Shown here: in pieces, positions 1 through 64,000 of the stretch
Position numbering within the stretch: position 1 is the stretch's first letter
How the letters are laid out: the number at the start of each line of letters is the position of its first letter
Program-made: the position numbers and the translations under genes
NCBI RefSeq assembly: GCF_030811595.1
Contig: NZ_JAUSRB010000001.1
Coordinates: 930,001-994,000, forward strand
From: Streptosporangium brasiliense
Lineage (GTDB): Bacteria > Actinomycetota > Actinomycetes > Streptosporangiales > Streptosporangiaceae
DNA: 64,000 nucleotides
Direction: 5' to 3'
The notes under the pieces: generated by a model
Seen by the model: the letters and a program-made list of their open reading frames with translations, nothing else
The model's database searches: none
What the model was told of the DNA's origin: nothing

Positions 1-777
1 GCCCGTGAGGTGGCCGGATTCCACATCCGGGCCTCCGAGTCCAAGATCAGCCGGATGGAGCTCGGCCGCGTCGGTTTCAAGACACGGGACGTGGAAGACC
101 TGCTCACCCTGTACGGCGTGCTCGACGACGCGGAACGGCGCGGCCTGCTGGAGATGGTCCGCGAGGCGAACACCCCCGGCTGGTGGCACAAGTTCGGCGA
201 CCTGCTGCCGAACTGGTTCACCACCTACGTGGGGCTGGAGGAGGCGGCGAACGTGATCCGCACCTATGAGGTGCAGTTCGTTCCCGGCCTGCTGCAGACG
301 TCCGCCTACGCGCGCACAGTGATCCGGTTGGGCTACCCGGACGTGCCGGAGGCGGAGATCGAGCGTCGTGTGCATATGCGTATGCAGCGGCAGGAACGCT
401 TCACGAAGAAGAACGGCCCGCGCCTGTGGGCGGTCATCGACGAGGCGGCCCTGAAGCGGCCCATCGGAGGCAAGGAGATCATGCGTGAGCAGATCCAGCA
501 CCTGCTGGAGGTGGCCACGCTGCCCAACATCACCATCCAGGTGATGCCCTTCCGGTTCGGCATGCACGCGGCCGAGGGTGGTGCGTTCAGCATCTTGCGG
601 TTTCCCGAGTCCGACCTGTCGGACGTCGTTTATGTCGAGCAGCTCTGGGGTGCCCTCTACCTGGACAAGCGTGAGGACATAGATCCGTACCTCACGGCCA
701 TGGAGCAGCTGTGCGTGGAAAGCACCACGCCCGGGGGCACCGCCGAGATCCTCGGCGACCTTCTCAGAGAGATCTAA
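1..777 (+). CDS. XRE/DUF5753 (Scr1-type) regulator, 5' end cut off by window
   Basis: The reading frame is open from base 1 (Ala-Arg-Glu before the first in-frame GTG at 10), so the gene starts upstream of the window. The first visible residues, ending in SKISRMELGR, are the second half of an XRE helix-turn-helix. The rest is the DUF5753 domain, with the family motif around EVQFVPGLLQTSAYAR and a conserved IQVMPFR strand. Proteins of this class are DNA-binding regulators paired with a small DUF397 protein, as in the WhiJ and AbaA clusters of Streptomyces. The DUF397 gene follows directly: the TAA stop at 775-777 abuts its ATG at 778, so the two are translationally coupled. Targets cannot be read from the sequence. 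Confidence 0.9.
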   Translation, partial: AREVAGFHIRASESKISRMELGRVGFKTRDVEDLLTLYGVLDDAERRGLLEMVREANTPGWWHKFGDLLPNWFTTYVGLEEAANVIRTYEVQFVPGLLQTSAYARTVIRLGYPDVPEAEIERRVHMRMQRQERFTKKNGPRLWAVIDEAALKRPIGGKEIMREQIQHLLEVATLPNITIQVMPFRFGMHAAEGGAFSILRFPESDLSDVVYVEQLWGALYLDKREDIDPYLTAMEQLCVESTTPGGTAEILGDLLREI

Positions 778-1014
778 ATGGAGCAGACCTACAACGGCAT
801 GCCCGCCACGGAACTGGCCGGGGCCAGCTGGCGCAAGAGCCGTCACAGCAATTCACAGGGTAATTGCGTGGAGCTCGCTGAGCTGTCGGATGGCAGCATC
901 GCGGTTCGGAACTCCCGTTTTCCCGATGGTCCAGCCCTGATCTACACCCGCGACGAGATCCGCGCGCTGGTGCTCGGGGTGAAGGATGGGGAGTTTGACA
1001 GCCTGATGGTGTAA
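778..1014 (+). CDS. DUF397 small partner protein (BldB/WhiJ-associated type)
   Basis: This 78-residue protein has the DUF397 pattern: an N-terminal W-R-KS-RHS segment (residues 19-24), GNCVE at about 29-33, an AVRNSRFPDGP stretch at about 43-53 and an F/L-rich C-terminus. Members are small acidic actinobacterial proteins that pair with XRE/DUF5753 regulators and influence development or act as antitoxin-like partners; the molecular role is unsettled. It begins one base after the upstream stop codon, so it is co-translated with the regulator. No start ambiguity: the ATG is the only sensible choice. Confidence 0.88.
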   Translation: MEQTYNGMPATELAGASWRKSRHSNSQGNCVELAELSDGSIAVRNSRFPDGPALIYTRDEIRALVLGVKDGEFDSLMV

Positions 1015-1142
1015 CACTGTTTTTACATCCGGCTCACCTCTTAACGTCGGTGCGCCGATGATGTAACGCAAGGAGCGTACGGATCGGGCAGATTCTGAGT
1101 CCCCGGAGTGACAGCGGGGCAGAGGAATTGGGGGCTCAGACC

Positions 1143-1412
1143 ATGCTTGACCAGATGACCTTGTATCCCGTGGCCGATGATGTGCTGTTCGCGCCCGGGG
1201 GGCGTGTCGTGATCCGCACCTACGGCGTCGCCTCCGCGGCCGTGGGTGAGGGGGAGGTCGCCGCGGTTTCCTACCGGACATGGGTCACGGGGGTCCGTGA
1301 CCAGCCCCGTTACTGGCGTTGGGGGCATTTCGAAGACGCCTGTCACGGCCATCGCAAGGTTCTGGAATGGCTCACCGGGCGGGGGCCGCGGCCGTGCGCC
1401 GCGGCCGCTTGA
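1143..1412 (+). CDS. small hypothetical protein
   Basis: An 89-residue product of unknown function. I prefer the ATG at 1143, preceded by a G-rich tract at 1130-1134, over the TTG at 1128, whose upstream GAGGA is too close. The sequence has two parts. The first is compact and beta-rich (VADDVLFAPGGRVVIRTYG). The second is rich in Trp, His and Arg (RYWRWGHFEDACHGHRKVLEWL) and is followed by a low-complexity Ala/Arg/Pro tail. No signal peptide or membrane segment is visible. It lies 128 bp after the DUF397 gene and is followed by a strong hairpin terminator, so it may be the last gene of that unit. It could also be spurious; coding bias supports it moderately. Confidence 0.5.
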   Translation: MLDQMTLYPVADDVLFAPGGRVVIRTYGVASAAVGEGEVAAVSYRTWVTGVRDQPRYWRWGHFEDACHGHRKVLEWLTGRGPRPCAAAA

Positions 1413-1498
1413 CGGTATGGAGGGACGTGGTAGCCGTCGGCCTGGGGACCGACTGTCAGGGTGACGGCGGCGGCTGAGGCCGTGTGGCCGGCACCGGT

Positions 1499-1527
1499 GC
1501 CGGGTACGGTCGGTGACCGTACCCGGC
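1499..1527 (+). terminator. strong intrinsic hairpin
   Basis: A perfect 13-bp stem (GCCGGGTACGGTC at 1499-1511, complement at 1515-1527) with a GGT loop lies 86 bp after the 1143-1412 gene. There is no U-run, as is common for actinomycete terminators. It closes the DUF5753/DUF397 block. Confidence 0.7.
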
Positions 1528-1669
1528 CTTCCGCGTGGTGACGGCGCCGGGGGCCGGGCGCCGCGTGCGCCCTCCCGTGCCGGTGCGGCACGGGCCTTCC
1601 CGCGCGTGGCACCGCCCGCGCCACGCGCTCCGGCCTGTACGGCGTGCGGCTCCTCGGCTAGATTGCCAA

Positions 1670-1685
1670 CCAAGCATTCGCTTGG
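1670..1685. promoter_or_regulatory. palindromic operator CCAAGCATTCGCTTGG
   Basis: CCAAGC-ATTC-GCTTGG is an inverted repeat with 6-bp arms, ending 18 bp before the GTG of the next gene and just before its GAGGAGG ribosome site (1689-1695). Its CAAG/CTTG half-sites match the palindromes at 4147, 4286 and 16835 but are separated by six bases instead of two, so it is probably bound by a related but different TetR-type repressor. Confidence 0.55.
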
Positions 1686-1703
1686 GCCGAGGAGGCGCTT
1701 TCC

Positions 1704-2462
1704 GTGCGGCGAGGCATCTACCTGATCGAAGAGGTCGACTTCCGGCCGATGAACTCCCGTAAGCCGCTGGAGTACCTGACCTGGCTCACGCGCTACAAGA
1801 AAGAGGACGAGGCCCTCGGCGCCCCCGAGCTGACCAGGGGACTGTCGATCAGGTCGCGTGAGATCGACCTGGTGGGCGCCTTCTACGCCGTCGGCATCAC
1901 CGGCCATCCGCAGTTCAGGGCCGTCACCCTCTGGGACTGCCACGGCGGCTGGGACGGCGGCTGGCGGCAGATGATGAACATCTATGACGGCGTGGACGAC
2001 AGGCTCTTCCTGTCCGACATCGACGACCTGCGTTTCTCCGCCTTCTCCCGGCCGCTCGGCGCGGTGGCCGGCAGCCCGGCACTGGCCGACATCACCGCCG
2101 AGGGTTACGCGGCGCCGTTCTACCTGTTCGAGAGCGCCCAGGTGCGGCCCGGCGCGGCGCTGGACTACCTGGACGCGGTCCGGCGCGAGCGCGCGCCCGT
2201 CCTGGCCGACCACGGCCACCGGCCGATCGGCCTGTACGAGGTGCTGTTCTGCGACAGCGAGGTCGTCACCGTCTGGGGCACGTCGCTGGAGGACCATCTG
2301 GCGTTGCAGCGGGCCAGGGACGCCGCGCTCGGCCTGGACGACGAGGTGGAGCCGGACCCGCGGCTGCTCGACTGGCGCAGACGCTCCCGCGAATTCCTGG
2401 CCGGTCCGTGGCGGGAGACCCTGCTCGCGCCGTTCCCCGGCTCGCGGCTCTCACCGGTCTAG
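1704..2462 (+). CDS. NIPSNAP-like protein of unknown function
   Basis: This 252-residue protein has a GTG start with a very good ribosome site (GAGGAGG, eight bases upstream). The C-terminal half, roughly residues 140-250, has the pattern of a NIPSNAP/dimeric alpha-beta barrel: a strand FYLFESAQV, a helix GAALDYLDAVRRERAPVLADHG, a strand LYEVLF, then VVTVWGTSLEDHLALQRARD. The N-terminal half may be a divergent copy of the same fold. No catalytic residues are obvious; such proteins often sit beside catabolic gene sets. It is monocistronic, with a palindromic operator just upstream and a stem-loop terminator downstream. Confidence 0.65.
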   Translation: MRRGIYLIEEVDFRPMNSRKPLEYLTWLTRYKKEDEALGAPELTRGLSIRSREIDLVGAFYAVGITGHPQFRAVTLWDCHGGWDGGWRQMMNIYDGVDDRLFLSDIDDLRFSAFSRPLGAVAGSPALADITAEGYAAPFYLFESAQVRPGAALDYLDAVRRERAPVLADHGHRPIGLYEVLFCDSEVVTVWGTSLEDHLALQRARDAALGLDDEVEPDPRLLDWRRRSREFLAGPWRETLLAPFPGSRLSPV

Positions 2463-2478
2463 GCTCACGCGCCGTCTC

Positions 2479-2538
2479 CGGACCCGCGTGGCCCGGACCC
2501 GCGTGGCCCGGACCCGCGTGGCCCGGACCCGCGCGGCC
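2479..2538. repeat. 4 x 15-bp tandem repeat
   Basis: The unit CGGACCCGCGTGGCC occurs four times head to tail (2479, 2494, 2509, 2524). The last copy has one T-to-C change. The array starts 17 bp after the stop of the 1704-2462 gene, in the gap between convergent genes, and its last copy overlaps the 5' arm of the terminator stem. Confidence 0.95.
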
Positions 2539-2580
2539 CGGGTCCCGCCGCCTCGGGGCGGGGAGGGGCCGGGCCGCGCG
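2530..2580. terminator. two-part stem-loop between convergent genes
   Basis: The outer stem CGCGCGGCCCGG (2530-2541) pairs perfectly with 2569-2580, and an inner CCCGCC (2544-2549) pairs with GGCGGG (2557-2562). Placed between two converging stop codons, it can terminate transcription from both sides. Confidence 0.65.
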
Positions 2581-2586
2581 ACCGGG

Positions 2587-3168
2587 TCAGACGGGAGCGT
2601 TCCAGGTGAGGATGACCGGCTCCTCGCGCTCGTGGCCGAGCCGGGAGTAGGTGCCGGTGTCCAGGCGGAAGAGGCGGCCGTCCTCGGGCGGCAGGCCGAG
2701 CCAGCGGGCGCACAGCACCCGCAGGAAGTGCCCGTGGGCGACCAGCGCCACCTCGCCGTCGACCGCGCGGGCCCGGGCGATCACCCGGTCGGCGCGGGCG
2801 GCGACCTCCTGCGCGCTCTCGCCGGGGTGCTCGGCGTCGCCGGGGACGATCCCGTCGCGCCACAGGAACCAGCCGGGGCGGGTCTTGCGGATGTCGGGGG
2901 TGGTGATGCCCTCGTAGCCGCCGTAGTCCCACTCCCACAGGTCGGGGTCGGTGTCGTATTCCGTCAGGCCGGCCAGCTCGGCCGTCCGGCGGGCCCGCAG
3001 TGCGGGGCTGACCAGGGCGAGGTCGAACGTCCGGCCCTTGACCAGCGGGGCGAGGGCCCGCGCCTGGTTGTCGCCCTTGTCGGTCAGTGGCAGGTCGGTC
3101 CGTCCGGTGTGGCGCCCGTCCCGGCTCCACTCGGTCTCGCCGTGCCGCAGCAGAAGCATCTCGTTCAT
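2587..3168 (-). CDS. histidine phosphatase family protein
   Basis: This 193-residue member of the phosphoglycerate-mutase-like superfamily has the RHGE phosphohistidine motif at residues 8-11 (LLLRHGETEWS), a second basic motif SPALRARRTAEL at about 53-64, a glutamate in the GESAQEVAARADR helix, and the distal catalytic His in LVAHGHFLRV. The substrate is not predictable; such enzymes include alpha-ribazole phosphatases and acid phosphatases. I chose MNEMLLLRHGE over an ATG nine codons upstream because it places RHGE near the N-terminus, as is usual. It follows the LLM gene on the same strand with a 38-bp gap holding an inverted repeat. Confidence 0.85.
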   Translation of the reverse strand: MNEMLLLRHGETEWSRDGRHTGRTDLPLTDKGDNQARALAPLVKGRTFDLALVSPALRARRTAELAGLTEYDTDPDLWEWDYGGYEGITTPDIRKTRPGWFLWRDGIVPGDAEHPGESAQEVAARADRVIARARAVDGEVALVAHGHFLRVLCARWLGLPPEDGRLFRLDTGTYSRLGHEREEPVILTWNAPV

Positions 3169-3179
3169 GATGACCCCAT

Positions 3180-3196
3180 CATGCCGGTACGGCATG
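3180..3196. repeat. inverted repeat CATGCCG-GTA-CGGCATG
   Basis: Perfect 7-bp arms with a 3-base loop, located 12 bp upstream of the phosphatase start and 10 bp beyond the LLM stop. It could be a weak terminator for the LLM gene or an operator for the phosphatase gene. Confidence 0.5.
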
Positions 3197-3206
3197 CGGT
3201 GACCGG

Positions 3207-4121
3207 TCAGCGCCCCGCGAGCTCCTCGGCGACCGGGGTGAAGGCGTCCAGATCGCGCTCGTGGTGGAGCACGAAGTAGGAGAGGTCATGGGTGTCGCGC
3301 CAGTAGCGGAGCTTGTCCACGATGTCCTGGCGGGTGCCGAGCAGCACCTGGGGGGTCTCGTCCTGCCGGGAGGAGTCGGCGGCGCTCCACGGCTCGTCCG
3401 GCCGGCGGACGCCGAGCTGCTGGATGCTCGTGCCGAGCTCGATCCGGTCGTAGCGGTCGGCGGCGGCCCGCCGTACCACGTCGACCTTGGCGAGGAACGC
3501 CTCCAGGCCGCCGTCCATGCTGTCGGGGCCGGTGCCGTCGGGCCGCACCCGCATGCCGAGGTTGATCACGTCGGCCTCGCGGGCGGCCAGCCCGAGCATG
3601 CGGGGGCCGCCGCCGCCGAGCAGCAGCCGGGGGTGGGGCCGGCGGACGGGCTTGGGGTGCTGGTCCAGATCGGTGATCCGGTAGTGCTCGCCGTGGAAGG
3701 TGAACGGGCCGTCCGCCCAGAGCCCCTTGAGCACGGTGACCGCCTCGGCCAGCCGGTCCACCCGGACCCCGGGCGGCTCCAGCGGCAGCCCGGCGCAGGT
3801 GTAGTCGGCGGCCATCCAGCCGGTGCCCAGCCCCAGCTCCAGGCGGCCCTCCGACAGCAGGTCGACGGTCGCCGCCTCCTTGGCGAGCACGGCCGGATGC
3901 CGGAAGTCGTTGGCGAAGACCAGGGTGCCGACCCGCAGGCGGTTGGTCGCGCAGGCGGCCGCGGTCATCGCCGCGACCGGCGCGAAACGGGGGCCGACAA
4001 GGTGGTCAGGGACGAGCAGCACGTCGAACCCCGAGCCTTCCAGGCGGCGCGCCTTGTCGGCCCAGGCCCTGGCCGACCCGGCCTCCCGGACCACGGCGGC
4101 GAACCGGAACGGGCGGTCCAT
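3207..4121 (-). CDS. LLM-class F420-dependent oxidoreductase
   Basis: A 304-residue luciferase-like TIM-barrel flavin/F420 enzyme. Visible family features are the N-terminal FAAVVREAG strand, the conserved LRVGTLVFANDFRHPAVLAKEAATVDLLSEGRLELGLGTGW region split over residues 62-105, and the GGGGPRMLGLAAREAD loop at about 167-182. Such enzymes usually transfer hydride between F420 and small organic substrates; the substrate here is unknown. It has a good ribosome site (GAGGGGG, six bases from ATG). It is transcribed away from the dioxygenase-P450 run and shares a 207-bp promoter region with it, with one CAAGCGCTTG operator close to each start. This suggests joint repression and a common pathway. 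Confidence 0.88.
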   Translation of the reverse strand: MDRPFRFAAVVREAGSARAWADKARRLEGSGFDVLLVPDHLVGPRFAPVAAMTAAACATNRLRVGTLVFANDFRHPAVLAKEAATVDLLSEGRLELGLGTGWMAADYTCAGLPLEPPGVRVDRLAEAVTVLKGLWADGPFTFHGEHYRITDLDQHPKPVRRPHPRLLLGGGGPRMLGLAAREADVINLGMRVRPDGTGPDSMDGGLEAFLAKVDVVRRAAADRYDRIELGTSIQQLGVRRPDEPWSAADSSRQDETPQVLLGTRQDIVDKLRYWRDTHDLSYFVLHHERDLDAFTPVAEELAGR

Positions 4122-4144
4122 CGGAACCCCCTCTGCCTAAGCTC

Positions 4145-4158
4145 AACAAGCGCTTGCT
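4145..4158. promoter_or_regulatory. TetR-type operator, LLM side
   Basis: AACAAGCGCTTGCT contains the perfect palindrome CAAGCGCTTG (4147-4156). It lies 24 bp upstream of the LLM start. It fits the pattern AnCAAGnnCTTGnT that I recall for the TetR-family regulator KstR2; assignment to that particular regulator is not made here. Confidence 0.65.
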
Positions 4159-4201
4159 AAGTTTAGGTGCGCCGGGCGGCCGGGGGAACCCGGGAGCGGG
4201 G

Positions 4202-4243
4202 GCCGGCCTCGCCGGGCGGTCGCGACCGCCCGGCGAGGCCGGC
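4202..4243. repeat. perfect 42-bp palindrome between two operators
   Basis: Both 21-base arms are fully complementary about the centre TCG|CGA at 4222/4223, with no loop. It sits midway in the divergent promoter region, between the operators at 4145 and 4284. A possible role is a bidirectional terminator or insulator that stops read-through in either direction; extrusion as a cruciform is also possible. Confidence 0.9.
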
Positions 4244-4283
4244 GCCCACGGGCGGGGCGCCGCGTCCGGGTCGGTCCATGCAT

Positions 4284-4297
4284 ACCAAGCGCTTGCT
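4284..4297. promoter_or_regulatory. TetR-type operator, dioxygenase side
   Basis: ACCAAGCGCTTGCT contains the same perfect CAAGCGCTTG palindrome (4286-4295), 31 bp before the ATG of the phytanoyl-CoA dioxygenase gene. It is the counterpart of the site at 4145, 139 bp away. Confidence 0.65.
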
Positions 4298-4328
4298 TTA
4301 TGGCGGTGCGAGGTCCGACACTGAGCCC

Positions 4329-5147
4329 ATGGCTGACGACACCCCGGTCCGTGACGTGACCGACGACGAGGCCGCCTTCTTCAGGGACAACGGCTGGGTA
4401 CGGCTGCCGCGCCTGGTCGACCCCGGTCACGTGGCCCTCCTCCGCGACCGGGCGCTGGGCCGCCTGCGGGAGCGCTCACAGGCCGTCACCTCCAAGGTGG
4501 ACCGGGCGTTCGGCCAGTCCAGGGACATCGCGGAGACCGACCGGCACTTCAGGGAGGTGGCCCTCGCCCCGGCCCTCGGCCGCGGCGCCACCCGGCTGCT
4601 CCACGGGGTCGCCGGGGTCCGGGTCCAGGTGACGAACCTGCTGATCAAGGAGCCGGAGCGGGGCGGCCCCGGCGAGCACGGCCGCGGGCACCGGGCCGGG
4701 CACGGGGCCACCGAGTTCCACCAGGACTTCCCCTGGATGCCGATGGACCGCTCGGCCATGCTCACCGTCTGGCTGGCACTGGTGGACGTCCCCGCCGACA
4801 TGGGCTCGCTGCGGTTCTACGGCGGTTCCCACCGCCACGGCCTGCTCGGCAGGTCCTTCACCCGCGACGGCGACGACCAGCTCAGCCAGCACTCCTGGCT
4901 GCGGGGGCTCGAACTGTCGCCCCCGCTGGACCTGGCCGCAGGGGACGCCACCGCGCACCACGCGCTGACCGTCCACGGCGCCGCCGCCAACCGCCGCGAC
5001 ACCGCCCGGCTGTCGTTCACCGTCACCTACTTCGACGCCGACGCCCTCTACACCGGCATGCCGTACCAGCAGACGGACGGTCTGGGCCTGACCGTCAACC
5101 GGCCCTTCGAGCACCCGAAGTTCCCGGTCGTCCCCCATGGGCGCTGA
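4329..5147 (+). CDS. phytanoyl-CoA dioxygenase family (PhyH) protein
   Basis: This 272-residue Fe(II)/2-oxoglutarate-dependent oxygenase of the PhyH family carries the facial triad. His and Asp are in EFHQDFPWMP (about residues 136-145), and the distal His is in HHALTVHGAAANRRDTARLS, which also holds the Arg that anchors 2-oxoglutarate. The family hydroxylates diverse substrates, often alpha to a carboxyl or CoA ester. ATG at 4329 starts MADDTPVRDVTDDE; the frame is open further upstream, but that stretch crosses the operator and palindrome and is not coding. Its last 11 bp overlap the phosphotriesterase-like gene, so the two are co-translated. Confidence 0.87.
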   Translation: MADDTPVRDVTDDEAAFFRDNGWVRLPRLVDPGHVALLRDRALGRLRERSQAVTSKVDRAFGQSRDIAETDRHFREVALAPALGRGATRLLHGVAGVRVQVTNLLIKEPERGGPGEHGRGHRAGHGATEFHQDFPWMPMDRSAMLTVWLALVDVPADMGSLRFYGGSHRHGLLGRSFTRDGDDQLSQHSWLRGLELSPPLDLAAGDATAHHALTVHGAAANRRDTARLSFTVTYFDADALYTGMPYQQTDGLGLTVNRPFEHPKFPVVPHGR

Positions 5148-6129
5148 GCCGGTGGCGGGCACCGAGACGGTCAACGGCCCGGTCGCCGACCTCGGGGCGA
5201 CGCTCATGCACGAGCACGTCTTCGGGCTCAGCCCGGAGATCCTGTGGAACTGGCCCGACATCCCCGAGGGCTGGGACCTCGAACGGCGCGCCCGTGAGGC
5301 GGCGGGGAAGCTGACCGAGCTCAAGCGCCACGGCATCGACTCGATCGTGGACCTCACGGTGATCGGGCTCGGCCGCTACGTGCCCGCCGTGCAGAGGGTG
5401 GCGGAGCTGACCGAGGTCAACATCGTGGTCGCCACGGGCCTGTACACCTACGACGCGCTCCCGCCCTACTTCGGCAACCGGGGGCCGGGCTCGCTGTTCG
5501 GCGGGCCCGACCGGCTGGCCGAGTTCTTCGTCAGGGACATCACCGAGGGCATCGGCCGCACCGGCGTGAAGGCGGGCATCCTCAAGTGCGCCTCCGACCA
5601 CCAGGGCATGACGGAAGGCTGCGCGCGGGTCTTCCGCGCGGTCGCCGCGGCCCACCGGGCGACCGGGGTGCCGATCTCCACCCACTCCCACAGCGCCTCC
5701 GGCGGCGGCCTGCGGCAGCAGCGGCTGCTGGCGGAGGAGGGCGTGGACCTGACCCGGGTGATCATCGGGCACGCCGGGGACTCCACCGACCTCGCCTACC
5801 TGGAGGAGCTCATCGCGGGCGGCTCCTACCTGGGCATGGACCGCTTCGGCATCGAGACGATCAGCTCGTTCGAGGACCGGGTGGCCGTCGTCGCCGAGCT
5901 CGCCGCGCGCGGTCACGCCGGCCGCATGGTCCTGTCGCACGACTCCTACTGCTTCAACGACCGCTTCGACCACGACGTGGTACGGCGGCGCCACCCCAAC
6001 TACCACCTGCTCCACATCTCCCGGGACGTGCTGCCCGAGCTCCGCAGGCGGGGCGTCACCGAGGAGCAGATCCGCCAGATGCTCGTCGGCAACCCCCGCG
6101 ACATCTTCGCCCGGCGCGAGCCGTACTGA
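5137..6129 (+). CDS. phosphotriesterase family hydrolase (PTE/PLL-like)
   Basis: A 330-residue amidohydrolase of the phosphotriesterase group. The binuclear metal site is complete. HEH is in LMHEHVFG (about 24-31), the bridging lysine is in GILKCASD, histidines are in STHSHS and IIGHAGDS, and the aspartate is in VLSHDSYC. Most members outside the true paraoxonases hydrolyse lactones or related esters, so a ring-opening or ester-cleaving step is the likely role. It overlaps the dioxygenase gene by 11 bp and precedes the P450 by 51 bp. This order suggests hydroxylation followed by hydrolysis of the same compound. Confidence 0.9.
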   Translation: MGAEPVAGTETVNGPVADLGATLMHEHVFGLSPEILWNWPDIPEGWDLERRAREAAGKLTELKRHGIDSIVDLTVIGLGRYVPAVQRVAELTEVNIVVATGLYTYDALPPYFGNRGPGSLFGGPDRLAEFFVRDITEGIGRTGVKAGILKCASDHQGMTEGCARVFRAVAAAHRATGVPISTHSHSASGGGLRQQRLLAEEGVDLTRVIIGHAGDSTDLAYLEELIAGGSYLGMDRFGIETISSFEDRVAVVAELAARGHAGRMVLSHDSYCFNDRFDHDVVRRRHPNYHLLHISRDVLPELRRRGVTEEQIRQMLVGNPRDIFARREPY

Positions 6130-6180
6130 CCGTGCCGGCAGCGCCGCGCCGGCCGCACCGAGAGGCATGTGAGGCATGTC

Positions 6181-7380
6181 ATGATCACCGCTAACGACTT
6201 CGACGTCAGCGCGGCCTGGCACGTCGCCGCGCCGTACGACTTCCTGCGCGTGCTCCGCCGGGAGCGGCCGGTCTTCCGCAGCGAGCATCTGGGCGCCTAC
6301 GTCATCACCCGGTACGAGGACGTGCGCGCCGCCTACGGCGATCCGCGGCGATTCTCCTCCGAGGGATCGTTGACGATCTCCCGCACCCTCTCCGAGGAGA
6401 CCAGGCGGACGCTGGGCGAGCACGGCTCGTTCCTGTCCAGCTTCGTCGCCAACATCGACCCTCCCGCGCACACCCGGCTGCGCCGGTCGGTGTCGCGGGC
6501 CTTCACCCCCCGCGCGGTCGCCGCGATGCGCCGGCGCTTCAGCGACCTGAACGAGGAGCTGCTGGAGCGGGCCCTCCCCCGGGGCGGGGGCGACTTCGTC
6601 GCCGAGCTCGCCCACCCGCCGTCGGTCAAGCTCACCGCCCGCTTCATCGGCGTCCCCGAGGCGGACGAGGCGTTCGTCCAGGAGCGGGTGAAGGACTGGT
6701 TCCAGCTCTTCCTGTCGCCGCAGCCGGCCGAGCGCCAGCCCGTGCTGGCGGAGGGCTTCCTGACCTACCTGGACTACGTCGACAAGCTGGTCGCCGCCCG
6801 CGCCGCCGAGCCGCGGGACGACTTCGTGTCGCTGATGGCCTCGCTGATCGGCACCGAGCTGTCGCACCGCGAGGTCGTCGAGCTGATCTCCACGATCCTG
6901 CTCGGCGGCAACGACACCGTGCCCAACCAGCTCGGCAACAGCGTGCTGCGGCTGCTGCGCGAGGGGGCCTGGCCCGTCCCGCCCGCCATGGTCCAGAGCG
7001 CGGTCGAGGAGTGCATGCGCATCGACGGGGCCAGCCTCGGCTCCTTCCGCCACACCACGACGGACGTCGAGATGCACGGCGTCACCATCCCCGCCGGCTC
7101 GCTCTGCCTGCTGTCCACCGACTCCGCGGCGCACGACGAGACCGTTTTCACCGAGCCCGAGCGGTTCCGGATCGACCGCCGCAACGCCGACGCGCACATG
7201 ACGCTGGGGTACGGCATCCACTTCTGTGTCGGCGCCGCGCTCGCCCGCCTCCAGCTCCGCACCGCCCTGGAGGTGCTCGGCCGCCGCCTGCCGGGGCTGC
7301 GCCTGGCGCCGGGCGGGCCGATCGCCTACCGCGCCTCGATCGTCGGCCGGGGCCTGAGCGCGCTGCACGTGGAGTGGTGA
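6181..7380 (+). CDS. cytochrome P450
   Basis: A 399-residue bacterial class I P450. The I-helix acid-alcohol pair is in LGGNDTVPNQ, the K-helix ExxR is in VEECMR, and the heme loop is LGYGIHFCVGAALARL. The invariant Cys is present, but the usual Phe at the start of the loop is Leu. No redox partner is encoded nearby. ATG at 6181 is preferred over GTG at 6169, because GAGG at 6171-6174 is well spaced for it; a short GAGGCATGT duplication surrounds these starts. The substrate is unknown; neighbours suggest it acts in the same oxidative pathway as the dioxygenase and the phosphotriesterase-like hydrolase. Confidence 0.92.
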   Translation: MITANDFDVSAAWHVAAPYDFLRVLRRERPVFRSEHLGAYVITRYEDVRAAYGDPRRFSSEGSLTISRTLSEETRRTLGEHGSFLSSFVANIDPPAHTRLRRSVSRAFTPRAVAAMRRRFSDLNEELLERALPRGGGDFVAELAHPPSVKLTARFIGVPEADEAFVQERVKDWFQLFLSPQPAERQPVLAEGFLTYLDYVDKLVAARAAEPRDDFVSLMASLIGTELSHREVVELISTILLGGNDTVPNQLGNSVLRLLREGAWPVPPAMVQSAVEECMRIDGASLGSFRHTTTDVEMHGVTIPAGSLCLLSTDSAAHDETVFTEPERFRIDRRNADAHMTLGYGIHFCVGAALARLQLRTALEVLGRRLPGLRLAPGGPIAYRASIVGRGLSALHVEW

Positions 7381-7502
7381 CGCGCTCCGGCGGCAGGGTC
7401 CCGCCGGTCACCGGGGAAGTCCCGCCGCCGGGGCGGCGCGGCGCGCCCGGAGCGGCCCGCCGGGCACGCGATCGAGGAACGGGAGCGTGAGAAGCTGGGC
7501 CT

Positions 7503-8357
7503 GTGACGATATCTGTGGGGTTGGTGGGCGCGGGGCCCTGGGCGGAGATGGTGCACGCGCCGATGCTGGCGGCCGGACCGGACACGCGCCTGGCGGGCGT
7601 GTGGGCGCGGCGTCCCCAGGCGGCCGCGAGGTTCGGCGTCCCGGTCTTCGAACGCGTCGAGGAGCTGTTCGACAACTGCGAGGCGGTCGCCTTCTCGGTG
7701 CCGCCCGCCGTACAGGCCGAGCTGGGCGTGCTCGCCGCCAAGGCGGGCAAGGCGCTGCTGCTGGAGAAGCCGCTCGCGGCCGACCTCGACGGGGCACGGC
7801 GGCTGGCCGAGGCGGTCGGCGAGGCGGGAGTGGCCTCGCAGATGGTCCTCACCTGGCGTTACTCCGCCGCCACCCGGTCCTTCCTGGCGCGGGTCTCGGC
7901 CATCGAGCCGTTCGGCGGGCACGCCGCCAACATCTCCGGGGCGCTGCTCGGCGGCGACTTCGCCACCCCGTGGCGGCTGGAGCGCGGCGCGATCCTCGAC
8001 GTCGGCCCGCACATGATCGACATGCTGGACGCCGCGCTCGGCCGTGTCACCGGGGTGCGCGCCCACGGCAACCCGCTGGGCTGGGTCGGCCTGCTGCTGG
8101 AGCACGAGACGGGCGCGGTGAGCGAGGCCTCGCTGTGCATGAGCGTGCCGGGTCAGACGCCGCCCTCCACCGTGGACGTCTACGGCCGGCTGGGCCGGGA
8201 GTCCATCACCGGCGACCAGCTCGGCCCGGACGTCTTCGCCGTCATGCTCGCGGAGTTCGCCGAGACCGTGCGCGGAGGTGGGGGCCACCCCCTCGACGCC
8301 GCGCACGGCCTGCGCCTCCAGGAGATCATCGCCGCCGCGGAGAAGCAGCTCGGCTAG
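7503..8357 (+). CDS. Gfo/Idh/MocA family NAD(P)-dependent oxidoreductase
   Basis: This 284-residue protein has an N-terminal Rossmann motif VGLVGAGPWA (residues 5-14), the EKP signature in LLLEKPLAADL at about 92-102 that carries the catalytic Lys, and the C-terminal dimerisation domain with the family GGAxxDxGxH-like motif as GAILDVGPHMID. It reduces or oxidises a sugar, cyclitol or related hydroxy compound; which one is not clear. It is 122 bp after the P450 on the same strand, so it may end the catabolic unit or be separately promoted. The product is shorter than the usual 330-390 residues, mostly in the C-terminal sheet. Confidence 0.82.
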   Translation: MTISVGLVGAGPWAEMVHAPMLAAGPDTRLAGVWARRPQAAARFGVPVFERVEELFDNCEAVAFSVPPAVQAELGVLAAKAGKALLLEKPLAADLDGARRLAEAVGEAGVASQMVLTWRYSAATRSFLARVSAIEPFGGHAANISGALLGGDFATPWRLERGAILDVGPHMIDMLDAALGRVTGVRAHGNPLGWVGLLLEHETGAVSEASLCMSVPGQTPPSTVDVYGRLGRESITGDQLGPDVFAVMLAEFAETVRGGGGHPLDAAHGLRLQEIIAAAEKQLG

Positions 8358-8439
8358 CTCGGCCGGCCGCACCGGCCACAGCGGCCACAGCGGTCGAGCA
8401 CAGCCGGCGCGAACCCTTGACGCCGGAGTGTTCAGGAGG

Positions 8440-8553
8440 ATTGATAACGTTTGTCCGACGCGCAGCGCGTAGCGAAGTCCGGTGTGAGTCCGGCGCTGTC
8501 CCGCAACTGTCATGGTCCCCACGGGCCGAGCCAGGTCGCCTTCCGCTGCGCCG
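8440..8553 (+). promoter_or_regulatory. cobalamin riboswitch
   Basis: The consensus core is present: GCGAAGTCCGGTGTGAGTCC at 8472-8491, then GCTGTCCCGCAACTGT at about 8495-8510 and the B12-box AGCCAGGTCGCC at 8529-8540. A closing stem pairs GCGCAGCG (8460-8467) with CGCTGCGC (8544-8551). It lies about 80 bp upstream of the corrinoid-transporter operon, which it should shut down when cobalamin is plentiful. Confidence 0.93.
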
Positions 8554-8632
8554 ACGCCGTCAACCCTCGTGGAAAAGGGTGATCCGTCCTTGTCTCGGGT
8601 CTCTCGGTTCCGGTAACTGAAAGGACCTCGCT

Positions 8633-9589
8633 TTGAGGCCCGTACGTACCGCCTTCGCCGGCGCGCTGCTCGGTGTGCTGGCCCTGGCCGGATGCGGTCA
8701 GAGCCCCGCCCCCGCCCCCTCGGACGCGTCCGCCCCCGGCGCGTCCCCGGCGTCCTCGGGCGCCGCTGACTTCCCCGTCACGGTGGAGGCGGGCAACGGC
8801 CCGGTCGCCATCGCCAAGCGGCCCGAGCGGATCGTCTCGCTGTCGCCCACCGCCACCGAGACCCTGTTCGCCGTCGGGGCCGGACCCCAGGTCGTCGCGG
8901 TCGACGACCAGTCGAACCACCCCGCCGAGGCGCCGAAGACCGACCTGTCGGGCTTCAAGCCGAACGCGGAGGCGATCATCGCCCAGAAGCCCGACCTGGT
9001 GGTGCTCGCCAACGACAGCGACGGCATCGTGGCCAAGCTGACCAAGGTCAACGTCCCGGTGCTGCTGGAGCCCTCGGCCGCCAAGCTCGACGAGACCTAC
9101 GACCAGATCGCCGACCTCGGCACGGCCACCGGCAACAAGGCCAAGGCCGAGGAGGTCGTGGCCGGGATGAAGCAGGAGATGGGCCGGCTCATGGCGACCG
9201 TGCCCACGGACAAGAAGCTCACCTTCTACCACGAGCTGGACTCCACGCCCTACTCGGTCACCTCCACCACCTTCATCGGCCAGATCTACGGCATGTTCGG
9301 CCTGGCCAACATCGCCGACAAGGCCCCCGACCCGGCCGGCGGCTATCCCAAGCTCTCCGCCGAGTTCGTCGCCCAGGCCGACCCGGACCTCATCTTCCTG
9401 GCCGACACCAAGTGCTGCGCCCAGTCCAAGGACACCCTCGCCAAGCGCCCCGGCTGGTCCAAGCTGTCGGCCCTCAAGAACGACCGGGTCGTCGCCCTCG
9501 ACGATGACATCGCCTCCCGCTGGGGCCCGCGTGTGGTGGACCTGGCCAAGCAGGTCGGCGAGGCCGTGCAGAAGGCCGCGACCGAATAA
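8633..9589 (+). CDS. btuF: corrinoid ABC transporter substrate-binding lipoprotein (BtuF-like)
   Basis: A 318-residue lipoprotein: the signal peptide ends in the lipobox LALAGC, with Cys at about residue 21, followed by a Pro/Ala/Ser linker. The body is a class III periplasmic-binding fold shared by vitamin B12 and iron-siderophore binders (RIVSLSPTATETLFAVGAG, then ADPDLIFLADT). The start is a TTG at 8633 with a well-placed AAAGGA site. Iron-complex binding would be the alternative, but the cobalamin riboswitch just upstream and cbiZ downstream make corrinoid uptake the better call. First gene of a four-gene, tightly overlapping operon. Confidence 0.88.
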   Translation: MRPVRTAFAGALLGVLALAGCGQSPAPAPSDASAPGASPASSGAADFPVTVEAGNGPVAIAKRPERIVSLSPTATETLFAVGAGPQVVAVDDQSNHPAEAPKTDLSGFKPNAEAIIAQKPDLVVLANDSDGIVAKLTKVNVPVLLEPSAAKLDETYDQIADLGTATGNKAKAEEVVAGMKQEMGRLMATVPTDKKLTFYHELDSTPYSVTSTTFIGQIYGMFGLANIADKAPDPAGGYPKLSAEFVAQADPDLIFLADTKCCAQSKDTLAKRPGWSKLSALKNDRVVALDDDIASRWGPRVVDLAKQVGEAVQKAATE

Positions 9590-10846
9590 GTGACCGGTCT
9601 CTCTCGCTCCGGCGGCCCCGGCCGGGCGGACGGTCCCCCGGCCGGGGCCTCGGCCTCCGGCGGCTCCGGCGGTTTCGGCGGTTCCGGCGGTTCCGGCCCG
9701 GCGGACGGTCCCCCGGCGGGGGCGGACGCCGCGCCGGTGGGGACCCCGCTCCCGGACGCCGGTGCTCTCCCGGACACCGGTGCGGCGGGGCGCGGCGCGC
9801 GGGCCGGCCGCCCGGTACGGCGGGCCGCCGGGGTCCGCCCGGCGGCGGCGCTGGCGGCCTCGGCCCTCCTGCTGGCGAGCATGCTCGCCGCCCTGCTGAT
9901 CGGCGCGGCGGACATCGCGCCGGAGAGGGTGGCGCTGCAACTGCTCGACTGGCTGCCGATCGTCTCGGCCGACTCGGGGCTGGCGCCGGTCGAGCAGGGC
10001 CTGCTGTGGGAGCTCCGGCTGCCCAGGGTCCTGCTGGCCGCGATCGTCGGCGGGCTGCTGGCCGTCGCGGGCGCCGCCTACCAGGGCGTCTTCCGCAACC
10101 CGCTGGCCGACCCCTACCTGCTGGGGGCCGCCGCGGGAGCCGGTCTCACCACCACGGCGGCGATCGTGTTCATGAAAGGCGACGACCAGGCCCTCGTCAT
10201 CCCGGCCGCCGCGTTCGCGGGGGCCGTCGGCGGTGTCCTGCTCGCCTACGCGCTGGGCAACGTCGCGGGCCGGGGCGGCGGCACCGCCACGCTGGTCCTG
10301 GCCGGCGTGGCCGTCACCTCCTTCCTCACCGCCGTCCAGACCTTCCTGCAGCAGCTCAGGGTGGAGGAGCTCCAGCGCATCTACGCCTGGATCCTCGGCG
10401 ACGTCGGCGGCGGCTGGAGCCAGATCGGGCTGGCCGCCCCGTACGCCGCCGCCTCGGTGGTGGTCATGCTGCTCCACGGCAGGCTGCTCGACGTGCTCTC
10501 GGTCGGCGACGACGAGGCCGGCAGCCTCGGCCTCAACGTCGCCCGCGTCCGGCTCGTCGTGCTGCTGGCCGCCTCCCTGGCCACCGCCTCGGCCGTCGCG
10601 GTCAGCGGGCTGATCGGTTTCGTCGGCATCGTGGTCCCGCACGTGGTCCGGCGGCTGGCCGGGGGCTCCTACCGGAGCGTGCTCCCGCTCTCGCTGATCG
10701 GCGGCGCCGCCTTCCTCGTCCTCGCCGACCTGATCGCCCGGACCGTGCTGGCCCCGGCCGAGCTGCCCATCGGTGTGGTCACCGCCTTCGTCGGCGCGCC
10801 GTTCTTCGTCGCCGTGCTGCGGATGACCAGGCGGGTGGAGACATGA
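9590..10846 (+). CDS. btuC: corrinoid ABC transporter permease (BtuC/FecCD family)
   Basis: A 418-residue FecCD-family permease with about ten membrane helices from residue 84 onward. It has the characteristic LRLPRVLLAAIVGGLLAVAG, YQGVFRNPLADPYLLG, GDDEAGSLGLNVARVR and GLIGFVGIVVPHVVRRL segments, which I name by their first and last residues rather than in full. The GTG start directly abuts the btuF stop. About 83 residues before the first helix form a Gly/Ser/Pro/Ala-rich tail with a duplicated ADGPPAGA block. This is unusual for the family and may include untranslated sequence if the true start lies further in. Confidence 0.88.
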   Translation: MTGLSRSGGPGRADGPPAGASASGGSGGFGGSGGSGPADGPPAGADAAPVGTPLPDAGALPDTGAAGRGARAGRPVRRAAGVRPAAALAASALLLASMLAALLIGAADIAPERVALQLLDWLPIVSADSGLAPVEQGLLWELRLPRVLLAAIVGGLLAVAGAAYQGVFRNPLADPYLLGAAAGAGLTTTAAIVFMKGDDQALVIPAAAFAGAVGGVLLAYALGNVAGRGGGTATLVLAGVAVTSFLTAVQTFLQQLRVEELQRIYAWILGDVGGGWSQIGLAAPYAAASVVVMLLHGRLLDVLSVGDDEAGSLGLNVARVRLVVLLAASLATASAVAVSGLIGFVGIVVPHVVRRLAGGSYRSVLPLSLIGGAAFLVLADLIARTVLAPAELPIGVVTAFVGAPFFVAVLRMTRRVET

Positions 10847-11616
10847 GCCACGTCAGGGTGAGGGACCTCACCGTCGTCCTGGACCGGCGCAGCGTGCTGT
10901 CCGGCGTCGACTTCGAGGTGCGCGGCGGCGACTGGCTGGCCGTCATCGGGGCCAACGGCGCCGGCAAGTCCACGCTGCTCAAGGCGCTCGCCGGGGTGCT
11001 GCCGTGCTCCGGGGAGGTGCTCGTCGACGGCGGGCCCGTCCGCCGGCTCGGCCCCAGGGACCGGGCCCGGCTGCTCGCCTACGCCCCCCAGGCCCCGGCG
11101 CTCCCGGTCGACATGACCGTCTTCGACTACGCCCTACTGGGGCGCACGCCGTACATCCCCTATCTGGGCCGGGAGAGCCGCCGCGACCGTGAGGTGACGG
11201 CGTCGGTGCTGGAGCGGCTCGACCTGTCGCCGTTCGCCTCGCGCACGCTCGGGCGCCTGTCCGGCGGCGAGCGCCAGCGCGTCGTGCTGGCCAGGGCGCT
11301 GGCCCAGCAGGCCCCCGTGCTCCTGCTCGACGAGCCCACCACCGCGCTGGACCTGGGACACCAGCAGCAGGTCCTGGAGCTGCTCGACCGCCTCCGCCTG
11401 GCCGACGGGCTGACGGTGGTCACGACCCTGCACGACCTGAGCCTCGCCGGCCAGTACGCCGACTCGATGATGCTGATCGCCGGCGGCCGGGTGGCGGCCT
11501 CCGGCGCCCCGGCCGAGGTGCTGACGGAGAGACTGATCGGCGAGCACTTCGACGCCCGCGTCCGCGTCGGGACCGGCGCCGGCGGCAGACCCGAGGTCCA
11601 CCTGGAGCGCCCGTGA
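10843..11616 (+). CDS. btuD: corrinoid ABC transporter ATPase (BtuD-like)
   Basis: This 257-residue ATP-binding subunit has Walker A GANGAGKST at about 37-45, the Q-loop in AYAPQAPALP, signature LSGGERQRVVLARAL, Walker B VLLLDEPTTAL and the switch His in TTLHDLSL. It pairs with the FecCD-type permease encoded just before it; the ATG overlaps the permease stop (ATGA), which fixes the start. Cobalamin or another corrinoid is the expected substrate from the riboswitch and cbiZ. Confidence 0.92.
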   Translation: MSHVRVRDLTVVLDRRSVLSGVDFEVRGGDWLAVIGANGAGKSTLLKALAGVLPCSGEVLVDGGPVRRLGPRDRARLLAYAPQAPALPVDMTVFDYALLGRTPYIPYLGRESRRDREVTASVLERLDLSPFASRTLGRLSGGERQRVVLARALAQQAPVLLLDEPTTALDLGHQQQVLELLDRLRLADGLTVVTTLHDLSLAGQYADSMMLIAGGRVAASGAPAEVLTERLIGEHFDARVRVGTGAGGRPEVHLERP

Positions 11617-12290
11617 AGCTGAGCCATCGCGAGGAGGACGGGGCCCGGCTGGCCTCGCTGCTGTGGGAGTTCGGCCCCGGCTGGCGGGCGATCTCCTCGG
11701 CGATGGTCGGCGGCGGCATCGGCCCGCTGGAGTGGGTGCTCAACGCCCAGGTGGTCGGCGGCTACTCGCGGATGGACCCGGTGGAGCACATCCTTGAGAT
11801 GGCCCCGCCGGGGCCCGGCGTCGGCATGCTGACCGCGGCCGCGGTCGACCGGTTCACCCGCTCGGCCGACGGGGGAGTGGAGGCGGCGGCGACCGTCGGC
11901 CTGCGCGTCCCCACCTGGGCCGCCGCCCCCGAGGGCGCCGCGGACCCCGAGCTGGCGCCGATGTATCTGCCGGGCACCGTCAACATCGTCGTCGCCGTGC
12001 CGGTCGCGATGAGCGACGCCGCCCTGGTCAACACGGTCATGACGGTGACCGAGGCCAAGTCCCAGGCGCTGCTGGAGACCGGCTTCCCCGGCACGGGCAC
12101 CGCCTCCGACGCGGTCTGCGTGGCCGTGCGCGCCGACGGCCCCGAGGAGCTGTTCGGCGGGCCCCGGTCCGTCTGGGGTGCCCGCGTCGCCCGCGCGGTC
12201 CATGACGCGGTACGGCGGGGCGCACATGACTGGACGAATCGTGATAGTTCAACTACATGGAGTGAGGAAATTATGGAAAGTGGCATCTGA
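11613..12290 (+). CDS. cbiZ: adenosylcobinamide amidohydrolase CbiZ
   Basis: A 225-residue CbiZ-family enzyme that hydrolyses the aminopropanol side chain of imported adenosylcobinamide to give adenosylcobyric acid, so that incomplete corrinoids re-enter cobalamin synthesis. Visible signatures are SSAMVGGGIG near the N-terminus, NIVVAVPVAMSDAALVNTVMT, and the hallmark TGTASDAVCVA. The GTG overlaps the btuD stop (GTGA). The last 20 or so residues are encoded by AT-richer DNA unlike the rest and may hold the promoter of the next gene. Its place in the riboswitch operon indicates salvage of corrinoids from the environment. Confidence 0.9.
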   Translation: MKLSHREEDGARLASLLWEFGPGWRAISSAMVGGGIGPLEWVLNAQVVGGYSRMDPVEHILEMAPPGPGVGMLTAAAVDRFTRSADGGVEAAATVGLRVPTWAAAPEGAADPELAPMYLPGTVNIVVAVPVAMSDAALVNTVMTVTEAKSQALLETGFPGTGTASDAVCVAVRADGPEELFGGPRSVWGARVARAVHDAVRRGAHDWTNRDSSTTWSEEIMESGI

Positions 12291-12319
12291 GAGGGGCGGA
12301 GAGTCCCGATACTGGGGCG

Positions 12320-12910
12320 GTGATCGCCAAGAAGCTCGACCGATCTGCCGCGCAGACGGTTCTGCCGGGCAGGCCGCCGTTCACCGTCGCCGATCTCCTC
12401 GGGTTCCCCGATGACGGCAACCGGTACGAACTCTTCGACGGCTGCCTTCTCGTGAGCCCGCCCCCCACCCCCGTCCACCAGCTCGTGACCATGCGCCTGC
12501 TCTGCGTCCTGGAGGACGCGGCGCCGCCGGAGCTCCAGCCGCTCTCCCGGATCAACCTGCGTGTCGACAAGGGCGACCTCCTCATCCCGGATGTCGCCGT
12601 CGTGCCGAGCGGGCTGGTCGACGACACCGAGGCGGCCTTCTCCCCGCAGGACGTGCTGCTCGCCGTCGAGGTGGTGAGCCCGCACACGCGCAGGCGCGAC
12701 CGGGCCATGAAGCCCAGCGCCTACGCCGACGCCCGCATCCCGTTCTACTGGCGGGTGGAGCCCTCCGAAGGGCCGACGATCTACATCCACGAGCTCGACG
12801 GAGACGGCTACCGGCTCGTCCAGAAGTGCGGCGCGGGGCGGGTCGCCACCGTCACCGGTCCCTTCGGGGCGAGCCTCGACCCCGCCGCGCTCCTGCGCCC
12901 GCGCGGCTGA
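12320..12910 (+). CDS. Uma2 family endonuclease-like protein (DUF820)
   Basis: This 196-residue protein has the PD-(D/E)XK-like Uma2 core: YELFDGCLLVSPPPTPVH near residues 37-54, LLIPDVAVV (catalytic Asp) and LLAVEVVSPHTRRRDRAMKPSAYADARIPFYWRV, cited by its ends, with the E-x-V and K residues. The family is widespread in actinobacteria and cyanobacteria, often in many copies; a cellular function is not established. GTG start; the ribosome site is weak. It converges with the hyuB gene, with only nine bases between stops, and is probably not part of the corrinoid operon. Confidence 0.85.
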   Translation: MIAKKLDRSAAQTVLPGRPPFTVADLLGFPDDGNRYELFDGCLLVSPPPTPVHQLVTMRLLCVLEDAAPPELQPLSRINLRVDKGDLLIPDVAVVPSGLVDDTEAAFSPQDVLLAVEVVSPHTRRRDRAMKPSAYADARIPFYWRVEPSEGPTIYIHELDGDGYRLVQKCGAGRVATVTGPFGASLDPAALLRPRG

Positions 12911-12919
12911 CCGGGGCCG

Positions 12920-14623
12920 TCACCGCGTCCGCCGGAGCGAGCCGTCCTCCGCGACCGTGACGCCGTAGTCGGTGAGCGCGCCCAGCGCGGTGATCCGGCC
13001 CGCCCTGAGGTCGGCCTCGATCTCGCCGAGCGGGCGGTCGTACGGCGAGCCGATGCCCCCGCCTCCCGTCGTCTCGATCACGAACGCCTCCCCGGCGGTG
13101 AACAGGGCGTTGTTCACCTTGGAGCCGAGGCGTTCGAGCGAGCCGTCCGGGCGCCGCCGGTAGAAGCCGCCGACCCGCCCCGGCAGGCCGCCCGAACGGC
13201 CGGGCGGGGGGTTGCGCAGCCGGTCGCCCCGGGTGGTGACGTGGGCGTCGGCCAGGAAACGGATCACCGTCCGGGAGCCCAGCCCGCCGCGGTGGCGGCC
13301 GGGCCCGCCCGAGTCGGGGACGGTCTCCACCGACTCCACGACCAGCGGGCAGCGGGTCTCGACCGGCTCGGCCTGGGGGACCGAGTTGCGGCCGATGCCG
13401 AAGTGGACGCCCGTCGCGTCCGGGCCGTCCTTGCCCTGACGGGCGCCCACCCCGCCGAAGTCGTAGGACAGATGGATCCAGTACGGCGCCCGCACGGCCG
13501 CGATGGAGAAGGGCTGCAGGATCCCGCTCGCCGCGATCGCCCGCTCCGGCACCGCCTCCGACAGCGCCTGGAAGATCGCCTCCATCGCCGCGTAGATGGG
13601 CACGAACCGGCCGCCGCAGGGGTAGGGGGAGCAGGCGTTCAGCAGCGAGCCCGGCGGCAGCCGCACCTCGATCGCCCGCAGGCAGCCGTCGTTCATCGCG
13701 ATGGCCGGGTCCAGGAAGCACCGCACCGCGAACACCGCCGCGGCCAGCGACTGCGAGGCCGAGGAGTTGATCGCCGCGGGGACCTGCGGGCCGGTGCCCG
13801 CGAAGTCCAGCACGGCCCCCGCGCCGGGCTCCAGGGTGACCGCGACCCGGACGGTGTGCGGGACACCGGTGTCGATGCCGTCGTCGTCGATCAGGTAGTC
13901 GGCCTCGTAGCGGCCGGCGGGGAGCGTGGCCAGGGCGGCGCGGGTCCTCGCCTCGGTGTGGTCCAGGTAGTCGTCGATCCCCCGTGCGAGCCCGGCCGGG
14001 CCGTACTCGGCGACCAGTGCCTCCATCCTGGCGGCGGCGACCGCGGTGCCCGCGATGAGGGCCCGCACGTCGCCCATGACCTTGTCCGGGGTCCGGCTGT
14101 TGGCCCGCAGGATCGCCTCGACGGTGGGCTCGACGCCCCGCGCGGTGGCCAGCCTGACGGGGGGCAGCTGCAGGCCCTCCAGGAAGACGTCGGTGGCCAG
14201 CGGTGCCATGCCGCCCGCCGACAGGCCGCCGAGATCCGAGACGTGGATCATCGTGGCGGTGAAGTAGGCGGGGACGCCCTCGACGAAGACCGGCCGGTAG
14301 ACGAGCAGGTCGTTGGTGTGCACGCCGCCCCGGTAGGCGTCGTTGAGCACGAACACCTCGCCGGGGCGCATGGTCCCGGCGGGGATGTCCGCCAGCAGCT
14401 CCGGCAGCGCGACCTTCAACGCCATGCTGTTCATGAGCGTGGTGGCCATCGACTGCGCGACCAGGCGCCCGCCGGCGTCGAGGATCGCCGCCGACGCGTC
14501 CGACCCCTCCACGATGAACGTGGAGTAGGCCGAGCGCACCACCACGATGCCGGCCTCCTCGGCGGCCACCACCAGCGCGTTCCGCAGCACCTCGGCGGTG
14601 AGCGCGTCCGGGGCGCCGCTCAT
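12920..14623 (-). CDS. hyuB: hydantoinase B/oxoprolinase family subunit
   Basis: A 567-residue HyuB-type subunit, starting at ATG 14623 inside the hyuA stop (ATGA overlap). It shows the family features EVLRNALVVAAEEAG at the N-terminus, VFVLNDAYRGGVHTNDLLV at about 112-130 and the glycine-rich NNALFTAGEAFVIETTGGGGIGSPYDRP C-terminus, cited by its ends. With HyuA it forms an ATP-dependent hydrolase for cyclic amides (hydantoins, 5-oxoproline) or a related carboxylase. The frame continues open beyond the ATG, antiparallel to nothing real, so the longer version is not used. The pair may belong to the same regulon as the dioxygenase cluster, because an identical operator core lies in front of hyuA. 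Confidence 0.88.
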   Translation of the reverse strand: MSGAPDALTAEVLRNALVVAAEEAGIVVVRSAYSTFIVEGSDASAAILDAGGRLVAQSMATTLMNSMALKVALPELLADIPAGTMRPGEVFVLNDAYRGGVHTNDLLVYRPVFVEGVPAYFTATMIHVSDLGGLSAGGMAPLATDVFLEGLQLPPVRLATARGVEPTVEAILRANSRTPDKVMGDVRALIAGTAVAAARMEALVAEYGPAGLARGIDDYLDHTEARTRAALATLPAGRYEADYLIDDDGIDTGVPHTVRVAVTLEPGAGAVLDFAGTGPQVPAAINSSASQSLAAAVFAVRCFLDPAIAMNDGCLRAIEVRLPPGSLLNACSPYPCGGRFVPIYAAMEAIFQALSEAVPERAIAASGILQPFSIAAVRAPYWIHLSYDFGGVGARQGKDGPDATGVHFGIGRNSVPQAEPVETRCPLVVESVETVPDSGGPGRHRGGLGSRTVIRFLADAHVTTRGDRLRNPPPGRSGGLPGRVGGFYRRRPDGSLERLGSKVNNALFTAGEAFVIETTGGGGIGSPYDRPLGEIEADLRAGRITALGALTDYGVTVAEDGSLRRTR

Positions 14624-16677
14624 CGGCCCGTCCTGGTGAGGATCACGGCCATGGCCTCGGCGAGCCGGGCCGTCCACCCCGGCGGGATCACGATCGTCGA
14701 CTCGGCGTCCTCGACGATCGCCGGTCCGGAGACCTCCTCCAGGCGGGCCCGGGTGAACACCGGCACCTCCACGTATCCGTCCGTCTCGGGGAAGTAGGCC
14801 GGCCGGCTCGTCACGGGACCCGTGCCGGGGCGGCCTGCGCCCGCCGGCCCGCCGGCCGCCCGGGGGGCGTGGCGGCCGGCGGGGACGGGCGGGCCGGACG
14901 TGTGGCGGGCGGCCTGGGTGAGGCGGACGCGGTAGCTGACGATCTCCGTCGGGCCCTCCTGGGCGATGCCGTACACCTGCCGGTAGCGGGCGGAGAAACG
15001 GCCGGCCAGCTCGGCGGGCGAGTCGGACCAGGGGACGGTCAGCTCGTGGGCCTGGCCGACGAAGCGGAGGTCGGCCGAGCGCGTGACGGACACGCCGGGG
15101 GAGTCCGGGGAGAGGCCGAGATCGAGGGCGGCGGCCGCGGCGAGGTCGGCGAAGACCTGCGCGGGGTCGGCGTCCAGGGCCGACAGGACGCGGTCGGTGG
15201 ACAGGTCGCCGGTCAGCAGGCCGGCCGCCGAGCCGACGCCGCAGCGGGCCGGGACGTGCACGGTGGAGATGCCGAAGCGGGCGGCGACCCGGGCCGCGTG
15301 CATGGGGCCCGCGCCGCCGAAGGCGACCATGACGGACCCCGCCGGGTTGATGCCGCGCTGCACGGTGACCACGTGCACGGCCGACCCCATCGAGGCGTTG
15401 GCGATCTCGTGGACCGCGTGCGCGGCCTCGGCTCTGGACACCCCCAGCGGTCCGGCCAGGTGCTGGTCGACGGCCTTGCCGGCGAGCTCCGGGGACAGCG
15501 GCACCGTCCCCCCGGCGAAGGAGGCGGGATCGAGGTAGCCGAGCACCAGGTTGGCGTCGGTCACCGTCGGCTCCCCGCCGCCCAGGCCGTAACAGGCCGG
15601 ACCGGGCTCGGAGCCCGCCGACCTCGGCCCGACCCGCAGGGCGCCGGCCGGGTCCAGCCAGGCGACGCTGCCCCCTCCGGCGCCCACCTCCGCCAGGTCG
15701 ACGGCGGGGGTCTTGATCGGCACCCCGGTCCCGGCCCGGCGGCCGCCGAAGCTGCCCTTCCCGCCGACGTGGAACTCGTGGGTGATCTCCGGCCTGCCGT
15801 CCCTGATCACGCAGGTCTTGGCCGTCGTCCCTCCCATGTCGAAGGAGATCACGTCCGGGTACCCGGACGCCGCGGCGGCCAGCACCCCGGCCGCGGGCCC
15901 GGACTCGATCGTGGCCACCGCCCGGCGCGCGGCCAGCTCGGCCGACATCACGCCGCCGCCGGAGTCCATGACGTGCACCGGGGCGGTGATCCCGAGTCCG
16001 GCCAGCCGCGCGCTCAGCCGCCGCAGGTATCCCGTCATCACCGGCCCGACGTAGGCGGACATGATGGTCGTGGTCGCCCGCTCGTACTCGCGCAGCTCCG
16101 GCCAGACCTCCGAGGAGATCACCACGGTCGGGACCACGGCCCCGAGGATCTCCGCGACCCGTCGCTCGTGGGCCGGGTTGGCGTAGGAGTGCAGCAGGCA
16201 GACGGCGACCGCCGTGACGCCCCGCCGGGCGATCTCCGCGCCGACCCGGGCCACGGCCGCCTCGTCCAGCGGCCGCAGCACCTGGCCGCGGCTGCCGATC
16301 CGCTCGGGCACCTCGAAGCAGTCCTCGGCCGCGACCGGCGGCGCGGGCGGGTCGAACCGGAGGTCGTAGCGGTCCTCCTCCACCCGGGCGTACCGGCCGA
16401 GGGGGATCGCCGAGCGGAAGCCCAGGGTCGTGACGTAGGCGACCCGGACGCCGCGCCGCTCCAAGACCGCGTTGGTGGCCAGCGTGGTGGCGTGCACGAC
16501 CCTGGTCACCGCCGACGGGTCGGTACGGCCCAGCACCGCGGTGACCGCGGCGACGATCCCGTCGGCGGGATCGTCGTGGGTGCTCAGGCACTTGGCGACG
16601 GTCATCTCGCCGTCCGGCCCGCTGAGCACCGCGTCCGTGAACGTCCCGCCGACGTCGACCCCGATCGAGTGGCTCAC
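14620..16677 (-). CDS. hyuA: hydantoinase/oxoprolinase family subunit A
   Basis: A 685-residue HyuA-type ATPase subunit. It shows the actin-like ATPase motif IGVDVGGTFTDAVL at residues 5-18, VVHATTLATNAVLERRG at about 61-77, MDSGGGVMSA, SFDMGGTTAKTC with the second phosphate-binding loop, and VAFGGAGPMHA. It is the ATP-binding partner of HyuB; together they open cyclic amides such as hydantoin or 5-oxoproline. Acetone- and acetophenone-carboxylase-like substrates are possible alternatives in this family. ATG at 16677; the last four bases overlap hyuB. The 237-bp region upstream carries a CAAGCGCTTG operator. Confidence 0.9.
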   Translation of the reverse strand: MSHSIGVDVGGTFTDAVLSGPDGEMTVAKCLSTHDDPADGIVAAVTAVLGRTDPSAVTRVVHATTLATNAVLERRGVRVAYVTTLGFRSAIPLGRYARVEEDRYDLRFDPPAPPVAAEDCFEVPERIGSRGQVLRPLDEAAVARVGAEIARRGVTAVAVCLLHSYANPAHERRVAEILGAVVPTVVISSEVWPELREYERATTTIMSAYVGPVMTGYLRRLSARLAGLGITAPVHVMDSGGGVMSAELAARRAVATIESGPAAGVLAAAASGYPDVISFDMGGTTAKTCVIRDGRPEITHEFHVGGKGSFGGRRAGTGVPIKTPAVDLAEVGAGGGSVAWLDPAGALRVGPRSAGSEPGPACYGLGGGEPTVTDANLVLGYLDPASFAGGTVPLSPELAGKAVDQHLAGPLGVSRAEAAHAVHEIANASMGSAVHVVTVQRGINPAGSVMVAFGGAGPMHAARVAARFGISTVHVPARCGVGSAAGLLTGDLSTDRVLSALDADPAQVFADLAAAAALDLGLSPDSPGVSVTRSADLRFVGQAHELTVPWSDSPAELAGRFSARYRQVYGIAQEGPTEIVSYRVRLTQAARHTSGPPVPAGRHAPRAAGGPAGAGRPGTGPVTSRPAYFPETDGYVEVPVFTRARLEEVSGPAIVEDAESTIVIPPGWTARLAEAMAVILTRTGR

Positions 16678-16832
16678 CGGCCCTCCCCGTCCGGCGGGCC
16701 GCCGGGCCCGCCCGTCCGCCCGCCCATGGGATCCCCGCCCCGGGGGCGGGACCCGCCTCCGCCGCCGTGCTCGCCCGCCCGCCGGTCCGTCCGCCCGCTC
16801 CGCTCACTCACGGAGCGCAGATTATTTCCCCT

Positions 16833-16846
16833 AGCAAGCGCTTGTC
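16833..16846. promoter_or_regulatory. TetR-type operator upstream of hyuAB
   Basis: AGCAAGCGCTTGTC carries the perfect CAAGCGCTTG core (16835-16844). It lies 158 bp upstream of hyuA and 71 bp upstream of the divergent pseudoprotease gene. The core is identical to those at 4147 and 4286, which links the hyuAB operon to the dioxygenase/LLM promoter pair 12.5 kb away. The rest of this 237-bp intergenic region shows no further feature. Confidence 0.6.
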
Positions 16847-16914
16847 TATCCGTCATCCTATTGACTTCTGCACTACGGTTGCCACGCTGTCCTTATCCCC
16901 CTTTGGGAGTGGCG

Positions 16915-18516
16915 ATGCGGCGGTCCGGATCTGCTCTGACGCTCCTCGGCGGCCTGGTGCTGGCGGTCGCCGCGACCGCCCCTGCGCTGGCCCACGAGCA
17001 TCCCAGCGGGATCACCGATCTGGTGACCCCCGCGGTCGTCCGGATCGAGGCGGAGGCGCACGTCGACATCACCCTGCTGGACCACATCGGCGAGCTGGTC
17101 CACGTGGAGCGGAGCTACAAGGTGCCCATCGGCAGCGGCACCGGGACCGTCGTCAACCCCGAAGGCGGCGTCGTCACCCTCACCCGGGTGGTCAAGACCG
17201 GCAAGGACGTCGCGGTCTACGCCGCCAACAAGATCTTCGCCGAGCACCACAAGGTCAAGATCCCCCTGGACTTCGAGCGGCACACGGTCAAGGACGACCA
17301 GCTCAACCGCCATCTGCAGGAGTGCTACCCGCCCAAGCAGCCCACGGCGACCTGCATCGTCGACGTCACCACCGAGATCCGCGTCTTCCCCAACATCTCC
17401 CCGGCGGACAAGGAGGGGTTCAAGGCCGAGATCGTCCATGCCGACCCCAGGCCCGACGGCCCCGCCGTGCTGATGCCCGTCGGGCGTGCCGACGGCGGCG
17501 CGGGCCTGCCCACGGCGCCGCTCGCGGCGGCGGTCCCCGACAAGGAGGGCTCGCCGGTGGCGGTCGCCGGATTCACCGGGCGGCCCGCGGCCGACCTGCC
17601 GGAGACCGTCGACATCGCGCACCTGCGCGCCGGGGGCGCCGGTGAGGGCGGCCGGCGGTTCAAGGACCCCGAGAACAAGGTCGACGAGCCGCGGAAGCTG
17701 GGCGCCCTCGTCGACAGGGGGCTGCTCGGCGGGCCGGTGATCGAGGACAAGAAGGGCGAGGTCGTCGGGCTGCTGATCGGCGGCGGCCGGGACGGCCGGA
17801 TGATCGGCGTCCGGGAGATCGCCAAGGCGCTGGCCGAGGCCAGGATCACACCCCGGCGCGGCCCGATCGACGCCGCCTTCGAGCAGGCGCTGACCCGCTT
17901 CCACACCAAATACTACGGCGACGCCGTGCCCGCCTTCCAGCGCGTCCTGGAGCTGTATCCCGGGCACACCGTGGCGGCGGCGCACCTGAAGACGTCCCAG
18001 CTCAAGCGGGGCACCGCCGAGGACGAGGGGACCAGGAGAGCGGCGGCCGCCACCGAGGACGAGGGCGCCGGGCCGCCGCTGTGGCCGTTGCTGGCCGCCG
18101 GCGGCGTGCTGGTGGCGGCCGTGGTGGCCGGCGCGCTGCTGCTGTGGAGGCGCAGGTCCCCGCCGGAGCCGGTGGAGGGCGGCTCCGGAGCGAGCCGGGG
18201 CGGGGACACCCGGCCCGGGGAGGCCGGCCCGCCGCCGCCCGCGCTCCGCCGTCCGGCGCCCGGCGAGACGGCCGACCCCACGGTCGTGGTCAGCCGCTCC
18301 TTCCCCGCCCTGCCCAAGACCTCCGGCACCTCGCCCGGCCGGCCCGTGCTGGTCGCGCGAGATCCCGGCGCCAGACCCGCCGACCCGGCCGCCCACGGGC
18401 AGCCCGACGTCAGGGCCGCCGACCCGGCCGGCCAGAAATACTGCACCGCCTGCGGGATGCGGCTGGGCCCCGCGCACCGCTTCTGCGGTTACTGCGGCCA
18501 CCCCTCCGAGACGTGA
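16915..18516 (+). CDS. secreted trypsin-like pseudoprotease with TM and cytoplasmic zinc ribbon
   Basis: This 533-residue protein has a signal peptide (1-27, ending ALAHEH), an HtrA-like double beta-barrel region at about 35-315, a helical stretch, one membrane helix at about 389-409, a long Pro-rich cytoplasmic linker and a C-terminal zinc ribbon with two CxxC knuckles (CTACG and CGYCG, about 509-530). Catalytic positions are lost: VVTLTRVV replaces the usual T-x-x-HVV (His to Arg), and GLLGGPVI replaces GNSGGP (Ser to Leu). It is therefore probably a binding or sensing protein. The stop overlaps the kinase start (GTGA), which implies that the two act together. Confidence 0.8.
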   Translation: MRRSGSALTLLGGLVLAVAATAPALAHEHPSGITDLVTPAVVRIEAEAHVDITLLDHIGELVHVERSYKVPIGSGTGTVVNPEGGVVTLTRVVKTGKDVAVYAANKIFAEHHKVKIPLDFERHTVKDDQLNRHLQECYPPKQPTATCIVDVTTEIRVFPNISPADKEGFKAEIVHADPRPDGPAVLMPVGRADGGAGLPTAPLAAAVPDKEGSPVAVAGFTGRPAADLPETVDIAHLRAGGAGEGGRRFKDPENKVDEPRKLGALVDRGLLGGPVIEDKKGEVVGLLIGGGRDGRMIGVREIAKALAEARITPRRGPIDAAFEQALTRFHTKYYGDAVPAFQRVLELYPGHTVAAAHLKTSQLKRGTAEDEGTRRAAAATEDEGAGPPLWPLLAAGGVLVAAVVAGALLLWRRRSPPEPVEGGSGASRGGDTRPGEAGPPPPALRRPAPGETADPTVVVSRSFPALPKTSGTSPGRPVLVARDPGARPADPAAHGQPDVRAADPAGQKYCTACGMRLGPAHRFCGYCGHPSET

Positions 18517-20081
18517 CGGCCGTGAACGAGCGAGCGCTGATCGGCCAGGAGGTGGCCGGATACTACGTCGAGGACGTCATCGGCAAGGGCGGCATGGCCG
18601 TGGTCTACCTCGCGGTGGACTCCCGGCTCAACCGCCGGGTGGCCCTGAAGATCCTCAACCCGCTGCTGGGCGAGGACGACCGCTTCCGCCAGCGCTTCGT
18701 CCTGGAGTCGCGGACGGTCGCGAGCATGGACCATCCCAACATCATCCCGATCTACGAGGCCGACTCCGCCGCGGACGGCACGCTCTACATCGCGATGCGC
18801 TACGTCGACGGCCCCGACCTGCGCCGCCTGTTCTACGACCGGGGGCCGATGCCGATCAGCCAGGTCAACCGGATCTTCGCCCAGGTGGCCGCCGCGCTCG
18901 ACACCGCCCACGCGCACGACCTGATCCACCGCGACGTCAAGCCCGCCAACATCCTGATCGCCGGCCACACCGAGGGGGACCACGCCTACCTCACCGACTT
19001 CGGCATCACCAAGCACCGCACCTCGATCTCCGGGCTGACCCAGACCGACCAGTTCATCGGCACCCCCCGCTACATGTCTCCCGAGCAGATCAACAAGGAG
19101 CACATCGACGGCCGCTGCGACCAGTACGGCCTGGCCTGCGTGGTCTACGAGGCGCTGGCCGGACGGCTGCCGTTCCAGCGCGACAACGAGATCGCGCTGC
19201 TCTGGGCGCACCTGGCCGAGTCGCCCACCCCGCTCAGCACGCTCCGGCCCGAGCTCCCGCTGGAGGTCGACGGCGTCATGGCGCGGGCGCTGGCCAAGTC
19301 GCCCGAGCAGCGCTACGACACCTGCACGCAGTTCGTCACCGAGCTCCGTGACGCGATCAGCGGCCAGTCCTACCAGCTCGTCCGCGACACCGGGGCTGGC
19401 CGCGGCGCCCGCGAGGGGAAGGGTCGCGGCACCCGCGAGGGGACGGAGGAGAAGAAGCGGCCCGGGCCCGGCGGCCGGGGCATCCTGATCGGCGCGGCCG
19501 CCGCGATCGTGGCGATCATCGCGCTGGTGGGGGTCCTGGCGACGTTCCTGCGGGGTGGTGAGGACTGGGTGCCCTACGCGGGCTCGGCCGCGGTGCCGAT
19601 CTCCTTCGAGCACCCCGGCGGCTGGACCCCGCGCCCGCACGCCGACGTGTTCATGGTGGCCTCGCCGAAGGCGGGGGAGTTCGACGCGCTGTTCGCCACG
19701 CCGGTCACCGCCGACTGGGCGGCCGTCAACGAGATCATCAAGAACACGCCGGAGGAGGCCACCGGCCTCTACGCGCAGACCCTCGACACCCTCGACCCCC
19801 GCGGCGGCGCGCAGCAGCTCCAGGAGACCCTGCAGTCCTCGCTGCCCGGCACGGTCAACGTCTACGCCGAGGTGGTCCAGGTGCTGGTGGGTGGCAGGCC
19901 CGCCGTACGGCTGGAGGGGTCGATCACCGATCCGCAGCGCGGTGGCAAGCTGGAGTTCTTGGGATGGGCCGTGGAGCGGCCGGACGAACCCGCGCTTATG
20001 ATCTACTTCTGTGCGCCCGGCAGGTGTGACGACGGGCTGGCCAACCGGCTCGTGCGGAGCGTGTCCTTCCAGGTGTCGTGA
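18513..20081 (+). CDS. transmembrane Ser/Thr protein kinase (PknB-like)
   Basis: This 522-residue protein has a complete kinase domain at about 12-275: glycine loop GKGGMAVVYLA, VALK lysine, HRDVKPANIL catalytic loop, DFGI, then GTPRYMSPEQ. A charged linker follows, then one membrane helix at about 323-346 (ILIGAAAAIVAIIALVGVL) and an extracellular domain of about 175 residues that is not PASTA. This part resembles the sensor regions of other actinomycete kinases with ISFEHPGGW-type starts. The GTG start overlaps the pseudoprotease stop, and a second in-frame GTG is three codons on. It likely phosphorylates cytoplasmic targets in response to something outside; the zinc-ribbon tail of its neighbour is a candidate partner. 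Confidence 0.92.
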   Translation: MTAVNERALIGQEVAGYYVEDVIGKGGMAVVYLAVDSRLNRRVALKILNPLLGEDDRFRQRFVLESRTVASMDHPNIIPIYEADSAADGTLYIAMRYVDGPDLRRLFYDRGPMPISQVNRIFAQVAAALDTAHAHDLIHRDVKPANILIAGHTEGDHAYLTDFGITKHRTSISGLTQTDQFIGTPRYMSPEQINKEHIDGRCDQYGLACVVYEALAGRLPFQRDNEIALLWAHLAESPTPLSTLRPELPLEVDGVMARALAKSPEQRYDTCTQFVTELRDAISGQSYQLVRDTGAGRGAREGKGRGTREGTEEKKRPGPGGRGILIGAAAAIVAIIALVGVLATFLRGGEDWVPYAGSAAVPISFEHPGGWTPRPHADVFMVASPKAGEFDALFATPVTADWAAVNEIIKNTPEEATGLYAQTLDTLDPRGGAQQLQETLQSSLPGTVNVYAEVVQVLVGGRPAVRLEGSITDPQRGGKLEFLGWAVERPDEPALMIYFCAPGRCDDGLANRLVRSVSFQVS

Positions 20082-20160
20082 CTTGTGACCCACTTGCAAC
20101 CGGCTTGTCTGGGCGTTTTGTCCTATATGAAATGAGGACGCGAGGGCTTAGTCTCCCCGC

Positions 20161-21363
20161 ATGGCGGTTCCCCTCCCCTCTGTTCGGCACCTCCGCACGG
20201 TGTCGCTCACCCGGCACCTCCGCACGGTGTCGAAGATCGATCTGCTCGTCGGATGCGGGATCATCGCTCTCGGCACGCTGGAGGCCTTCACCGTCGCCAC
20301 CGAGTACGGCGCGGCCGAGACCCCCGAGCTGTGGTGGATCGGCCAGGCGCTCGTCACCGGCGTGCTGGTGTGGTTCCGCCGCAAGGCGCCGGTCGCGGTC
20401 TACATCCTGATGATCCTCGCCCAGTACGCCTGGCACCGGCAGGGCTACGAGCACTGCCAGGTCTGGCAGCTGGCCTCCCTGCTCCTCGTCTTCCACACGA
20501 TCGGCGCCGAACTCCCCTTCCGGCCCGGCCTGGCCTGGGCCGTGACCGGCGTGCTGGTCTTCGACTCGGGCGCCGTCGACCACCGCTGGCTCCCCTTCGG
20601 CGAGGTCGTCTTCCTGACCGTCATCTTCGGCGCCGCCTATCTCACCGGCCTCGTCGTGCACGCCCACGTCGGCCGGATCCGCCGCCTGGCCGACCACGCC
20701 GCGCAGGTGGAACGCGACAGGGAGCGGCAGGCGGCCGAGGCCGTCGCCGAGGAGCGGGCCCGCATCGCCCGGGAGCTGCACGACGTGGTCGCCCACAGCG
20801 TCAGCATGATGGTCATGCAGGCCGGGGTGCTCCGCCGTACGCAGGGCGGGGACAGCGAGGTGCTCCTCGGCATCGAGCGGATGGGCCGCGAGGCCGTGGA
20901 GGAGCTGCGCGTCATGCTCGGCGCGCTGCGCATGCCGCTCGACGAGGCCATCCCGCAGCCCGGCCTGGACCTGCTGCCCGGCACGGTGAGCACCCTCGTC
21001 TCCTCCGGGCTGCGGATCACGCTGGAGGTCACCGGCGAGCCGGTACGGCTCGCGCCGGGGCTGGACCTGTCCGCCTACCGCATCGTGCAGGAGGCGCTGA
21101 CCAACGCGGTCAAGCACGCGGGCGAGTCCGAGATCCGCATCTCGATCGCCTACCGCGCGAGCTCGGTGGAGCTGGAGGTCCTCGACGGCGGCGGCACGGC
21201 CGCCCCCGGGCTGTCGACGGGCAACGGTCTGATCGGCATGCGTGAGCGTGCCGCGCTGTTCGGCGGCGTGTTCGAGGCGGGCCCCCGCCCCGAGGGCGGT
21301 TTCCGCGTCCACGCGTCCCTGCCGACCTCCCAGGAGGTGCTCGCCGATGGGCGGACCAGATGA
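20161..21363 (+). CDS. NarL-family sensor histidine kinase
   Basis: A 400-residue HisKA_3-type kinase: about four to five membrane helices in residues 27-175, a coiled helix, then the phospho-acceptor motif RARIARELHDVVAHSVS at about 199-215, and a HATPase domain with TNAVKHA (N-box) and GNGLIGMRERA (G-box). The N-terminal 24 residues contain an in-frame 9-residue duplication (RHLRTVSLT then RHLRTVSKI). Its response regulator is encoded 57 bp downstream. It lies 79 bp after the Ser/Thr kinase on the same strand, so cross-talk is conceivable but not shown. The signal is unknown. Confidence 0.9.
   Translation: MAVPLPSVRHLRTVSLTRHLRTVSKIDLLVGCGIIALGTLEAFTVATEYGAAETPELWWIGQALVTGVLVWFRRKAPVAVYILMILAQYAWHRQGYEHCQVWQLASLLLVFHTIGAELPFRPGLAWAVTGVLVFDSGAVDHRWLPFGEVVFLTVIFGAAYLTGLVVHAHVGRIRRLADHAAQVERDRERQAAEAVAEERARIARELHDVVAHSVSMMVMQAGVLRRTQGGDSEVLLGIERMGREAVEELRVMLGALRMPLDEAIPQPGLDLLPGTVSTLVSSGLRITLEVTGEPVRLAPGLDLSAYRIVQEALTNAVKHAGESEIRISIAYRASSVELEVLDGGGTAAPGLSTGNGLIGMRERAALFGGVFEAGPRPEGGFRVHASLPTSQEVLADGRTR
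20185..20232 (+). repeat. 27-bp period in-frame tandem duplication
   Basis: CGGCACCTCCGCACGGTGTCG occurs at 20185-20205 and again, identical, at 20212-20232, separated by six bases. It lies within the first 24 codons of the histidine kinase gene and adds nine residues before the first membrane helix. Confidence 0.95.
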
Positions 21364-21420
21364 GCTGACGACATGGCGGCCCGTTGAAGGGGCCGACGAC
21401 CCGCTGGGCGAGGAGAAGAA

Positions 21421-22083
21421 GTGAGCATCCGTATCGTGATCGCCGACGACCAGGCGATGGTCCGTGCCGGGCTGAAGCTCGTCGTGGAGAGCGAGCCGGG
21501 GATGGAGGTGGTGGGGGAGGCGGCCGACGGGATCGAGGCCGTCACCGTGGCCCGCCGCACCCGGCCGGACATCGTGCTGATGGACATCTCCATGCCGCGG
21601 ATGGACGGGCTCACCGCGGCCAGGCAGCTGCTCGACTGGCCGGACCCGCCGAAGGTCGTCATGCTCACCACCTTCGACACCGACGAGAACCTCTACGCCG
21701 CGCTCCGCGCCGGGACCAGCGGGTTCCTGCTCAAGGTGTCGCCGCCCGAGCAGCTCGTGGAGGCCGTCCGCGTCGTCGTCGGCGGCGACGCGCTGCTCGA
21801 CCCGGCCGTCACCACCCGGGTCATCGCCTCCTTCGCCGGCCGTCACGACCCCGCGCCCCCGCCCCAGCTCGCCGATCTCACCCCGCGCGAGCTGGAGGTG
21901 CTGCGGTTCCTGGCCCGTGGCCTGACCAACGCCGAGATCGCGGGCGAGCTGTTCGTCGGTGAGGCCACGGTCAAGACCCACGTGGCGCGGGTGCTGATGA
22001 AGCTCCATCTGCGCGACCGGGCTCAGGCGGTGGTGTTCGCGTACGAGTCGGGGGTCGTCCGGCCCGGGGCGGCGGTCGGGTAG
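21421..22083 (+). CDS. NarL/LuxR-family response regulator
   Basis: This 220-residue protein has a receiver domain with the acidic pair in VIADDQAMVRAGL, the phospho-acceptor Asp in DIVLMDISMPRMDG (about residue 54) and the conserved Lys in LLKVSPPEQ. A LuxR helix-turn-helix follows (LTPRELEVLRFLARGLTNAE, then TVKTHVARVLMKL). GTG start with GAGGAGAAGAA just upstream. It is the partner of the kinase encoded just before. Its final 61 bp overlap, on the opposite strand, the end of the membrane-protein gene. Confidence 0.92.
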   Translation: MSIRIVIADDQAMVRAGLKLVVESEPGMEVVGEAADGIEAVTVARRTRPDIVLMDISMPRMDGLTAARQLLDWPDPPKVVMLTTFDTDENLYAALRAGTSGFLLKVSPPEQLVEAVRVVVGGDALLDPAVTTRVIASFAGRHDPAPPPQLADLTPRELEVLRFLARGLTNAEIAGELFVGEATVKTHVARVLMKLHLRDRAQAVVFAYESGVVRPGAAVG

Positions 22084-22727
22084 AAGGAGACCCACTCCTC
22101 GCGGCCCATCCGGAGCATCTTGACGCCGAGCGAGCCCAGCGCGACCGCCGGGGCGACCCACATCACGACGGTCACCGGGCCGTAGGGGATCAGCAGCGAG
22201 GTGCCGTAGCCGACGCCGACGACGAGCGGGACCCACCAGTGCGCGAACCCGGCGCGCCAGACGCCGATCAGCAGGATCGGCAGGCCGAGGATCGCGAAGA
22301 AGATCCACGGCATCTGGAAGCCGAAGACGAAGCCGGGCAGGTTCAGCATCTCCTCCATGATGCGGGTGGCCTCCTCGGGGCTGTAATGCCGGCCGAGCCA
22401 CCACTCCACCGGGTCGCTGAGGAGCAGGCCCGACAGGTTGATGTAGCCGAGAACGGTCAGCGGGCCCACGATGTGGCCGAAGACCACCGAGCGGCGGCGC
22501 GTCACGTGCAGCAGACCGAGGGCGGCCAGGGCCATCAGCAGGTAGGCCCAGTGGTACATGGCCGACTCGATCTGGGCGAGGGCGGGGTTGACGCCGTAGC
22601 TGACGGCCTCGCGGTCGTCGCCCCAGGTGCCCGGGTCGAGGACGACGGCGACGGCCTGCAGGAGGGGGGCGACGATCAGCAGCGTGCCTGCGGCCACGCG
22701 CCGGAAGTCGGCGGAGTCTTTGAACAT
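22023..22727 (-). CDS. multi-pass membrane protein of unknown function
   Basis: A 234-residue protein with six probable membrane helices (for example VAAGTLLIVAPLLQAVAVVL, YLLMALAALGLLHV, WIFFAILGLPILLIGVW, VVMWVAPAVALGSLGV). It resembles DUF4386-type or other small actinobacterial integral membrane proteins; I cannot assign a role. The C-terminal 20 residues overlap the response-regulator gene tail to tail by 61 bp, so that stretch codes on both strands. If this end is dispensable, an earlier ancestral stop was probably lost. It is transcribed alone, away from the TetR gene. Confidence 0.75.
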   Translation of the reverse strand: MFKDSADFRRVAAGTLLIVAPLLQAVAVVLDPGTWGDDREAVSYGVNPALAQIESAMYHWAYLLMALAALGLLHVTRRRSVVFGHIVGPLTVLGYINLSGLLLSDPVEWWLGRHYSPEEATRIMEEMLNLPGFVFGFQMPWIFFAILGLPILLIGVWRAGFAHWWVPLVVGVGYGTSLLIPYGPVTVVMWVAPAVALGSLGVKMLRMGREEWVSFYPTAAPGRTTPDSYANTTA

Positions 22728-22945
22728 GGGGGGCTTCCTTGCCTGTACGGGACTGTCGCAAGGAAGGTAGGCCCCCCTCTCCCGTCAGGTCGTCCGCCGC
22801 GGGGCGGATCCGCCGTCCCCTTCGCGGGGTAAGCGGGTCTCAGCCGGAGGCGTTACGGAGGAGGCCCGCCGGTGCGCGCGGGTCTCGTCCCGATCACCCG
22901 TGCTGGGCGCGCAGGAGCAGGCGCAGGAGCATGCGGGGATCGCCG

Positions 22946-23004
22946 GCGGGTCCGCGCCGGGCTTCAGCGGGTCCGGGCCGGTCCTCAGCGGGTCCGTGCC
23001 GGGC
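22946..23004. repeat. 3 x 21-bp tandem repeat across a stop codon
   Basis: GCGGGTCCG begins copies at 22946, 22967 and 22988, a period of exactly 21. The copy at 22988 is inside the end of the TetR gene, and the stop codon (22985-22987, minus strand) is at the junction. The two further copies lie downstream of the stop on that strand and repeat the code for its last residues. The rest of the 257-bp gap 22728-22984 shows no gene. Confidence 0.9.
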
Positions 23005-23635
23005 CGATGCCGTTCAGGACGGTGGTGACCAGGTCGTCGACGAAGCCCGGCGGGACCTGGACGGGGGGCGCGGCGGAGCCGTGGAACAGCAGGCCGGGCA
23101 GGACCAGCTCGTGGCAGGCACCGACGATCATTGTGGCGGCCGCCTCGACGTTCACCTCCCGCCTGAGCCGGCCGAGGTCCTGCTCGGCGCGGAGATATCC
23201 GGCCAGGGCCACCCGCAGCCCCAGTCCGGTCCCGACGGGATTGGGCAGGCCGGCGAACAGGGAGAGCACCTCGGGCCGGGCGATCAGGCCCGCGAAGGCG
23301 GGCATGATCGCGGCGTGCAGCGCCACGCCGTGGGCGATGTAGGCGCGCAGGTTGTCCTCGACGGTGCCGGCGCCCGCCCGGGAGGGCAGCTCGCCCAGCT
23401 CGCGTTCGACGTTCTCGACGTGGGCGTGCAGGGCGAGCGCGAGGAGCTCCTCCTTGCCCGCGAAGTGGTTGTAGAGCACGCCGTCGGCGACCTGGGCCTC
23501 GCGGGCGATGTCGCGCACGGTGAGCCCGGCGGTGCCGCGCCGGGAGATGAGGCGTTCGGCGGCGGCGATCAGGTGCTCGCGCAGGCTCTGGCCGCCGTCG
23601 CCGTCACGGAGCGCGGCCGCTTTTCTCGGTGACAT
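22985..23635 (-). CDS. TetR family transcriptional regulator
   Basis: This 216-residue regulator has an N-terminal TetR helix-turn-helix: LIAAAERLISRRGTAGLTVRD, cited by its ends, then IAREAQVADGVLYNHFAGKEELL at about 41-63. The C-terminal ligand domain is typical and gives no clue to the effector. ATG at 23635 (MSPRKAA) is chosen; the longer open frame upstream is low-complexity. It follows the methyltransferase gene on the same strand after 136 bp, and the palindromic cluster in front of that gene is the obvious place for it to bind. Its 3' end is tandemly duplicated beyond the stop. Confidence 0.88.
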   Translation of the reverse strand: MSPRKAAALRDGDGGQSLREHLIAAAERLISRRGTAGLTVRDIAREAQVADGVLYNHFAGKEELLALALHAHVENVERELGELPSRAGAGTVEDNLRAYIAHGVALHAAIMPAFAGLIARPEVLSLFAGLPNPVGTGLGLRVALAGYLRAEQDLGRLRREVNVEAAATMIVGACHELVLPGLLFHGSAAPPVQVPPGFVDDLVTTVLNGIGPARTR

Positions 23636-23771
23636 CACATCGCATAGTAGTGAGCCTTCGGAGGCGAGCGTCGTGGCCCGGCCGCCGCCGTGCGGACAGG
23701 GCGCCGCCCGGCGGCCAGGTGACCGGGGCCGGACGGCGACGGCCGGCCCGGGGACGGGGCCGGGCGAGCGG

Positions 23772-24617
23772 TCAGGGACGGGTGGCGGTGACCAGCCAGG
23801 CGGCGCCGCGCAGCCGTACGGCGTCGGGCTCCTCATGGCGCCGCAGCGCCGCCGTGAGCGCGGCGCGGGCGCGGGCGGCGGCGGCCTGGTCGGCCTGGCC
23901 GAGCAGGAAGCGGACGGGGCCCCAGGCGCCGAGGAAGCGGCCCGCGTCCTCGGCGTCCCGGCCCCACACCTGGGGCGCCTCGACGGGCACCGAGGTCACC
24001 CCTTCGAAGCCGGCGCCGGTGAGCACCTCCCGGACGCGGTCCGGGTCGGCCAGTGACTCCGGCCCGGACCTCTCCGGCCCGGTGGGACCGGGCCCCGGCG
24101 GGAGGTGCTCGGCCATCGCCGCGAAGACGGCGCCCAGGTCGTTGCGGCTCATCTCCCGCAGGGCCAGGAAGGCCAGCCGTCCTCCCGGCCGCAGCGCGCG
24201 GCCGATGTTGGCGAACGCGGCGACGGGGTCGGCGAAGAACATGATCCCGAACCGGCTGACGGCCACGTCGAAGCCCGCGTCGGGGAAGGGGTGGATCTGG
24301 GCGTCCCCCTGCTCGAAGGTCACGTTGGCGACACCCTCGTCGGCCGCGGTGGCCCGCGCCCGCTGGAGCATCGGCGCCGACAGGTCGACGCCGGCGGCGT
24401 GCCCGTGCCGCGCCCGCCGGGCGGCCAGCCGCGTCAGCTGCCCGTTGCCGCACCCGACGTCGAGCACCCGGTCCCGCTCGCCGATGGCGGCGGCGGCGAG
24501 CAGGGGCTCGTTGAACCCGCTGTTCACCGCGTCGTAGCGGTCCTGGTGATCGGCCCAGTGGTTGCCCTCGTAGCCGTTCCAGGCGTCGGCCTGGTGGGTG
24601 TTGACGATGGAACTCAT
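23772..24617 (-). CDS. class I SAM-dependent methyltransferase
   Basis: This 281-residue protein has the SAM-binding motif I VLDVGCGNGQLTRLA at about 51-65, the acidic motif II around AAGVDLSAPML, a GDAQIHPF segment and RALRPGGRLAFLAL at about 142-155. It resembles UbiE/CoQ5-like and small-molecule C- or O-methyltransferases; the substrate is unknown. ATG with GGAGAGAG upstream. A palindromic operator cluster lies about 55-90 bp before the start, and a TetR gene follows, so induction by a ligand of that repressor is likely. Confidence 0.87.
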   Translation of the reverse strand: MSSIVNTHQADAWNGYEGNHWADHQDRYDAVNSGFNEPLLAAAAIGERDRVLDVGCGNGQLTRLAARRARHGHAAGVDLSAPMLQRARATAADEGVANVTFEQGDAQIHPFPDAGFDVAVSRFGIMFFADPVAAFANIGRALRPGGRLAFLALREMSRNDLGAVFAAMAEHLPPGPGPTGPERSGPESLADPDRVREVLTGAGFEGVTSVPVEAPQVWGRDAEDAGRFLGAWGPVRFLLGQADQAAAARARAALTAALRRHEEPDAVRLRGAAWLVTATRP

Positions 24618-24671
24618 CGGCTCTCTCCTCGGTGGTGCGGCCGGACGGCTCCATACGGCCGGTGGTCCGCG

Positions 24672-24705
24672 TTATGAATGCACGTTCATGAACGAGTGTT
24701 CATAA
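24672..24705. promoter_or_regulatory. overlapping TetR-type operators
   Basis: Two inverted repeats overlap: ATGAA-N6-TTCAT (24674-24689) and ATGAAC-GAGT-GTTCAT (24688-24703). Together they form a 34-bp near-palindrome centred at 24688/24689, with TTATGAA and TTCATAA at the outside and TTCATGAA in the middle. It lies upstream of the methyltransferase start (24617), and a TetR gene follows that gene. Confidence 0.7.
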
Positions 24706-24817
24706 TGCGTGGCCGGGTCCGGGGTGTCAACCCGCACGGCGCCGGGTGGCGGACGTCCCGACCGCCGCGAGCGGGGTGGAAGATCTCCAACTTGTTCGGA
24801 TCAAGCAATAAGGGATG

Positions 24818-24833
24818 TGTCCATATCGGGACA
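24818..24833. promoter_or_regulatory. inverted repeat TGTCC-ATATCG-GGACA
   Basis: A 16-bp palindrome with perfect 5-bp arms, in AT-rich promoter DNA 50 bp before the GTG of the DUF6421 gene. TATATTTTTC at about 24840 may contribute to the -10 region. It is a candidate operator for the DUF6421-SDR-aldolase operon; the binding protein is unknown. Confidence 0.5.
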
Positions 24834-24882
24834 TAGTGTGTATATTTTTCGTCATTGGGTCTCATCTGAGGGAGGATTTATC

Positions 24883-26949
24883 GTGAGAGCTTTCCCGCGT
24901 GTGCTGTTCGACGAGGCGCACAACGAGTCCTGGACCATCCGGCGGGACGTGGCCGAGACGATGAATCCGGGACACCCCGACGACAACAGCTACGCGCGGG
25001 CCGCCGAGCTCCTGCGCCGGCTCGGCCACACCGTGGCCGCGCACACCGAGGGGCCGATCACTCCCGCCCTGCTGGGCTCGAACGACGTCTTCGTGATCGC
25101 GCACCCCTCGGCCGACCGCTGGGAGCGCACCACCGGCCTGGGCAGCCCGGTCTTCCCCGTGGAGGAGCTCGACGCGGTCGAGGCCTACGTCGCCGAAGGC
25201 GGCGGCCTGGTCGTCCTGGCCGAGTGCGAGCAGGAGAAGTACGGCAGCAACCTCGACGAGCTGCTCGCCCGCTTCGGCGTCGGCGTCGAGCACACCACCG
25301 TCCAGGACCCCAGGAACGCCCACAACGGCGTGGCCTCCTGGGTCCTGGGTTCCCCCGGTGACAGCGCCGGCGAGGACCTCCTCGCCGGCGCCCGTCGCGC
25401 CTGCTTCTACCGCGCCGGCGTGCTCGTCGCCCCCGAGGACGCGGCCGTGCTGTTCCGGACGTCGTCCACCGCCGACCCCGCCGGCCTGCCCCTGGCGGTG
25501 GCCGTACGGCACGGCAAGGGCCGCGTCGTGGTCCTCGCCGACTCCGACCTGTTCGGCGACGACTCCATCGGCGACTACGACCACGCCGCGCTCTGGGGCA
25601 ACCTCGTCACCTGGGCCGCGCGCGTCCCCGCCCCGGCGGCCGCGAAGGAGTCGGAGGCCCGCTCCGCCTTCCAGGGACTCAAGGACGCCGTGGAGGCGCT
25701 CAAGCCCCTGCAGGCCAAGGACGGCTCGATCGAGGGCGACCGTGACCGGGCGGTGGCGCTGATCTCCGAGATCGTCGACCATGTCGACGGCCTCACCCCG
25801 CGCTTCCCGCACGACGAGGCCTACCTCACCGCGGTCGTCGCCGACTTCCGCAAGTGGGTCGAGCAGGGCCTGGGCGTGCCCGACTTCCTGGACTCCCTCA
25901 ACGCCTTCCACCCCGACACCCAGCGGGTGGACGGCCTGGAGCACCTGGTCGTCTTCCCGATGTACACCCAGAACGGCACCACCTTCCGCTACATCGAGGC
26001 CGTCTGGATCCGCACCGTCTGGCCCGAGTGGCTGGCCGAGCTGGAGAACACCCGCTACGACAACCCGATGTTCGTGCCGATCGCCTTCGAGGACTTCACC
26101 TCCGGCTACGACACCAACTCCGCGGTGCTCTTCCCCGAGACCGTCGCCGTCCGGGAGACCCCGTCCCGCTTCACCTGGGGCGGCATCTTCTGCGACCGCG
26201 AGGCCGCCCGGTTCCGCGCGGTCAGCAAGGCCGCCGCGGAGACGCTCAAGCTGGCGCTGCCGCCGGACGCCGCCCGGCTGATCGAGTCGCAGGAGCTCGC
26301 CCAGGACACCTTCGTGCTCTGGGACCTGGTCCACGACCGCACCCACAGCCACGGCGACCTGCCGTTCGACCCGTTCATGATCAAACAGCGCATGCCGTAC
26401 TGGCTGTACTCGCTGGAGGAGCTCCGCTGCGACCTCACGGCGTTCGGCGAGGCCGTGAAGCTGGAGCAGGAGGGCGTGCCGCACGCCCGCTACGTCCAGC
26501 TCGCGATCCTGTTCGACCGGCTCTTCCGCTTCCCGATCACCGGTGACCGGGTCCGCAACTACGACGGCCTCGGCGGCCAGCTCCTGTTCGCCTACCTGCA
26601 CCGCAACGACATCGTCCGGTGGACCGACAACCGGCTGAGCGTCGACTGGGCCCGGCTCGCCGACGGCGTCGCCGACCTGCGCAGCGAGGTGGAGAAGCTC
26701 TACCGCGACGGCATCGACCGCTCCAAGCTCGCCCACTGGCTGGCCGCCCACCAGCTCGTGGCCGCCTACGTGGAGCCGCACCCCGCCTCGGTCTGGAACC
26801 GCGGCGTGGAGGCGCTGCCGGTCGAGGGGTTCCCCAAGGCCGTGGTCGACGCGGTGCTGCCCGACGAGTTCCCCCTGAGCATGTTCTACGAGGCCCTGCG
26901 TCGTAAGCTCGGCGACGTCGTCGAATCCACGAAGGGGATCCGAGCATGA
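24883..26949 (+). CDS. DUF6421 family protein with N-terminal GATase-like domain
   Basis: A 688-residue protein of a family that I recall as DUF6421; its biochemical function is unknown. Residues 1-245 look like a class I glutamine-amidotransferase-like or GIFT-type fold: VLFDEAHNESW, DVFVIAHPSADR, VEAYVAEGGGLVVLAE, VAVRHGKGRVVVLADSDLF, without a recognisable nucleophile Cys-elbow. The larger C-terminal part is helical and Asp/Trp/Tyr-rich. It has a conserved-looking VHDRTHSHGDLPFDPFMIK segment, with a His-rich H-D-R-T-H-S-H-G-D cluster that could bind metal. GTG with GGGAGGA upstream. The stop overlaps the SDR start, so the three genes form one operon. Confidence 0.8.
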   Translation: MRAFPRVLFDEAHNESWTIRRDVAETMNPGHPDDNSYARAAELLRRLGHTVAAHTEGPITPALLGSNDVFVIAHPSADRWERTTGLGSPVFPVEELDAVEAYVAEGGGLVVLAECEQEKYGSNLDELLARFGVGVEHTTVQDPRNAHNGVASWVLGSPGDSAGEDLLAGARRACFYRAGVLVAPEDAAVLFRTSSTADPAGLPLAVAVRHGKGRVVVLADSDLFGDDSIGDYDHAALWGNLVTWAARVPAPAAAKESEARSAFQGLKDAVEALKPLQAKDGSIEGDRDRAVALISEIVDHVDGLTPRFPHDEAYLTAVVADFRKWVEQGLGVPDFLDSLNAFHPDTQRVDGLEHLVVFPMYTQNGTTFRYIEAVWIRTVWPEWLAELENTRYDNPMFVPIAFEDFTSGYDTNSAVLFPETVAVRETPSRFTWGGIFCDREAARFRAVSKAAAETLKLALPPDAARLIESQELAQDTFVLWDLVHDRTHSHGDLPFDPFMIKQRMPYWLYSLEELRCDLTAFGEAVKLEQEGVPHARYVQLAILFDRLFRFPITGDRVRNYDGLGGQLLFAYLHRNDIVRWTDNRLSVDWARLADGVADLRSEVEKLYRDGIDRSKLAHWLAAHQLVAAYVEPHPASVWNRGVEALPVEGFPKAVVDAVLPDEFPLSMFYEALRRKLGDVVESTKGIRA

Positions 26950-27587
26950 TCATTCTTGTTGCCGGCGCGGCGGGTCCCGCGGGCCAGGCCGCCGTCCGCC
27001 GCTTCACCGACAAGGGGCACACGGTCATCGGCGTGGACAAGTCCGGCGCCGGCGGCACGCTCGCGGTCGACCTGCTCGACTTCGACGCCGTCAAGAAGCT
27101 CGCCCGCGACATCGAGGCCGAGCACGGCAGGGTGGACGGCATCGTCCACCTGGTCGGCGGCTGGCGCGGCTCCAAGACCTTCGCCGAGACCAAGCTGGAA
27201 GACTGGGATCTTCTGCACGACCTGCTGATCCGCACCCTCCAGCACGTCACGCTCGCCTTCGAGCCGCTGCTGAAGGCCAGCGAGCGCGGCCGCTTCGCCG
27301 TCGTCTCCGCCAAGGCGGCCGAGCGCCCCACCCAGGGCAACGCGGCTTACGGCACCGCCAAGGCCGCCGCCGAGGCCTGGACGCTGGCCTTCGCCGATGC
27401 CCTGGAGGGCACGGACGCGACGGCCAATATCCTGGTCGTCAAGGCGCTCGTGAACAAGGCGATGCGCGAGGCGAGCCCGGAGCGGAAGTTCCCGGGCTTC
27501 ACCGACGTCGACGACCTCGCCGAGGCGATCGACGGCCTCTGGGACACCGATGCCAACGGCACCCGGGTGGACCTCACACGCGAGTGA
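26946..27587 (+). CDS. SDR family oxidoreductase
   Basis: This 213-residue short-chain dehydrogenase has the nucleotide motif ILVAGAAGPAGQAA at residues 2-15, VHLVGGW replacing the usual NNAG-type motif, a catalytic Ser in FAVVSAKAA, and YxxxK in NAAYGTAKAAAEAW. It is shorter than the usual 245-260 residues. Substrate and direction are unknown. The ATG overlaps the DUF6421 stop (ATGA) and the aldolase gene follows after 61 bp, so it probably acts on the same metabolite as those enzymes. Confidence 0.87.
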   Translation: MIILVAGAAGPAGQAAVRRFTDKGHTVIGVDKSGAGGTLAVDLLDFDAVKKLARDIEAEHGRVDGIVHLVGGWRGSKTFAETKLEDWDLLHDLLIRTLQHVTLAFEPLLKASERGRFAVVSAKAAERPTQGNAAYGTAKAAAEAWTLAFADALEGTDATANILVVKALVNKAMREASPERKFPGFTDVDDLAEAIDGLWDTDANGTRVDLTRE

Positions 27588-27648
27588 GCGTGACACGCAC
27601 CACGGCGGCCGGTCCCCGACCACCGGCCGCCCCGCTCAAGGGGAAGAA

Positions 27649-28713
27649 GTGACGGACGCGATTCGCAGGCACGACCCGCTGGTGAAGGGCTTCGCCAGCG
27701 ACAACTACGCCGGGGTGCACCCGGAGATCCTCCAGGCGATCGCCCTGGCCAACGAGGGCCACCAGATCGCCTACGGCGACGACACGTACACCGGTGCGCT
27801 GCAGGAGATCTTCAAGGGACACTTCGGGCCGACGGCCGAGGCCTGGCCGGTGTTCAACGGCACGGGCGCCAACGTGGTCGCGCTCCGTGCGATGACCGCG
27901 CAGTGGGAGGCGGTGGTCTGCGCGGAGTCGGCGCACATCCACACCGACGAGGGCGGGGCGCCGGAGCGGTCGGCGGGGCTCAAGCTGTTCACCGTGCCCA
28001 CCCCGGACGGCAAGCTCACCCCCGACCTGATCGACAGGCAGGCGTGGGGCTTCGGCGACGAGCACCGCGCCCAGCCCAAGGTCGTCTCGATCACGCAGAC
28101 CACCGAGCTGGGCACCCTCTACACCCCGGCCGAGATCAAGGCGGTCTGCGACCACGCCCACCAGCTCGGCATGCTCGTCCACCTCGACGGCGCCCGCGCC
28201 ACCAACGCGGCCGCCGCGCTGGAGGTGCCGCTGCGCGCGTTCACCACCGACGCGGGCGTGGACGTGCTGTCCTTCGGCGGCACCAAGGCGGGGATGATGT
28301 TCGGCGAGGCCGTCGTGGTGCTCAACCCCGACGCCGTCCGCGGCCTGCGCTACCTGCGCAAGACCTCCATGCAGCTCCCCTCCAAGATGAGGTTCGTCTC
28401 GGTCCAGTTCGAGGCGCTGCTCGCCGGGGACCTGTGGCTGCGCAACGCCCGCAACGCCAACGCCATGGCCCAGCGGCTGGCCGCCGCGGTCCGGGAGATC
28501 CCCGGGGTGGAGGTCCCGCGCCCGGTGCAGGCCAACGCGGTCTTCGCCATCCTGCCGCCGGACGTGACCGAGCGCCTGCAGAAGCGCTTCCGCTTCTACG
28601 TCTGGAACGCGGCCACCGGCGAGGTCCGCTGGATGACGGCCTTCGACACCACCGAGGCCGACGTCGACGCCTTTGCCGCCGCGGTGGCCGAGGAGATAGA
28701 CTCCTCCGCATGA
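27649..28713 (+). CDS. low-specificity L-threonine aldolase / beta-eliminating lyase-like PLP enzyme
   Basis: A 354-residue fold-type I PLP enzyme of the threonine aldolase family. The N-terminal FASDNYAGVHPEIL motif, AHIHTDEGGAPE, HLDGARATNAA (Asp that contacts the PLP ring) and SFGGTKAGMMFGEA with the Schiff-base Lys are all present. It would cleave L-threonine, allo-threonine or another beta-hydroxy amino acid to glycine and an aldehyde. GTG start with GGGGAAGAA upstream. It completes the DUF6421-SDR operon. Its stop overlaps the ATG of the tryptophan leader peptide. Confidence 0.88.
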   Translation: MTDAIRRHDPLVKGFASDNYAGVHPEILQAIALANEGHQIAYGDDTYTGALQEIFKGHFGPTAEAWPVFNGTGANVVALRAMTAQWEAVVCAESAHIHTDEGGAPERSAGLKLFTVPTPDGKLTPDLIDRQAWGFGDEHRAQPKVVSITQTTELGTLYTPAEIKAVCDHAHQLGMLVHLDGARATNAAAALEVPLRAFTTDAGVDVLSFGGTKAGMMFGEAVVVLNPDAVRGLRYLRKTSMQLPSKMRFVSVQFEALLAGDLWLRNARNANAMAQRLAAAVREIPGVEVPRPVQANAVFAILPPDVTERLQKRFRFYVWNAATGEVRWMTAFDTTEADVDAFAAAVAEEIDSSA

Positions 28714-28763
28714 ACACGCACAGTCTGGGTCTGTGGCGGGCCGCCCATCGGCGGACCCGCTAG
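28710..28763 (+). CDS. trpS leader peptide
   Basis: A 17-codon reading frame, MNTHSLGLWRAAHRRTR, overlaps the stop of the upstream gene (ATGA). It contains one Trp codon (28734-28736). CAGTCTGG within it (28721-28728) pairs with CCAGACTG (28769-28776), and CCGCC-CATC-GGCGG (28741-28754) forms an inner hairpin. A stable GC hairpin follows at 28787. The only gene downstream encodes tryptophanyl-tRNA synthetase. The layout is that of ribosome-mediated attenuation: stalling at the Trp codon under low Trp-tRNA would favour read-through into trpS. I recall an attenuated, inducible trpS in Streptomyces; this could be the counterpart. Confidence 0.72.
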   Translation: MNTHSLGLWRAAHRRTR

Positions 28764-28786
28764 CCAGTCCAGACTGCGCACATCAG

Positions 28787-28811
28787 ACGGCCGCCGCGAA
28801 CCGGCGGCCGT
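28787..28811 (+). terminator. trpS attenuator hairpin
   Basis: ACGGCCGCCG (28787-28796) pairs perfectly with 28802-28811 around a CGAAC loop. CGGCGG at 28749-28754 in the leader could instead pair with CCGCCG at 28791-28796, giving an antiterminator. There is no U-run. It lies 55 bp before the trpS ATG. Confidence 0.7.
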
Positions 28812-28865
28812 TCCGCGTTGTGCACGGCCAGGCGCGCGGCGGTCCCTTCCCAGCAAGGAGAGACC

Positions 28866-29831
28866 ATGACCAAGCGCGTCTTCTCGGCGTTCAAACCCAC
28901 CGGCCACCTCACACTCGGCAACCTCCTCGGCGCGATCATGCCCGCCGTACGGCTCCAGGACGAGGCGGACTGCGTCTACGCGGTCGCCGACCTGCACGCC
29001 CTGACCATCAAGCACGACCCGCAGGCCCTGCGGGCGCGCACCCGCGAGGCGGCCACCCTGCTGCTCGCCTGCGGCCTGGACCGGTCACTGGTCTACATCC
29101 AGTCCCAGGTGCCCGCCCACACCGAGCTGGCCTACCTGCTGGAGAGCACCGCCTACTTCGGTGAGATGCGGCGGATGATCCAGTTCAAGGAGAAGTCGGC
29201 CCAGCAGGAGGAGGTGCGGCTGTCGCTGCTCACCTATCCCGCGCTGATGGCCGCCGACATCCTGCTGCACCGGGTGGACCTCGTGCCGGTGGGAGAGGAC
29301 CAGCGCCAGCACGTCGAGCTCACCCGTGACCTGGCCCTGCGCTTCAACCGCCTCTACGGCGAGACCTTCACCGTGCCCGAGGCCGTGCACCCCCAGATCG
29401 CCGCCAGGGTCATGGACCTGGCCACGCCCACCTCGAAGATGGGCAAGTCCGACGGCTCGGCCGCCGGGACGATCTACCTGCTCGACCCGCCCGCCGACAT
29501 CCGTCGCAAGATCATGCGCGCGGTGACCGACACCGGCACCGAGGTGCGCTACGACCCTCAGGACAAGCCCGGCGTCTCCAACCTGCTCACCCTGCTCGCG
29601 GTCTGTTCGGGGCGGCCGGTCGAGTCGCTGGCCTACGAGGGTTACGGCGCGCTCAAGCGGGACACGGCCGAGGCCGTGGTCGAGACGCTGCGGCCGATCC
29701 AGGAGCGCCACGCCGAGCTGTCGGCCGACCCGGCCGAGCTGTCGCGGCTGCTGGCCGCCGGAGCCGCGCAGGCCACCGAGCGCACCGCCGCGCTGATGGC
29801 CTCGGCGCGCGGCGCGATCGGCCTGCCCTGA
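28866..29831 (+). CDS. trpS: tryptophanyl-tRNA synthetase
   Basis: This 321-residue class I synthetase has the HIGH-type motif PTGHLTLGN at residues 12-20, the tryptophan-pocket region, GEDQRQHVELTRDLA with the ATP-contacting residues, and a KMSKS variant as SKMGKSDG (about 193-200). It charges tRNA-Trp with tryptophan. ATG with AAGGAGAG upstream. A leader peptide with a Trp codon and a hairpin in front suggest that it is induced when charged tRNA-Trp falls, as expected for an inducible second enzyme. Whether the genome also has a housekeeping trpS cannot be seen here. A strong terminator follows. Confidence 0.95.
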   Translation: MTKRVFSAFKPTGHLTLGNLLGAIMPAVRLQDEADCVYAVADLHALTIKHDPQALRARTREAATLLLACGLDRSLVYIQSQVPAHTELAYLLESTAYFGEMRRMIQFKEKSAQQEEVRLSLLTYPALMAADILLHRVDLVPVGEDQRQHVELTRDLALRFNRLYGETFTVPEAVHPQIAARVMDLATPTSKMGKSDGSAAGTIYLLDPPADIRRKIMRAVTDTGTEVRYDPQDKPGVSNLLTLLAVCSGRPVESLAYEGYGALKRDTAEAVVETLRPIQERHAELSADPAELSRLLAAGAAQATERTAALMASARGAIGLP

Positions 29832-29842
29832 AGAGCACCCGG

Positions 29843-29897
29843 TGATCCGCGGGGGAGCGCCGCATCCGGGGCGGCCGGTCCCCGCGGATCAGTTTTT
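29843..29897 (+). terminator. intrinsic terminator of trpS
   Basis: TGATCCGCGGGG (29843-29854) pairs perfectly with 29880-29891 and is followed by GTTTTT, a rare true U-run in this window. The 3' arm overlaps the stop codon (29889-29891) of the converging DUF3467 gene. Confidence 0.9.
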
Positions 29898-30188
29898 GTG
29901 GCCCGTCTCGTTCTCGTAGGCGGTGAGCTGCTGTTCGAGGGCCTTCATCAGCTCGAACACCTGGCTCGGGGGGATGCGGATCCGGCTGACGATCCGGGTC
30001 GGCACGCTGACGAAGTGCTGCCCCGAAGAGGGGTCGTTGGCGAGCTGGGGTGGTCTGGTGATCACCGCGAAGTCCAGGACGAAGCCGTCCTGGGTGTGCC
30101 AGACGGAGGCGAAGTTGGCGTACTGGCCCGCTTCGACCTCGGCGGAGATGCTCACCTCCAGGCGGTTCTCCGGCTCGTCGTTCACCAT
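29889..30188 (-). CDS. DUF3467 domain protein
   Basis: This 99-residue protein has the DUF3467 pattern: YANFASVWHTQDGFVLDFAVI followed by an R-I-V-x-R-I-R-I-PPSQVFELMKALEQQL helix. The family is found in bacteria and archaea without a firmly known role. ATG at 30188 is preferred over the ATG 11 codons upstream because GGAGGAG lies nine bases before it. It converges on trpS, sharing its terminator arm, and follows the DUF305 gene on the same strand with a 75-bp gap. Confidence 0.87.
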   Translation of the reverse strand: MVNDEPENRLEVSISAEVEAGQYANFASVWHTQDGFVLDFAVITRPPQLANDPSSGQHFVSVPTRIVSRIRIPPSQVFELMKALEQQLTAYENETGHKN

Positions 30189-30263
30189 GATGTTCGTCTC
30201 CTCCGGCCAGGTTGGCCCCATGCTGCCCTGGCCGGAAACCGGCCGTGCAAGGACGCGCCGACG

Positions 30264-30914
30264 CTATTTAAGGATGGAAGGCAGCGGTTGGGCGCCGCGC
30301 TGCCTCAGCATGTCGGTCATCAGATCGATCTCACCCGCCTGACCGTTGACGATGTGCTGGGCCATGGTGGCCACCTCGTCGCGGTCGGACAGTTTCAACA
30401 GCGCCTGACTCATCTGCACGCCGCCCTCGTGATGGCGGATCATGAGCTGCAGGAAGAGGATCTCCTGATCCTTGCCGGTGGCCGCGCGGAGCCTTTTGAG
30501 CTCCTCCTGACTGGCCATGCCGGGCATCGTGGCAGATGTCTGGGGCGTTCCGCCGTGGCCGTGGCCGGCCATCCACGCCATCGCCGGCCGCTCGGTGGAC
30601 TGCTCCAGCCCCCACTGCTGCAGCCAGCCGCTGAACATGCCGCGCTGGGCGGTCTGCGTGACGATGATGTCGTAGGCGAGCCGCCGCAGCGACTCGTCCT
30701 CACTGCCGTCTCTCGCGATGAAGGACATCTCGACGGCCTGGGCGTGGTGGACGGACATGTCACGGGCGAACCCCGCCTCGGCCGAGGCGTCGGTCGGGGC
30801 CGCGCCCCTGCCGACGACCAACAGCACAACGGCCGCCGCGGCCAGGCAGCCGAGCAGCACGACGAGCGCCGTACGGCGCCGGGTTTTCGGGATTTCTCGA
30901 ACAAGGGTCTCCAT
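30264..30914 (-). CDS. DUF305 domain, membrane-anchored protein
   Basis: This 216-residue protein has an N-terminal membrane anchor (TALVVLLGCLAAAAVVLLVV, about 15-34) and a ferritin-like DUF305 domain outside the membrane. The two His motifs typical of the family are DMSVHHAQAVEM (about 53-64) and LMIRHHEGGVQMSQ (about 156-169), and there are several Met and a HGHGG loop. Such proteins are often linked to copper handling, but this is not established. Its gene diverges from a DUF3105 gene, a pairing that recurs in actinobacteria. Confidence 0.9.
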   Translation of the reverse strand: METLVREIPKTRRRTALVVLLGCLAAAAVVLLVVGRGAAPTDASAEAGFARDMSVHHAQAVEMSFIARDGSEDESLRRLAYDIIVTQTAQRGMFSGWLQQWGLEQSTERPAMAWMAGHGHGGTPQTSATMPGMASQEELKRLRAATGKDQEILFLQLMIRHHEGGVQMSQALLKLSDRDEVATMAQHIVNGQAGEIDLMTDMLRQRGAQPLPSILK

Positions 30915-31036
30915 CGCGTGCCCAGACTACCCACTGTGGAGAACCGTCGCTCTATCATGCGCTGTGATTGGCTTATCCTCCACACACGCCGGTAGGGCAT
31001 AGTGTGACCCGAAATTGGTTGCCGGCTGGAGGGTCG

Positions 31037-31756
31037 ATGACGAAGGAAAAGGCGCAGGCGAGACGGGAACACATCGCCCGGATGCGTCAGGCGCAGAAGA
31101 GCAAGGAGCGTCGGACCGCGTTCCTGATGTGGGGCGTCGGCGGCGCCGTCATCGTCCTGCTCGCCGGGGTGGTCGGCTTCTACCTGGTGAACGAGCGGGC
31201 GGCGAGCTCGCTCGACGCCGTCACCAGCGCCAAATACCCGGGCGGCGCGCACGTCCAGACCCAGGTCAGCTACAAGGAGAACCCGCCGCTGGGCGGCGAG
31301 CACAACCCGGCCTGGCAGACCTGCTCCGTCTACGACAAGCCGGTCAACAACGAGAACGCCGTCCACTCGATGGAGCACGGCGCCGTGTGGATCACCTACC
31401 AGCCGGACCTGCCCAAGGACCAGGTGGAGAAGCTGAAGGCGATGGTCTCCGGCAAGGACTACATGCTCATGAGTCCCTACCCGGGGCTGCCCTCCAAGAT
31501 CGTGGCCAGTTCCTGGAACAAGCAGCTCAAGCTGGACAGCGCCGACGACCCGCGCCTGGCCAAATACATCGCCAAATACCGCAACAACAGCGCCGAGACC
31601 CCCGAGTTCGGCGCCGACTGCGCCGGAGGCGTGAACACCACCACCGACCAGGCGCCGATCCCGACCGCCGCGCCGACGCCGGCCCCGAGCGCCAGCGCCG
31701 AGCAGTCCGTGGTCCCGGACGCGACCCCGTCGCCCAGCGCCACGCCGAGCTCCTGA
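31037..31756 (+). CDS. DUF3105 domain, membrane-anchored protein
   Basis: A 239-residue protein: a basic N-terminus (EKAQARREHIARMRQAQKS), a membrane helix at about 32-54 (FLMWGVGGAVIVLLAGVVGF), and an extracytoplasmic DUF3105 domain with the signature NPPLGGEHNPAWQTCSVY and HSMEHGAVWITYQP. The His residues and Cys suggest metal or redox function, unproven. The tail is a Pro/Ala/Ser/Thr linker. ATG at 31037 with GGAGGG upstream is chosen over longer versions. It diverges from the DUF305 gene 122 bp away. Confidence 0.9.
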   Translation: MTKEKAQARREHIARMRQAQKSKERRTAFLMWGVGGAVIVLLAGVVGFYLVNERAASSLDAVTSAKYPGGAHVQTQVSYKENPPLGGEHNPAWQTCSVYDKPVNNENAVHSMEHGAVWITYQPDLPKDQVEKLKAMVSGKDYMLMSPYPGLPSKIVASSWNKQLKLDSADDPRLAKYIAKYRNNSAETPEFGADCAGGVNTTTDQAPIPTAAPTPAPSASAEQSVVPDATPSPSATPSS

Positions 31757-31761
31757 CCTCA

Positions 31762-31796
31762 CCGGTACGGCCCGCGCCCGGCGTGGGCCGTACCGG
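31762..31796. terminator. bidirectional hairpin between convergent genes
   Basis: CCGGTACGGCCC (31762-31773) pairs perfectly with 31785-31796 around an 11-base loop, between the stops of the DUF3105 gene and the alanine dehydrogenase gene. Confidence 0.8.
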
Positions 31797-31806
31797 CCGG
31801 AACGGT

Positions 31807-32922
31807 CTAGGCCAGCACCCGCTCCAGGGGCATCGCCTCCAGTCCGTGCGCCTCGGCCACGGGCAGGTTGGTCAGGTGCCCCTCGTGTGTGTTCAGGCCC
31901 AGCGCCAGCGCGTGGTCCTCCCGCAGCGCCTGGCGCCAGCCCAGGTCGGCGATCGCCAGGGCGTAGGGGAGGGTCACGTTGGTCAGCGCGTAGGTCGAGG
32001 TGTGCGGGACCGCGCCCGGCATGTTGGCCACGCAGTAGAAGATCGAGTTGTGGACCCGGTAGGTCGGCTCGGCGTGCGTGGTCGGCCGGGAGTCCTCGAA
32101 GCAGCCGCCCTGGTCGATGGAGATGTCGACCAGGACCGAGCCCGGCCTCATCCGCGAGACCAGCTCGTTGCTGACCAGCTTGGGCGCCTTCGCGCCGGGT
32201 ACCAGCACCGCGCCGATGACCAGGTCGGCGGCCAGGACCGCGCGCTCGACCTCGTAGCTGTTGGAGGCGACCGTCTGGCAGTGGCCCTGGTAGATGATGT
32301 CCGCCTGGCGGAGCCGGTCGATGTTCTTGTCCAGCAGCACCACCTCGGCCTGCATGCCGAGCGCGATGACCGCGGCGTTCATGCCGGACACCCCGGCGCC
32401 TATCACGACCACGTTGGCCGCGTGCACGCCCGAGACCCCTCCCATGAGCACGCCGCGCCCGCCTTCCGGCCGCATCAGGTGGTAGGCCCCGACCTGCGGG
32501 GCGAGCCGCCCGGCCACCTCCGACATCGGGGCCAGCAGCGGCAGGGAGCCGTTGGCGGTCTGCACGGTCTCGTAGGCGACGCCGGTGACGCCGGATTCGA
32601 GCATGGCCCGGGTACAGCTCTCGGACGCGGCCAGATGCAGGTAGGTGAAGAGCACCTGCCCCTTGCGCATCCGGTGATACTCCTCGGCGACCGGTTCCTT
32701 CACCTTCAGGACCAGGTCGCCCTCGGCCCACACGTCGTCCGCGGAGTCCACCATCGTCGCGCCCACGCTCTGGAAGTCCGAGTCGGGGATCGAGGATCCG
32801 GCACCGGCGTCCCGTTCGACGAAGACCCGATGGCCGTGGCGGACGAACTCATGGGCTCCAGCGGGAGTGAGGGCCACGCGATATTCGTGGTTCTTGACCT
32901 CGCGGGGAACTGCGATCTTCAC
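31807..32922 (-). CDS. ald: alanine dehydrogenase
   Basis: A 371-residue enzyme, exactly the usual length, converting L-alanine reversibly to pyruvate plus ammonia with NAD. The family start VKIAVPREVKNHEYRVALTP, the catalytic Lys/His region with KGQVLFTYLHLAAS, the NAD-binding loop VVIGAGVSGMNAA and the SVLVDISIDQGGC segment with the active-site Asp are intact. The GTG start at 32922 has GGAGGAG upstream; the longer frame to 32991 is rejected. It diverges from the Excalibur-protein gene; no regulator gene is adjacent. Confidence 0.95.
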   Translation of the reverse strand: MKIAVPREVKNHEYRVALTPAGAHEFVRHGHRVFVERDAGAGSSIPDSDFQSVGATMVDSADDVWAEGDLVLKVKEPVAEEYHRMRKGQVLFTYLHLAASESCTRAMLESGVTGVAYETVQTANGSLPLLAPMSEVAGRLAPQVGAYHLMRPEGGRGVLMGGVSGVHAANVVVIGAGVSGMNAAVIALGMQAEVVLLDKNIDRLRQADIIYQGHCQTVASNSYEVERAVLAADLVIGAVLVPGAKAPKLVSNELVSRMRPGSVLVDISIDQGGCFEDSRPTTHAEPTYRVHNSIFYCVANMPGAVPHTSTYALTNVTLPYALAIADLGWRQALREDHALALGLNTHEGHLTNLPVAEAHGLEAMPLERVLA

Positions 32923-33140
32923 GGCTCCTCCAGTATTCGCGCCTGTGTCTTCTTCACTCTGCGTTCCCTGGAAAAGGACCACCATGTGCAAGATGGAAGG
33001 AATCGGCCATCGATGATGACGGCCTGTCGGCCGATGCGCCTGTCATGTTTCCGGTGCGGACTTGACTGTCGGGTTACCTCCTCCTTTCGCTGATCGGTAG
33101 GCTCACCGCGAGCAAATGCGAGGAATACGGGGATGTGACG

Positions 33141-34589
33141 ATGGAGCTGCACGCGGGGCCGGGCGACTCACCCGTGCCGCAGGGACCTCCAACCGGGCGT
33201 CACGCGCGTCCTCCGGGAGCGCTCGGATCCCCGGCCGAGGCCCACGCCGCGGAGACGCCGGACTCCCTGACGGAGCCGTACGGCGTCGCCGGGGCACCTG
33301 GCTCCCTGACGGAGCCGCACACTGTCCCGGAGGCGCCCGGTCTCCCGGCGGAGCCGTACGGCGTCGCGGCGGCGGCCGGTCCTGCCGGGCCCCGGGGTCC
33401 CGAGGGGGCGCCCGGAGCCGCGGGCGGGCCCCGGGACGCCTCTCACAGGTTGCCCGGTCCGCCCGGTCCCGCGCGGCCCGGTGCTCCGGTGGGCCCGCGG
33501 GGCCCGCGCGGGCCCGGGGCCGGACCGGGCGGCGGCGCGCCGGTTGACCCCAGGGCGAGCCGGGTCACCACCGTCGTCCTGATCGTCGCACTGGTCGTCG
33601 TCGTGATGATCACCGGCGTGCTCGGCACCCTCGCGGTGCTCATGACCAGGAATCCCGACGTGCCGCTCGGCGCGGCGCCTCCCGCGCGACTGCCGGTCCC
33701 CATCCACTTCGCGCCGGTGACCGGCTCGCAGCCCGGCGCCTGCACCAGCCCCGACGGCATGCCCGACGACGCCGGGCAGACCTGCTACACGCTCGCCGGG
33801 GGAGTCAGCGTGACCGCCGTGCACAAGATCGAGACGGTCCAGGAGAAGAACGGCGCCTACTCGGTCAGGATCGCGTTCGCGCCCGCCTTCCGCGACCAGA
33901 TCAACGACCTGACCCAGGAGGCGGTCAAGCAGCAGATCGCGATCGTCGTGGGGGAGAAGGTGGTGGCCGCCCCCCGCGTCGCCCAGGTGATCACCGAGGA
34001 CAGCCTCAGCATCGCGGGCTCCTTCACCAAGGAGCAGGCGGACGCCATGGTCGCCCGGCTGCGCGGCACGGCGCCGTCCACGGGGCAGCCCCAGCCGTCC
34101 TCGGACCAGCCCGTGACCCCGCAGTCGCCGGCCGCCCCGACGGGGACGGCTCCGACGGGCACGGCTCCCACCGGCACGGCTCCGACGGGGACGGCTCCCA
34201 CCGGCACGGCTCCCACGGGGACGGCTCCCACCGGCACGGCTCCCACGGGGACGGCTCCCACCGGCACGGCTCCCACGGGCACCGCCCCGACCGGCACGGC
34301 TCCCACGGGGACGGCCCAACCGGGGGCCGGCCGCGCCACGACGGCCCCCACCGGCACCGCCACGGCCGCGACCCCCGTTCCCACGGGGAGCCGCAGCAGC
34401 GCCACGGCGGGGAGCAGGAACGCCGCCCCGGCGGCCGGGCGAGGCGACCTCGACCCCAGGTTCCCCAACTGCAAGGCCGCCTACAAGGAGGGCTACGGGC
34501 CCTACTACCAGGAGCGCCACAAGGAGTACAGGTGGTACGTCGACAAGGACAGGGACGGCGTCGCCTGTGACCTCGACGACATGGCCTAG
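33141..34589 (+). CDS. membrane protein with SecD head-like domain, APTGT repeats and Excalibur domain
   Basis: This 482-residue protein has a Pro/Gly/Ala-rich N-terminal tail (1-140, collagen-like GPRGPRGPG) and a single membrane helix at about 143-168. An extracellular domain follows at about 200-310, containing the stretch VGEKVVAAPRVAQVITEDSL and SIAGSFTKEQADAMVARLR, which resembles the SecDF P1-head. Then come twelve APTGT units (332-391), an Ala/Thr linker and a C-terminal Excalibur calcium-binding domain (FPNCKAAYKEGYGPYYQ with DKDRDGVACD). This combination is unusual. It is probably a wall-spanning surface protein. ATG at 33141; a GTG two codons earlier is possible. Confidence 0.8.
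   Translation: MELHAGPGDSPVPQGPPTGRHARPPGALGSPAEAHAAETPDSLTEPYGVAGAPGSLTEPHTVPEAPGLPAEPYGVAAAAGPAGPRGPEGAPGAAGGPRDASHRLPGPPGPARPGAPVGPRGPRGPGAGPGGGAPVDPRASRVTTVVLIVALVVVVMITGVLGTLAVLMTRNPDVPLGAAPPARLPVPIHFAPVTGSQPGACTSPDGMPDDAGQTCYTLAGGVSVTAVHKIETVQEKNGAYSVRIAFAPAFRDQINDLTQEAVKQQIAIVVGEKVVAAPRVAQVITEDSLSIAGSFTKEQADAMVARLRGTAPSTGQPQPSSDQPVTPQSPAAPTGTAPTGTAPTGTAPTGTAPTGTAPTGTAPTGTAPTGTAPTGTAPTGTAPTGTAPTGTAQPGAGRATTAPTGTATAATPVPTGSRSSATAGSRNAAPAAGRGDLDPRFPNCKAAYKEGYGPYYQERHKEYRWYVDKDRDGVACDLDDMA
34134..34313 (+). repeat. 12 x 15-bp coding tandem repeat (APTGT)
   Basis: Twelve consecutive 15-base units, each encoding Ala-Pro-Thr-Gly-Thr, differ only at third positions. Units three to nine alternate between two variants, so a 30-base higher-order period is visible. 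The array forms the stalk of the Excalibur protein, and its copy number is likely to vary between strains. Confidence 0.97.
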
Positions 34590-35962
34590 ACGAACAGCCC
34601 CTGGATGCCCTCGATGGCGAAGTAGGCCGCGAAGACCAGCGTGACGACCCACAGCAGCCACGGGATCCGCCGGGCCCGGCCGGTCGCCGCCTGGATGACC
34701 GTGTAGGTGACCACGCCCGCGCCGACGCCGTTGGTGATGCTGTAGGTGAACGGCATCAGGGCGATCGTCAGGAAGGCCGGGATGGCGAGGGTGAGGTCCT
34801 CCCAGGGCACGTTCCTGGCCTGGGTCATCATCAGCGCGCCCACCAGCACCAGCGCGGGGGCCGCCGCGGCGGCCGGGACGACCGTCGCCAGCGGGGTGAC
34901 GAACAGGGTCAGCACGAACATGCCGCCGGTGACCAGGGCGGCCAGGCCGGTCCTGGCCCCCTCGCCGACGCCGGCCGCCGACTCCACGAAGACCGTGTTG
35001 GCCGAGGCGCTGCAGTACCCGCCGATCGCCCCGGCCACGCCGTCGACGGTCAGGATGGGCCCCAGCCGGGGCACCCGGCCCTCGGAGTCCACCAGGCCCG
35101 CCTCGTCGCTCACCCCGATGATCGTGCCCATCGCGTCGAAGAACCCGGACAGCACCAGCGTGAACAGCACGATCAGCGCGGTCAGCGCCCCGGCGCGGGC
35201 GAACCCGCCGAACAGGTCCACCTGGCCGACCAGCCCGGTGTCGGGCACCGCCACCACCGCCTGCGGCAGCCGGGGCACCACGACGCCCCAGCTCGCCGGG
35301 TCGATCCTCACGACCGAGTTGATCGTGATCGCCAGCACGGCGGTGACCACGATGCCGATCAGGATGGCCCCCGGGACCTTGCGCACGAACAGCACGATCA
35401 CCAGCAGCAGGCCGAAGCAGAACACCGCCACCGGCCAGCCCGTCAGGTGCCCGGTGGAGCCGAGCTGCACCGGAGTGCCCGTGCCCTTCGCGACGAACCC
35501 GGCGTCCACCAGCCCGATCAGCGTGATGAACATCCCGATCCCCACGCTGATCGCGTGCTTGAGGGCCAGCGGGATGGAGTTCATGATGAGCCGGCGCAGT
35601 CCGGAGACCGCCAGCACCACGATCACCAGGCCCTCCAGCACGACCAGCCCCATCGCCTGCGCCCAGGTCATGTGCGGCGCGGCCTGGTAGGCGACCACCG
35701 CGTTCAGCCCCAGCCCCGCCGCGACGCCGAACGGCGCGTTGCCCACCAGCCCTATCAGGACCGTGCTCACCGCCGCCGCGATGATGGTCGAGGCGGTGAG
35801 CTGCGAGATCGACAGTTTCACCCCGGTGACGTCGACGGCCCCGCCCAGGATGATCGGATTGAGCAGGATGATGTAGGCCATGGCCATGAACGTGGTGAGG
35901 CCGCCCCTGACCTCCCTGCCGATGGTCGTCTCGCGCGCCGACAGCTCGAAGAACCGATCCAT
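34586..35962 (-). CDS. NCS2-type purine permease (AzgA/PbuG-like)
   Basis: A 458-residue transporter with about twelve to fourteen membrane helices. Its N-terminus, ETTIGREVRGGLTTFMAMAY then IILLNP, is the hallmark of the AzgA/PbuG branch of hypoxanthine-guanine-adenine permeases. GFFDAMGTIIGVSDEAGL and GYCSASANTVFVESAAGVGEGARTG, cited by its ends, are the substrate-binding helices. It imports purine bases by proton symport. It lies next to a molybdopterin dehydrogenase subunit and a PucR regulator, consistent with purine catabolism. The stop overlaps the converging Excalibur gene by four bases. Confidence 0.92.
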   Translation of the reverse strand: MDRFFELSARETTIGREVRGGLTTFMAMAYIILLNPIILGGAVDVTGVKLSISQLTASTIIAAAVSTVLIGLVGNAPFGVAAGLGLNAVVAYQAAPHMTWAQAMGLVVLEGLVIVVLAVSGLRRLIMNSIPLALKHAISVGIGMFITLIGLVDAGFVAKGTGTPVQLGSTGHLTGWPVAVFCFGLLLVIVLFVRKVPGAILIGIVVTAVLAITINSVVRIDPASWGVVVPRLPQAVVAVPDTGLVGQVDLFGGFARAGALTALIVLFTLVLSGFFDAMGTIIGVSDEAGLVDSEGRVPRLGPILTVDGVAGAIGGYCSASANTVFVESAAGVGEGARTGLAALVTGGMFVLTLFVTPLATVVPAAAAAPALVLVGALMMTQARNVPWEDLTLAIPAFLTIALMPFTYSITNGVGAGVVTYTVIQAATGRARRIPWLLWVVTLVFAAYFAIEGIQGLFV

Positions 35963-35995
35963 GACTCCCCCCTCGAACAGGGGGATGACCGTCTC

Positions 35996-38221
35996 CTACC
36001 CGTTCAGCGCGATGTCATGGGGACGGATGGGCACCCGGGACAGGGGCAGGCCGGTGGCGGCCCGTACGGCGGCGGCCACGGCGGGGGTGGACGACAGCGT
36101 GGGGGGCTCGCCCGCGCCGCGCAGGCCGTAGGGGGCGTGCGGGTCGGGGTTCTCCAGGATCGACACTCTCATGGGCGGCATGTCCAGGATGGTGGGGATC
36201 AGGTAGTCGGTGAAGGAGGGGTTGAGCACCCGCCCGTCCGTGACCTGGATCTCCTCCATCAGCGCCAGCCCCAGTCCCTGCGCCGACCCGCCGTGGATCT
36301 GGCCCTCCAGCGCCGTCAGGTTCATGATCTTCCCTACGTCCTGTACGGCCGCCAGCTCCACGACCTTGATCAGGCCGAGCTCCACGTCCACGTCGACCAC
36401 GGCGCGGTGCACGCACAGCGCGAGCTGGGTGTGGGAGTCGCCCTGCCCGGTGACCGGGTCCATCGGGAAGGTCGGCCGGTGCCGGTACTCCCGGGTCTCC
36501 TCGACCGCTCCGACCCGCTCCAGCGCCTCCACCAGCGTCGACCCGTCGGCCCGGAGCTTGTCCAGCCGCTCCCGCACGGCCTCGCAGGCGGTCTTGACCG
36601 CGCCGCCGGTGACGTACGACTGGCGGGAGGCCGACGAGGAGCCGGCCGAGCCCACCGAGGTGTCGGCCTGGGCCACCGTCACCCTGTCGACGCCCAGCTC
36701 GGTGCGGGCGATCTGCTCCTGGATCGTCACCAGGCCCTGGCCGACCTCGGCCGCGGCGGTGTGCACCAGGACGTGCGGCTCGCCGCCGAGCAGCTCGACC
36801 CTGACCCGGGCGGTGGAGTAGTCGTCGAAGCCCTCGGAGAAGCAGATGTTCTTGATGCCCACGCCGTACCCGACGCCCCGCCGCACCCCCTCGCCGCGGG
36901 TGGTCTGCGACACACCGCCGGGCATGTCCAGCAGGTCCGCGCCGGCGGCCTCGGGCAGCGGCATCGCCGCGAGCTCGCGGAGCATGTCGGCCAGCGGCGC
37001 GGGGCTGTCGATCACCTGCCCGGTGGCCAGCGCGGACCCCTGGGAGACCGCGTTGCGGATGCGGATCTCGACCGGGGAGACGCCGCACGCCTCGGCCAGC
37101 CTGTCCATCTGCGACTCGTAGGCGTAGCAGGCCTGCACGGCGCCGAAGCCGCGCATGGCCCCGCAGGGCGGGTTGTTGGTGTAGACGCCGTAGGCGTCGA
37201 TCCAGACGTTGTCCACCTCGTACGGGCCCACCCCGAGCGAGGCGGCGTTGCCGACCACGGCGGGGGAGGAGGAGCAGTAGGCGCCGCCGTCGAGCAGGAT
37301 CTCCGCCTTGACGTAGAGCAGCCTGCCGTCGGGGGTCGCGCCGTGCTCGTAGCGCATCCGGGCCGGATGCCGGTGCACGTGGCCGAAGAACGACTCCTCG
37401 CGGTTGTAGACGATCTTCACGGGGCGGCCCGTGCGCAGCGCCAGCATGCACGCGTGGACCTGCATGGACAGATCCTCGCGGGCGCCGAACGCGCCGCCCA
37501 CCCCGGCCAGCGACAGCCGTACCCGCTCGGGGGGGAGCCCCAGGCACGGCGCGATCTGGTCGCGGTCCACGTGCAGCCACTGGGTGGCGACGTACAGGTC
37601 CACCCCGCCGTCCTCGGCGGGTACGGCCAGGCCGGACTCCGGGCCGAGGAAGGCCTGGTCCTGCATGCCCACCTCGTACTCCCCGGTGACCACCACGGGG
37701 GCCTCGAAGTCGGAGCCGACCCGGACCGGCTGGTGGCGCAGCACGTTGCCGTGGTCGTGGACCGTCGGGCAGGAGGGGTCGAAGGCGGCCCGGCGCGGGT
37801 CGGTGACCGCCTCGCGGACCTCGTACTCCACGACGATCGCCTCGGCCGCCCGCCTGGCTCGCTCGGGATGGTCGGCGGCCACCAGCGCGACCGGCTCCCC
37901 CTGGTAGCGGACCTGGTCGACGGCCAGCACCGGCTGGTCCTTGTGCTCCAGGCCGTGGAACTTCTCGCCCGGCACGTCCTCGTGGGTGAGCACCGCCAGC
38001 ACGCCCGGCATGGCCAGAGCGGGGCCGATGTCGACGGAGCGGATCCAGGCGGACGGGTGCGGGCTGCGCAGGGTGACCCCCCAGACCATGTCCGCGAGGT
38101 ACAGGTCGGAGGAGTAGGCGAACTCGCCCGTCACCTTCAGCGTCCCGTCGGGGCGTGGCGCGCTCTCGCCGACGCCCCGGCCCCGGACCTGGCTCTGCCG
38201 AGTCTCGATGCCGCTCACCAC
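35996..38221 (-). CDS. xanthine dehydrogenase family molybdopterin-binding subunit
   Basis: This 741-residue catalytic subunit of the xanthine oxidase family has the molybdopterin contacts GVGGAFGAREDLS at about 243-255 and GAMRGFGAVQACYA with the substrate Arg, the EVGQGLVT loop and the C-terminal catalytic Glu in YGLRGAGEPPTLS. It hydroxylates a purine or other N-heterocycle. The FAD-binding and 2Fe-2S subunits needed for a working enzyme are not encoded in this window. It is 33 bp from the NCS2 permease gene on the same strand and diverges from pucR, so regulation by purine-catabolism signals is likely. GTG/ATG choices at the start do not affect the core. Confidence 0.88.
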   Translation of the reverse strand: MVSGIETRQSQVRGRGVGESAPRPDGTLKVTGEFAYSSDLYLADMVWGVTLRSPHPSAWIRSVDIGPALAMPGVLAVLTHEDVPGEKFHGLEHKDQPVLAVDQVRYQGEPVALVAADHPERARRAAEAIVVEYEVREAVTDPRRAAFDPSCPTVHDHGNVLRHQPVRVGSDFEAPVVVTGEYEVGMQDQAFLGPESGLAVPAEDGGVDLYVATQWLHVDRDQIAPCLGLPPERVRLSLAGVGGAFGAREDLSMQVHACMLALRTGRPVKIVYNREESFFGHVHRHPARMRYEHGATPDGRLLYVKAEILLDGGAYCSSSPAVVGNAASLGVGPYEVDNVWIDAYGVYTNNPPCGAMRGFGAVQACYAYESQMDRLAEACGVSPVEIRIRNAVSQGSALATGQVIDSPAPLADMLRELAAMPLPEAAGADLLDMPGGVSQTTRGEGVRRGVGYGVGIKNICFSEGFDDYSTARVRVELLGGEPHVLVHTAAAEVGQGLVTIQEQIARTELGVDRVTVAQADTSVGSAGSSSASRQSYVTGGAVKTACEAVRERLDKLRADGSTLVEALERVGAVEETREYRHRPTFPMDPVTGQGDSHTQLALCVHRAVVDVDVELGLIKVVELAAVQDVGKIMNLTALEGQIHGGSAQGLGLALMEEIQVTDGRVLNPSFTDYLIPTILDMPPMRVSILENPDPHAPYGLRGAGEPPTLSSTPAVAAAVRAATGLPLSRVPIRPHDIALNG

Positions 38222-38298
38222 AGCAGTACATCAGCCCAGGTCAGAGGTGAACATGGGGGACACGACGAAACGTGGGACGGGGCCGTGGACGGCTCTTG

Positions 38299-38314
38299 TA
38301 GTTTTATCCAACTA
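38299..38314. promoter_or_regulatory. inverted repeat TAGTT-N6-AACTA at pucR start
   Basis: TAGTT (38299-38303) and AACTA (38310-38314) flank TTATCC. The last base is the A of the pucR ATG. An operator here would cover the translation start and the divergent promoter; autoregulation by PucR is a guess. Confidence 0.4.
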
Positions 38315-39819
38315 TGCGGATACGTGACCTGGTCGGGATGGCGGAGCTCGGGCTCACCCTGCTGGTGGGCGAGGAGCATCTGGACCGAGGCTTCACCGGC
38401 GTGCAGATCACCGACCTGCCCGACCCCGGGCGTTACCTGTCCGGCGGGGAGCTGGTGCTGTCCGGGCTCATGTGGCGCAACGGGCCCGGGGACTCCGAAC
38501 GGTTCGTGGGCCGCCTGGTCGAGGCCGGGGTGGCCGCGCTCGGCGCCGGCAGCGCCTGGTTCGGCACGGTCCCCGACGACCTCGTCCAGGCGTGCCGGGC
38601 GCATGACCTGCCGCTGCTGGAGGTGCCGGTCGAGATCTCCTTCCGGACGGTCGCCGAGACGGTCGCCCCCCGGCACGGGGAGCTGCGCGCCGCCCTCGGC
38701 CGCCACCGCAGGATCGTCGCCGCGGTCGCCGAGGGCGCCGGCCTGTCGGAGCTGTTCGCGCTGATGGACGGGGAGCCGGCGATGACCGGCGCGGTCGTCT
38801 CCGCCACCGGCTCGGTCGTCGCCGGCGCCCTGGACCCGGCGGACGCCGTACGGCTGGCGCACGAATACCTGACGGCGCCCCGGCTGCCGTCCGCCGTCCG
38901 AACCCCTACGGGGGTCTTCACCATCTTCGCCGTGGGCCGCGAGCACCGTGCCGCGGGCTGGGCCCTGGTCTGCGGCGGCGACCTGCTCGGCGAGGCGGAC
39001 CTCGGCTTCGAGCTGGCGGCCTGCGTCGCCCTGGAGCGGACCAGGATGGAGGAGGGCCGGCGGGTCGAGCGCCGGCTCGCCGAGCAGCTGATCTCGCTGG
39101 CCGCCTCCGCGGGGAGCGATCCGGCCGAGCTCAACGCCGGGCTGCGGACCTGCGGCATCGGCCCGGCCGAGCCGTACTCCGTGGTGAACGCGACCGTCAC
39201 GTGGGCCGGGACGGCCCGGGATCCGGACCTGCCCGGGCTCGGCGGCCGGGTCCTGGAGGAACTGCTGCGCCCCCGGGCGGTGGCCGCGGCGGTGGCGGAC
39301 GGCGCCGTGGCGCTGGTGCCGCTGGCCGGTACGGCGGGCGAGCTGGCGCAGACGCTGCGGGCGGGCGCGCGGGCCCTGATGGCCGGGCTGAGCGGGGTCC
39401 GGGTGTCGATCGGGGTGAGCGCCGCGCTGACCGGTCCGTCGGCGGTCCGGGGCGGGGCGGAGGAGGCGGGGCACGCGCGGCGGCTGGCCGAGGCGCGCGG
39501 CGGAGGGGTCGCGACCAGCGACGAGATCTACACGCACGCGCTGCTGCTGGCCACCGTCCCCGGCGACGTGCGGCGGTCGTTCGCGGACCGGACGCTCGAC
39601 CCGTTGGTCGACTACGACCGCCGGCACCACTCCGAGCTGGTGCGGACGCTTGAGACGTTCCTCGACTGCGTGGGCTCCTGGAACGTCTGCGCCGAACGCC
39701 TGCACGTCCACGTCAACACGGTCCGCTACCGCGTCCGCCGGATAGAGGAGCTCACCGGCCGGGACCTGTCCACGATGGCCGACCGGGTGGACCTGTTCCT
39801 GGCCCTCAGGGCGTCATGA
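38314..39819 (+). CDS. PucR family transcriptional regulator
   Basis: This 501-residue protein has an N-terminal PucR domain (MRIRDLVGMAELGLTLLVGE, then GVQITDLPDPGRYLSGGELVLSG split over 29-51), a middle region with a degenerate GGDEF-like part, and the C-terminal HTH_30 (LETFLDCVGSWNVCAERLHV, then HVNTVRYRVRRIEELTGRDL). It probably activates or represses the divergent xdh-permease genes in response to purine breakdown products. The ATG is preceded by AT-rich DNA with an inverted repeat. The 3' end of the gene exists again as a broken copy 600 bp downstream, and its stop lies inside a 29-bp tandem duplication. Confidence 0.9.
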   Translation: MRIRDLVGMAELGLTLLVGEEHLDRGFTGVQITDLPDPGRYLSGGELVLSGLMWRNGPGDSERFVGRLVEAGVAALGAGSAWFGTVPDDLVQACRAHDLPLLEVPVEISFRTVAETVAPRHGELRAALGRHRRIVAAVAEGAGLSELFALMDGEPAMTGAVVSATGSVVAGALDPADAVRLAHEYLTAPRLPSAVRTPTGVFTIFAVGREHRAAGWALVCGGDLLGEADLGFELAACVALERTRMEEGRRVERRLAEQLISLAASAGSDPAELNAGLRTCGIGPAEPYSVVNATVTWAGTARDPDLPGLGGRVLEELLRPRAVAAAVADGAVALVPLAGTAGELAQTLRAGARALMAGLSGVRVSIGVSAALTGPSAVRGGAEEAGHARRLAEARGGGVATSDEIYTHALLLATVPGDVRRSFADRTLDPLVDYDRRHHSELVRTLETFLDCVGSWNVCAERLHVHVNTVRYRVRRIEELTGRDLSTMADRVDLFLALRAS

Positions 39820-39850
39820 TCCCGTTTCCCGGCCGCAGGGCGTCGTGATC
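39807..39850. repeat. 29-bp period duplication across the pucR stop
   Basis: CAGGGCGTC-A/G-TGATC occurs at 39807-39821, spanning the TGA stop (39817-39819), and again at 39836-39850. The two copies differ at one position. Confidence 0.85.
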
Positions 39851-40417
39851 ATGTTCCGGCCGGACCCGGCCCGTCCCGAGCGCCGGTGAATAACCTTTAT
39901 AGGGCGGACGGCATACGCCTATCGGGCAAGTCGCTCATCGTAAACATAACGGCATTTGTAATGTGTTAATAGTGCACCGGATGTTCTTAGGCCCGATACC
40001 GCTCAATTAGGCGATCGGGCCGCCGGGTGGGCCGGATATCGGGGGGATGACCGGCCGATCCGGATCCCTCGGGCCGGGCCGGGCCGGGCGCTCGCGCCGG
40101 GCGGGGCGGGTGCGGTGAGGCGGGCGGCCACGCCGGGTGGAGCCCTTGATCGCCGGTGAATTCAACCATCTGGTAGGCGCGCCGTCCGAGCACTATCCTG
40201 CTCTTGTGTTCGGCCCCGGAATGTAGTTTTCTCACGCTATGTCGATGTTGGGGCGGCCGGCCGACGCGCCGTGGGGGTCGAGCCGCGCCCTGTCCTGGCC
40301 GGGGAGGCCCGCCAGGGAGGCACCGGCCCGTTTCCTGACCGCAGGAAGAAGGGAAAAATGCAGAAAAGTCCTTCTTGTGCGGTCGAATCAGCCGGTCGGC
40401 GCCCGCGCCGGGGAGCG
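39820..40417. other. 598-bp region without a gene
   Basis: Between pucR and its broken copy I find no convincing gene. Bases 39885-39990 are unusually AT-rich for this genome and could hold promoters. A weak stem pairs GCCCGAT (39991-39997) with ATCGGGC (40014-40020). A minus-strand frame of 82 codons (39987-40235) and plus-strand frames after 40239 are low-complexity and lack domain features. The region may be debris left by the duplication that created the pucR fragment. Confidence 0.6.
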
Positions 40418-40712
40418 GTGACCGGCGACGAGGTCTGCATGCACGCGCTGTCGCCGGTCACCGTCCCCGGCGACGTGCGGCGGTCGTCCGCGGTGAGGAT
40501 GCTGGGGTCGTTGCCCGACGATGACCGCCGCACCGTTCCGAGCCGGTGCGGACGCTTGAGGCGTTCTTCGACTGCGTGGGTTTCCGGAACGCCCGCACGT
40601 CCATGTCAACACGGTCCGCTACCGCGCACGCCGGATGGAGAAGCTCACCAACCGGGATCCGTCCGCGACGGCCGACCGGGCGGACCTGTCCGTCGCCCTA
40701 CGGGCGAGCTGA
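40418..40712 (+). pseudogene. decayed duplicate of the pucR 3' end
   Basis: This stretch aligns end to end with the last 310 or so bases of pucR. Shared blocks include CACCGTCCCCGGCGACGTGC, GACTGCGTGGG and GTCAACACGGTCCGCTACCG. In three reading frames it encodes TVPGDVRRS, then RTLEAFFDCVGF, then HVHVNTVRYRARRMEKLTNRD, cited by its ends, through to VALRAS and a TGA at 40710-40712. At least two frameshifts and a small deletion between the second and third blocks break it. No start codon or N-terminal PucR part is present, so it is a non-functional partial duplication. Confidence 0.88.
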
Positions 40713-40720
40713 CCCTCCGG

Positions 40721-40894
40721 TCAGTCCGGGTGGTTCCAGCCCAGGCCCTGCAGGATGTTCAACTCGGAAGAATACTCAGAGGTGGACCCTGAGGGGGCAG
40801 ACGAATCAGCGCTTGCGGTCGTAACATTGCCGGTGACGGCAAAGGCGGCCGTAAATAGCATGGCGAGGGCGGACAAGGCGAGACGTCGGCGCAC
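40721..40894 (-). CDS. small secreted peptide precursor
   Basis: A 57-codon gene with GTG start and an excellent ribosome site (AGGAG, about eight bases upstream). Residues 1-29 form a Sec signal peptide: VRRRLALSALAM, a hydrophobic core LFTAAFAVTG, and a cleavage site after ASA. The predicted mature product of about 28 residues starts DSSAPSG and ends SSELNILQGLGWNHPD. Codon choice is less GC-biased than in neighbouring genes (CTA, TTT, AAT, GTT). It diverges from an XRE-TPR regulator gene with only 55 bp between starts. By analogy with peptide-sensing regulator pairs, it could be the precursor of an extracellular signal; this is inference. Nothing similar is known to me. Confidence 0.75.
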   Translation of the reverse strand: MRRRLALSALAMLFTAAFAVTGNVTTASADSSAPSGSTSEYSSELNILQGLGWNHPD

Positions 40895-40949
40895 GGGGAG
40901 ACTCCTGTCGTAGGTTCTGCTGCTCGAATGACATCTTTCAAGGGGTAAC

Positions 40950-42242
40950 GTGACTGGTCAAGACTTGGTCGGGCAGCGCATCAAGACCGTCCGCCGGCAA
41001 CGGGGCCTTTCCCAGGCGCAGCTGGCTCATCCAGAACTGTCGGACAGCTATGTGTCCCTCATCGAGAGCGGCAAGCGCACTCCGACCCTCGCGGTGCTGG
41101 AGCTCCTGGCCGAAAAGCTCGACTGCTCCCTCACGTATCTGATCAACGGTGTGACGGCCGAGCAGATGCAGGAGATCGAGCTCGCGCTGAACTACGCGCA
41201 GCTGGCCATGGACAACGGCGAGGTCGTCGAGGCGCGCGCCCGCTACGCCGAGATCCTCGCCGACAACGGCCTGGCGGGCCTGCCCCAGCTCAGGCAGGAC
41301 GCCGAATACGGCCTGGCGCTGGCGACCGAGGCCTGCGGCGACCTGGAGGAGGCGATCGTCCTGCTCAACAGGTTGCGCCGCAACGACGCCACGGCGATGG
41401 CCCCCGAGCGTCACGTCGCGGTCGCCGTCGCGCTCTCGCGGTGCTACCGCGAGCAGGGCGACCTGGCCCAGGCGGTGCACATCCCCGAGCAGATCCTCGG
41501 CGGAGCGGTCCGGCCCGCCTGGACCGACGACCTGATGAGGCTGGGCGCCCAGCTCCTCGCGGCCTACGTCGAGCGCGGCGACCTGCTGCGGGCCCGCCAG
41601 TTCTCGGCGGAGGTGCTCGCCGCCGCCGACCTTCTCGGCTCGCCGCAGTCGCTCACCCTGGCCCACTGGGGCGCCGCGATCGTCGCGGTGGAGACCGGCC
41701 ACGCCGACGAGGCCGTCACCCACGTCGAGCGGGCCATCGCCATCCAGTCCGAGTACGGCGACCCCCGCCGGCTGGCCCGCCTGCGCGGTGACTACGCCCA
41801 GGTGCTGCTGACCGTGCGGCCCATGGAGGCGCAGGCCTGGCGTGAGGTGCTGCTCAAGGTGGAGAGCGAGCTGATCGAGTCCTCCGCCAGCCCGATGGAC
41901 AAGATGCGCTGCGCGATGAACCTCGCCCGGGTGGAGCTGCTGCTCTCCCGGCCCGAGCGCGCGGGCGAGCACATGCGCGCCGTCTGCGACCTGCTTGACG
42001 GCATGCCGCAGGTGCTGCAGGCCGAGGCCCGGCTGCTGCACGGCGAGACCCTCGCCGAGCTGGGCCGGCAGGACATGGCCGTGCAGGAGCTGCTGGCCGG
42101 GGCGGAGTGCCTGGACCAGTCGCCGACCACCCGCTACACGGCCCACGCGTGGCTGACCGTCGCGCGGGTCCTGGAGCGCGTCGACGAGCCGGCCCGCAGT
42201 GTCGACGCCTACCAGCGGGCGCTGGCCTGCGTGGGCCTCTAG
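40950..42242 (+). CDS. XRE regulator with TPR domain (RRNPP-like architecture)
   Basis: This 430-residue protein has an XRE helix-turn-helix at about residues 7-66 (GQRIKTVRRQRGLSQAQLAH, then DSYVSLIESGKRTPTLAVLE), followed by a wholly alpha-helical region of TPR-like repeats to the end (for example ALNYAQLAMDNGEVVEARAR and AHWGAAIVAVETGHADEAVT). That layout matches cytoplasmic receptors of re-imported signalling peptides (PlcR, Rgg, NprR, PrgX) as well as many actinomycete orphan regulators. GTG with AAGGGG just upstream. A secreted peptide gene is divergent and shares the 55-bp promoter gap, making it the first candidate ligand or target. Confidence 0.9.
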   Translation: MTGQDLVGQRIKTVRRQRGLSQAQLAHPELSDSYVSLIESGKRTPTLAVLELLAEKLDCSLTYLINGVTAEQMQEIELALNYAQLAMDNGEVVEARARYAEILADNGLAGLPQLRQDAEYGLALATEACGDLEEAIVLLNRLRRNDATAMAPERHVAVAVALSRCYREQGDLAQAVHIPEQILGGAVRPAWTDDLMRLGAQLLAAYVERGDLLRARQFSAEVLAAADLLGSPQSLTLAHWGAAIVAVETGHADEAVTHVERAIAIQSEYGDPRRLARLRGDYAQVLLTVRPMEAQAWREVLLKVESELIESSASPMDKMRCAMNLARVELLLSRPERAGEHMRAVCDLLDGMPQVLQAEARLLHGETLAELGRQDMAVQELLAGAECLDQSPTTRYTAHAWLTVARVLERVDEPARSVDAYQRALACVGL

Positions 42243-42296
42243 ATCGGGACGGGGAGGTCAGGACCGCGTGGTGGCGTCGGTAGCCTTGAGACTGCC

Positions 42297-42938
42297 ATGA
42301 AGACTTCCCCTGTCGCGGTCGTTCTCGCGCTTCTCGCCGTCCTCGTCCTCGGCACGGCCTTCGCCTCACCCGCCCTCGCCCACGACACGCTCAAGAGCAG
42401 TGACCCTGCCAAGGGCGCCAAGGTCGAGAGCCTCAAGCAGGTGAAGCTGACGTTCAGCGCCTCGGTGCGCTTCCCGAACGTCGTCGTGCACACCGCCGAC
42501 AACGTCGCCCATCAGGACGGCAAGCCCGTCGTCGACGGCGCGGTGGTGACCCAGGCGCTCAAGGAGGACCTGCCGCCCGGCAAATACGTCATCGCCTACC
42601 GGGTGGTCTCCTCCGACGGTCACCCGATCGAGGGGGAGATCCCCTTCACCCTCGTCGGTTCCCCGTCGGCGACCCCGTCCGAGACGGTCTCCGAGTCCCC
42701 GGCACCGGCCGAGAGCGCGACCGCGGCGCCGGCCGAGAGCGCGACCCCGGCGCCCGCCGCGACCGGGGTCACGGCCGGGCCGGCCACCGCCGCGCTCAGC
42801 CCGGCCCCCGCGGCCCAGACGCAGGACGCGCCCGAGGACTCCGGCGGCGTGCCCGGCTGGATGTGGCTCATCGTGGGCGGCGTGACCGGCGTCGGCATCG
42901 GTCTGTTCTTCAGCATGCGCAACAAGAAGCAGCCGTGA
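42297..42938 (+). CDS. copC: CopC domain copper-binding protein
   Basis: This 213-residue protein has a signal peptide (1-28), with cleavage leaving His as the first residue (ALA|HDTLKSSDP). It then has the CopC beta-barrel with the second copper His in RVVSSDGHPIEGEIPF, a Pro/Ala/Glu-rich linker, and a membrane helix at about 183-204 with a basic tail. Mature His1 plus the internal His and Asp form the Cu(II) site known for CopC. It is anchored outside the membrane and probably hands copper to the adjoining CopD-type transporter, whose start overlaps the stop of this gene (GTGA). Confidence 0.92.
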   Translation: MKTSPVAVVLALLAVLVLGTAFASPALAHDTLKSSDPAKGAKVESLKQVKLTFSASVRFPNVVVHTADNVAHQDGKPVVDGAVVTQALKEDLPPGKYVIAYRVVSSDGHPIEGEIPFTLVGSPSATPSETVSESPAPAESATAAPAESATPAPAATGVTAGPATAALSPAPAAQTQDAPEDSGGVPGWMWLIVGGVTGVGIGLFFSMRNKKQP

Positions 42939-44968
42939 GCAGGCAGGAGCGGGCCGCCCAGGCCGAGGGGGCGGGGACCGGCCGGACGGCGAGGCTCGCC
43001 CTGGCGGGCGTGGCCGCGGCAGTGGTCGGGCTGGTGATCGCCATGATCGCCGGAGGCGCCGCGACCCCGCGCATCATCCCCGGACTGCCCGACCAGGGTG
43101 CGCTCACCCGCTGGGGGCTGCCCCTGGCCAAGCTGACGATGGACGCGGCGGGCGTGCTCACCGTGGGCGTGCTGCTGGCCGCGGCGGTCTTCCTCCCCAG
43201 CGACAAGGGGATGCTCGGCAGGTCCGCCCTCGTCTACGCCAAGGCCGCCTCGTGGCTGGCGCTCGTCTGGGCGGGCGCGGCGGCCGCGACGATGGTGTTC
43301 AGCCTGTCCGACGCGCTCGGCCTGCCCGTCGCCGACGTGCTCGGCGGCAACGAGCTGACCAGCTACGCCAGCCAGGTCTCCCAGGGCATCGCGCTCACCC
43401 TGGTGGTGCTGTTCGGGGTGGCGATCGCGCTGTTCGCCCGTGGGGCGATCACCGTCGGCGCGGCCGGCGGCCTGCTCGTCCTCGCCCTGGCCACCCTCCT
43501 GCCTCCGGCGCTGACCGGCCACTCCTCCTCCTCGCCCAACCACGACCTGGCGACCACCGGCGTCGCGGTGCACCTGATGGCCCTCGCGCTCTGGGTGGGC
43601 GGCCTGGCCGTGCTCTGCGCCCACGCGCTGCGGCGCCAGTCGCACCTGGAGGTCGCCGCCGCCCGGTTCTCCTCGATGGCGATGTGGTGCTTCATCGCCG
43701 TGGGACTGTCGGGCCTGTTCAGCGTGCTGGCCCGGCTCACCTCGCTCTCGGAGCTGTTCACCTCCGCCTACGGCCTGCTGCTGCTGGCCAAGACCGTCGC
43801 GTTCGCGGCGCTCGGCGCCATCGGCTGGTGGCACCGCAAGCGGACCCTGCCCGAGCTGGCCGCCGGCGGACCGGGCGTCTTCGTCCGCTTCGCCTCCTGC
43901 GAGGTCCTCGTCATGGCCGCGACCGTCGGGCTGGCCGTCGCGCTCTCCCGCACCGCCCCGCCCCCGGCGCTCCTGCCGGCCGACCGGGCCTTCGAACTGC
44001 TCGGCTACCCCATGCCGCCGGAGATCTCACTGGCCGGCCTGGCCTCGCTGTGGTGGCTCGACCTGTTCTCCGGCACCTTGATCGCCCTGCTCGGCGGGCT
44101 CTATCTCGCCGGGATCATACGGCTGGCCCGGCGCGGCGACTCCTGGTCCATGGGCCGCACCGCCGCGTGGTTCACCGGCCTGCTGATCCTGGTCATCGCC
44201 ACCCAGAGCGGCGTGGCCCGCTACGCCAAGGTGCTGTTCAGCGTCCACATGGCCGAGCACATGACGCTGTCCATGCTGGTGCCGATCTTCCTGGTGCTCG
44301 GCGCCCCCGTCACGCTGGCGCTGCGTGCGCTCAAACCCGCCGCCCGGCGGGGCGACCGGGGCCCGCGTGAGTGGCTGACCACCATCCTGCACAGCAGGTT
44401 CGTGAGCTTCGTCGCCCACCCGGCGATCGCCACCGCGATCTTCGTCGCCTCCACCTACGCGCTGTACTTCACCCCGCTGTTCGCCGCCGCGATGGAGGAG
44501 CACCTGGGCCACATCGCCATGACGGTGCACTTCCTGCTCAGCGGCTCCCTGTTCTTCTGGGTGATCATCGGTGTGGACCCGGCGCCCCACAAGCTGCCCC
44601 ACTACGCCAGGCTGATGCTGCTGTTCGTCACGATGCCCTTCCACGCGTTCTTCGGCATCGCGCTGATGAGCATGGGCACCGTCCTCGCCGCCGAGTGGTA
44701 CGACCAGCTCGGCCGCACCTGGGGCACCTCCGCGATCGCCGACCAGCAGACCGGCGGCGCCATCGCCTGGGGCTTCGGTGAGATCCCGACGCTGATCGTG
44801 CTGCTCGCGCTGGCCTTCCAGTGGTGGCAGGACGACGACCGCAAGGCCCGTCGCGCCGACCGCCGGGCCGACGCCGCCGCGGCCCGCACCGGCGGGAGCG
44901 GTGACGCGCAGCTCGACGCCTACAACGACTACCTGGCCGAGCTCAACAAGAGGGAGCGCGCCGAGTAA
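42935..44968 (+). CDS. CopD - CtaG (caa3 oxidase assembly) fusion membrane protein
   Basis: A 677-residue membrane protein with two modules. The first, to about residue 330, is a CopD-type copper transporter with the LMALALWVGGLAVLCAH helix. The second is a CtaG_caa3 module (about 360-620) with SVHMAEHMTLSMLVPIFLVLG, HLGHIAMTVHFLLSGSLFFW and MPFHAFFGIALMSMG, His- and Met-rich helices fit for copper. It likely imports copper and delivers it to cytochrome c oxidase. The GTG start overlaps the copC stop. The fusion is known in actinobacteria. The C-terminus is charged and cytoplasmic. Confidence 0.92.
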   Translation: MSRQERAAQAEGAGTGRTARLALAGVAAAVVGLVIAMIAGGAATPRIIPGLPDQGALTRWGLPLAKLTMDAAGVLTVGVLLAAAVFLPSDKGMLGRSALVYAKAASWLALVWAGAAAATMVFSLSDALGLPVADVLGGNELTSYASQVSQGIALTLVVLFGVAIALFARGAITVGAAGGLLVLALATLLPPALTGHSSSSPNHDLATTGVAVHLMALALWVGGLAVLCAHALRRQSHLEVAAARFSSMAMWCFIAVGLSGLFSVLARLTSLSELFTSAYGLLLLAKTVAFAALGAIGWWHRKRTLPELAAGGPGVFVRFASCEVLVMAATVGLAVALSRTAPPPALLPADRAFELLGYPMPPEISLAGLASLWWLDLFSGTLIALLGGLYLAGIIRLARRGDSWSMGRTAAWFTGLLILVIATQSGVARYAKVLFSVHMAEHMTLSMLVPIFLVLGAPVTLALRALKPAARRGDRGPREWLTTILHSRFVSFVAHPAIATAIFVASTYALYFTPLFAAAMEEHLGHIAMTVHFLLSGSLFFWVIIGVDPAPHKLPHYARLMLLFVTMPFHAFFGIALMSMGTVLAAEWYDQLGRTWGTSAIADQQTGGAIAWGFGEIPTLIVLLALAFQWWQDDDRKARRADRRADAAAARTGGSGDAQLDAYNDYLAELNKRERAE

Positions 44969-45153
44969 CCGGCCGGTTACTGCTGCCTATCCGCCGCCAC
45001 CGTTTCGGGTGCCTCCGGTAGCCTTGTAGGCGATCGGGGTCCGGGGAGCACGCGGTGGGTGCGGCGTCTGGTGGCCGCGCGCCACGCCCAGTGACACCTA
45101 TCGGCCGCACGCTCGGCGTGAGACCGGTGGCTGCGCATCAGGAAGGTCGAGCA

Positions 45154-45561
45154 GTGTCCGAGGAAGTGCGCATGCGTGGGGACCGGAGCCTGGCGCAGGC
45201 TCTTGAGGAGCATCTCGCCGAGTGGGCCGAGCGCACCGGGACCGTCGCGGAGATCTGGGCGCTGCCCGGTGACGACGTCGATCCCCGGACGGCCCGGGCC
45301 GTCATGGCCACGCTGGGCGAGGCGCTGTCCAACGTCGAGCGGCACAGCCGGGCCGGTGCGGTCTCCCTCGCCGTGACCCTGGGCCGCGGCGGCCTGCGCA
45401 TGACCGTGAGCGACGACGGCGTCGGCTTCTCCGGCCCCGCCGCCGGCCGGGGGATCGCGGTCATGCGGGCCGAGTTCGCCGGTCTCGGCGGCACGCTCAC
45501 CGTCAACGGCGTCGAGGGCGGCGGGACCACCGTCACCGGGGTGGTGCCCCGCAGGCGCTGA
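45154..45561 (+). CDS. orphan HATPase (histidine-kinase ATP-binding) domain protein
   Basis: This 135-residue protein is little more than a NarL-type kinase ATP-binding domain: ATLGEALSNVERHSRAGAVS (N-box), VSDDGVGFSG (G1) and GRGIAVMRAEFAGLGGTL (G2). There is no dimerisation or phospho-acceptor His domain, no sensor part and no neighbouring response regulator. It might be an anti-sigma-like kinase or a remnant. The GTG at 45154 with GGAAGG upstream is preferred; the frame is open to 45055, giving a possible 33-residue extension. It converges on map. Confidence 0.75.
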   Translation: MSEEVRMRGDRSLAQALEEHLAEWAERTGTVAEIWALPGDDVDPRTARAVMATLGEALSNVERHSRAGAVSLAVTLGRGGLRMTVSDDGVGFSGPAAGRGIAVMRAEFAGLGGTLTVNGVEGGGTTVTGVVPRRR

Positions 45562-45622
45562 CGGAGCGGCACCGCCATGGCGGGGGCGGGGCACAGCGTG
45601 CGGGAGGCTCCCGGCCGGGGCC

Positions 45623-46471
45623 TCAGGGGAGCGTCAGGATCTCCCGGCCGGTGTCGGTGACCAGGATGGTGTGCTCGAACTGGGCGGTCCGCCTGCGGTC
45701 CTTGGTCACGGCGGTCCAGCCGTCGGGCCAGATGTCGTAGTCGATGGTGCCGAGGGTCAGCATGGGCTCGATGGTGAACGTCATGCCGGGCTCCAGGGTG
45801 ACCGCCAGCGACGGGTCGTCGTAGTGCGGGACGATCAGGCCGGAGTGGAAGGTGGTGCCGATGCCGTGGCCGGTGAAGTCGCGGATCACGCCGTAGCCGA
45901 ACCGCTTGGCGTAGGCCTCGATGACGCGGCCGACCACGTTGAGCTGACGGCCGGGCGCGACGGCCCTGATCGCGCGGTCGGTGGCCTCGCGGGTGCGCTC
46001 GACCAGCAGGCGTGACTCCTCGTCCACGTCGCCGACCAGGAAGGTGGCGTCGGTGTCGCCGTGCACGCCGCCGATGAAGGCGGTGATGTCCACGTTGACG
46101 ATGTCGCCGTCGCGCAGCACCGTGTCGTCCGGGATGCCGTGGCAGATCACCTCGTTGATCGAGGTGCACAGCGACTTGGGATAGCCCCGGTAGCCGAGCG
46201 TGCTGGGGTAGGCGCCGTGGTCGCAGAGGAACTCGTGGCCGATCCGGTCGAGCTCGTCGGTGGTGACGCCGGGCGCCACGTGCCTGCCGACCTCCTCGAG
46301 CGCCTGGCCGGCCAGTTTGCCCGCGATCCGCATCCGCTCGATGATCTCGGGTGTCTTGACATCGGACTCGCCGGTCTTCGGGGATTTCTTCCCGACATAC
46401 TCCGGCCGCTCGATGCCGGCGGGGACCTTGCGGATGGGCGAGATCCGCCCGGGCTGGAGCAGTGTCGTCAT
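45623..46471 (-). CDS. map: type I methionine aminopeptidase
   Basis: A 282-residue pita-bread metallopeptidase that removes the initiator Met from nascent proteins. The substrate His is in [10 protein letters not shown] and the five metal ligands are in [10 protein letters not shown] (Asp), GDTDATF (Asp), [11 protein letters not shown] (His), FTIEPML (Glu) and AQFEHTI (Glu). An N-terminal extension of about 30 residues ([20 protein letters not shown]) is the PxxPxP-like type seen in actinobacterial MetAP1c. ATG at 46471. It is probably monocistronic and housekeeping. Confidence 0.95.
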
Positions 46472-46516
46472 GGTCCCCCAGTCTAGTTGTGCTTCCCAGT
46501 GGGCAGTATTGCCGTC

Positions 46517-46702
46517 ATGAGCGATCAGTGGTGGTTCTGCCTGAAGCACATGGCGGTCGAACCCGACGAGGGGTGCCCCAACAAGGACCGGCTCGGCCCC
46601 TACGAGACCCGGGAGGCCGCGGCCAACGCGCTGAAGACCGCGGCCGAGCGCAACGAGGCGTGGCGGGAGGAGGACAAGACCTGGGAGGGGGAGGACAGCT
46701 AG
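46517..46702 (+). CDS. small conserved actinobacterial protein
   Basis: This 61-residue acidic protein begins [20 protein letters not shown] and continues with [28 protein letters not shown], cited by its ends. The WWFCLKH start and the GPY-T-x-x-A-A helix look like a small SPOR/DUF-like fold found beside map in actinobacteria; its function is not known to me. ATG at 46517 is chosen over a start ten codons earlier. It diverges from map with a 45-bp gap. Confidence 0.75.
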
Positions 46703-46737
46703 CGGACGGCCGCGGGCGCCGCCCGGGACCGGCGTGG

Positions 46738-47397
46738 CTAGCCGTTCACGACCGCGTAGGCGCGGACCGGGAAGGTGCCCATGCCCACCACCATCGGCGG
46801 GACGGCGTGGAAGCGGAAGCCGGTTTCGGGGAGCGCGCCCAGGCCGGTCATGTGCTCCACGATCGGGATGCCCGCGCCGAGCAGGAGCGTGTGCGCGGGG
46901 CGTTCGCCGCGCGGCGGGGTGTCGTCGATGTTCAGCGTGTCGATCCCGACGAGTGCCGCGCCCTGGGCCACGAGCCACTCGGCCGCCGCGGGTTCGAGGT
47001 AGGGATGGCCGTGGAAGTAGTCCTCGGTGCCGAAGTGCCGGTCCCAGCCGGTCTGGACGAGCACGGCCTTCCCCCGCACGTCGTGTCCGGCGAACCGGTC
47101 CGGCCCCACCGAGCGCAGGCCCTCGGCCCGCACGACCACTCCCGGCAGGTCGGCGATCGCCTCCAGCGGCACCCCGGACAGGTCGGCGCCGTCGGGGTAG
47201 CGGTGGTACGGGGTGTCCAGGTAGGTGCCGGTGTTGGCGACCAGCTCGATGCTGCCGATGTGGAACTCGGTGCCGGGCGCGTAGACCTCGCGCGAGGCCT
47301 CTCTGGTCAGGTGCGCGCCGAGCCGCGGTCCGGGGACGCCCGGATAGGTGCGCATGCCCTCGGTGATGGGGTGGCTCAGTTCTACCAGCCGGGTCAT
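46738..47397 (-). CDS. cyclase family protein (kynurenine formamidase-like fold)
   Basis: This 219-residue member of the cyclase/KynB family has [18 protein letters not shown] at about 7-24 and a long central sheet. The metal signature HxGTHxDxPxH is present as [11 protein letters not shown], with the first and second His replaced by Asn and Tyr. Asp and the last His remain, so metal binding is altered and the activity is uncertain. Relatives hydrolyse amides or cyclic compounds. The start overlaps the small membrane-protein gene (ATGA), so the two are co-translated. Confidence 0.85.
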
Positions 47398-47663
47398 GGG
47401 GTGTTCACCGTCTTCTTCCTGGGTCTGGTCCTGGCCATCCGGGTGACGGCCGCCAGGCCGATCACCCCCCAGACGACGTTGAGGATCGCCGAGGGCCAGG
47501 CCGAGTGGTAGGCCGTATTGATCATCAGGGCGACCGCCCCGACGAGGTTGATCGTCTGGTACGGCATGCCGTCCCCGGCCATCCGGGAGGCGGACACCAT
47601 GGCGTAGCCGTACAGCATGAGACCGGCGCCGATCCAGCCGAGCACGTTGACAAAGACGGACAT
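47394..47663 (-). CDS. CBU_0592-family small membrane protein
   Basis: This 89-residue protein has three membrane helices ([48 protein letters not shown]). The pattern [12 protein letters not shown] is typical of the family I recall as CBU_0592. The function is unknown. It is the first gene of a two-gene unit with the cyclase and diverges from a LysR gene 103 bp away, which probably controls it. Confidence 0.8.
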
Positions 47664-47766
47664 CGAATTACATGCCGTCAGAAAAGGGGTGCATGCCGCA
47701 ATGATCCCCGGCTGCCTCTCTGAAGGGCAAGTTAAGCCTCCTTAATATCCGCGTAAGCTCAGCTAT

Positions 47767-48708
47767 ATGGACATCGACCCCCGGCGGCTCCGGATACTCC
47801 ATGAGGTCGCACGTCGCGGCGGCGTCATGCGGGCGGCCGAGGCGCTGCACCTGACCGCCTCGGCGGTCTCCCAGCAGCTCGCGCTCCTGGAGCGGGAGGT
47901 CGGGCTGGCGCTCCTGGACCGGTCGCAGCGCAGGATCACGCTCACTCCGGCCGGGCGGGTCCTCGCCGGATACGCCGAGCGGGTCGAGGAGGAGCTGGCC
48001 GAGGCGAAGCGGGAGCTGACCCGTTTCGCCGAGCTGCTGGCCGGGCCGGTGTCGATAGCGGCCTTCCCGACGGTCATCAAGCACCTGCTGGTGCCCGCCC
48101 TGGGCACGCTGGCCGAGCGCCACCCGCAGATCAGGCCCCGCATCCGCGAGCTGTACGGCCCGCCGGCCCTGGAGGAGCTCCGCCTGGGCGGCATCGATCT
48201 GGCCATCACCGAGCAGGACGCCGACAAGCCCGCCCCGGCACGTTCCTCGATCGTCTCCCACCGCCTCTACGTGGACGAATACCGCATCGTGGTGCCGCCG
48301 GGCTGGACGGAGATCCCGCGTGACGTCGCGGAACTGGCCGGTGTGCCCTGGGTGGCGGGACCGCCGGACCAGGCGTGCGGGCACGCGCTGGAGCGGCTGG
48401 CCGCCCTGCACGGCTTCACCCCGCACCGGGCTCACGTGATCGAGGAGTTCCCGCCCACCCTCGCCCTGGTGGCGGCGGGGCACGGGGTGGCGATCGTGCC
48501 GTCGCTGGCCCTGCTGGAGGTCCCGGCGGGCGAGGTCGTGGTCACCGACATCACCGGCGTCGGCGCCCGCCGCCTGAACGCCGTCACCCGCGTCAGCCGT
48601 ACCCGGTCGGGGGAGCCCGGCCCGGTGCAGGCCGTGGTCGTCGCCGCGCTCAGGGAGGCCGCCGAGGGGCTGCCCGCACGGCTCGGCGAGCGCTACGGCG
48701 CCCGCTGA
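47767..48708 (+). CDS. LysR family transcriptional regulator
   Basis: This 313-residue protein has an N-terminal LysR helix-turn-helix (RLRILHEVARRGGVMRAAEA, then LHLTASAVSQQLALLEREVG) followed by a substrate-binding domain of two Rossmann-like lobes (VSIAAFPTVIKHLLVPALG, then IEEFPPTLALVAAGHGVAIV). It likely regulates the divergent CBU_0592-cyclase pair. Inducer unknown. Its stop lies in the first of three 32-bp tandem copies. Confidence 0.92.
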   Translation: MDIDPRRLRILHEVARRGGVMRAAEALHLTASAVSQQLALLEREVGLALLDRSQRRITLTPAGRVLAGYAERVEEELAEAKRELTRFAELLAGPVSIAAFPTVIKHLLVPALGTLAERHPQIRPRIRELYGPPALEELRLGGIDLAITEQDADKPAPARSSIVSHRLYVDEYRIVVPPGWTEIPRDVAELAGVPWVAGPPDQACGHALERLAALHGFTPHRAHVIEEFPPTLALVAAGHGVAIVPSLALLEVPAGEVVVTDITGVGARRLNAVTRVSRTRSGEPGPVQAVVVAALREAAEGLPARLGERYGAR

Positions 48709-48782
48709 CCGCCGGTCGCTGACCCGCTCGTGCCCGCTGACCGCCGGTCGTCGACCTACTCGCGCCCGCTGAGTCCGGTTGG
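48700..48782. repeat. 3 x 32-bp tandem repeat across the LysR stop
   Basis: GCCCGCTGACCGCCGGTCG starts at 48700 (spanning the TGA) and again, identical, at 48732. A decayed third copy, GCCCGCTGAGTCCGGTTGG, starts at 48764. The period is exactly 32 bases. Confidence 0.92.
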
Positions 48783-48786
48783 CCGT

Positions 48787-48824
48787 CCGCGTCCGGCTGA
48801 CCCGCCGATCCCGGCCGGACGCGG
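48787..48824. terminator. hairpin between convergent genes
   Basis: CCGCGTCCGGC (48787-48797) pairs perfectly with GCCGGACGCGG (48814-48824) around a 16-base loop, just after the tandem repeats and before the end of the 48862-49449 gene. Confidence 0.7.
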
Positions 48825-48861
48825 GCGGGGTGGTCCCGGTGGTGCGGCCCGGCGGCTCCGG

Positions 48862-49449
48862 TCAGTCGGTGACGTGGGGGCCGCTGACCCGCTCCAGCAG
48901 CCGGGCCAGCCGGTCACGCAGGCCCGGACGGCGGTCGGTCTCGCCCGCGGCCATGCTGATCAGGTGCTGGGCCCCGTCGAAGGAGATCGGGGCCTGGCCG
49001 GGGACCGTCAGCGCGTCGTGGGCCAGCCCTTCCAGCTCAGGGTCGCCGCCGTCCAGGGCCAGGACGGTGGCCCCGGTGCGCCGGGCGTCGCTCACCCGTT
49101 CCAGCAGGGGCCCGGGGGCCTGCTCCTCGGCCACGACGAACAGCGTCTCGCCCCGCCTGGCCTGCTCGATCCGCTCCAGCCCGACCCGCAGGTGCGCCGG
49201 CGAGCCGGGGACGGGCGCCCAGCGCACCAGCGTGGGGGCGAGCTGGGGCAGCCCGGCGAGCCGGGCCTCATCACCGAGATGCGCGGTCAGGTGCCAGGGC
49301 TCCTCCTCGGGTGTGCCGACCACCAGCAGGCCTCCGGGGGATCGCGTCGCGCGCAGGGCGAGCCCGAGCCGGCGGGTGTGCTCCACCCAGCCGGTCGAGT
49401 CCAGGATCTCGCGCAGGAGTGCCACCGACCGAGCGTCCATGTGCTCCAT
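48862..49449 (-). CDS. conserved hypothetical protein next to npdG
   Basis: This 195-residue soluble protein has no family I can name. Visible features are a helix LLREILDSTGWVEHTRRLGL, then alternating strands and helices: SPGGLLVVGTPEEEPWHL, GETLFVVAEEQAPGPLLERV, TGATVLALDGGDPELEGLAH. This is an alpha/beta fold that could bind a nucleotide or sugar, as in SIS-like domains. ATG at 49449; a second ATG is three codons on. It diverges from npdG with a 114-bp shared promoter region, so an F420-related role is possible but unproven. Confidence 0.65.
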   Translation of the reverse strand: MEHMDARSVALLREILDSTGWVEHTRRLGLALRATRSPGGLLVVGTPEEEPWHLTAHLGDEARLAGLPQLAPTLVRWAPVPGSPAHLRVGLERIEQARRGETLFVVAEEQAPGPLLERVSDARRTGATVLALDGGDPELEGLAHDALTVPGQAPISFDGAQHLISMAAGETDRRPGLRDRLARLLERVSGPHVTD

Positions 49450-49563
49450 GGTGCCCCAGTCACCCCAGGTTGGTCCCGGGAACACGGGCCCTGGCATGAT
49501 CTGAGCATGCCGTACGGCCGGACGGACCCGGCGCCGACGGACCAGGACGACGAGGAGCGACGG

Positions 49564-50229
49564 GTGAGCACTGACAGTCTGGACGTGAGCGAGATCACGA
49601 TCGGGATCCTGGGCGGCACCGGCGATCAGGGCAAGGGCCTGGCCAGGCGGTTCGCCATGGCGGGCCACACCGTGCTGATCGGCTCGCGCAGCGCGGAGCG
49701 GGCGCGGGAGGTGGCGGCGGGACTCGGGGTGCCGGTCGGCGGTGCGGACAACGCGACAGTGGCGGCCGAGGCCGACGTGGTGATCGTGGCGATCCCGTGG
49801 GAAGGCCACCGGTCCACCCTGGAGTCCCTGCGGGCCGAGCTGGCCGGCAAGATCGTCATCGACTGCGTCAACCCGATGGGCTTCGACAAGCAGGGCGCCT
49901 ACGCGCTGGCCGTCGAGGAGGGCAGCGCCGCCCAGCAGGCCGCCGCGGTCCTCCCGGACAGTCGCGTGGTCGCCGCCTTCCACCACGTCTCGGCCGTCCT
50001 GCTGCTGGACCCCGAGGTCGCCGAGATCGACCTGGACGTGCTCGTCCTGGGTGACGACCGTGAGGCCACCGACACGGTCCAGGAGCTCGCCGGCCGGATC
50101 CCGGGCGTCCGCGGCGTATACGGCGGCCGCCTGCGCAACGCCCACCAGGTCGAGGCGCTGACCGCCAACCTCATCTCCATCAACCGCCGTTACAAGGCCC
50201 ACGCCGGCCTCCGCGTCACCGACGTCTGA
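49564..50229 (+). CDS. npdG: F420-dependent NADP oxidoreductase
   Basis: A 221-residue enzyme that exchanges hydride between reduced F420 and NADP. The N-terminal Rossmann motif IGILGGTGDQGKGLARRF, an IGSRSAERA strand that discriminates NADP by its basic residues, the VVIVAIPWEG and DCVNPMGFDKQG loops and AFHHVSAV near the F420 site are typical. GTG at 49564 with GAGGAG upstream is preferred over ATG at 49507. Its presence shows that the organism makes F420, in keeping with the LLM enzyme at 3207. Confidence 0.92.
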   Translation: MSTDSLDVSEITIGILGGTGDQGKGLARRFAMAGHTVLIGSRSAERAREVAAGLGVPVGGADNATVAAEADVVIVAIPWEGHRSTLESLRAELAGKIVIDCVNPMGFDKQGAYALAVEEGSAAQQAAAVLPDSRVVAAFHHVSAVLLLDPEVAEIDLDVLVLGDDREATDTVQELAGRIPGVRGVYGGRLRNAHQVEALTANLISINRRYKAHAGLRVTDV

Positions 50230-50275
50230 CACCGTTCCGGCGGACCCCGTGCCGGCAGGGCCCGTGGGACAGGTC

Positions 50276-50881
50276 TCAGATCCAGCCGACGTCCTCGGCG
50301 ATCCGGACCGCGTCGATCTTGTTGCGGGCGCCGGTCTTGGTGATGGCGCTGGTCAGGTAGTTGCGTACCGTCCCGGTGGACAGATGCAGCCGTCCGGCGA
50401 TCTCCTCGGCCGGGGCGCCCTTCGCGGCCTCCCTGAGCACGGTGGCCTCGCGAGGGGTCAGCGGGCTCGCGCCGTACTCGATGGCGGCGGCCACCAGCTC
50501 GGGGTCCAGCACCCGCAGGCCCTGGGCGGTGCGCCGGACCGCCTCCGCCAGGTGGTCGCCGGGGGCGTCCTTGACCAGGAACGCCTCGATGCCCTCCGCC
50601 AGCGCCCTGCGCACCTGGCCCGGCTGGCCCATCGCGGTGAGGATCAGGATCCGGCAGCCGGGCAGCGTCTTGCGCAGCTCCGCCGAGGCGGTGATGCCGT
50701 CGACTCCGGGCAGGTCGATGTCGACCACCGCCACGTCCGGCCGGGTCCGCAGGGCCTCGGGGACGATCCGGTCGCCGCGGACGACCTCGGCGACCACGTC
50801 GATGTCGGGCTCCAGCCTCAGCAGTGCGCTGAGCGCCGCCCTGATCATGTGCATGTCCTCGGCGAGCAGCACACGGATCAT
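50276..50881 (-). CDS. NarL/DesR-type response regulator
   Basis: This 201-residue protein has a receiver with LLAEDMHMIRAALSALL, phospho-acceptor Asp in DVAVVDIDLPGVDG (about residue 54) and Lys in FLVKDAPGD, and a LuxR helix-turn-helix (LTPREATVLREAAKGAPAEE, then TGTVRNYLTSAITKTGARNK). ATG at 50881 overlaps the kinase stop. It is the last gene of an exporter plus two-component operon and probably controls that operon. Confidence 0.92.
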   Translation of the reverse strand: MIRVLLAEDMHMIRAALSALLRLEPDIDVVAEVVRGDRIVPEALRTRPDVAVVDIDLPGVDGITASAELRKTLPGCRILILTAMGQPGQVRRALAEGIEAFLVKDAPGDHLAEAVRRTAQGLRVLDPELVAAAIEYGASPLTPREATVLREAAKGAPAEEIAGRLHLSTGTVRNYLTSAITKTGARNKIDAVRIAEDVGWI

Positions 50882-51981
50882 GCCGGCACCTCCATCGCGA
50901 GCCGGAACCCGCCGTTCTCGGTCCGCCCGGCGCTGACCGAGCCGCCCAGGCCGCCGGCCCGTTCCTTCAGGCCGGTCAGCCCGTTGCCGCCGACCGAGCG
51001 CCCGTGGGCGCGGTCGTTGACCAGCTCCAGCCGTACGGTGCCGGCCCCGGCGGAGGTGGTGATCGAGCAGATCGTCGCCCGGCTGTGCCGCACCACGTTG
51101 GTGATCCCCTCGCGCACCGCCCAGGCCAGCGCCTCGTCGACCGGCCCGGACACCCGGAGCTCGGCGAGGTTGGTCTGGCAGCTCACCCCGGACGCCTCCA
51201 GCAGCGCGACCGCCCGGTGCACCTCCTCCCGCAGCGACATCTCCCGGTAGCCCCGCGCGACCTGCCGCACCTCCTGGGCGGCGTCCCTGGCCACGTGGAC
51301 CAGCTCCGACAGCTCCGCCCGCGCCGCCTCGGGGTCGCGCTCGACCAGCCTGCGGGCGAGGTCGCCCTTGAGGGCGACGGCGGTCAGGCTGCTGCCCAGC
51401 CCGTCGTGCAGGTCCCGGGAGATCCGCAGCCGCTCCCGCAGCACCGCGGCCTCCGCCAGCTCCGTCCTGGCCTGCTCCAGCTCCCTGCTGACGACGACCA
51501 GCCGGACCACCCCGTAGATCACGAATCCGGTGACGAAGAGGGTGGTGACGGCGGAGAAACCCACGAGCGGATTGAAACCCTGCGGGTCGGCGCTCCCGGC
51601 GGCTATGAAGTCGACCACCGCCATCGGGGCCAGGCAGCCCAGGGCCAACGGCAGCCGCAGGCGCAGCAGCACCGAGCCGAGCAGGATGGCCTGGGTGCCC
51701 CACCAGAAGCCGCCGACCTCGGCCGGGAGGATCACCATCGGGGCGTAGGCGGAGACCGCTTGCACCACGAGCCCGGCGACCGGTCCACCCGGCTCGGCGC
51801 CACGCAGGGCGGCGCGGACGTGCAGGAAGTGCGGAATGAAGAAACCGGGCAGCACGGCCGAGAGCACGGCGACCCCGGCCGCTCCGCCGTACCGGGCGAT
51901 CACGATCACCGGGGAGACCGTGAAGCCCACGGAGAGCAGCACGATCACACCGATCGCCAGCCGCTGGGGGTTTATCCGCAT
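50878..51981 (-). CDS. DesK-type sensor histidine kinase
   Basis: This 367-residue protein has five to six membrane helices in residues 8-165, a short coiled linker, the HisKA_3 motif RERLRISRDLHDGLGSSLTA at about 183-202, and a HATPase with EGITNVVRHS and GGNGLTGLKERAG. No extracytoplasmic sensor domain is large enough to name, so it may sense the membrane or the ABC exporter itself. It overlaps the response-regulator gene by four bases and follows the ABC permease by ten. Confidence 0.9.
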   Translation of the reverse strand: MRINPQRLAIGVIVLLSVGFTVSPVIVIARYGGAAGVAVLSAVLPGFFIPHFLHVRAALRGAEPGGPVAGLVVQAVSAYAPMVILPAEVGGFWWGTQAILLGSVLLRLRLPLALGCLAPMAVVDFIAAGSADPQGFNPLVGFSAVTTLFVTGFVIYGVVRLVVVSRELEQARTELAEAAVLRERLRISRDLHDGLGSSLTAVALKGDLARRLVERDPEAARAELSELVHVARDAAQEVRQVARGYREMSLREEVHRAVALLEASGVSCQTNLAELRVSGPVDEALAWAVREGITNVVRHSRATICSITTSAGAGTVRLELVNDRAHGRSVGGNGLTGLKERAGGLGGSVSAGRTENGGFRLAMEVPA

Positions 51982-51991
51982 ATCAGCGAAC

Positions 51992-52768
51992 CTATGACCT
52001 TCGGGTCTCCCATCGGAACCAGCGCGCCGTCGCGAGGAGCCCGGCGACCCCCCAGACGGCCAGCTTCAGGGCCGGTACGGCGGCCGCCCGCAGGTCACCG
52101 GCGAGGGTGCCGTCCGCAGCGTAGGCCGCCTGGGCCGCCTCGACGACGGCGCCGGTGGGCAGCAGGCCGAGCACCGTGCCGACCCAGCCGGGAAGGATCT
52201 CCAGGACCGGGCCGAAGCCACCGGCGCCGACACCGGCCAGGAAGAAGACCGGCATGGCCATGACGGCCGCCAGCTCCGTGCGGGGGACGATCGCGGTGAA
52301 CGCCGTTCCCAGCAGGCACAGGACGGCGGCGCCCGCGACCACGAACACCAGATACAGCAGCGGGTCGCGCGGCGCGGGCAGGCCGGTCAGCGAGTACAGC
52401 GCCACCGAGACCACGGCCGTCAGCAACGTGCTCTGGACGACCAGGCTGCCGATCTCCCCGCCGAGGATGGCGGGATCGCTCAGCCCGGTGGTCCGCATCC
52501 GCTTGAGGACGAGCTGGTCGCGGCGGGCGGTGAGCGTGACCGCGATCTGGTTGAACGTCGTGAGGACGAGGACCATCGCGAGCACCCCCAGGTGCTGGTT
52601 CAGCAGGAACTCCGGGTGGCCCGGGCGGACCTTGTCCATCATGAACGGCAGCCCGATGCCCAGGCCCAGAAACAGCAGCACGGACGTGCTCAACGCGGTG
52701 CGGTCCCGCCAGAAGAGACGGCCGCTGAAGCGGGTCACCACCGCCAGATCGCGTGCGGACATGGTCAT
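51992..52768 (-). CDS. ABC-2 type transporter permease
   Basis: This 258-residue protein has six membrane helices (STSVLLFLGLGIGLPFMM, LGVLAMVLVLTTFNQIAVTL, LYLVFVVAGAAVLCLLGTAF and others) and the ABC-2 fold, with a LVLKRMRTTGLSDPAILGGE coupling helix. With the ATPase encoded just before it (ATGA overlap), it forms an exporter, probably for a lipid-like compound or antibiotic. A two-component system follows in the same operon, typical of drug or envelope-stress exporters. Confidence 0.9.
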   Translation of the reverse strand: MTMSARDLAVVTRFSGRLFWRDRTALSTSVLLFLGLGIGLPFMMDKVRPGHPEFLLNQHLGVLAMVLVLTTFNQIAVTLTARRDQLVLKRMRTTGLSDPAILGGEIGSLVVQSTLLTAVVSVALYSLTGLPAPRDPLLYLVFVVAGAAVLCLLGTAFTAIVPRTELAAVMAMPVFFLAGVGAGGFGPVLEILPGWVGTVLGLLPTGAVVEAAQAAYAADGTLAGDLRAAAVPALKLAVWGVAGLLATARWFRWETRRS

Positions 52769-53673
52769 GCCACCTTCTTGTCGTTCTTCTCGCCGGCGGC
52801 GAGGTCCAGGAACAGGTCTTCGAGCGTCGCCGTGCGGACCTCCAGGCCGCGCAGGCGCAGACCGCGCTCGCCGGCCCAGCCCAGCAGGGTCTGGGCGGCG
52901 AGGTCGGGGTCGGCGGCGCGGCAGACCGCGGTGCGGCCCTCCACCGAGGTGACGGGGATCGGCAGGTCCTCCGGGGCGACGGCGGTAGGAAGCTCGAAGG
53001 CGACCCGGCCCGCCTGGGAGGCCAGGGTCTCGGCCATGCCGCCGTGCGCGACGATCAGCCCCCGATCCATGATCGCCATGCTGGTGGCCAGTCGCTGGGC
53101 CTCCTCCAGATAGTGCGTGGTGAGCAGGATCGTGGTGCCCTGCCCGGCGAGGTCGCGGATGACCTCCCAGGTGTGCTTGCGCGCCTCGGGGTCCATCCCG
53201 GTGGTGGGCTCGTCGAGGAACAGGACGTCGGGCCGGCTCAGCAGGGCCAGGGCCAGGTCCAGGCGGCGCTTCTCCCCGCCGGAGAGCTGGCGCACCTTCG
53301 TGCCGGCCTTGGCGCCCAGCCCGGTCAACTCCAGGGTCTCCGCGCGCGGCCGGGGGGCGGCGACGAAGTCCCGCCAGGCGTCCACGGTCTGTGCCACGGT
53401 CAGGTCGGGGAAGAATCCCGCCTCCTGGAGCATGATCCCGGTGCTCGCGCGGACCTTGGCCCGGTCCCTGGCCGGGTCGAGGCCCAGCACGCGCACCGTG
53501 CCCTCATCCGGAACCTGGAAGCCCGCAAGCACCTCCACCGTCGTGGTCTTCCCCGCACCGTTACGCCCGAGCAGGGCGAAGATCTCGCCGCGCGGGACGT
53601 CGAAGGAGATGCCTCCGACGGCTACGAAGTCTCCGTAGCTCTTGGTGAGCCCGTCCACCTGAATCGCTGTCAT
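52765..53673 (-). CDS. ABC transporter ATP-binding protein (DrrA/NatA-like)
   Basis: This 302-residue ATPase has Walker A GRNGAGKTT at about 35-43, signature LSGGEKRRLDLALAL, Walker B VLFLDEPTTGMD and the switch His in LLTTHYLEEA. A C-terminal extension of about 80 residues is like that of daunorubicin-type DrrA proteins. It is the first gene of a four-gene operon ATPase-permease-kinase-regulator. Confidence 0.93.
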   Translation of the reverse strand: MTAIQVDGLTKSYGDFVAVGGISFDVPRGEIFALLGRNGAGKTTTVEVLAGFQVPDEGTVRVLGLDPARDRAKVRASTGIMLQEAGFFPDLTVAQTVDAWRDFVAAPRPRAETLELTGLGAKAGTKVRQLSGGEKRRLDLALALLSRPDVLFLDEPTTGMDPEARKHTWEVIRDLAGQGTTILLTTHYLEEAQRLATSMAIMDRGLIVAHGGMAETLASQAGRVAFELPTAVAPEDLPIPVTSVEGRTAVCRAADPDLAAQTLLGWAGERGLRLRGLEVRTATLEDLFLDLAAGEKNDKKVA

Positions 53674-53730
53674 GTCCTCGATCTTGAAGGCCGCCCGCGC
53701 CCGGCGACAGTGAGGAATTCACGACTCCGC

Positions 53731-55167
53731 TCAGACGACGAGGGCCCGCAGGGTGTGGGGGTGGCGGCCCCCGTCGTAGTCGTGCCAGGCGGCGGCGAGC
53801 CTGGCGACCGACTCGGTGAGCGTCTCCTCGGAGAACAGGAACGGCAGCCGCAGATGGTCGCCGTGGCCGCCCGAGGGGTCGAAGGAGCGTCCCGGGGCCA
53901 CCGCCACCCGGTGGCGGAGGGCCACCTGGGCGAAGGCGTCGGCGTCGCCGTACGGCAGCCGCACCCAGATCGTCTGCCCGCCGAGCGCGGGTCCGGAGGT
54001 CCAGTCGGGCAGCCGCCCGGCCAGTTCGGCGCGGAGGTGGTCATGGCGCCGGCGGAGGAGGGCGGTGCGCTCGCGGCGCAGCTCGTCGACGCGGGACAGC
54101 AGCCAGGCCGAGGCGAGCTGGGCGAGCACGTCGCCGCCGAGGTCGTGGACGGCCCGCAGCCGGGCCAGCCGTGAGATCAGCGGCGGTGCCGCTCGGATCC
54201 AGCCGACGCGCAGACCGCCCCAGACCAGCTTGCTCAGCGAGCCGACGGTGATCAGTTGCTCCGCCGTCCCGTAGTAGGCCAGCGGGGGCGGGGGCTCGCC
54301 GGCGAAGAAGAGCTCGGCGGGGACCTCGTCGTCGATGACCGGCACGTCGTGCTCGCCGGCGAGCGCGGCCAGGCGGCGGCGGGTCAGCGCGGGCATGACC
54401 GCGCCGGTCGGGTTGTGGCCCGTCGGGACGGTGTAGCCCACGGCCGGCCGGTCGGCCAGCGCCGCGCAGAACTCCCCGGCGTCGGCGGCCGTGCGGAACA
54501 GGGCGGCGGCGTCCCGGAACGACTCCAGCGCGCCGGGGTAGGTGGGCGCCTCGGTCAGCACGGTGTCACCGGGGGATACCAGCAGGTTCGCCAGCAGGGT
54601 CAGCGCCTGCTGCGCGCCGTTGGTGACCAGGATCTGCCCGGCGGCGGTGGGCACGCCGCGCGCGCGGTAGTAGGACGCGAGGGCCTCACGCAGCGTCGGG
54701 TGCCCGGCGGGGTGATAGCCGATGTCGTGCCGGACCCGCGCCAGCCGGGCCGCCGCCGCCTGGTAGGCCTCGATCAGCGCCGGGGGAGGCTCGTCCGGCG
54801 CGGCGCAGGTCAGCAGGGTGACGCCGTCCGGCGGGGACAGCAGGTGCAGGAGCAGGGGGTTGACCACGCCGCTGGGGGCGATGCCGCGGGTGGCGGGCAG
54901 GTCGGCGGCGCAGACCCGGGTGCCGCTGCCCTGCCGGCGCACCACCTTGCCCTCCTGCTGGAGCTGGTCGTAGGCCGCGACCACGGTGCCCCTGCCCACC
55001 GCGAGCCACCGCGCGAGGACCCGGTCGGGGGGCAGCAGGGTGTCCGGAGGCAGCTCGCCGTCGTCGATCAGGGCGCGCAGCCGTACGGCGAGCAGGAGGT
55101 AGAGGGGGCCCCGGCCGGACGACCAGCGTCCGAGACGGGCGACGAGTTGCTCAGAATTGGCTCGCAT
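53731..55167 (-). CDS. MocR-family regulator (GntR DNA-binding domain fused to aminotransferase)
   Basis: This 478-residue protein has an N-terminal winged helix (LYLLLAVRLRALIDDGELPP, then RVLARWLAVGRGTVVAAYDQ) and, from about residue 110, a fold-type I aminotransferase-like domain with NGAQQALTLLANLL, YTVPTGHNPTGAVM, DDEVPAEL and SLSKLVWGGLRVGWI with the PLP Lys. It is a PLP-sensing regulator. ATG at 55167 lies inside the first of two operators, so autorepression is expected. The divergent gene, a PLP-dependent sulfur amino acid enzyme, is the likely target. Confidence 0.92.
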   Translation of the reverse strand: MRANSEQLVARLGRWSSGRGPLYLLLAVRLRALIDDGELPPDTLLPPDRVLARWLAVGRGTVVAAYDQLQQEGKVVRRQGSGTRVCAADLPATRGIAPSGVVNPLLLHLLSPPDGVTLLTCAAPDEPPPALIEAYQAAAARLARVRHDIGYHPAGHPTLREALASYYRARGVPTAAGQILVTNGAQQALTLLANLLVSPGDTVLTEAPTYPGALESFRDAAALFRTAADAGEFCAALADRPAVGYTVPTGHNPTGAVMPALTRRRLAALAGEHDVPVIDDEVPAELFFAGEPPPPLAYYGTAEQLITVGSLSKLVWGGLRVGWIRAAPPLISRLARLRAVHDLGGDVLAQLASAWLLSRVDELRRERTALLRRRHDHLRAELAGRLPDWTSGPALGGQTIWVRLPYGDADAFAQVALRHRVAVAPGRSFDPSGGHGDHLRLPFLFSEETLTESVARLAAAWHDYDGGRHPHTLRALVV

Positions 55168-55209
55168 GATGGACCAATCTTGCCCGATTGGCTCTGACAA
55201 GCGGCCAAT
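55156..55209. promoter_or_regulatory. two tandem ATTGG-N13-CCAAT operators
   Basis: ATTGG-N13-CCAAT occurs at 55156-55178 and again at 55187-55209, with the same spacing and 31 bp apart; ATTGGCTC starts both. The first covers the MocR start codon and the second ends 20 bp before the divergent enzyme gene. They are the evident binding sites of the MocR protein. Confidence 0.82.
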
Positions 55210-55229
55210 CAGCCGGACATTCTTGATGC

Positions 55230-56402
55230 ATGACTGAACTTCGTCCGGAGACCCGTGCCGTCCACCTCCCCCAGCCGCAGCTCCAGGGCAGCCGGCCCAT
55301 CGCGGTGCCGCTCTACCAGACCTCGGGGTTCGTCTTCGACGACCCGGCCGTCTTCGCCGACGGGATGGGCCGTCCCGACGGGCCCTTCGTCTACGGGCGG
55401 CTGTCGAACCCGACGGTCCGGTCGCTGGAGGAGGCGGTCGCGGGTCTGGAGGGCGGCGTCGGCGCCGTCGCCACCGGATCGGGCATGGGGGCCGTCAACT
55501 CCGTGCTGCTCGGCCTGCTCAAGCCCGGCGACCACCTGATCGCGCAGAAGCCGCTCTACGGCGGCACCGCCGCGATGATCAACGACCTGGTCGCGCGGTT
55601 CCGGATCACGGTCTCCTACGTGCCCGAAGACGACCCGGCGGCGCTGCGCGCGGCCGTACGGCCCGAGACCAGGCTGGTCTACCTGGAGACGATCGCCAAT
55701 CCGGTGACCCAGGTCGCCGACCTGCCGGGGATGTGCGCGGCGGCCCGCGAGGCCGGGCTGGTCTCGGTGGTGGACAACACCTTCGCCTCGCCGATCCTGT
55801 GCCGCCCGCTGGAGCACGGCGCCGACATCGTCGTCCACTCCACGACCAAGTATCTGAGCGGGCACACCGACGTGGTCGGCGGCATCGCGGTCTTCGCCTC
55901 CGAGGAGCTCTACCGGAAGGTGTGGCACTTCGCGGTCGAGCTGGGCGCCACCGCCGACCCGTTCGCCGCCTGGCTCACCCTGCGGGGCCTGCAGACCCTG
56001 CCGCTGCGGATGGAGCGCCACTGCTCCAACGCCCGCGAGCTGGCCGTCCGCCTGGACAACCATCCGGCGGTGTCGGCCGTGCACTGGCCGGGCCTGCCCT
56101 CGCACCCCTCGCACAAGCTGGCCACGGAGCTGCTGCCGGACTTCGGCGGCGTCTTCTCCTTCGACCTGACCGGCGGGCGCGCGGCGGGGGAGCGGTTCAT
56201 GAGCTCGGTACGGCTGGCGCTGCTGGCGCCCTCGCTCGGCGGTGTGGAGACGCTCATCCTGCACCCGGCGACCACCTCCCACCGCTCGCTGACGGCCGAG
56301 GAGCTCGCCCGCCACGGGATCGGCGAGGGAACGGTCCGGGTCGCGGTGGGCATCGAGCACATCGAGGATCTCTGGGCCGATTTTGCTCAGGCGCTTTCCT
56401 GA
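55230..56402 (+). CDS. Cys/Met metabolism PLP-dependent enzyme (trans-sulfuration family)
   Basis: This 390-residue fold-type I PLP enzyme shows GRLSNPTVRSLEEAVAGLEGG, cited by its ends, ATGSGMGAVNSVL, VVDNTFASP and VVHSTTKYLSGHTDVVGG with the Schiff-base Lys (about 206), and the C-terminal SLGGVETLILHP. It could be a methionine gamma-lyase, cystathionine gamma-synthase or -lyase; sequence alone does not decide. Divergent from a MocR regulator with which it shares tandem operators, so it is under PLP-sensor control. There is no clear ribosome site, so the message may be short-leadered. Confidence 0.9.
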   Translation: MTELRPETRAVHLPQPQLQGSRPIAVPLYQTSGFVFDDPAVFADGMGRPDGPFVYGRLSNPTVRSLEEAVAGLEGGVGAVATGSGMGAVNSVLLGLLKPGDHLIAQKPLYGGTAAMINDLVARFRITVSYVPEDDPAALRAAVRPETRLVYLETIANPVTQVADLPGMCAAAREAGLVSVVDNTFASPILCRPLEHGADIVVHSTTKYLSGHTDVVGGIAVFASEELYRKVWHFAVELGATADPFAAWLTLRGLQTLPLRMERHCSNARELAVRLDNHPAVSAVHWPGLPSHPSHKLATELLPDFGGVFSFDLTGGRAAGERFMSSVRLALLAPSLGGVETLILHPATTSHRSLTAEELARHGIGEGTVRVAVGIEHIEDLWADFAQALS

Positions 56403-56460
56403 TTTTTCACGTAATGCCACTGTGTAGAGCGAAAAGTCGGCCCTTTCGGAAGGTGGATCG

Positions 56461-57468
56461 ATGCCGCTGAAGAGCTACGGGGTTCTCGTGGGGCGGGCCG
56501 TGGACCGCCGGCGCGAGGACGGCGCCGACACCCCGCACTACCAGGTCCACCTCGTCGACGGGGCGGGGACCTCCTACCGGATCGCCGTCAACGTCGAGTC
56601 CCAGCAGGCCCCTTCGGAGCTGCTCCATCTCGTCGACGAGGACTTCCGGCACCCCGTGACCGAGTTCCTCGCCCAGGCCGCCGGAGGCTGGAACGCGCTG
56701 CCGTCCCGTCCCGGAGGCGCGGCGCTCGACTACATCCGGGGCAACCTGTTCGATCCGGCGGCCCTGCGCCCGCTCCCGCCCGACCTGCCGGGGGTGGACA
56801 ACGACCTGGCCGACAGGCTCGACCACTACGTCCAGCGGGCGATCGCCGATCCCGGGGCGACCGTATACGCCTTCGGCGAGCGCTGGGGCCCCGAACCGGC
56901 GACCCCCGACAAGGTCTTCGGGTTCCGGCCGGGCAACGGCGTGCACGACATCCACATGAACCAGGGCAACTCCCGCCGCTTCCGCGGGGACGACGGCGTG
57001 TGGCAGGACGGCGGCCTGCTCCTGCGCTTCCCCGCCGAACCGCGCTGGATCGCGATCTTCCTGGCCTTCCAGTCCCAGGCCTGGCACACCGACGACACCA
57101 CCGGGCACGCCCTGGACGGCGCGCCCGAGCGGCCCGCCACCGGCCAGGAGCCCGTCCGCGTCCTCGCCGCGCTGGTCAACCCCGTCGGGCCGGCGCCCGA
57201 GCGCGAGGTCGTCACCGTGCTGAACGCCTCCCCGGAGCCGGTCGACCTCACCGGGTGGCGGCTGGCCGACCGGCAGAAGAACGCCTTCCCGCTGCCGCCC
57301 GGCCCGCTGGCCCCCGGCGCCACGCTCCCGATCGCCGTCGGCGCCCCGTTCACGCTGGGCAACGGCGGGGGAGCGATCACGCTGCTCGACGCCGCCGGCC
57401 TCAAGGTCCACGGGGTCTCCTACAGCGCGGAGCAGGGCGGCCGGGAGGGCTGGACGGTCACTTTCTGA
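56461..57468 (+). CDS. DUF2278 (YukJ-like) protein with C-terminal lamin-tail domain
   Basis: This 335-residue protein starts MPLKSYGVLVGRAVDRRRED and has the DUF2278 core to about residue 220, with HYQVHLVDGAGTSYRIAVNV, DNDLADRLDHYVQRAIAD, GVHDIHMNQGN and FLAFQSQAWHTDD. The last 100 residues form a small beta domain of the lamin-tail type (VVTVLNASPEPVDLTGWRLA, then GNGGGAITLLDAAGLKVHGV, SY). The function is unknown; no signal peptide. ATG with GGAAGG upstream. It follows the PLP enzyme by 58 bp and may be transcribed with it. Confidence 0.85.
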   Translation: MPLKSYGVLVGRAVDRRREDGADTPHYQVHLVDGAGTSYRIAVNVESQQAPSELLHLVDEDFRHPVTEFLAQAAGGWNALPSRPGGAALDYIRGNLFDPAALRPLPPDLPGVDNDLADRLDHYVQRAIADPGATVYAFGERWGPEPATPDKVFGFRPGNGVHDIHMNQGNSRRFRGDDGVWQDGGLLLRFPAEPRWIAIFLAFQSQAWHTDDTTGHALDGAPERPATGQEPVRVLAALVNPVGPAPEREVVTVLNASPEPVDLTGWRLADRQKNAFPLPPGPLAPGATLPIAVGAPFTLGNGGGAITLLDAAGLKVHGVSYSAEQGGREGWTVTF

Positions 57469-57501
57469 GCCAGGCGCGGATCCCGCGCGGGGCGTGGACG
57501 G

Positions 57502-57553
57502 GCCGCCGCCCCAGCGGTCCCGGGATCTCCCGGGGCGCCGGAGCGGCGGCGGC
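57502..57553. terminator. stem-loop between convergent genes
   Basis: GCCGCCGCC (57502-57510) pairs with GGCGGCGGC (57545-57553). A second hairpin, CCCGGGA-TC-TCCCGGG, sits inside the loop. It separates the DUF2278 gene from panB. Confidence 0.7.
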
Positions 57554-57556
57554 GCG

Positions 57557-58402
57557 TCAGTGGTAGCTGTGCTCGGTGGTGGGGAAGGCCCCGCTGGTCA
57601 CCTCGTCGGCGTAGGCGCGGACGGCCCTGTCCATCTCCCCGGCCAGGTCGAAGTATTTCTTGACGAACTTGGCGGGGTGGGCGGTCAGCCCCATCAGGTC
57701 CTGCCAGACCAGGACCTGGGCGTCGGTGGCGGGACCGGCGCCGATGCCGATGGTGGGGATCGACAGGGACGTGGTGACCCGCTCGGCGAGGTCGCTGGGG
57801 ACGCACTCCAGGACCACGGAGAAGGCCCCGGCGTACTCCAGGTCCTTGGCGTCGGCCATGAGCTCGTCACCGGACTGGCCGCGGCCCTGCACCCGGTAGC
57901 CGCCGAAGGCGTTGACCGACTGGGGGGTCAGGCCCAGGTGGGCCATGACGGGGATGCCGGCCGAGACCAGGGCCTCGACCTGGGGGAGCACCCGGCGGCC
58001 GCCCTCCAGCTTGACCGCGTGGGCGCCGGCCTCCTTCATGAAGCGGGCGGCCGTCTCCAGGGCCTGCTGCGGTGAGGACTGGTAGGAGCCGAACGGCAGG
58101 TCGGCGACGACCAGCGCGCGTGACGAGCCGCGTACCACGGCGGCCGTCAGCGGCATGAGGTCGTCCACCGAGACCGGCAGCGTCGAGTCGTAGCCGTAGA
58201 CGACCATGGCGGCCGAGTCGCCGACGAGCAGCACCGGGATGCCGGCCTCGTCGAAGACCCTGGCGGTCATCGCGTCGTACGCGGTGACCATCGGCCACTT
58301 CTCACCCCGCTCCTTGGCGGCGGCGATGTCGCGGACGGTGATCCTTCGCCCTGTCTGGCCGCCGTAGAGGGCGGTCGGCCGACTGGTGACGGAAGAGGAC
58401 AT
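57557..58402 (-). CDS. panB: 3-methyl-2-oxobutanoate hydroxymethyltransferase
   Basis: A 281-residue enzyme forming ketopantoate from alpha-ketoisovalerate and 5,10-methylene-tetrahydrofolate, the first step of pantothenate and CoA synthesis. Metal and substrate contacts are in [47 protein letters not shown] and the catalytic Glu in [31 protein letters not shown] closes the barrel. ATG at 58402 with GGAGGG upstream. It diverges from an MFS gene. Confidence 0.95.
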
Positions 58403-58563
58403 CAAACCCTCCAGAAGAGTCTCGAGGCGCCCCAGTGGCGTCCCCGGACGTTTCCGATGATTGCACGCGGTCGGCTGGTTAAACACCCCCGGCCCCGGCG
58501 GTAATCCAGTGGCGGAGGTGTCGGTGCCGTACGCCACAATGCATGCGGAGGTAAGTAATCAAA

Positions 58564-59757
58564 ATGGCTATCGAACCTTACCGTCGCCTGCTCGCCCTTC
58601 CGGGTGTGCGGACGTTGCTGCTGGTGGGCCTGGTGGCCCGGATCCCGTCCACGGCGACGGGCATCACGCTGACGCTGCACATCCGCAGTCTCGGCATGGG
58701 CTGGCTGGCGGCAGGGGTGGTCGGCACGGCCACCACGGTGGGGATGGCGGTCGGGGCGCCGCTGGCCGGACGGTTCGTCGACAGACACGGCCTGCGTCCG
58801 GTGCTGGTGGTGACCACCGTCGCCCAGCTCGCCTTCTGGTCCTGCGCGTGGGCGCTGCCCTACCCCGCGCTGGTGGTCGCCTCGGTGGTGGCCGGGCTGC
58901 TGGGTCTGCCGGTCTTCAGCGTGATCCGGCAGTGCCTGACGGCCCTGGTCCCGCCCGCGCAGCGCAGGATCGGCTTCTCCCTCGACTCGATCATGGTCGA
59001 GCTGTCCTACATGACCGGACCCGCCCTCGGGGTCGTCGGGATCACCTCGCTCGGCAGCGCGTGGACGATGTGCGTCGTCGCGGTCGGCCTGACCGGCGCC
59101 GGCGTGGCGTTGATCCTGCTGAACCCGCCGATCCGCTCGGCCGAGGAGCTCCAGGAGCCGGCGGAGAAGGTCCTGCGGCGCCAGTGGCTGACCCCGGGCC
59201 TGATCACGCTGCTGGGCACCGCGTCGGCGGCCACCTTCGTGCTGACCGCCACCGAGCTGGCGCTGGTGGCGACCGTCGAGCAGGCCGGCGACACGGCGTG
59301 GACCGGCCTGGCGATCGGGCTGTGGTGCGTCTACTCGCTGGTCGGCGGCTTCGTCTACGGCGGGCTGTCGCGGGGCTTCTCCCCGCTGGTCCTGATCGGT
59401 GCGATGGGCCTGCTCACCGTCCCGGTGGGCCTGGTGGGCGGTGACTGGCGGTGGGTGATCGTCGCGCTCGTCCCGGCGGGAGTGCTGTGCGCCCCCGGCC
59501 TGTCGTCCACGGTCGAGACCCTCAGCCGCTGGGTCCCGGCGGGTGCCCGCGGGGAGGCGATGGGCCTGCACGGCACGGCTCTGCTCATCGGCGGCGCGGT
59601 CTCGGCGCCGATCGCCGGAGCGGTCATCGACGGTGCCGGCACGGGCTGGACCTTCGCCCTCGCGGGCCTGGTCGGCATGGCGATGGTGCTGGTGGCGCTG
59701 CCGTTCTGGCGGCGGATCCCGGCGGCGGCCGAGAAGCCGGTGCCCGTCGCGGCCTGA
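58564..59757 (+). CDS. MFS transporter
   Basis: This 397-residue protein has twelve membrane helices and the MFS loop motif GAPLAGRFVDRHGLRPVL between helices two and three. The substrate is unknown; such single-gene exporters often carry small drugs or sugars. The ATG follows GGAGGT by ten bases. It diverges from panB with a 161-bp gap in which I see no operator. Confidence 0.9.
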   Translation: MAIEPYRRLLALPGVRTLLLVGLVARIPSTATGITLTLHIRSLGMGWLAAGVVGTATTVGMAVGAPLAGRFVDRHGLRPVLVVTTVAQLAFWSCAWALPYPALVVASVVAGLLGLPVFSVIRQCLTALVPPAQRRIGFSLDSIMVELSYMTGPALGVVGITSLGSAWTMCVVAVGLTGAGVALILLNPPIRSAEELQEPAEKVLRRQWLTPGLITLLGTASAATFVLTATELALVATVEQAGDTAWTGLAIGLWCVYSLVGGFVYGGLSRGFSPLVLIGAMGLLTVPVGLVGGDWRWVIVALVPAGVLCAPGLSSTVETLSRWVPAGARGEAMGLHGTALLIGGAVSAPIAGAVIDGAGTGWTFALAGLVGMAMVLVALPFWRRIPAAAEKPVPVAA

Positions 59758-59791
59758 GCCCCCATCCCGTTAACGAGAGGTGAATACGAAA

Positions 59792-59857
59792 CGAAACTGT
59801 TGCGTATCGAAAAGATAGGCGCTACGGTTGCGTTGCGAAACTTTACCGTATCGAAAA
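59792..59857. promoter_or_regulatory. direct-repeat operators of the MFS-TetR operon
   Basis: CGAAACTGTTGCGTATCGAAAA (59792-59813; listed here as CGAAACT, GTTGC, GTATCGAAAA) recurs as CGAAACT, TTACC, GTATCGAAAA at 59836-59857, 44 bp away and ending nine bases before the MFS start. Flanking ATACG and CGTAT give partial dyad symmetry. The likely binder is the TetR protein encoded at the end of the operon. Confidence 0.7.
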
Positions 59858-59866
59858 TGGGGTCCC

Positions 59867-61429
59867 ATGGAACAGCAGCTTGGCCACCCGAGGCGGTGGC
59901 AGGTCCTGGGGGTGCTGGTGTTCAGCCTCCTGGCGGTCGTGCTCGACAACACGATCCTCAACGTCGCCCTCAAGACGATCGCCGACCCGGTGGAGGGCCT
60001 GGGCGCCACCCAGAGCCAGATGGAATGGGCGATCAACTCCTACACCCTGGTCTTCGCCGGCCTGCTGTTCACCTTCGGTGTCATCGGTGACCGCACCGGG
60101 CGCAAGCGCATGTTGATGATCGGCATGGTGCTCTTCGGCCTCGCCTCGCTGGCCAGCGCCTACTCCCAGGATCCCGGGCAGCTGATCGTGGCCCGGGCGT
60201 TCATGGGGATCGGCGGCGCCGCGATCATGCCGGCCACACTCGCGATCATCTCCAACGTCTTCCCGCCGCAGGAGCGCGGCAAGGCGATCGGCGTCTGGGC
60301 CGGCGGCGTCGGCATCGCCGTGGCGATCGGCCCGATCACCGGCGGTCTGCTCATCGAGCACTTCTGGTGGGGCTCGGTCTTCCTGATCAACCTGCCGATC
60401 GTGCTGATCAGCATGGTGCTCATCGCGCTGGTCGTGCCCGAGTCGCGTGACCCCAAGCCGTCCAAGCTCGACCCGGTCGGCGTGATCCTGTCCATCGTGG
60501 GTCTGGTCGCCATCACCTACGGCATCATCCGGGGCGGCGAGCTGGCCACCGTGGCCAGCGCCGAGGTGCTGGTCCCCACGCTCCTCGGCGTGGCCGTGCT
60601 GGCCGCCTTCGTCTGGTACGAGCGCCGCATCGACCACCCCGCCTTCGACGTCACCTACTTCCGCGACCCCCGCTTCGCCACCGCGGTCGGCATGATCGGC
60701 ATCGTGTTCTTCGCCATGATGGGCGCGATGTTCTTCCTGGTCTTCTACCTGCAGATCGTGCTGGGCTTCAGCGCCCTGCAGGCGGGCGCGCTGATGATCC
60801 CGTTCGCCGCCGCGCAGATCATCTTCGCCCCGCTCAGCCAGCAGCTGGCCAAGCGCTTCGGCGGCAAGCTGACCGCCACCGTGAGCATGGTCATCGTGGC
60901 CGGCGCGCTGGCCGCCTACGCCCTGATGGACCAGAACACCTCGATCCTGGCGATCGAGATCGTCTTCTTCGTCCAGGGCGCGGCGATGGCCAACCTCATG
61001 CCGCCCGCGACCACCGCGATCATGGAGGCGCTGCCTCGGGAGAAGGCCGGTGTCGGCTCGGCCATGAGCAACACGGTCCGCCAGGTCGCCGGCGCGCTCG
61101 GCGTCGCCCTGCTCGGCTCCCTGCTGTCGGCCATCTACCGCGACGAGATCGCCCCCTCGCTGACCGGCCTGCCCGAGCAGCTCAGGCACATCGCGGGCGA
61201 GTCGCTGACCGGCACGCTCGGCGTGGCCGGGGGGCTCGGCGAGCGCGGCGCGGCGCTGATCGAGCCCGCCAAGCGGGCCTTCATGGACGGCATGCACACC
61301 ACGGCCCTGGTCTCGGCCGTGGTCGCGCTGCTCGGAGCCCTGGTGGTGCTGAAGTGGCTGCCCGGCAAGAGCGCCGCGCTGCCCCCTGTCGAGCACATCT
61401 CTCAGGACAAGGAACCGGCAGTAGTGTAG
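59867..61429 (+). CDS. MFS drug exporter, DHA2/EmrB family
   Basis: A 520-residue transporter with fourteen helices, the DHA2 signature LDNTILNVALKTI in helix one, GDRTGRKRML between helices two and three, and the antiporter motif C region GIAVAIGPITGGLLIE. The substrate is probably a drug or toxic metabolite. ATG at 59867; operators cover its promoter. A TetR gene starts eight bases after its stop. Confidence 0.93.
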   Translation: MEQQLGHPRRWQVLGVLVFSLLAVVLDNTILNVALKTIADPVEGLGATQSQMEWAINSYTLVFAGLLFTFGVIGDRTGRKRMLMIGMVLFGLASLASAYSQDPGQLIVARAFMGIGGAAIMPATLAIISNVFPPQERGKAIGVWAGGVGIAVAIGPITGGLLIEHFWWGSVFLINLPIVLISMVLIALVVPESRDPKPSKLDPVGVILSIVGLVAITYGIIRGGELATVASAEVLVPTLLGVAVLAAFVWYERRIDHPAFDVTYFRDPRFATAVGMIGIVFFAMMGAMFFLVFYLQIVLGFSALQAGALMIPFAAAQIIFAPLSQQLAKRFGGKLTATVSMVIVAGALAAYALMDQNTSILAIEIVFFVQGAAMANLMPPATTAIMEALPREKAGVGSAMSNTVRQVAGALGVALLGSLLSAIYRDEIAPSLTGLPEQLRHIAGESLTGTLGVAGGLGERGAALIEPAKRAFMDGMHTTALVSAVVALLGALVVLKWLPGKSAALPPVEHISQDKEPAVV

Positions 61430-61436
61430 GCACACG

Positions 61437-62054
61437 ATGACCACGATTGACGAGACGCAGGCGGCCCGCCCGGCGGGCCGCCCCCGCAGCGCCAGGGCAG
61501 AGAAGGCGATCATCGACGCGACCCTCGACCTGATAGGCGAGGGGATGAACGTCTCCGAGCTGTCCATCGAGGCGATCGCCGCCCGGGCCGGGGTGGGCAA
61601 GACCACGATCTACCGGCGCTGGTCCAACAAGGAGGACCTGGTCGTCGACGCCCTGGCGCAGCTCAAGTCGCCGCTGCCGCAGATGAGGGGCAGGTCGGTC
61701 CGCGAGGACCTGATCGCCTACCTCGAGGTCGTCCGGCGCGACTCGTGCGACGCGCGCAGGCGGTGCGTCATGAACATCGCGATGAACGACGCCGAGCGGC
61801 ATCCGCGCCTGGTGGAGCGGATCCGGCAGGCCACGATCGAGCCGCGCAGGGCCGTGATGGCCGCCGTGCTGCAGCGCGGCGTCGCGACGGGCGAGCTCCG
61901 GGCGGATCTCGACGTGCCCGTCGCGATGGCGACGCTGGTCGGCACCATGATGTGGTATGTCCGCAGCGCGGGGTTCGGCGAGGAGCAGGAGATCCCGGAC
62001 GACATCGCCGAACAGATCGTCGACCAGCTCATGGCCGGCCTCGGCCCCCGCTGA
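61437..62054 (+). CDS. TetR/AcrR family repressor
   Basis: This 205-residue protein has the TetR helix-turn-helix (ELSIEAIAARAGVGKTTIYR, then RWSNKEDLV, about 37-67) and a ligand-binding domain of the TetR_C_11/AcrR type with VRRDSCDARRRCVMNIAMND. ATG eight bases after the exporter stop, so one operon. It very probably represses this operon through the direct repeats at 59792 and 59836 and is released by an exporter substrate. Confidence 0.92.
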   Translation: MTTIDETQAARPAGRPRSARAEKAIIDATLDLIGEGMNVSELSIEAIAARAGVGKTTIYRRWSNKEDLVVDALAQLKSPLPQMRGRSVREDLIAYLEVVRRDSCDARRRCVMNIAMNDAERHPRLVERIRQATIEPRRAVMAAVLQRGVATGELRADLDVPVAMATLVGTMMWYVRSAGFGEEQEIPDDIAEQIVDQLMAGLGPR

Positions 62055-62134
62055 GACCGCCGCGCACCCCGTAGGCCGACCGCCTGGAGCTTGACGGGCC
62101 CGTCGGAGCCGGACCGCCGGATCCGCCCGGCGCC

Positions 62135-62167
62135 GAGCGGCCGCGCCCCCGGGCGCGCCGGCCGCTC
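62135..62167. terminator. hairpin between convergent genes
   Basis: GAGCGGCC (62135-62142) pairs with GGCCGCTC (62160-62167), with a further GCGC/GCGC pairing inside. It ends the MFS-TetR operon and converging nadE. Confidence 0.65.
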
Positions 62168-62194
62168 CCCGGGCGCGGCGGAGGGCTCCGGGGC

Positions 62195-63988
62195 TCAGGC
62201 GATCGTCTCGCGCCAGTGGTTGGTGATGGGCAGGCGGCGGTCGCGGCCGAAGTTCTTGGGAGTGATCTTGGGGCCCGGGGGATACTGCCGGCGCTTGTAC
62301 TCGGCCAGGTCGACCAGGCGGATGATCCGGGCGACGAGGGCCGGGTCGTGGCCGGCGGCGATCAGCTCGGCGGAGCCCATGTCCTTCTCGACGTAGTCGT
62401 CCAGGAGGCGGTCCAGCACGTCGTACTCCGGCAGGGAGTCGGTGTCGCGCTGGTCGGGGCGGAGCTCCGCGCTGGGCTCCTTCTCGATGGAGTTCTCCGG
62501 GATGGGCGGCTCCGCGAAGCCGTACAGGAACTCGCCCGACGTCCCGGCCTGGGCGTTGCGCCAGCGCGACAGCTTCCACACCAGGGTCTTGAGCACGTCC
62601 TTGATGGGCGCGAAGCCGCCGGCGGAGTCGCCGTAGAGGGTGGAGTAGCCGGTGGCCAGCTCACTCTTGTTGCCGGTGGTGAGGACCAGGTGCCCGTGCT
62701 GGTTGGACAGGCCCATCAGGATCATGCCGCGGACCCGGGCCTGCAGGTTCTCCGCGGCCAGGCCGGACAGCTCGATCTCCTTCTCGAAGCTGTCGACGAT
62801 GTCGGCGATCGGCACGAGCTGGGCGTTGATCCCCTGCCGCTGCACCAGCTCCTGGGCGTCCTCCAGGGAGTGCTCGGAGGAGTAGCGCGAGGGCATCATC
62901 ACCACGTGCACCCGGTCGGGGCCGATCGCGTCGGAGGCGATCGTGGCGGTCAGGGCCGAGTCGATGCCGCCGGACAGGCCCAGGATGACCGACTGGAAGT
63001 CGTTCTTGGCCACGTAGTCGCGGACCGCGAGGACCAGCGCCGAGTAGACCTCGGCGACGTCGTCGAGCTGCGGGGCGATCGAGGGCGGCTCCGGCGCGTA
63101 CGGCTCGACGGGGTAGGCCGACAGCTCCAGCCGCTCCACCGTGATGACGGTCCCGTCGCCGGCGTCGACCTGGAAGGTGCCGAGGCCGCCGAACCTGGCC
63201 TCGGGCAGCTCCAGGTCCGTGATCAGCAGCTCCTCGGCGAACTGCGCGGCCCGCGCGACCAGCTCGCCGGAGGCGGAGACGATGATCGAGTCGCCGTCGA
63301 AGACGAGCTCGTCCTGCCCGCCCACCTGGTTGGCGTAGGCGAGGGCGCAGCCGGCCTCCCGCGCCCGGCGGGCGACGAGCGCGAGGCGCACGTCGTCTTT
63401 CTCCTTCTCGTACGGCGAGGCGTTCGGCACCACCAGCAGCCCGGCTCCGGCCTCGGCCACCACCGCGACCGGCCCGCCCTCCTGCCACAGGTCCTCGCAG
63501 ACCGCGATCGCCACGTCGACGCCGTGCAGCCGGAAGATCGGCAGCCGGTCGCCGCGCACGAAGTAGCGGTATTCGTCGAAGACGCCGTAGTTCGGCAGGT
63601 GGTGCTTGGCGGTCTTGGTGACCACCTGGCCCCGGTGGAGCAGCGCGGCCGCGTCCAGCGGGGCGCCCTTGGGCTGCCCCACGCGCGGCGCCAGGTCCGC
63701 CCGGTCCACGTAGCCCACGACCACCGGGACCTCGCCGAGACCCTCGTCGGCCAGCCGGCGGGCGAGGGCCTCGACCGCGGCGATCGAGGCTTCCACGAAC
63801 GAGCTGCGCAGCACCAGGTCCTCGACCGGATAGCCGGTCAGGAACATCTCGGTGAACACCACCAGGTGCGCGCCGCGGTCGGCGGCGCGCCGGGTCCATT
63901 CGACGACCTTGTCGGCGTTGGCCGCCAGGTTGCCGACCACGGGATCGGTCTGAGCCAGGGCGATACGGAGTTGAGCCACGTGCTCCAC
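62195..63988 (-). CDS. nadE: glutamine-dependent NAD+ synthetase
   Basis: This 597-residue two-domain enzyme makes NAD from deamido-NAD with glutamine as nitrogen donor. The N-terminal nitrilase-like glutaminase (about 5-270) has Glu47 in FTEMFLTGYP, Lys in TAKHHLPNYGVFDEYRYF and Cys in IAVCEDLWQEGG. The C-terminal synthetase (about 310-597) has the PP-loop GLSGGIDSALTA and LTTGNKSELATGYSTLYGDS. GTG at 63988 is near the window end, and a second GTG at 63979 with GGTGGAG before it may be the true start. Confidence 0.95.
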   Translation of the reverse strand: MEHVAQLRIALAQTDPVVGNLAANADKVVEWTRRAADRGAHLVVFTEMFLTGYPVEDLVLRSSFVEASIAAVEALARRLADEGLGEVPVVVGYVDRADLAPRVGQPKGAPLDAAALLHRGQVVTKTAKHHLPNYGVFDEYRYFVRGDRLPIFRLHGVDVAIAVCEDLWQEGGPVAVVAEAGAGLLVVPNASPYEKEKDDVRLALVARRAREAGCALAYANQVGGQDELVFDGDSIIVSASGELVARAAQFAEELLITDLELPEARFGGLGTFQVDAGDGTVITVERLELSAYPVEPYAPEPPSIAPQLDDVAEVYSALVLAVRDYVAKNDFQSVILGLSGGIDSALTATIASDAIGPDRVHVVMMPSRYSSEHSLEDAQELVQRQGINAQLVPIADIVDSFEKEIELSGLAAENLQARVRGMILMGLSNQHGHLVLTTGNKSELATGYSTLYGDSAGGFAPIKDVLKTLVWKLSRWRNAQAGTSGEFLYGFAEPPIPENSIEKEPSAELRPDQRDTDSLPEYDVLDRLLDDYVEKDMGSAELIAAGHDPALVARIIRLVDLAEYKRRQYPPGPKITPKNFGRDRRLPITNHWRETIA

Positions 63989-64000
63989 CTTATTCCCGGT

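What the first reader, a model, noticed from the sequence alone, without database searches (positions are those of the whole stretch)
40721..42242. Possible peptide-signalling circuit: secreted 57-residue peptide divergent from an XRE-TPR regulator
A short GTG-started gene on the minus strand (40721-40894) has a strong ribosome site, a clear Sec signal peptide with ASA cleavage site and a mature tail ending SELNILQGLGWNHPD. Its start is 55 bp from that of a 430-residue XRE regulator whose C-terminal 360 residues look like TPR helices. That pairing is the architecture of RRNPP peptide-pheromone systems (PlcR-PapR, Rgg-SHP, NprR-NprX), known mainly in Firmicutes. The two genes must share one compact control region. 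The peptide gene is short and its codon use is less biased, so standard annotation would easily miss it. Signalling is inference; alternative roles are a small antimicrobial or a wall peptide controlled by the regulator.
Basis: partly seen in the sequence, partly recalled or inferred. Interest (0 to 1): 0.85.

Follow-up and report, generated by a model that had tools for sequence, protein, structure and literature searches.

The report
Actinobacterial peptide pheromone and its receptor
An actinobacterium carries a gene for a 57-residue peptide, predicted to be secreted, next to a gene regulator built like known peptide receptors; related gene pairs with conserved or repeated peptide tails occur in several branches of the Actinomycetota, so these bacteria likely signal through small peptides, as Bacillus does.

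Summary
In detail: a GTG-started 57-aa ORF (40721-40894, minus) with a signal-peptide-like start lies 55 bp from a divergent 430-aa XRE-TPR regulator (40950-42242). It is not chance. Of the 80 best regulator homologues from named genomes, 79 have such an ORF, against 34 of 3247 random positions and 17 of 655 other gene starts. Tails end in Cys-Cys (63 of 80) or W-x-x-P-x (14 of 80); no control site had either. In the Arthrobacter-type genus, 30 of 30 loci examined encode 1-4 copies of GNWPDP[M/A/V], always ending the protein; 65 within-gene copy pairs show 141 synonymous and 3 nonsynonymous codon differences. In Nocardioides, 25 of 30 loci examined carry a CC-tailed peptide gene at the regulator's other end. 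Of 23 loci outside the class, 14 have a short signal-peptide ORF with an aromatic-Pro tail (random windows: 14 of 704). PlcR is the best natural PDB match by profile and Foldseek's first hit. When the tail class changes, the TPRs differ and the HTH hardly does. Best reading: an RRNPP-like peptide-signalling pair. Secretion, maturation, uptake, binding and regulon are inferred. The papers searched report no such actinobacterial system.

The parts
40721..40894 (-). propeptide gene, 57 aa, GTG start
   Evidence: 17 database proteins including itself; paired with regulator homologues
40808..40894 (-). predicted Sec signal peptide, residues 1-29, ending ASA
   Evidence: read by eye; own hydrophobicity score 11.3; pN/pS 0.32; SignalP not run
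40724..40744 (-). C-terminal tail LGWNHPD, predicted mature signal or its core
   Evidence: tails of relatives; in-gene repeats of GWNGPD in L016 and of GNWPDPM in Micrococcaceae
40902..40906 (-). ribosome-binding site AGGAG of the propeptide gene
   Evidence: sequence
40895..40949 (.). 55-bp shared control region
   Evidence: gaps of 50-62 bp in the 79 family loci listed
40820..40828 (+). conserved DNA word CGTAACATT inside the propeptide gene; possible -10 element (TANNNT) or operator of the regulator
   Evidence: 76 of 78 rows fit [AC]ATG[CTG]TACG on the peptide strand (rows picked from 80 loci by a loose N/D/H-A/V/G-T/M motif); AAT in 73 of 78 against 49 of 740 Asn codons of the regulators; role inferred
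40940..40945 (+). ribosome-binding site AAGGGG of the regulator
   Evidence: sequence
40950..42242 (+). XRE-TPR regulator, 430 aa, predicted peptide receptor
40971..41141 (+). HTH domain (about residues 8-64)
   Evidence: Pfam HTH_3 residues 11-64, HTH_19 8-68
41148..42239 (+). TPR region (residues 67-430), predicted peptide-binding superhelix
   Evidence: Pfam TPR_12 and others; AF2 helices; tail-linked positions 201, 237, 241, 274

Best explanation
The window holds a divergent gene pair, 55 bp apart, whose 57-residue product is predicted to be exported through Sec and trimmed to a short C-terminal peptide (LGWNHPD or its core) that would be taken back into cells and likely bind the TPR domain of the neighbouring 430-residue XRE regulator, as in the PlcR-PapR signalling switch. 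Shown here: the two genes, their conserved pairing, the conserved or repeated tails, and a receptor TPR region that differs where the tail differs. Inferred: export, maturation, import by an oligopeptide permease, binding, autoregulation from the shared region, and target genes. The same kind of pair occurs in several families and beyond the class, with tails that end in Cys-Cys, carry an aromatic-Pro core, or both.
Against: No transcript, peptide or binding data. SignalP was not run. Unrelated TPR proteins tie in Z with Rap and NprR, and designed TPR proteins outscore PlcR in the profile search. The window's regulator has Gly at 241 where CC-type relatives have Asn (88 of 100), so if 241 is the RNPP asparagine it is lost here. 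Joint change of CC-conserved positions in the W clade and in Micrococcaceae is not significant (p=0.20; against two Streptomyces rows p=0.027). Only one CC-to-W switch lies behind the receptor comparison in this family, so shared ancestry can explain part of it. Streptomyces relatives keep a signal-peptide ORF but no tail. Seven of 23 loci outside the class, five of 30 Nocardioides loci, 16 of 40 class-wide loci and one of 80 named loci lack a clear tail-bearing peptide. The regulon is unknown.
Confidence: 0.76

Rival explanations
1. Export monitor: the regulator binds the unexported propeptide in the cytoplasm and so senses how well Sec works, with no signal passing between cells.
For: The signal peptide is the most conserved part in Streptosporangium (pN/pS 0.32), though part of that is a DNA word; a TPR groove could bind the tail of an unprocessed chain; no importer was tied to the system.
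Against: In-gene repeats of the tail alone fit release of several short peptides better; the signal sequences differ between families while the CC tail stays.
Confidence: 0.1
2. The peptide is a small antimicrobial or wall-active peptide, and the regulator merely controls it.
For: Predicted secreted, short, with Cys-Cys or Trp-Pro tails; regulator next door.
Against: No immunity or export gene was recognised among the neighbours tested (window ORFs only; two f21 loci read by eye). The receptor's TPRs differ with the tail while its HTH does not; repeated 5-7-residue units suit a signal.
Confidence: 0.08
3. Metal or redox sensing: the Cys-Cys tail binds copper or forms a vicinal disulphide, and the pair serves the copC-copD genes beside it.
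For: copC and copD are each found after the regulator in 78 of 80 named loci; CC is the commonest tail.
Against: The window's own peptide and its clade, and the Micrococcaceae peptides, have no cysteine in the tail, though copC-copD stay in Streptosporangium; none was seen among the gene calls of two f21 loci.
Confidence: 0.04
4. The short ORF is chance or only a leader within the regulator's promoter region.
For: It is short and overlaps a conserved DNA word at 40820-40828.
Against:: paired in 79 of 80 loci, purifying selection, opposite-end location in Nocardioides, codon-diverged repeats.
Confidence: 0.02

Closest known systems
PlcR-PapR (Bacillus cereus group)
   Same: XRE HTH followed by TPRs; small propeptide in the next gene with the signal at its C-terminus; best natural profile match and Foldseek rank 1
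   Different: Another phylum; 430 against 293 residues in the solved chain; divergent or convergent gene order; tails W-x-x-P, aromatic-Pro or Cys-Cys (PapR7 is ADLPFEF in an abstract listed)
NprR-NprX and Rap-Phr (Bacillus)
   Different: Unrelated TPR proteins tie in Z; the RNPP asparagine (RapF Asn227, PMC3601957 passages) is not recognisable in the window's regulator
Rgg-SHP and ComR-ComS (Streptococcus)
   Same: Small-peptide gene next to an XRE-TPR regulator (arrangement recalled); ComR HTH among the profile hits, ComR in the Foldseek top 50
   Different: SHP leaves by PptAB, not Sec (PMC10075063 passage); tails unlike
NsdA family TPR regulators (NF053720)
   Same: Weak TPR similarity of two CC-type relatives (33.7 and 18 bits)
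   Different: Far below the family's cut-off of 75 bits; the window's regulator gave no NsdA row

Membership tests
RRNPP (five-criteria signature, PMC10075063, passages read) | propeptide of 10-100 aa | tested here: met
   57 aa
RRNPP (five-criteria signature, PMC10075063, passages read) | propeptide secreted by Sec (SignalP) | tested here: inconclusive
   Basic N-terminus, hydrophobic core (own score 11.3), ASA site, pN/pS 0.32; SignalP not available
RRNPP (five-criteria signature, PMC10075063, passages read) | receptor of 250-500 aa | tested here: met
   430 aa
RRNPP (five-criteria signature, PMC10075063, passages read) | receptor with TPRs | tested here: met
   PF13424 at 1e-11 and others above cut-off; AF2 helical repeats
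RRNPP (five-criteria signature, PMC10075063, passages read) | genes directly adjacent (default -60 to 400 bp) | tested here: met
   55 bp
RRNPP receptors | N-terminal HTH, C-terminal TPR and PlcR-like similarity | tested here: met
   PlcR aligned over residues 5-187 at 8.3e-14; Foldseek rank 1
RRNPP receptors | strictly conserved Asn that holds the peptide backbone (RapF Asn227) | tested here: inconclusive
   N241 in 88 of 100 CC-type receptors but Gly in the window's regulator; equivalence to Asn227 rests on spacing only, no superposition
RRNPP systems | mature peptide released, re-imported and bound by the receptor | not testable with these tools
   needs peptidomics and binding assays
RRNPP systems | common descent with the Firmicutes receptors | not tested
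   no tree with Firmicutes sequences was built
Secreted antimicrobial peptide with its regulator | immunity or dedicated export gene beside the peptide gene | tested here: inconclusive
   none recognised: the window ORFs found at most other loci are copC, copD, map, a short ORF at 45055, PucR-like and xdh-like; other neighbours were not annotated

The most novel reading that the evidence does not exclude
Actinomycetota have their own phylum-wide branch of intracellular-receptor peptide signalling: XRE-TPR (and, in Arthrobacter relatives, HTH-less TPR) receptors each paired with a Sec propeptide whose C-terminal code descends from an aromatic-Pro(-Cys-Cys) tail such as PWPHCC. Lineages rewrote the code (CC in Nonomuraea and Nocardioides, GNWPDPM in Arthrobacter, GW..PD in Streptosporangium) together with the receptor's TPR groove, and multiplied it inside the propeptide.
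Probability: 0.6. Interest if true: 0.93.

Novelty: new variant of a known kind. Interest (0 to 1): 0.87.

Why it matters
Peptide pheromones read by intracellular TPR receptors are described for Firmicutes, while actinobacterial signals are described as typically small molecules (PMC10075063, passages); a 2016 review speaks of cyclic or modified peptides and butyrolactones (PMC4748050, passage). If this pair works as inferred, it gives Streptosporangium, Nonomuraea, Nocardioides and Arthrobacter a simple linear signal. Whether actinomycetes use such peptides becomes directly testable: GNWPDPM, LGWNHPD and CC-tailed peptides can be synthesised and added to cultures. It might also become a handle on silent gene clusters, if the regulons include them. 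The tail-receptor pairs form a natural data set on how a peptide code and its receptor change together.

Tried and rejected
Chance ORF: rejected. Shared-promoter-only explanation: weakened by the convergent Nocardioides arrangement. Copper link through copC-copD: considered and set low. Joint residue change in two lineages: not significant for W clade and Micrococcaceae (p=0.20), p=0.027 against two Streptomyces rows. Operator: the aligned control regions were only read by eye and by k-mer and column counts; no palindrome stood out, and none was searched for systematically; the CGTANCATT word emerged. A genus-wide Streptomyces check did not extend the conserved tail. A second copy of the window's peptide in its own genome: none convincing (next best E 0.88). 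Phage and plasmid copies: one unannotated phage record matched the window's regulator, 15 plasmid records the Nocardioides regulator and eight the Streptomyces one; used for names, not pursued. VIA: PlcR was not among the 50 rows printed, which excludes nothing. A first control for the aromatic-Pro tails (0 of 114) was not matched in criteria; the matched one gave 14 of 704 random windows, nine with WP, some of them real CC-family peptides in the sampled loci.

Literature: ten searches listed no title or abstract on an actinobacterial RRNPP system; three lists were cut (25 of 28, 12 of 48, 5 of 14,267). bioRxiv is not held and most subscription papers are missing. Read as passages: PMC10075063, PMC4748050, PMC3601957, PMC12715929, PMC8875677, PMC10434017; all others as listings.

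Full report
WHAT IS THERE. A GTG-started ORF on the minus strand, 40721-40894, encodes 57 residues: a basic start, a hydrophobic stretch, an ASA site after residue 29, and a tail ending LGWNHPD. AGGAG stands 7 nt before the start. Fifty-five bases away a divergent gene (40950-42242) encodes a 430-residue regulator with an XRE-type HTH and TPRs. NCBIfam has no family for it above cut-off, and neither library has one for the peptide. Four other propeptides of the kind also matched nothing at E<=0.01, and a fifth (GWWPN type) only a family below its cut-off.

IS IT MORE THAN CHANCE? A database search with the peptide gave 17 proteins including itself; the five whose names give an organism are Streptosporangium. 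The signal part is nearly identical, the spacer drifts, and a Trp-containing tail is kept; longer forms carry the tail motif two or three times (P0013: WTHAD three times). I then used the regulator as bait. An alignment of 14 regulators drew 471 relatives from named genomes, of which the best 80 were kept. One script (divergent, start 20-130 bp away) finds a signal-peptide ORF at 79 of the 80, against 34 of 3247 random positions and 17 of 655 other long-ORF starts; the gaps listed are 50-62 bp. The exception, L078, groups with a paralogue of the window's genome (L002) that also has no peptide. Tails end in Cys-Cys in 63 of 80 and in W-x-x-P-x in 14 of 80; two (L045, L049) end otherwise; neither pattern occurs at a control site. 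Over 1.06 Mb (the window and long loci), 878 signal-peptide-like ORFs included 85 ending in CC plus up to three residues; all but eight are the regulator-adjacent peptides. Of the eight, seven are ORFs ending CCAC and one is a second propeptide-like ORF in L061, 1.6 kb beyond the first.

HOW FAR DOES THE PAIR REACH? Class-wide, 86 of 394 genomes have a regulator homologue at E<=1e-25. Of 40 loci that I chose from these matches, 24 have a signal-peptide ORF with a CC or repeated GNWPDPM tail: 15 upstream (in L168, L169 and L170 one to five residues follow the CC) and nine at the 3' end, convergent. In f21, 21 of 22 genomes have the regulator and 20 of these a CC tail; the other lies at a contig end. 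In the genus of G215, Nocardioides by most organism names among its closest homologues, 24 of 59 genomes have the regulator; of 30 loci examined 25 have a CC-tailed peptide gene 49-299 bp beyond the match, often ...WCC, three of them in duplicate; one has a doubtful upstream ORF and four none. In the genus of G042, Arthrobacter/Pseudarthrobacter by the names, the regulator is in 41 of 41 genomes; 30 loci were examined and 30 have a divergent propeptide with one to four copies of GNWPDP[MAV], always including the end. Within those genes 65 copy pairs differ at 141 codons synonymously and 3 nonsynonymously (pairs are not independent). In L016, a Streptosporangium, four GWNGPD copies are identical in DNA, a recent multiplication. 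A phylum-wide sample gave matches in 27 of 296 genomes. Of 23 loci from outside the class, 14 have a short signal-peptide ORF with an aromatic-Pro tail, 11 with WP (NWPHVP, NWPKH, NWPHH, GWPKH, GWPRH, SWPHVP, FPWPK, YPWPK, KWPWG, PWPHCC, PWPPCC) and three with FP; two more end in WSDGH(L), and seven have nothing of the kind. By the same criteria 14 of 704 random windows have an aromatic-Pro tail, nine WP. The criteria were set after seeing the hits, and L292, L305 and L316 are partial.

WHERE IT FAILS. In Streptomyces (G445 of this genus has the coordinates of the named record NZ_CP108509), 13 of the 15 closest homologues have a divergent signal-peptide ORF, but its tail varies freely; of the 15 further loci examined one has such an ORF. 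L129, L130, L135 and the L004-type loci have none.

MECHANISM. I take the pair for an RRNPP-like circuit: propeptide exported by Sec, cut to its tail (several peptides from repeat-bearing forms), re-imported, and bound in the regulator's TPR groove, which would alter DNA binding at the shared 55-bp region and elsewhere. Every step in that sentence is inferred. One added feature: codons 23-25 of the peptide are a fixed DNA word (76 of 78 rows [AC]ATG[CTG]TACG, with the rare Asn codon AAT), which on the regulator's strand reads CGTANCATT 116-128 bp upstream of its start. It could be the regulator's -10 element, in which case the two transcripts would overlap head to head. Synteny: copC and copD are each found after the regulator in 78 of 80 family loci, so the pair is an old, settled part of these chromosomes; in two f21 loci read by eye the neighbours differ, so copper is probably not its subject.

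KNOWN OR NEW. By the five computational criteria of RRNPP_detector (PMC10075063, passages), size of both partners, TPRs and adjacency are met, and Sec export is likely but untested by SignalP. That study ran on Firmicutes and viruses only. Ten literature searches listed no actinobacterial case (see Tried and rejected for their limits). I file it as a new variant of a known kind and keep membership by descent open.

Noticed in passing
window 40820-40828: A fixed DNA word (CGTAACATT on +) inside the peptide gene, with a rare Asn codon, conserved across the family; possible promoter element of the regulator, so that the two transcripts would overlap.
   Followed up: partly
window 42297-44968: copC-like and copD-like genes follow the regulator, each in 78 of 80 named family loci: very stable synteny without evident functional link.
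   Followed up: partly
window about 40430-40713: The stretch beyond the peptide gene reads like a decayed copy of the C-terminal part of the PucR-type gene at 38314-39819 (read by eye); a piece of it (40546-40824) matches only 2 of 80 loci.
   Followed up: partly
L186 (own genome, G000:C2:5594500-5614400): Two paralogous receptors about 14 kb apart: a 57%-identical one without a peptide and a 35%-identical one with its own signal peptide ending GGGLCCYE; in G010 (L188) the two receptors are neighbours.
   Followed up: partly
L346-L353: TPR paralogues without an HTH in the Arthrobacter-type genus: 8 of the 15 matches were looked at, and each has a divergent signal-peptide ORF with one to four copies of GWWP[NDH] (one has GSWPN instead; in two, a few residues follow the last copy): a Rap-Phr-like second pair.
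   Followed up: partly
L257, L263, L277: Two propeptide genes downstream of one Nocardioides receptor.
   Followed up: no
L061 2161-2220: A second CC-tailed propeptide-like ORF 1.6 kb beyond the first one.
   Followed up: partly
phage record MT836207.1, 95-1069: An unannotated phage record from human faecal samples encodes a 32.6%-identical relative over 76% of the window's regulator.
   Followed up: no
L206-L220: Streptomyces relatives keep a divergent signal-peptide ORF (13 of 15) with a similar hydrophobic part but freely varying tails; its use is unknown.
   Followed up: partly
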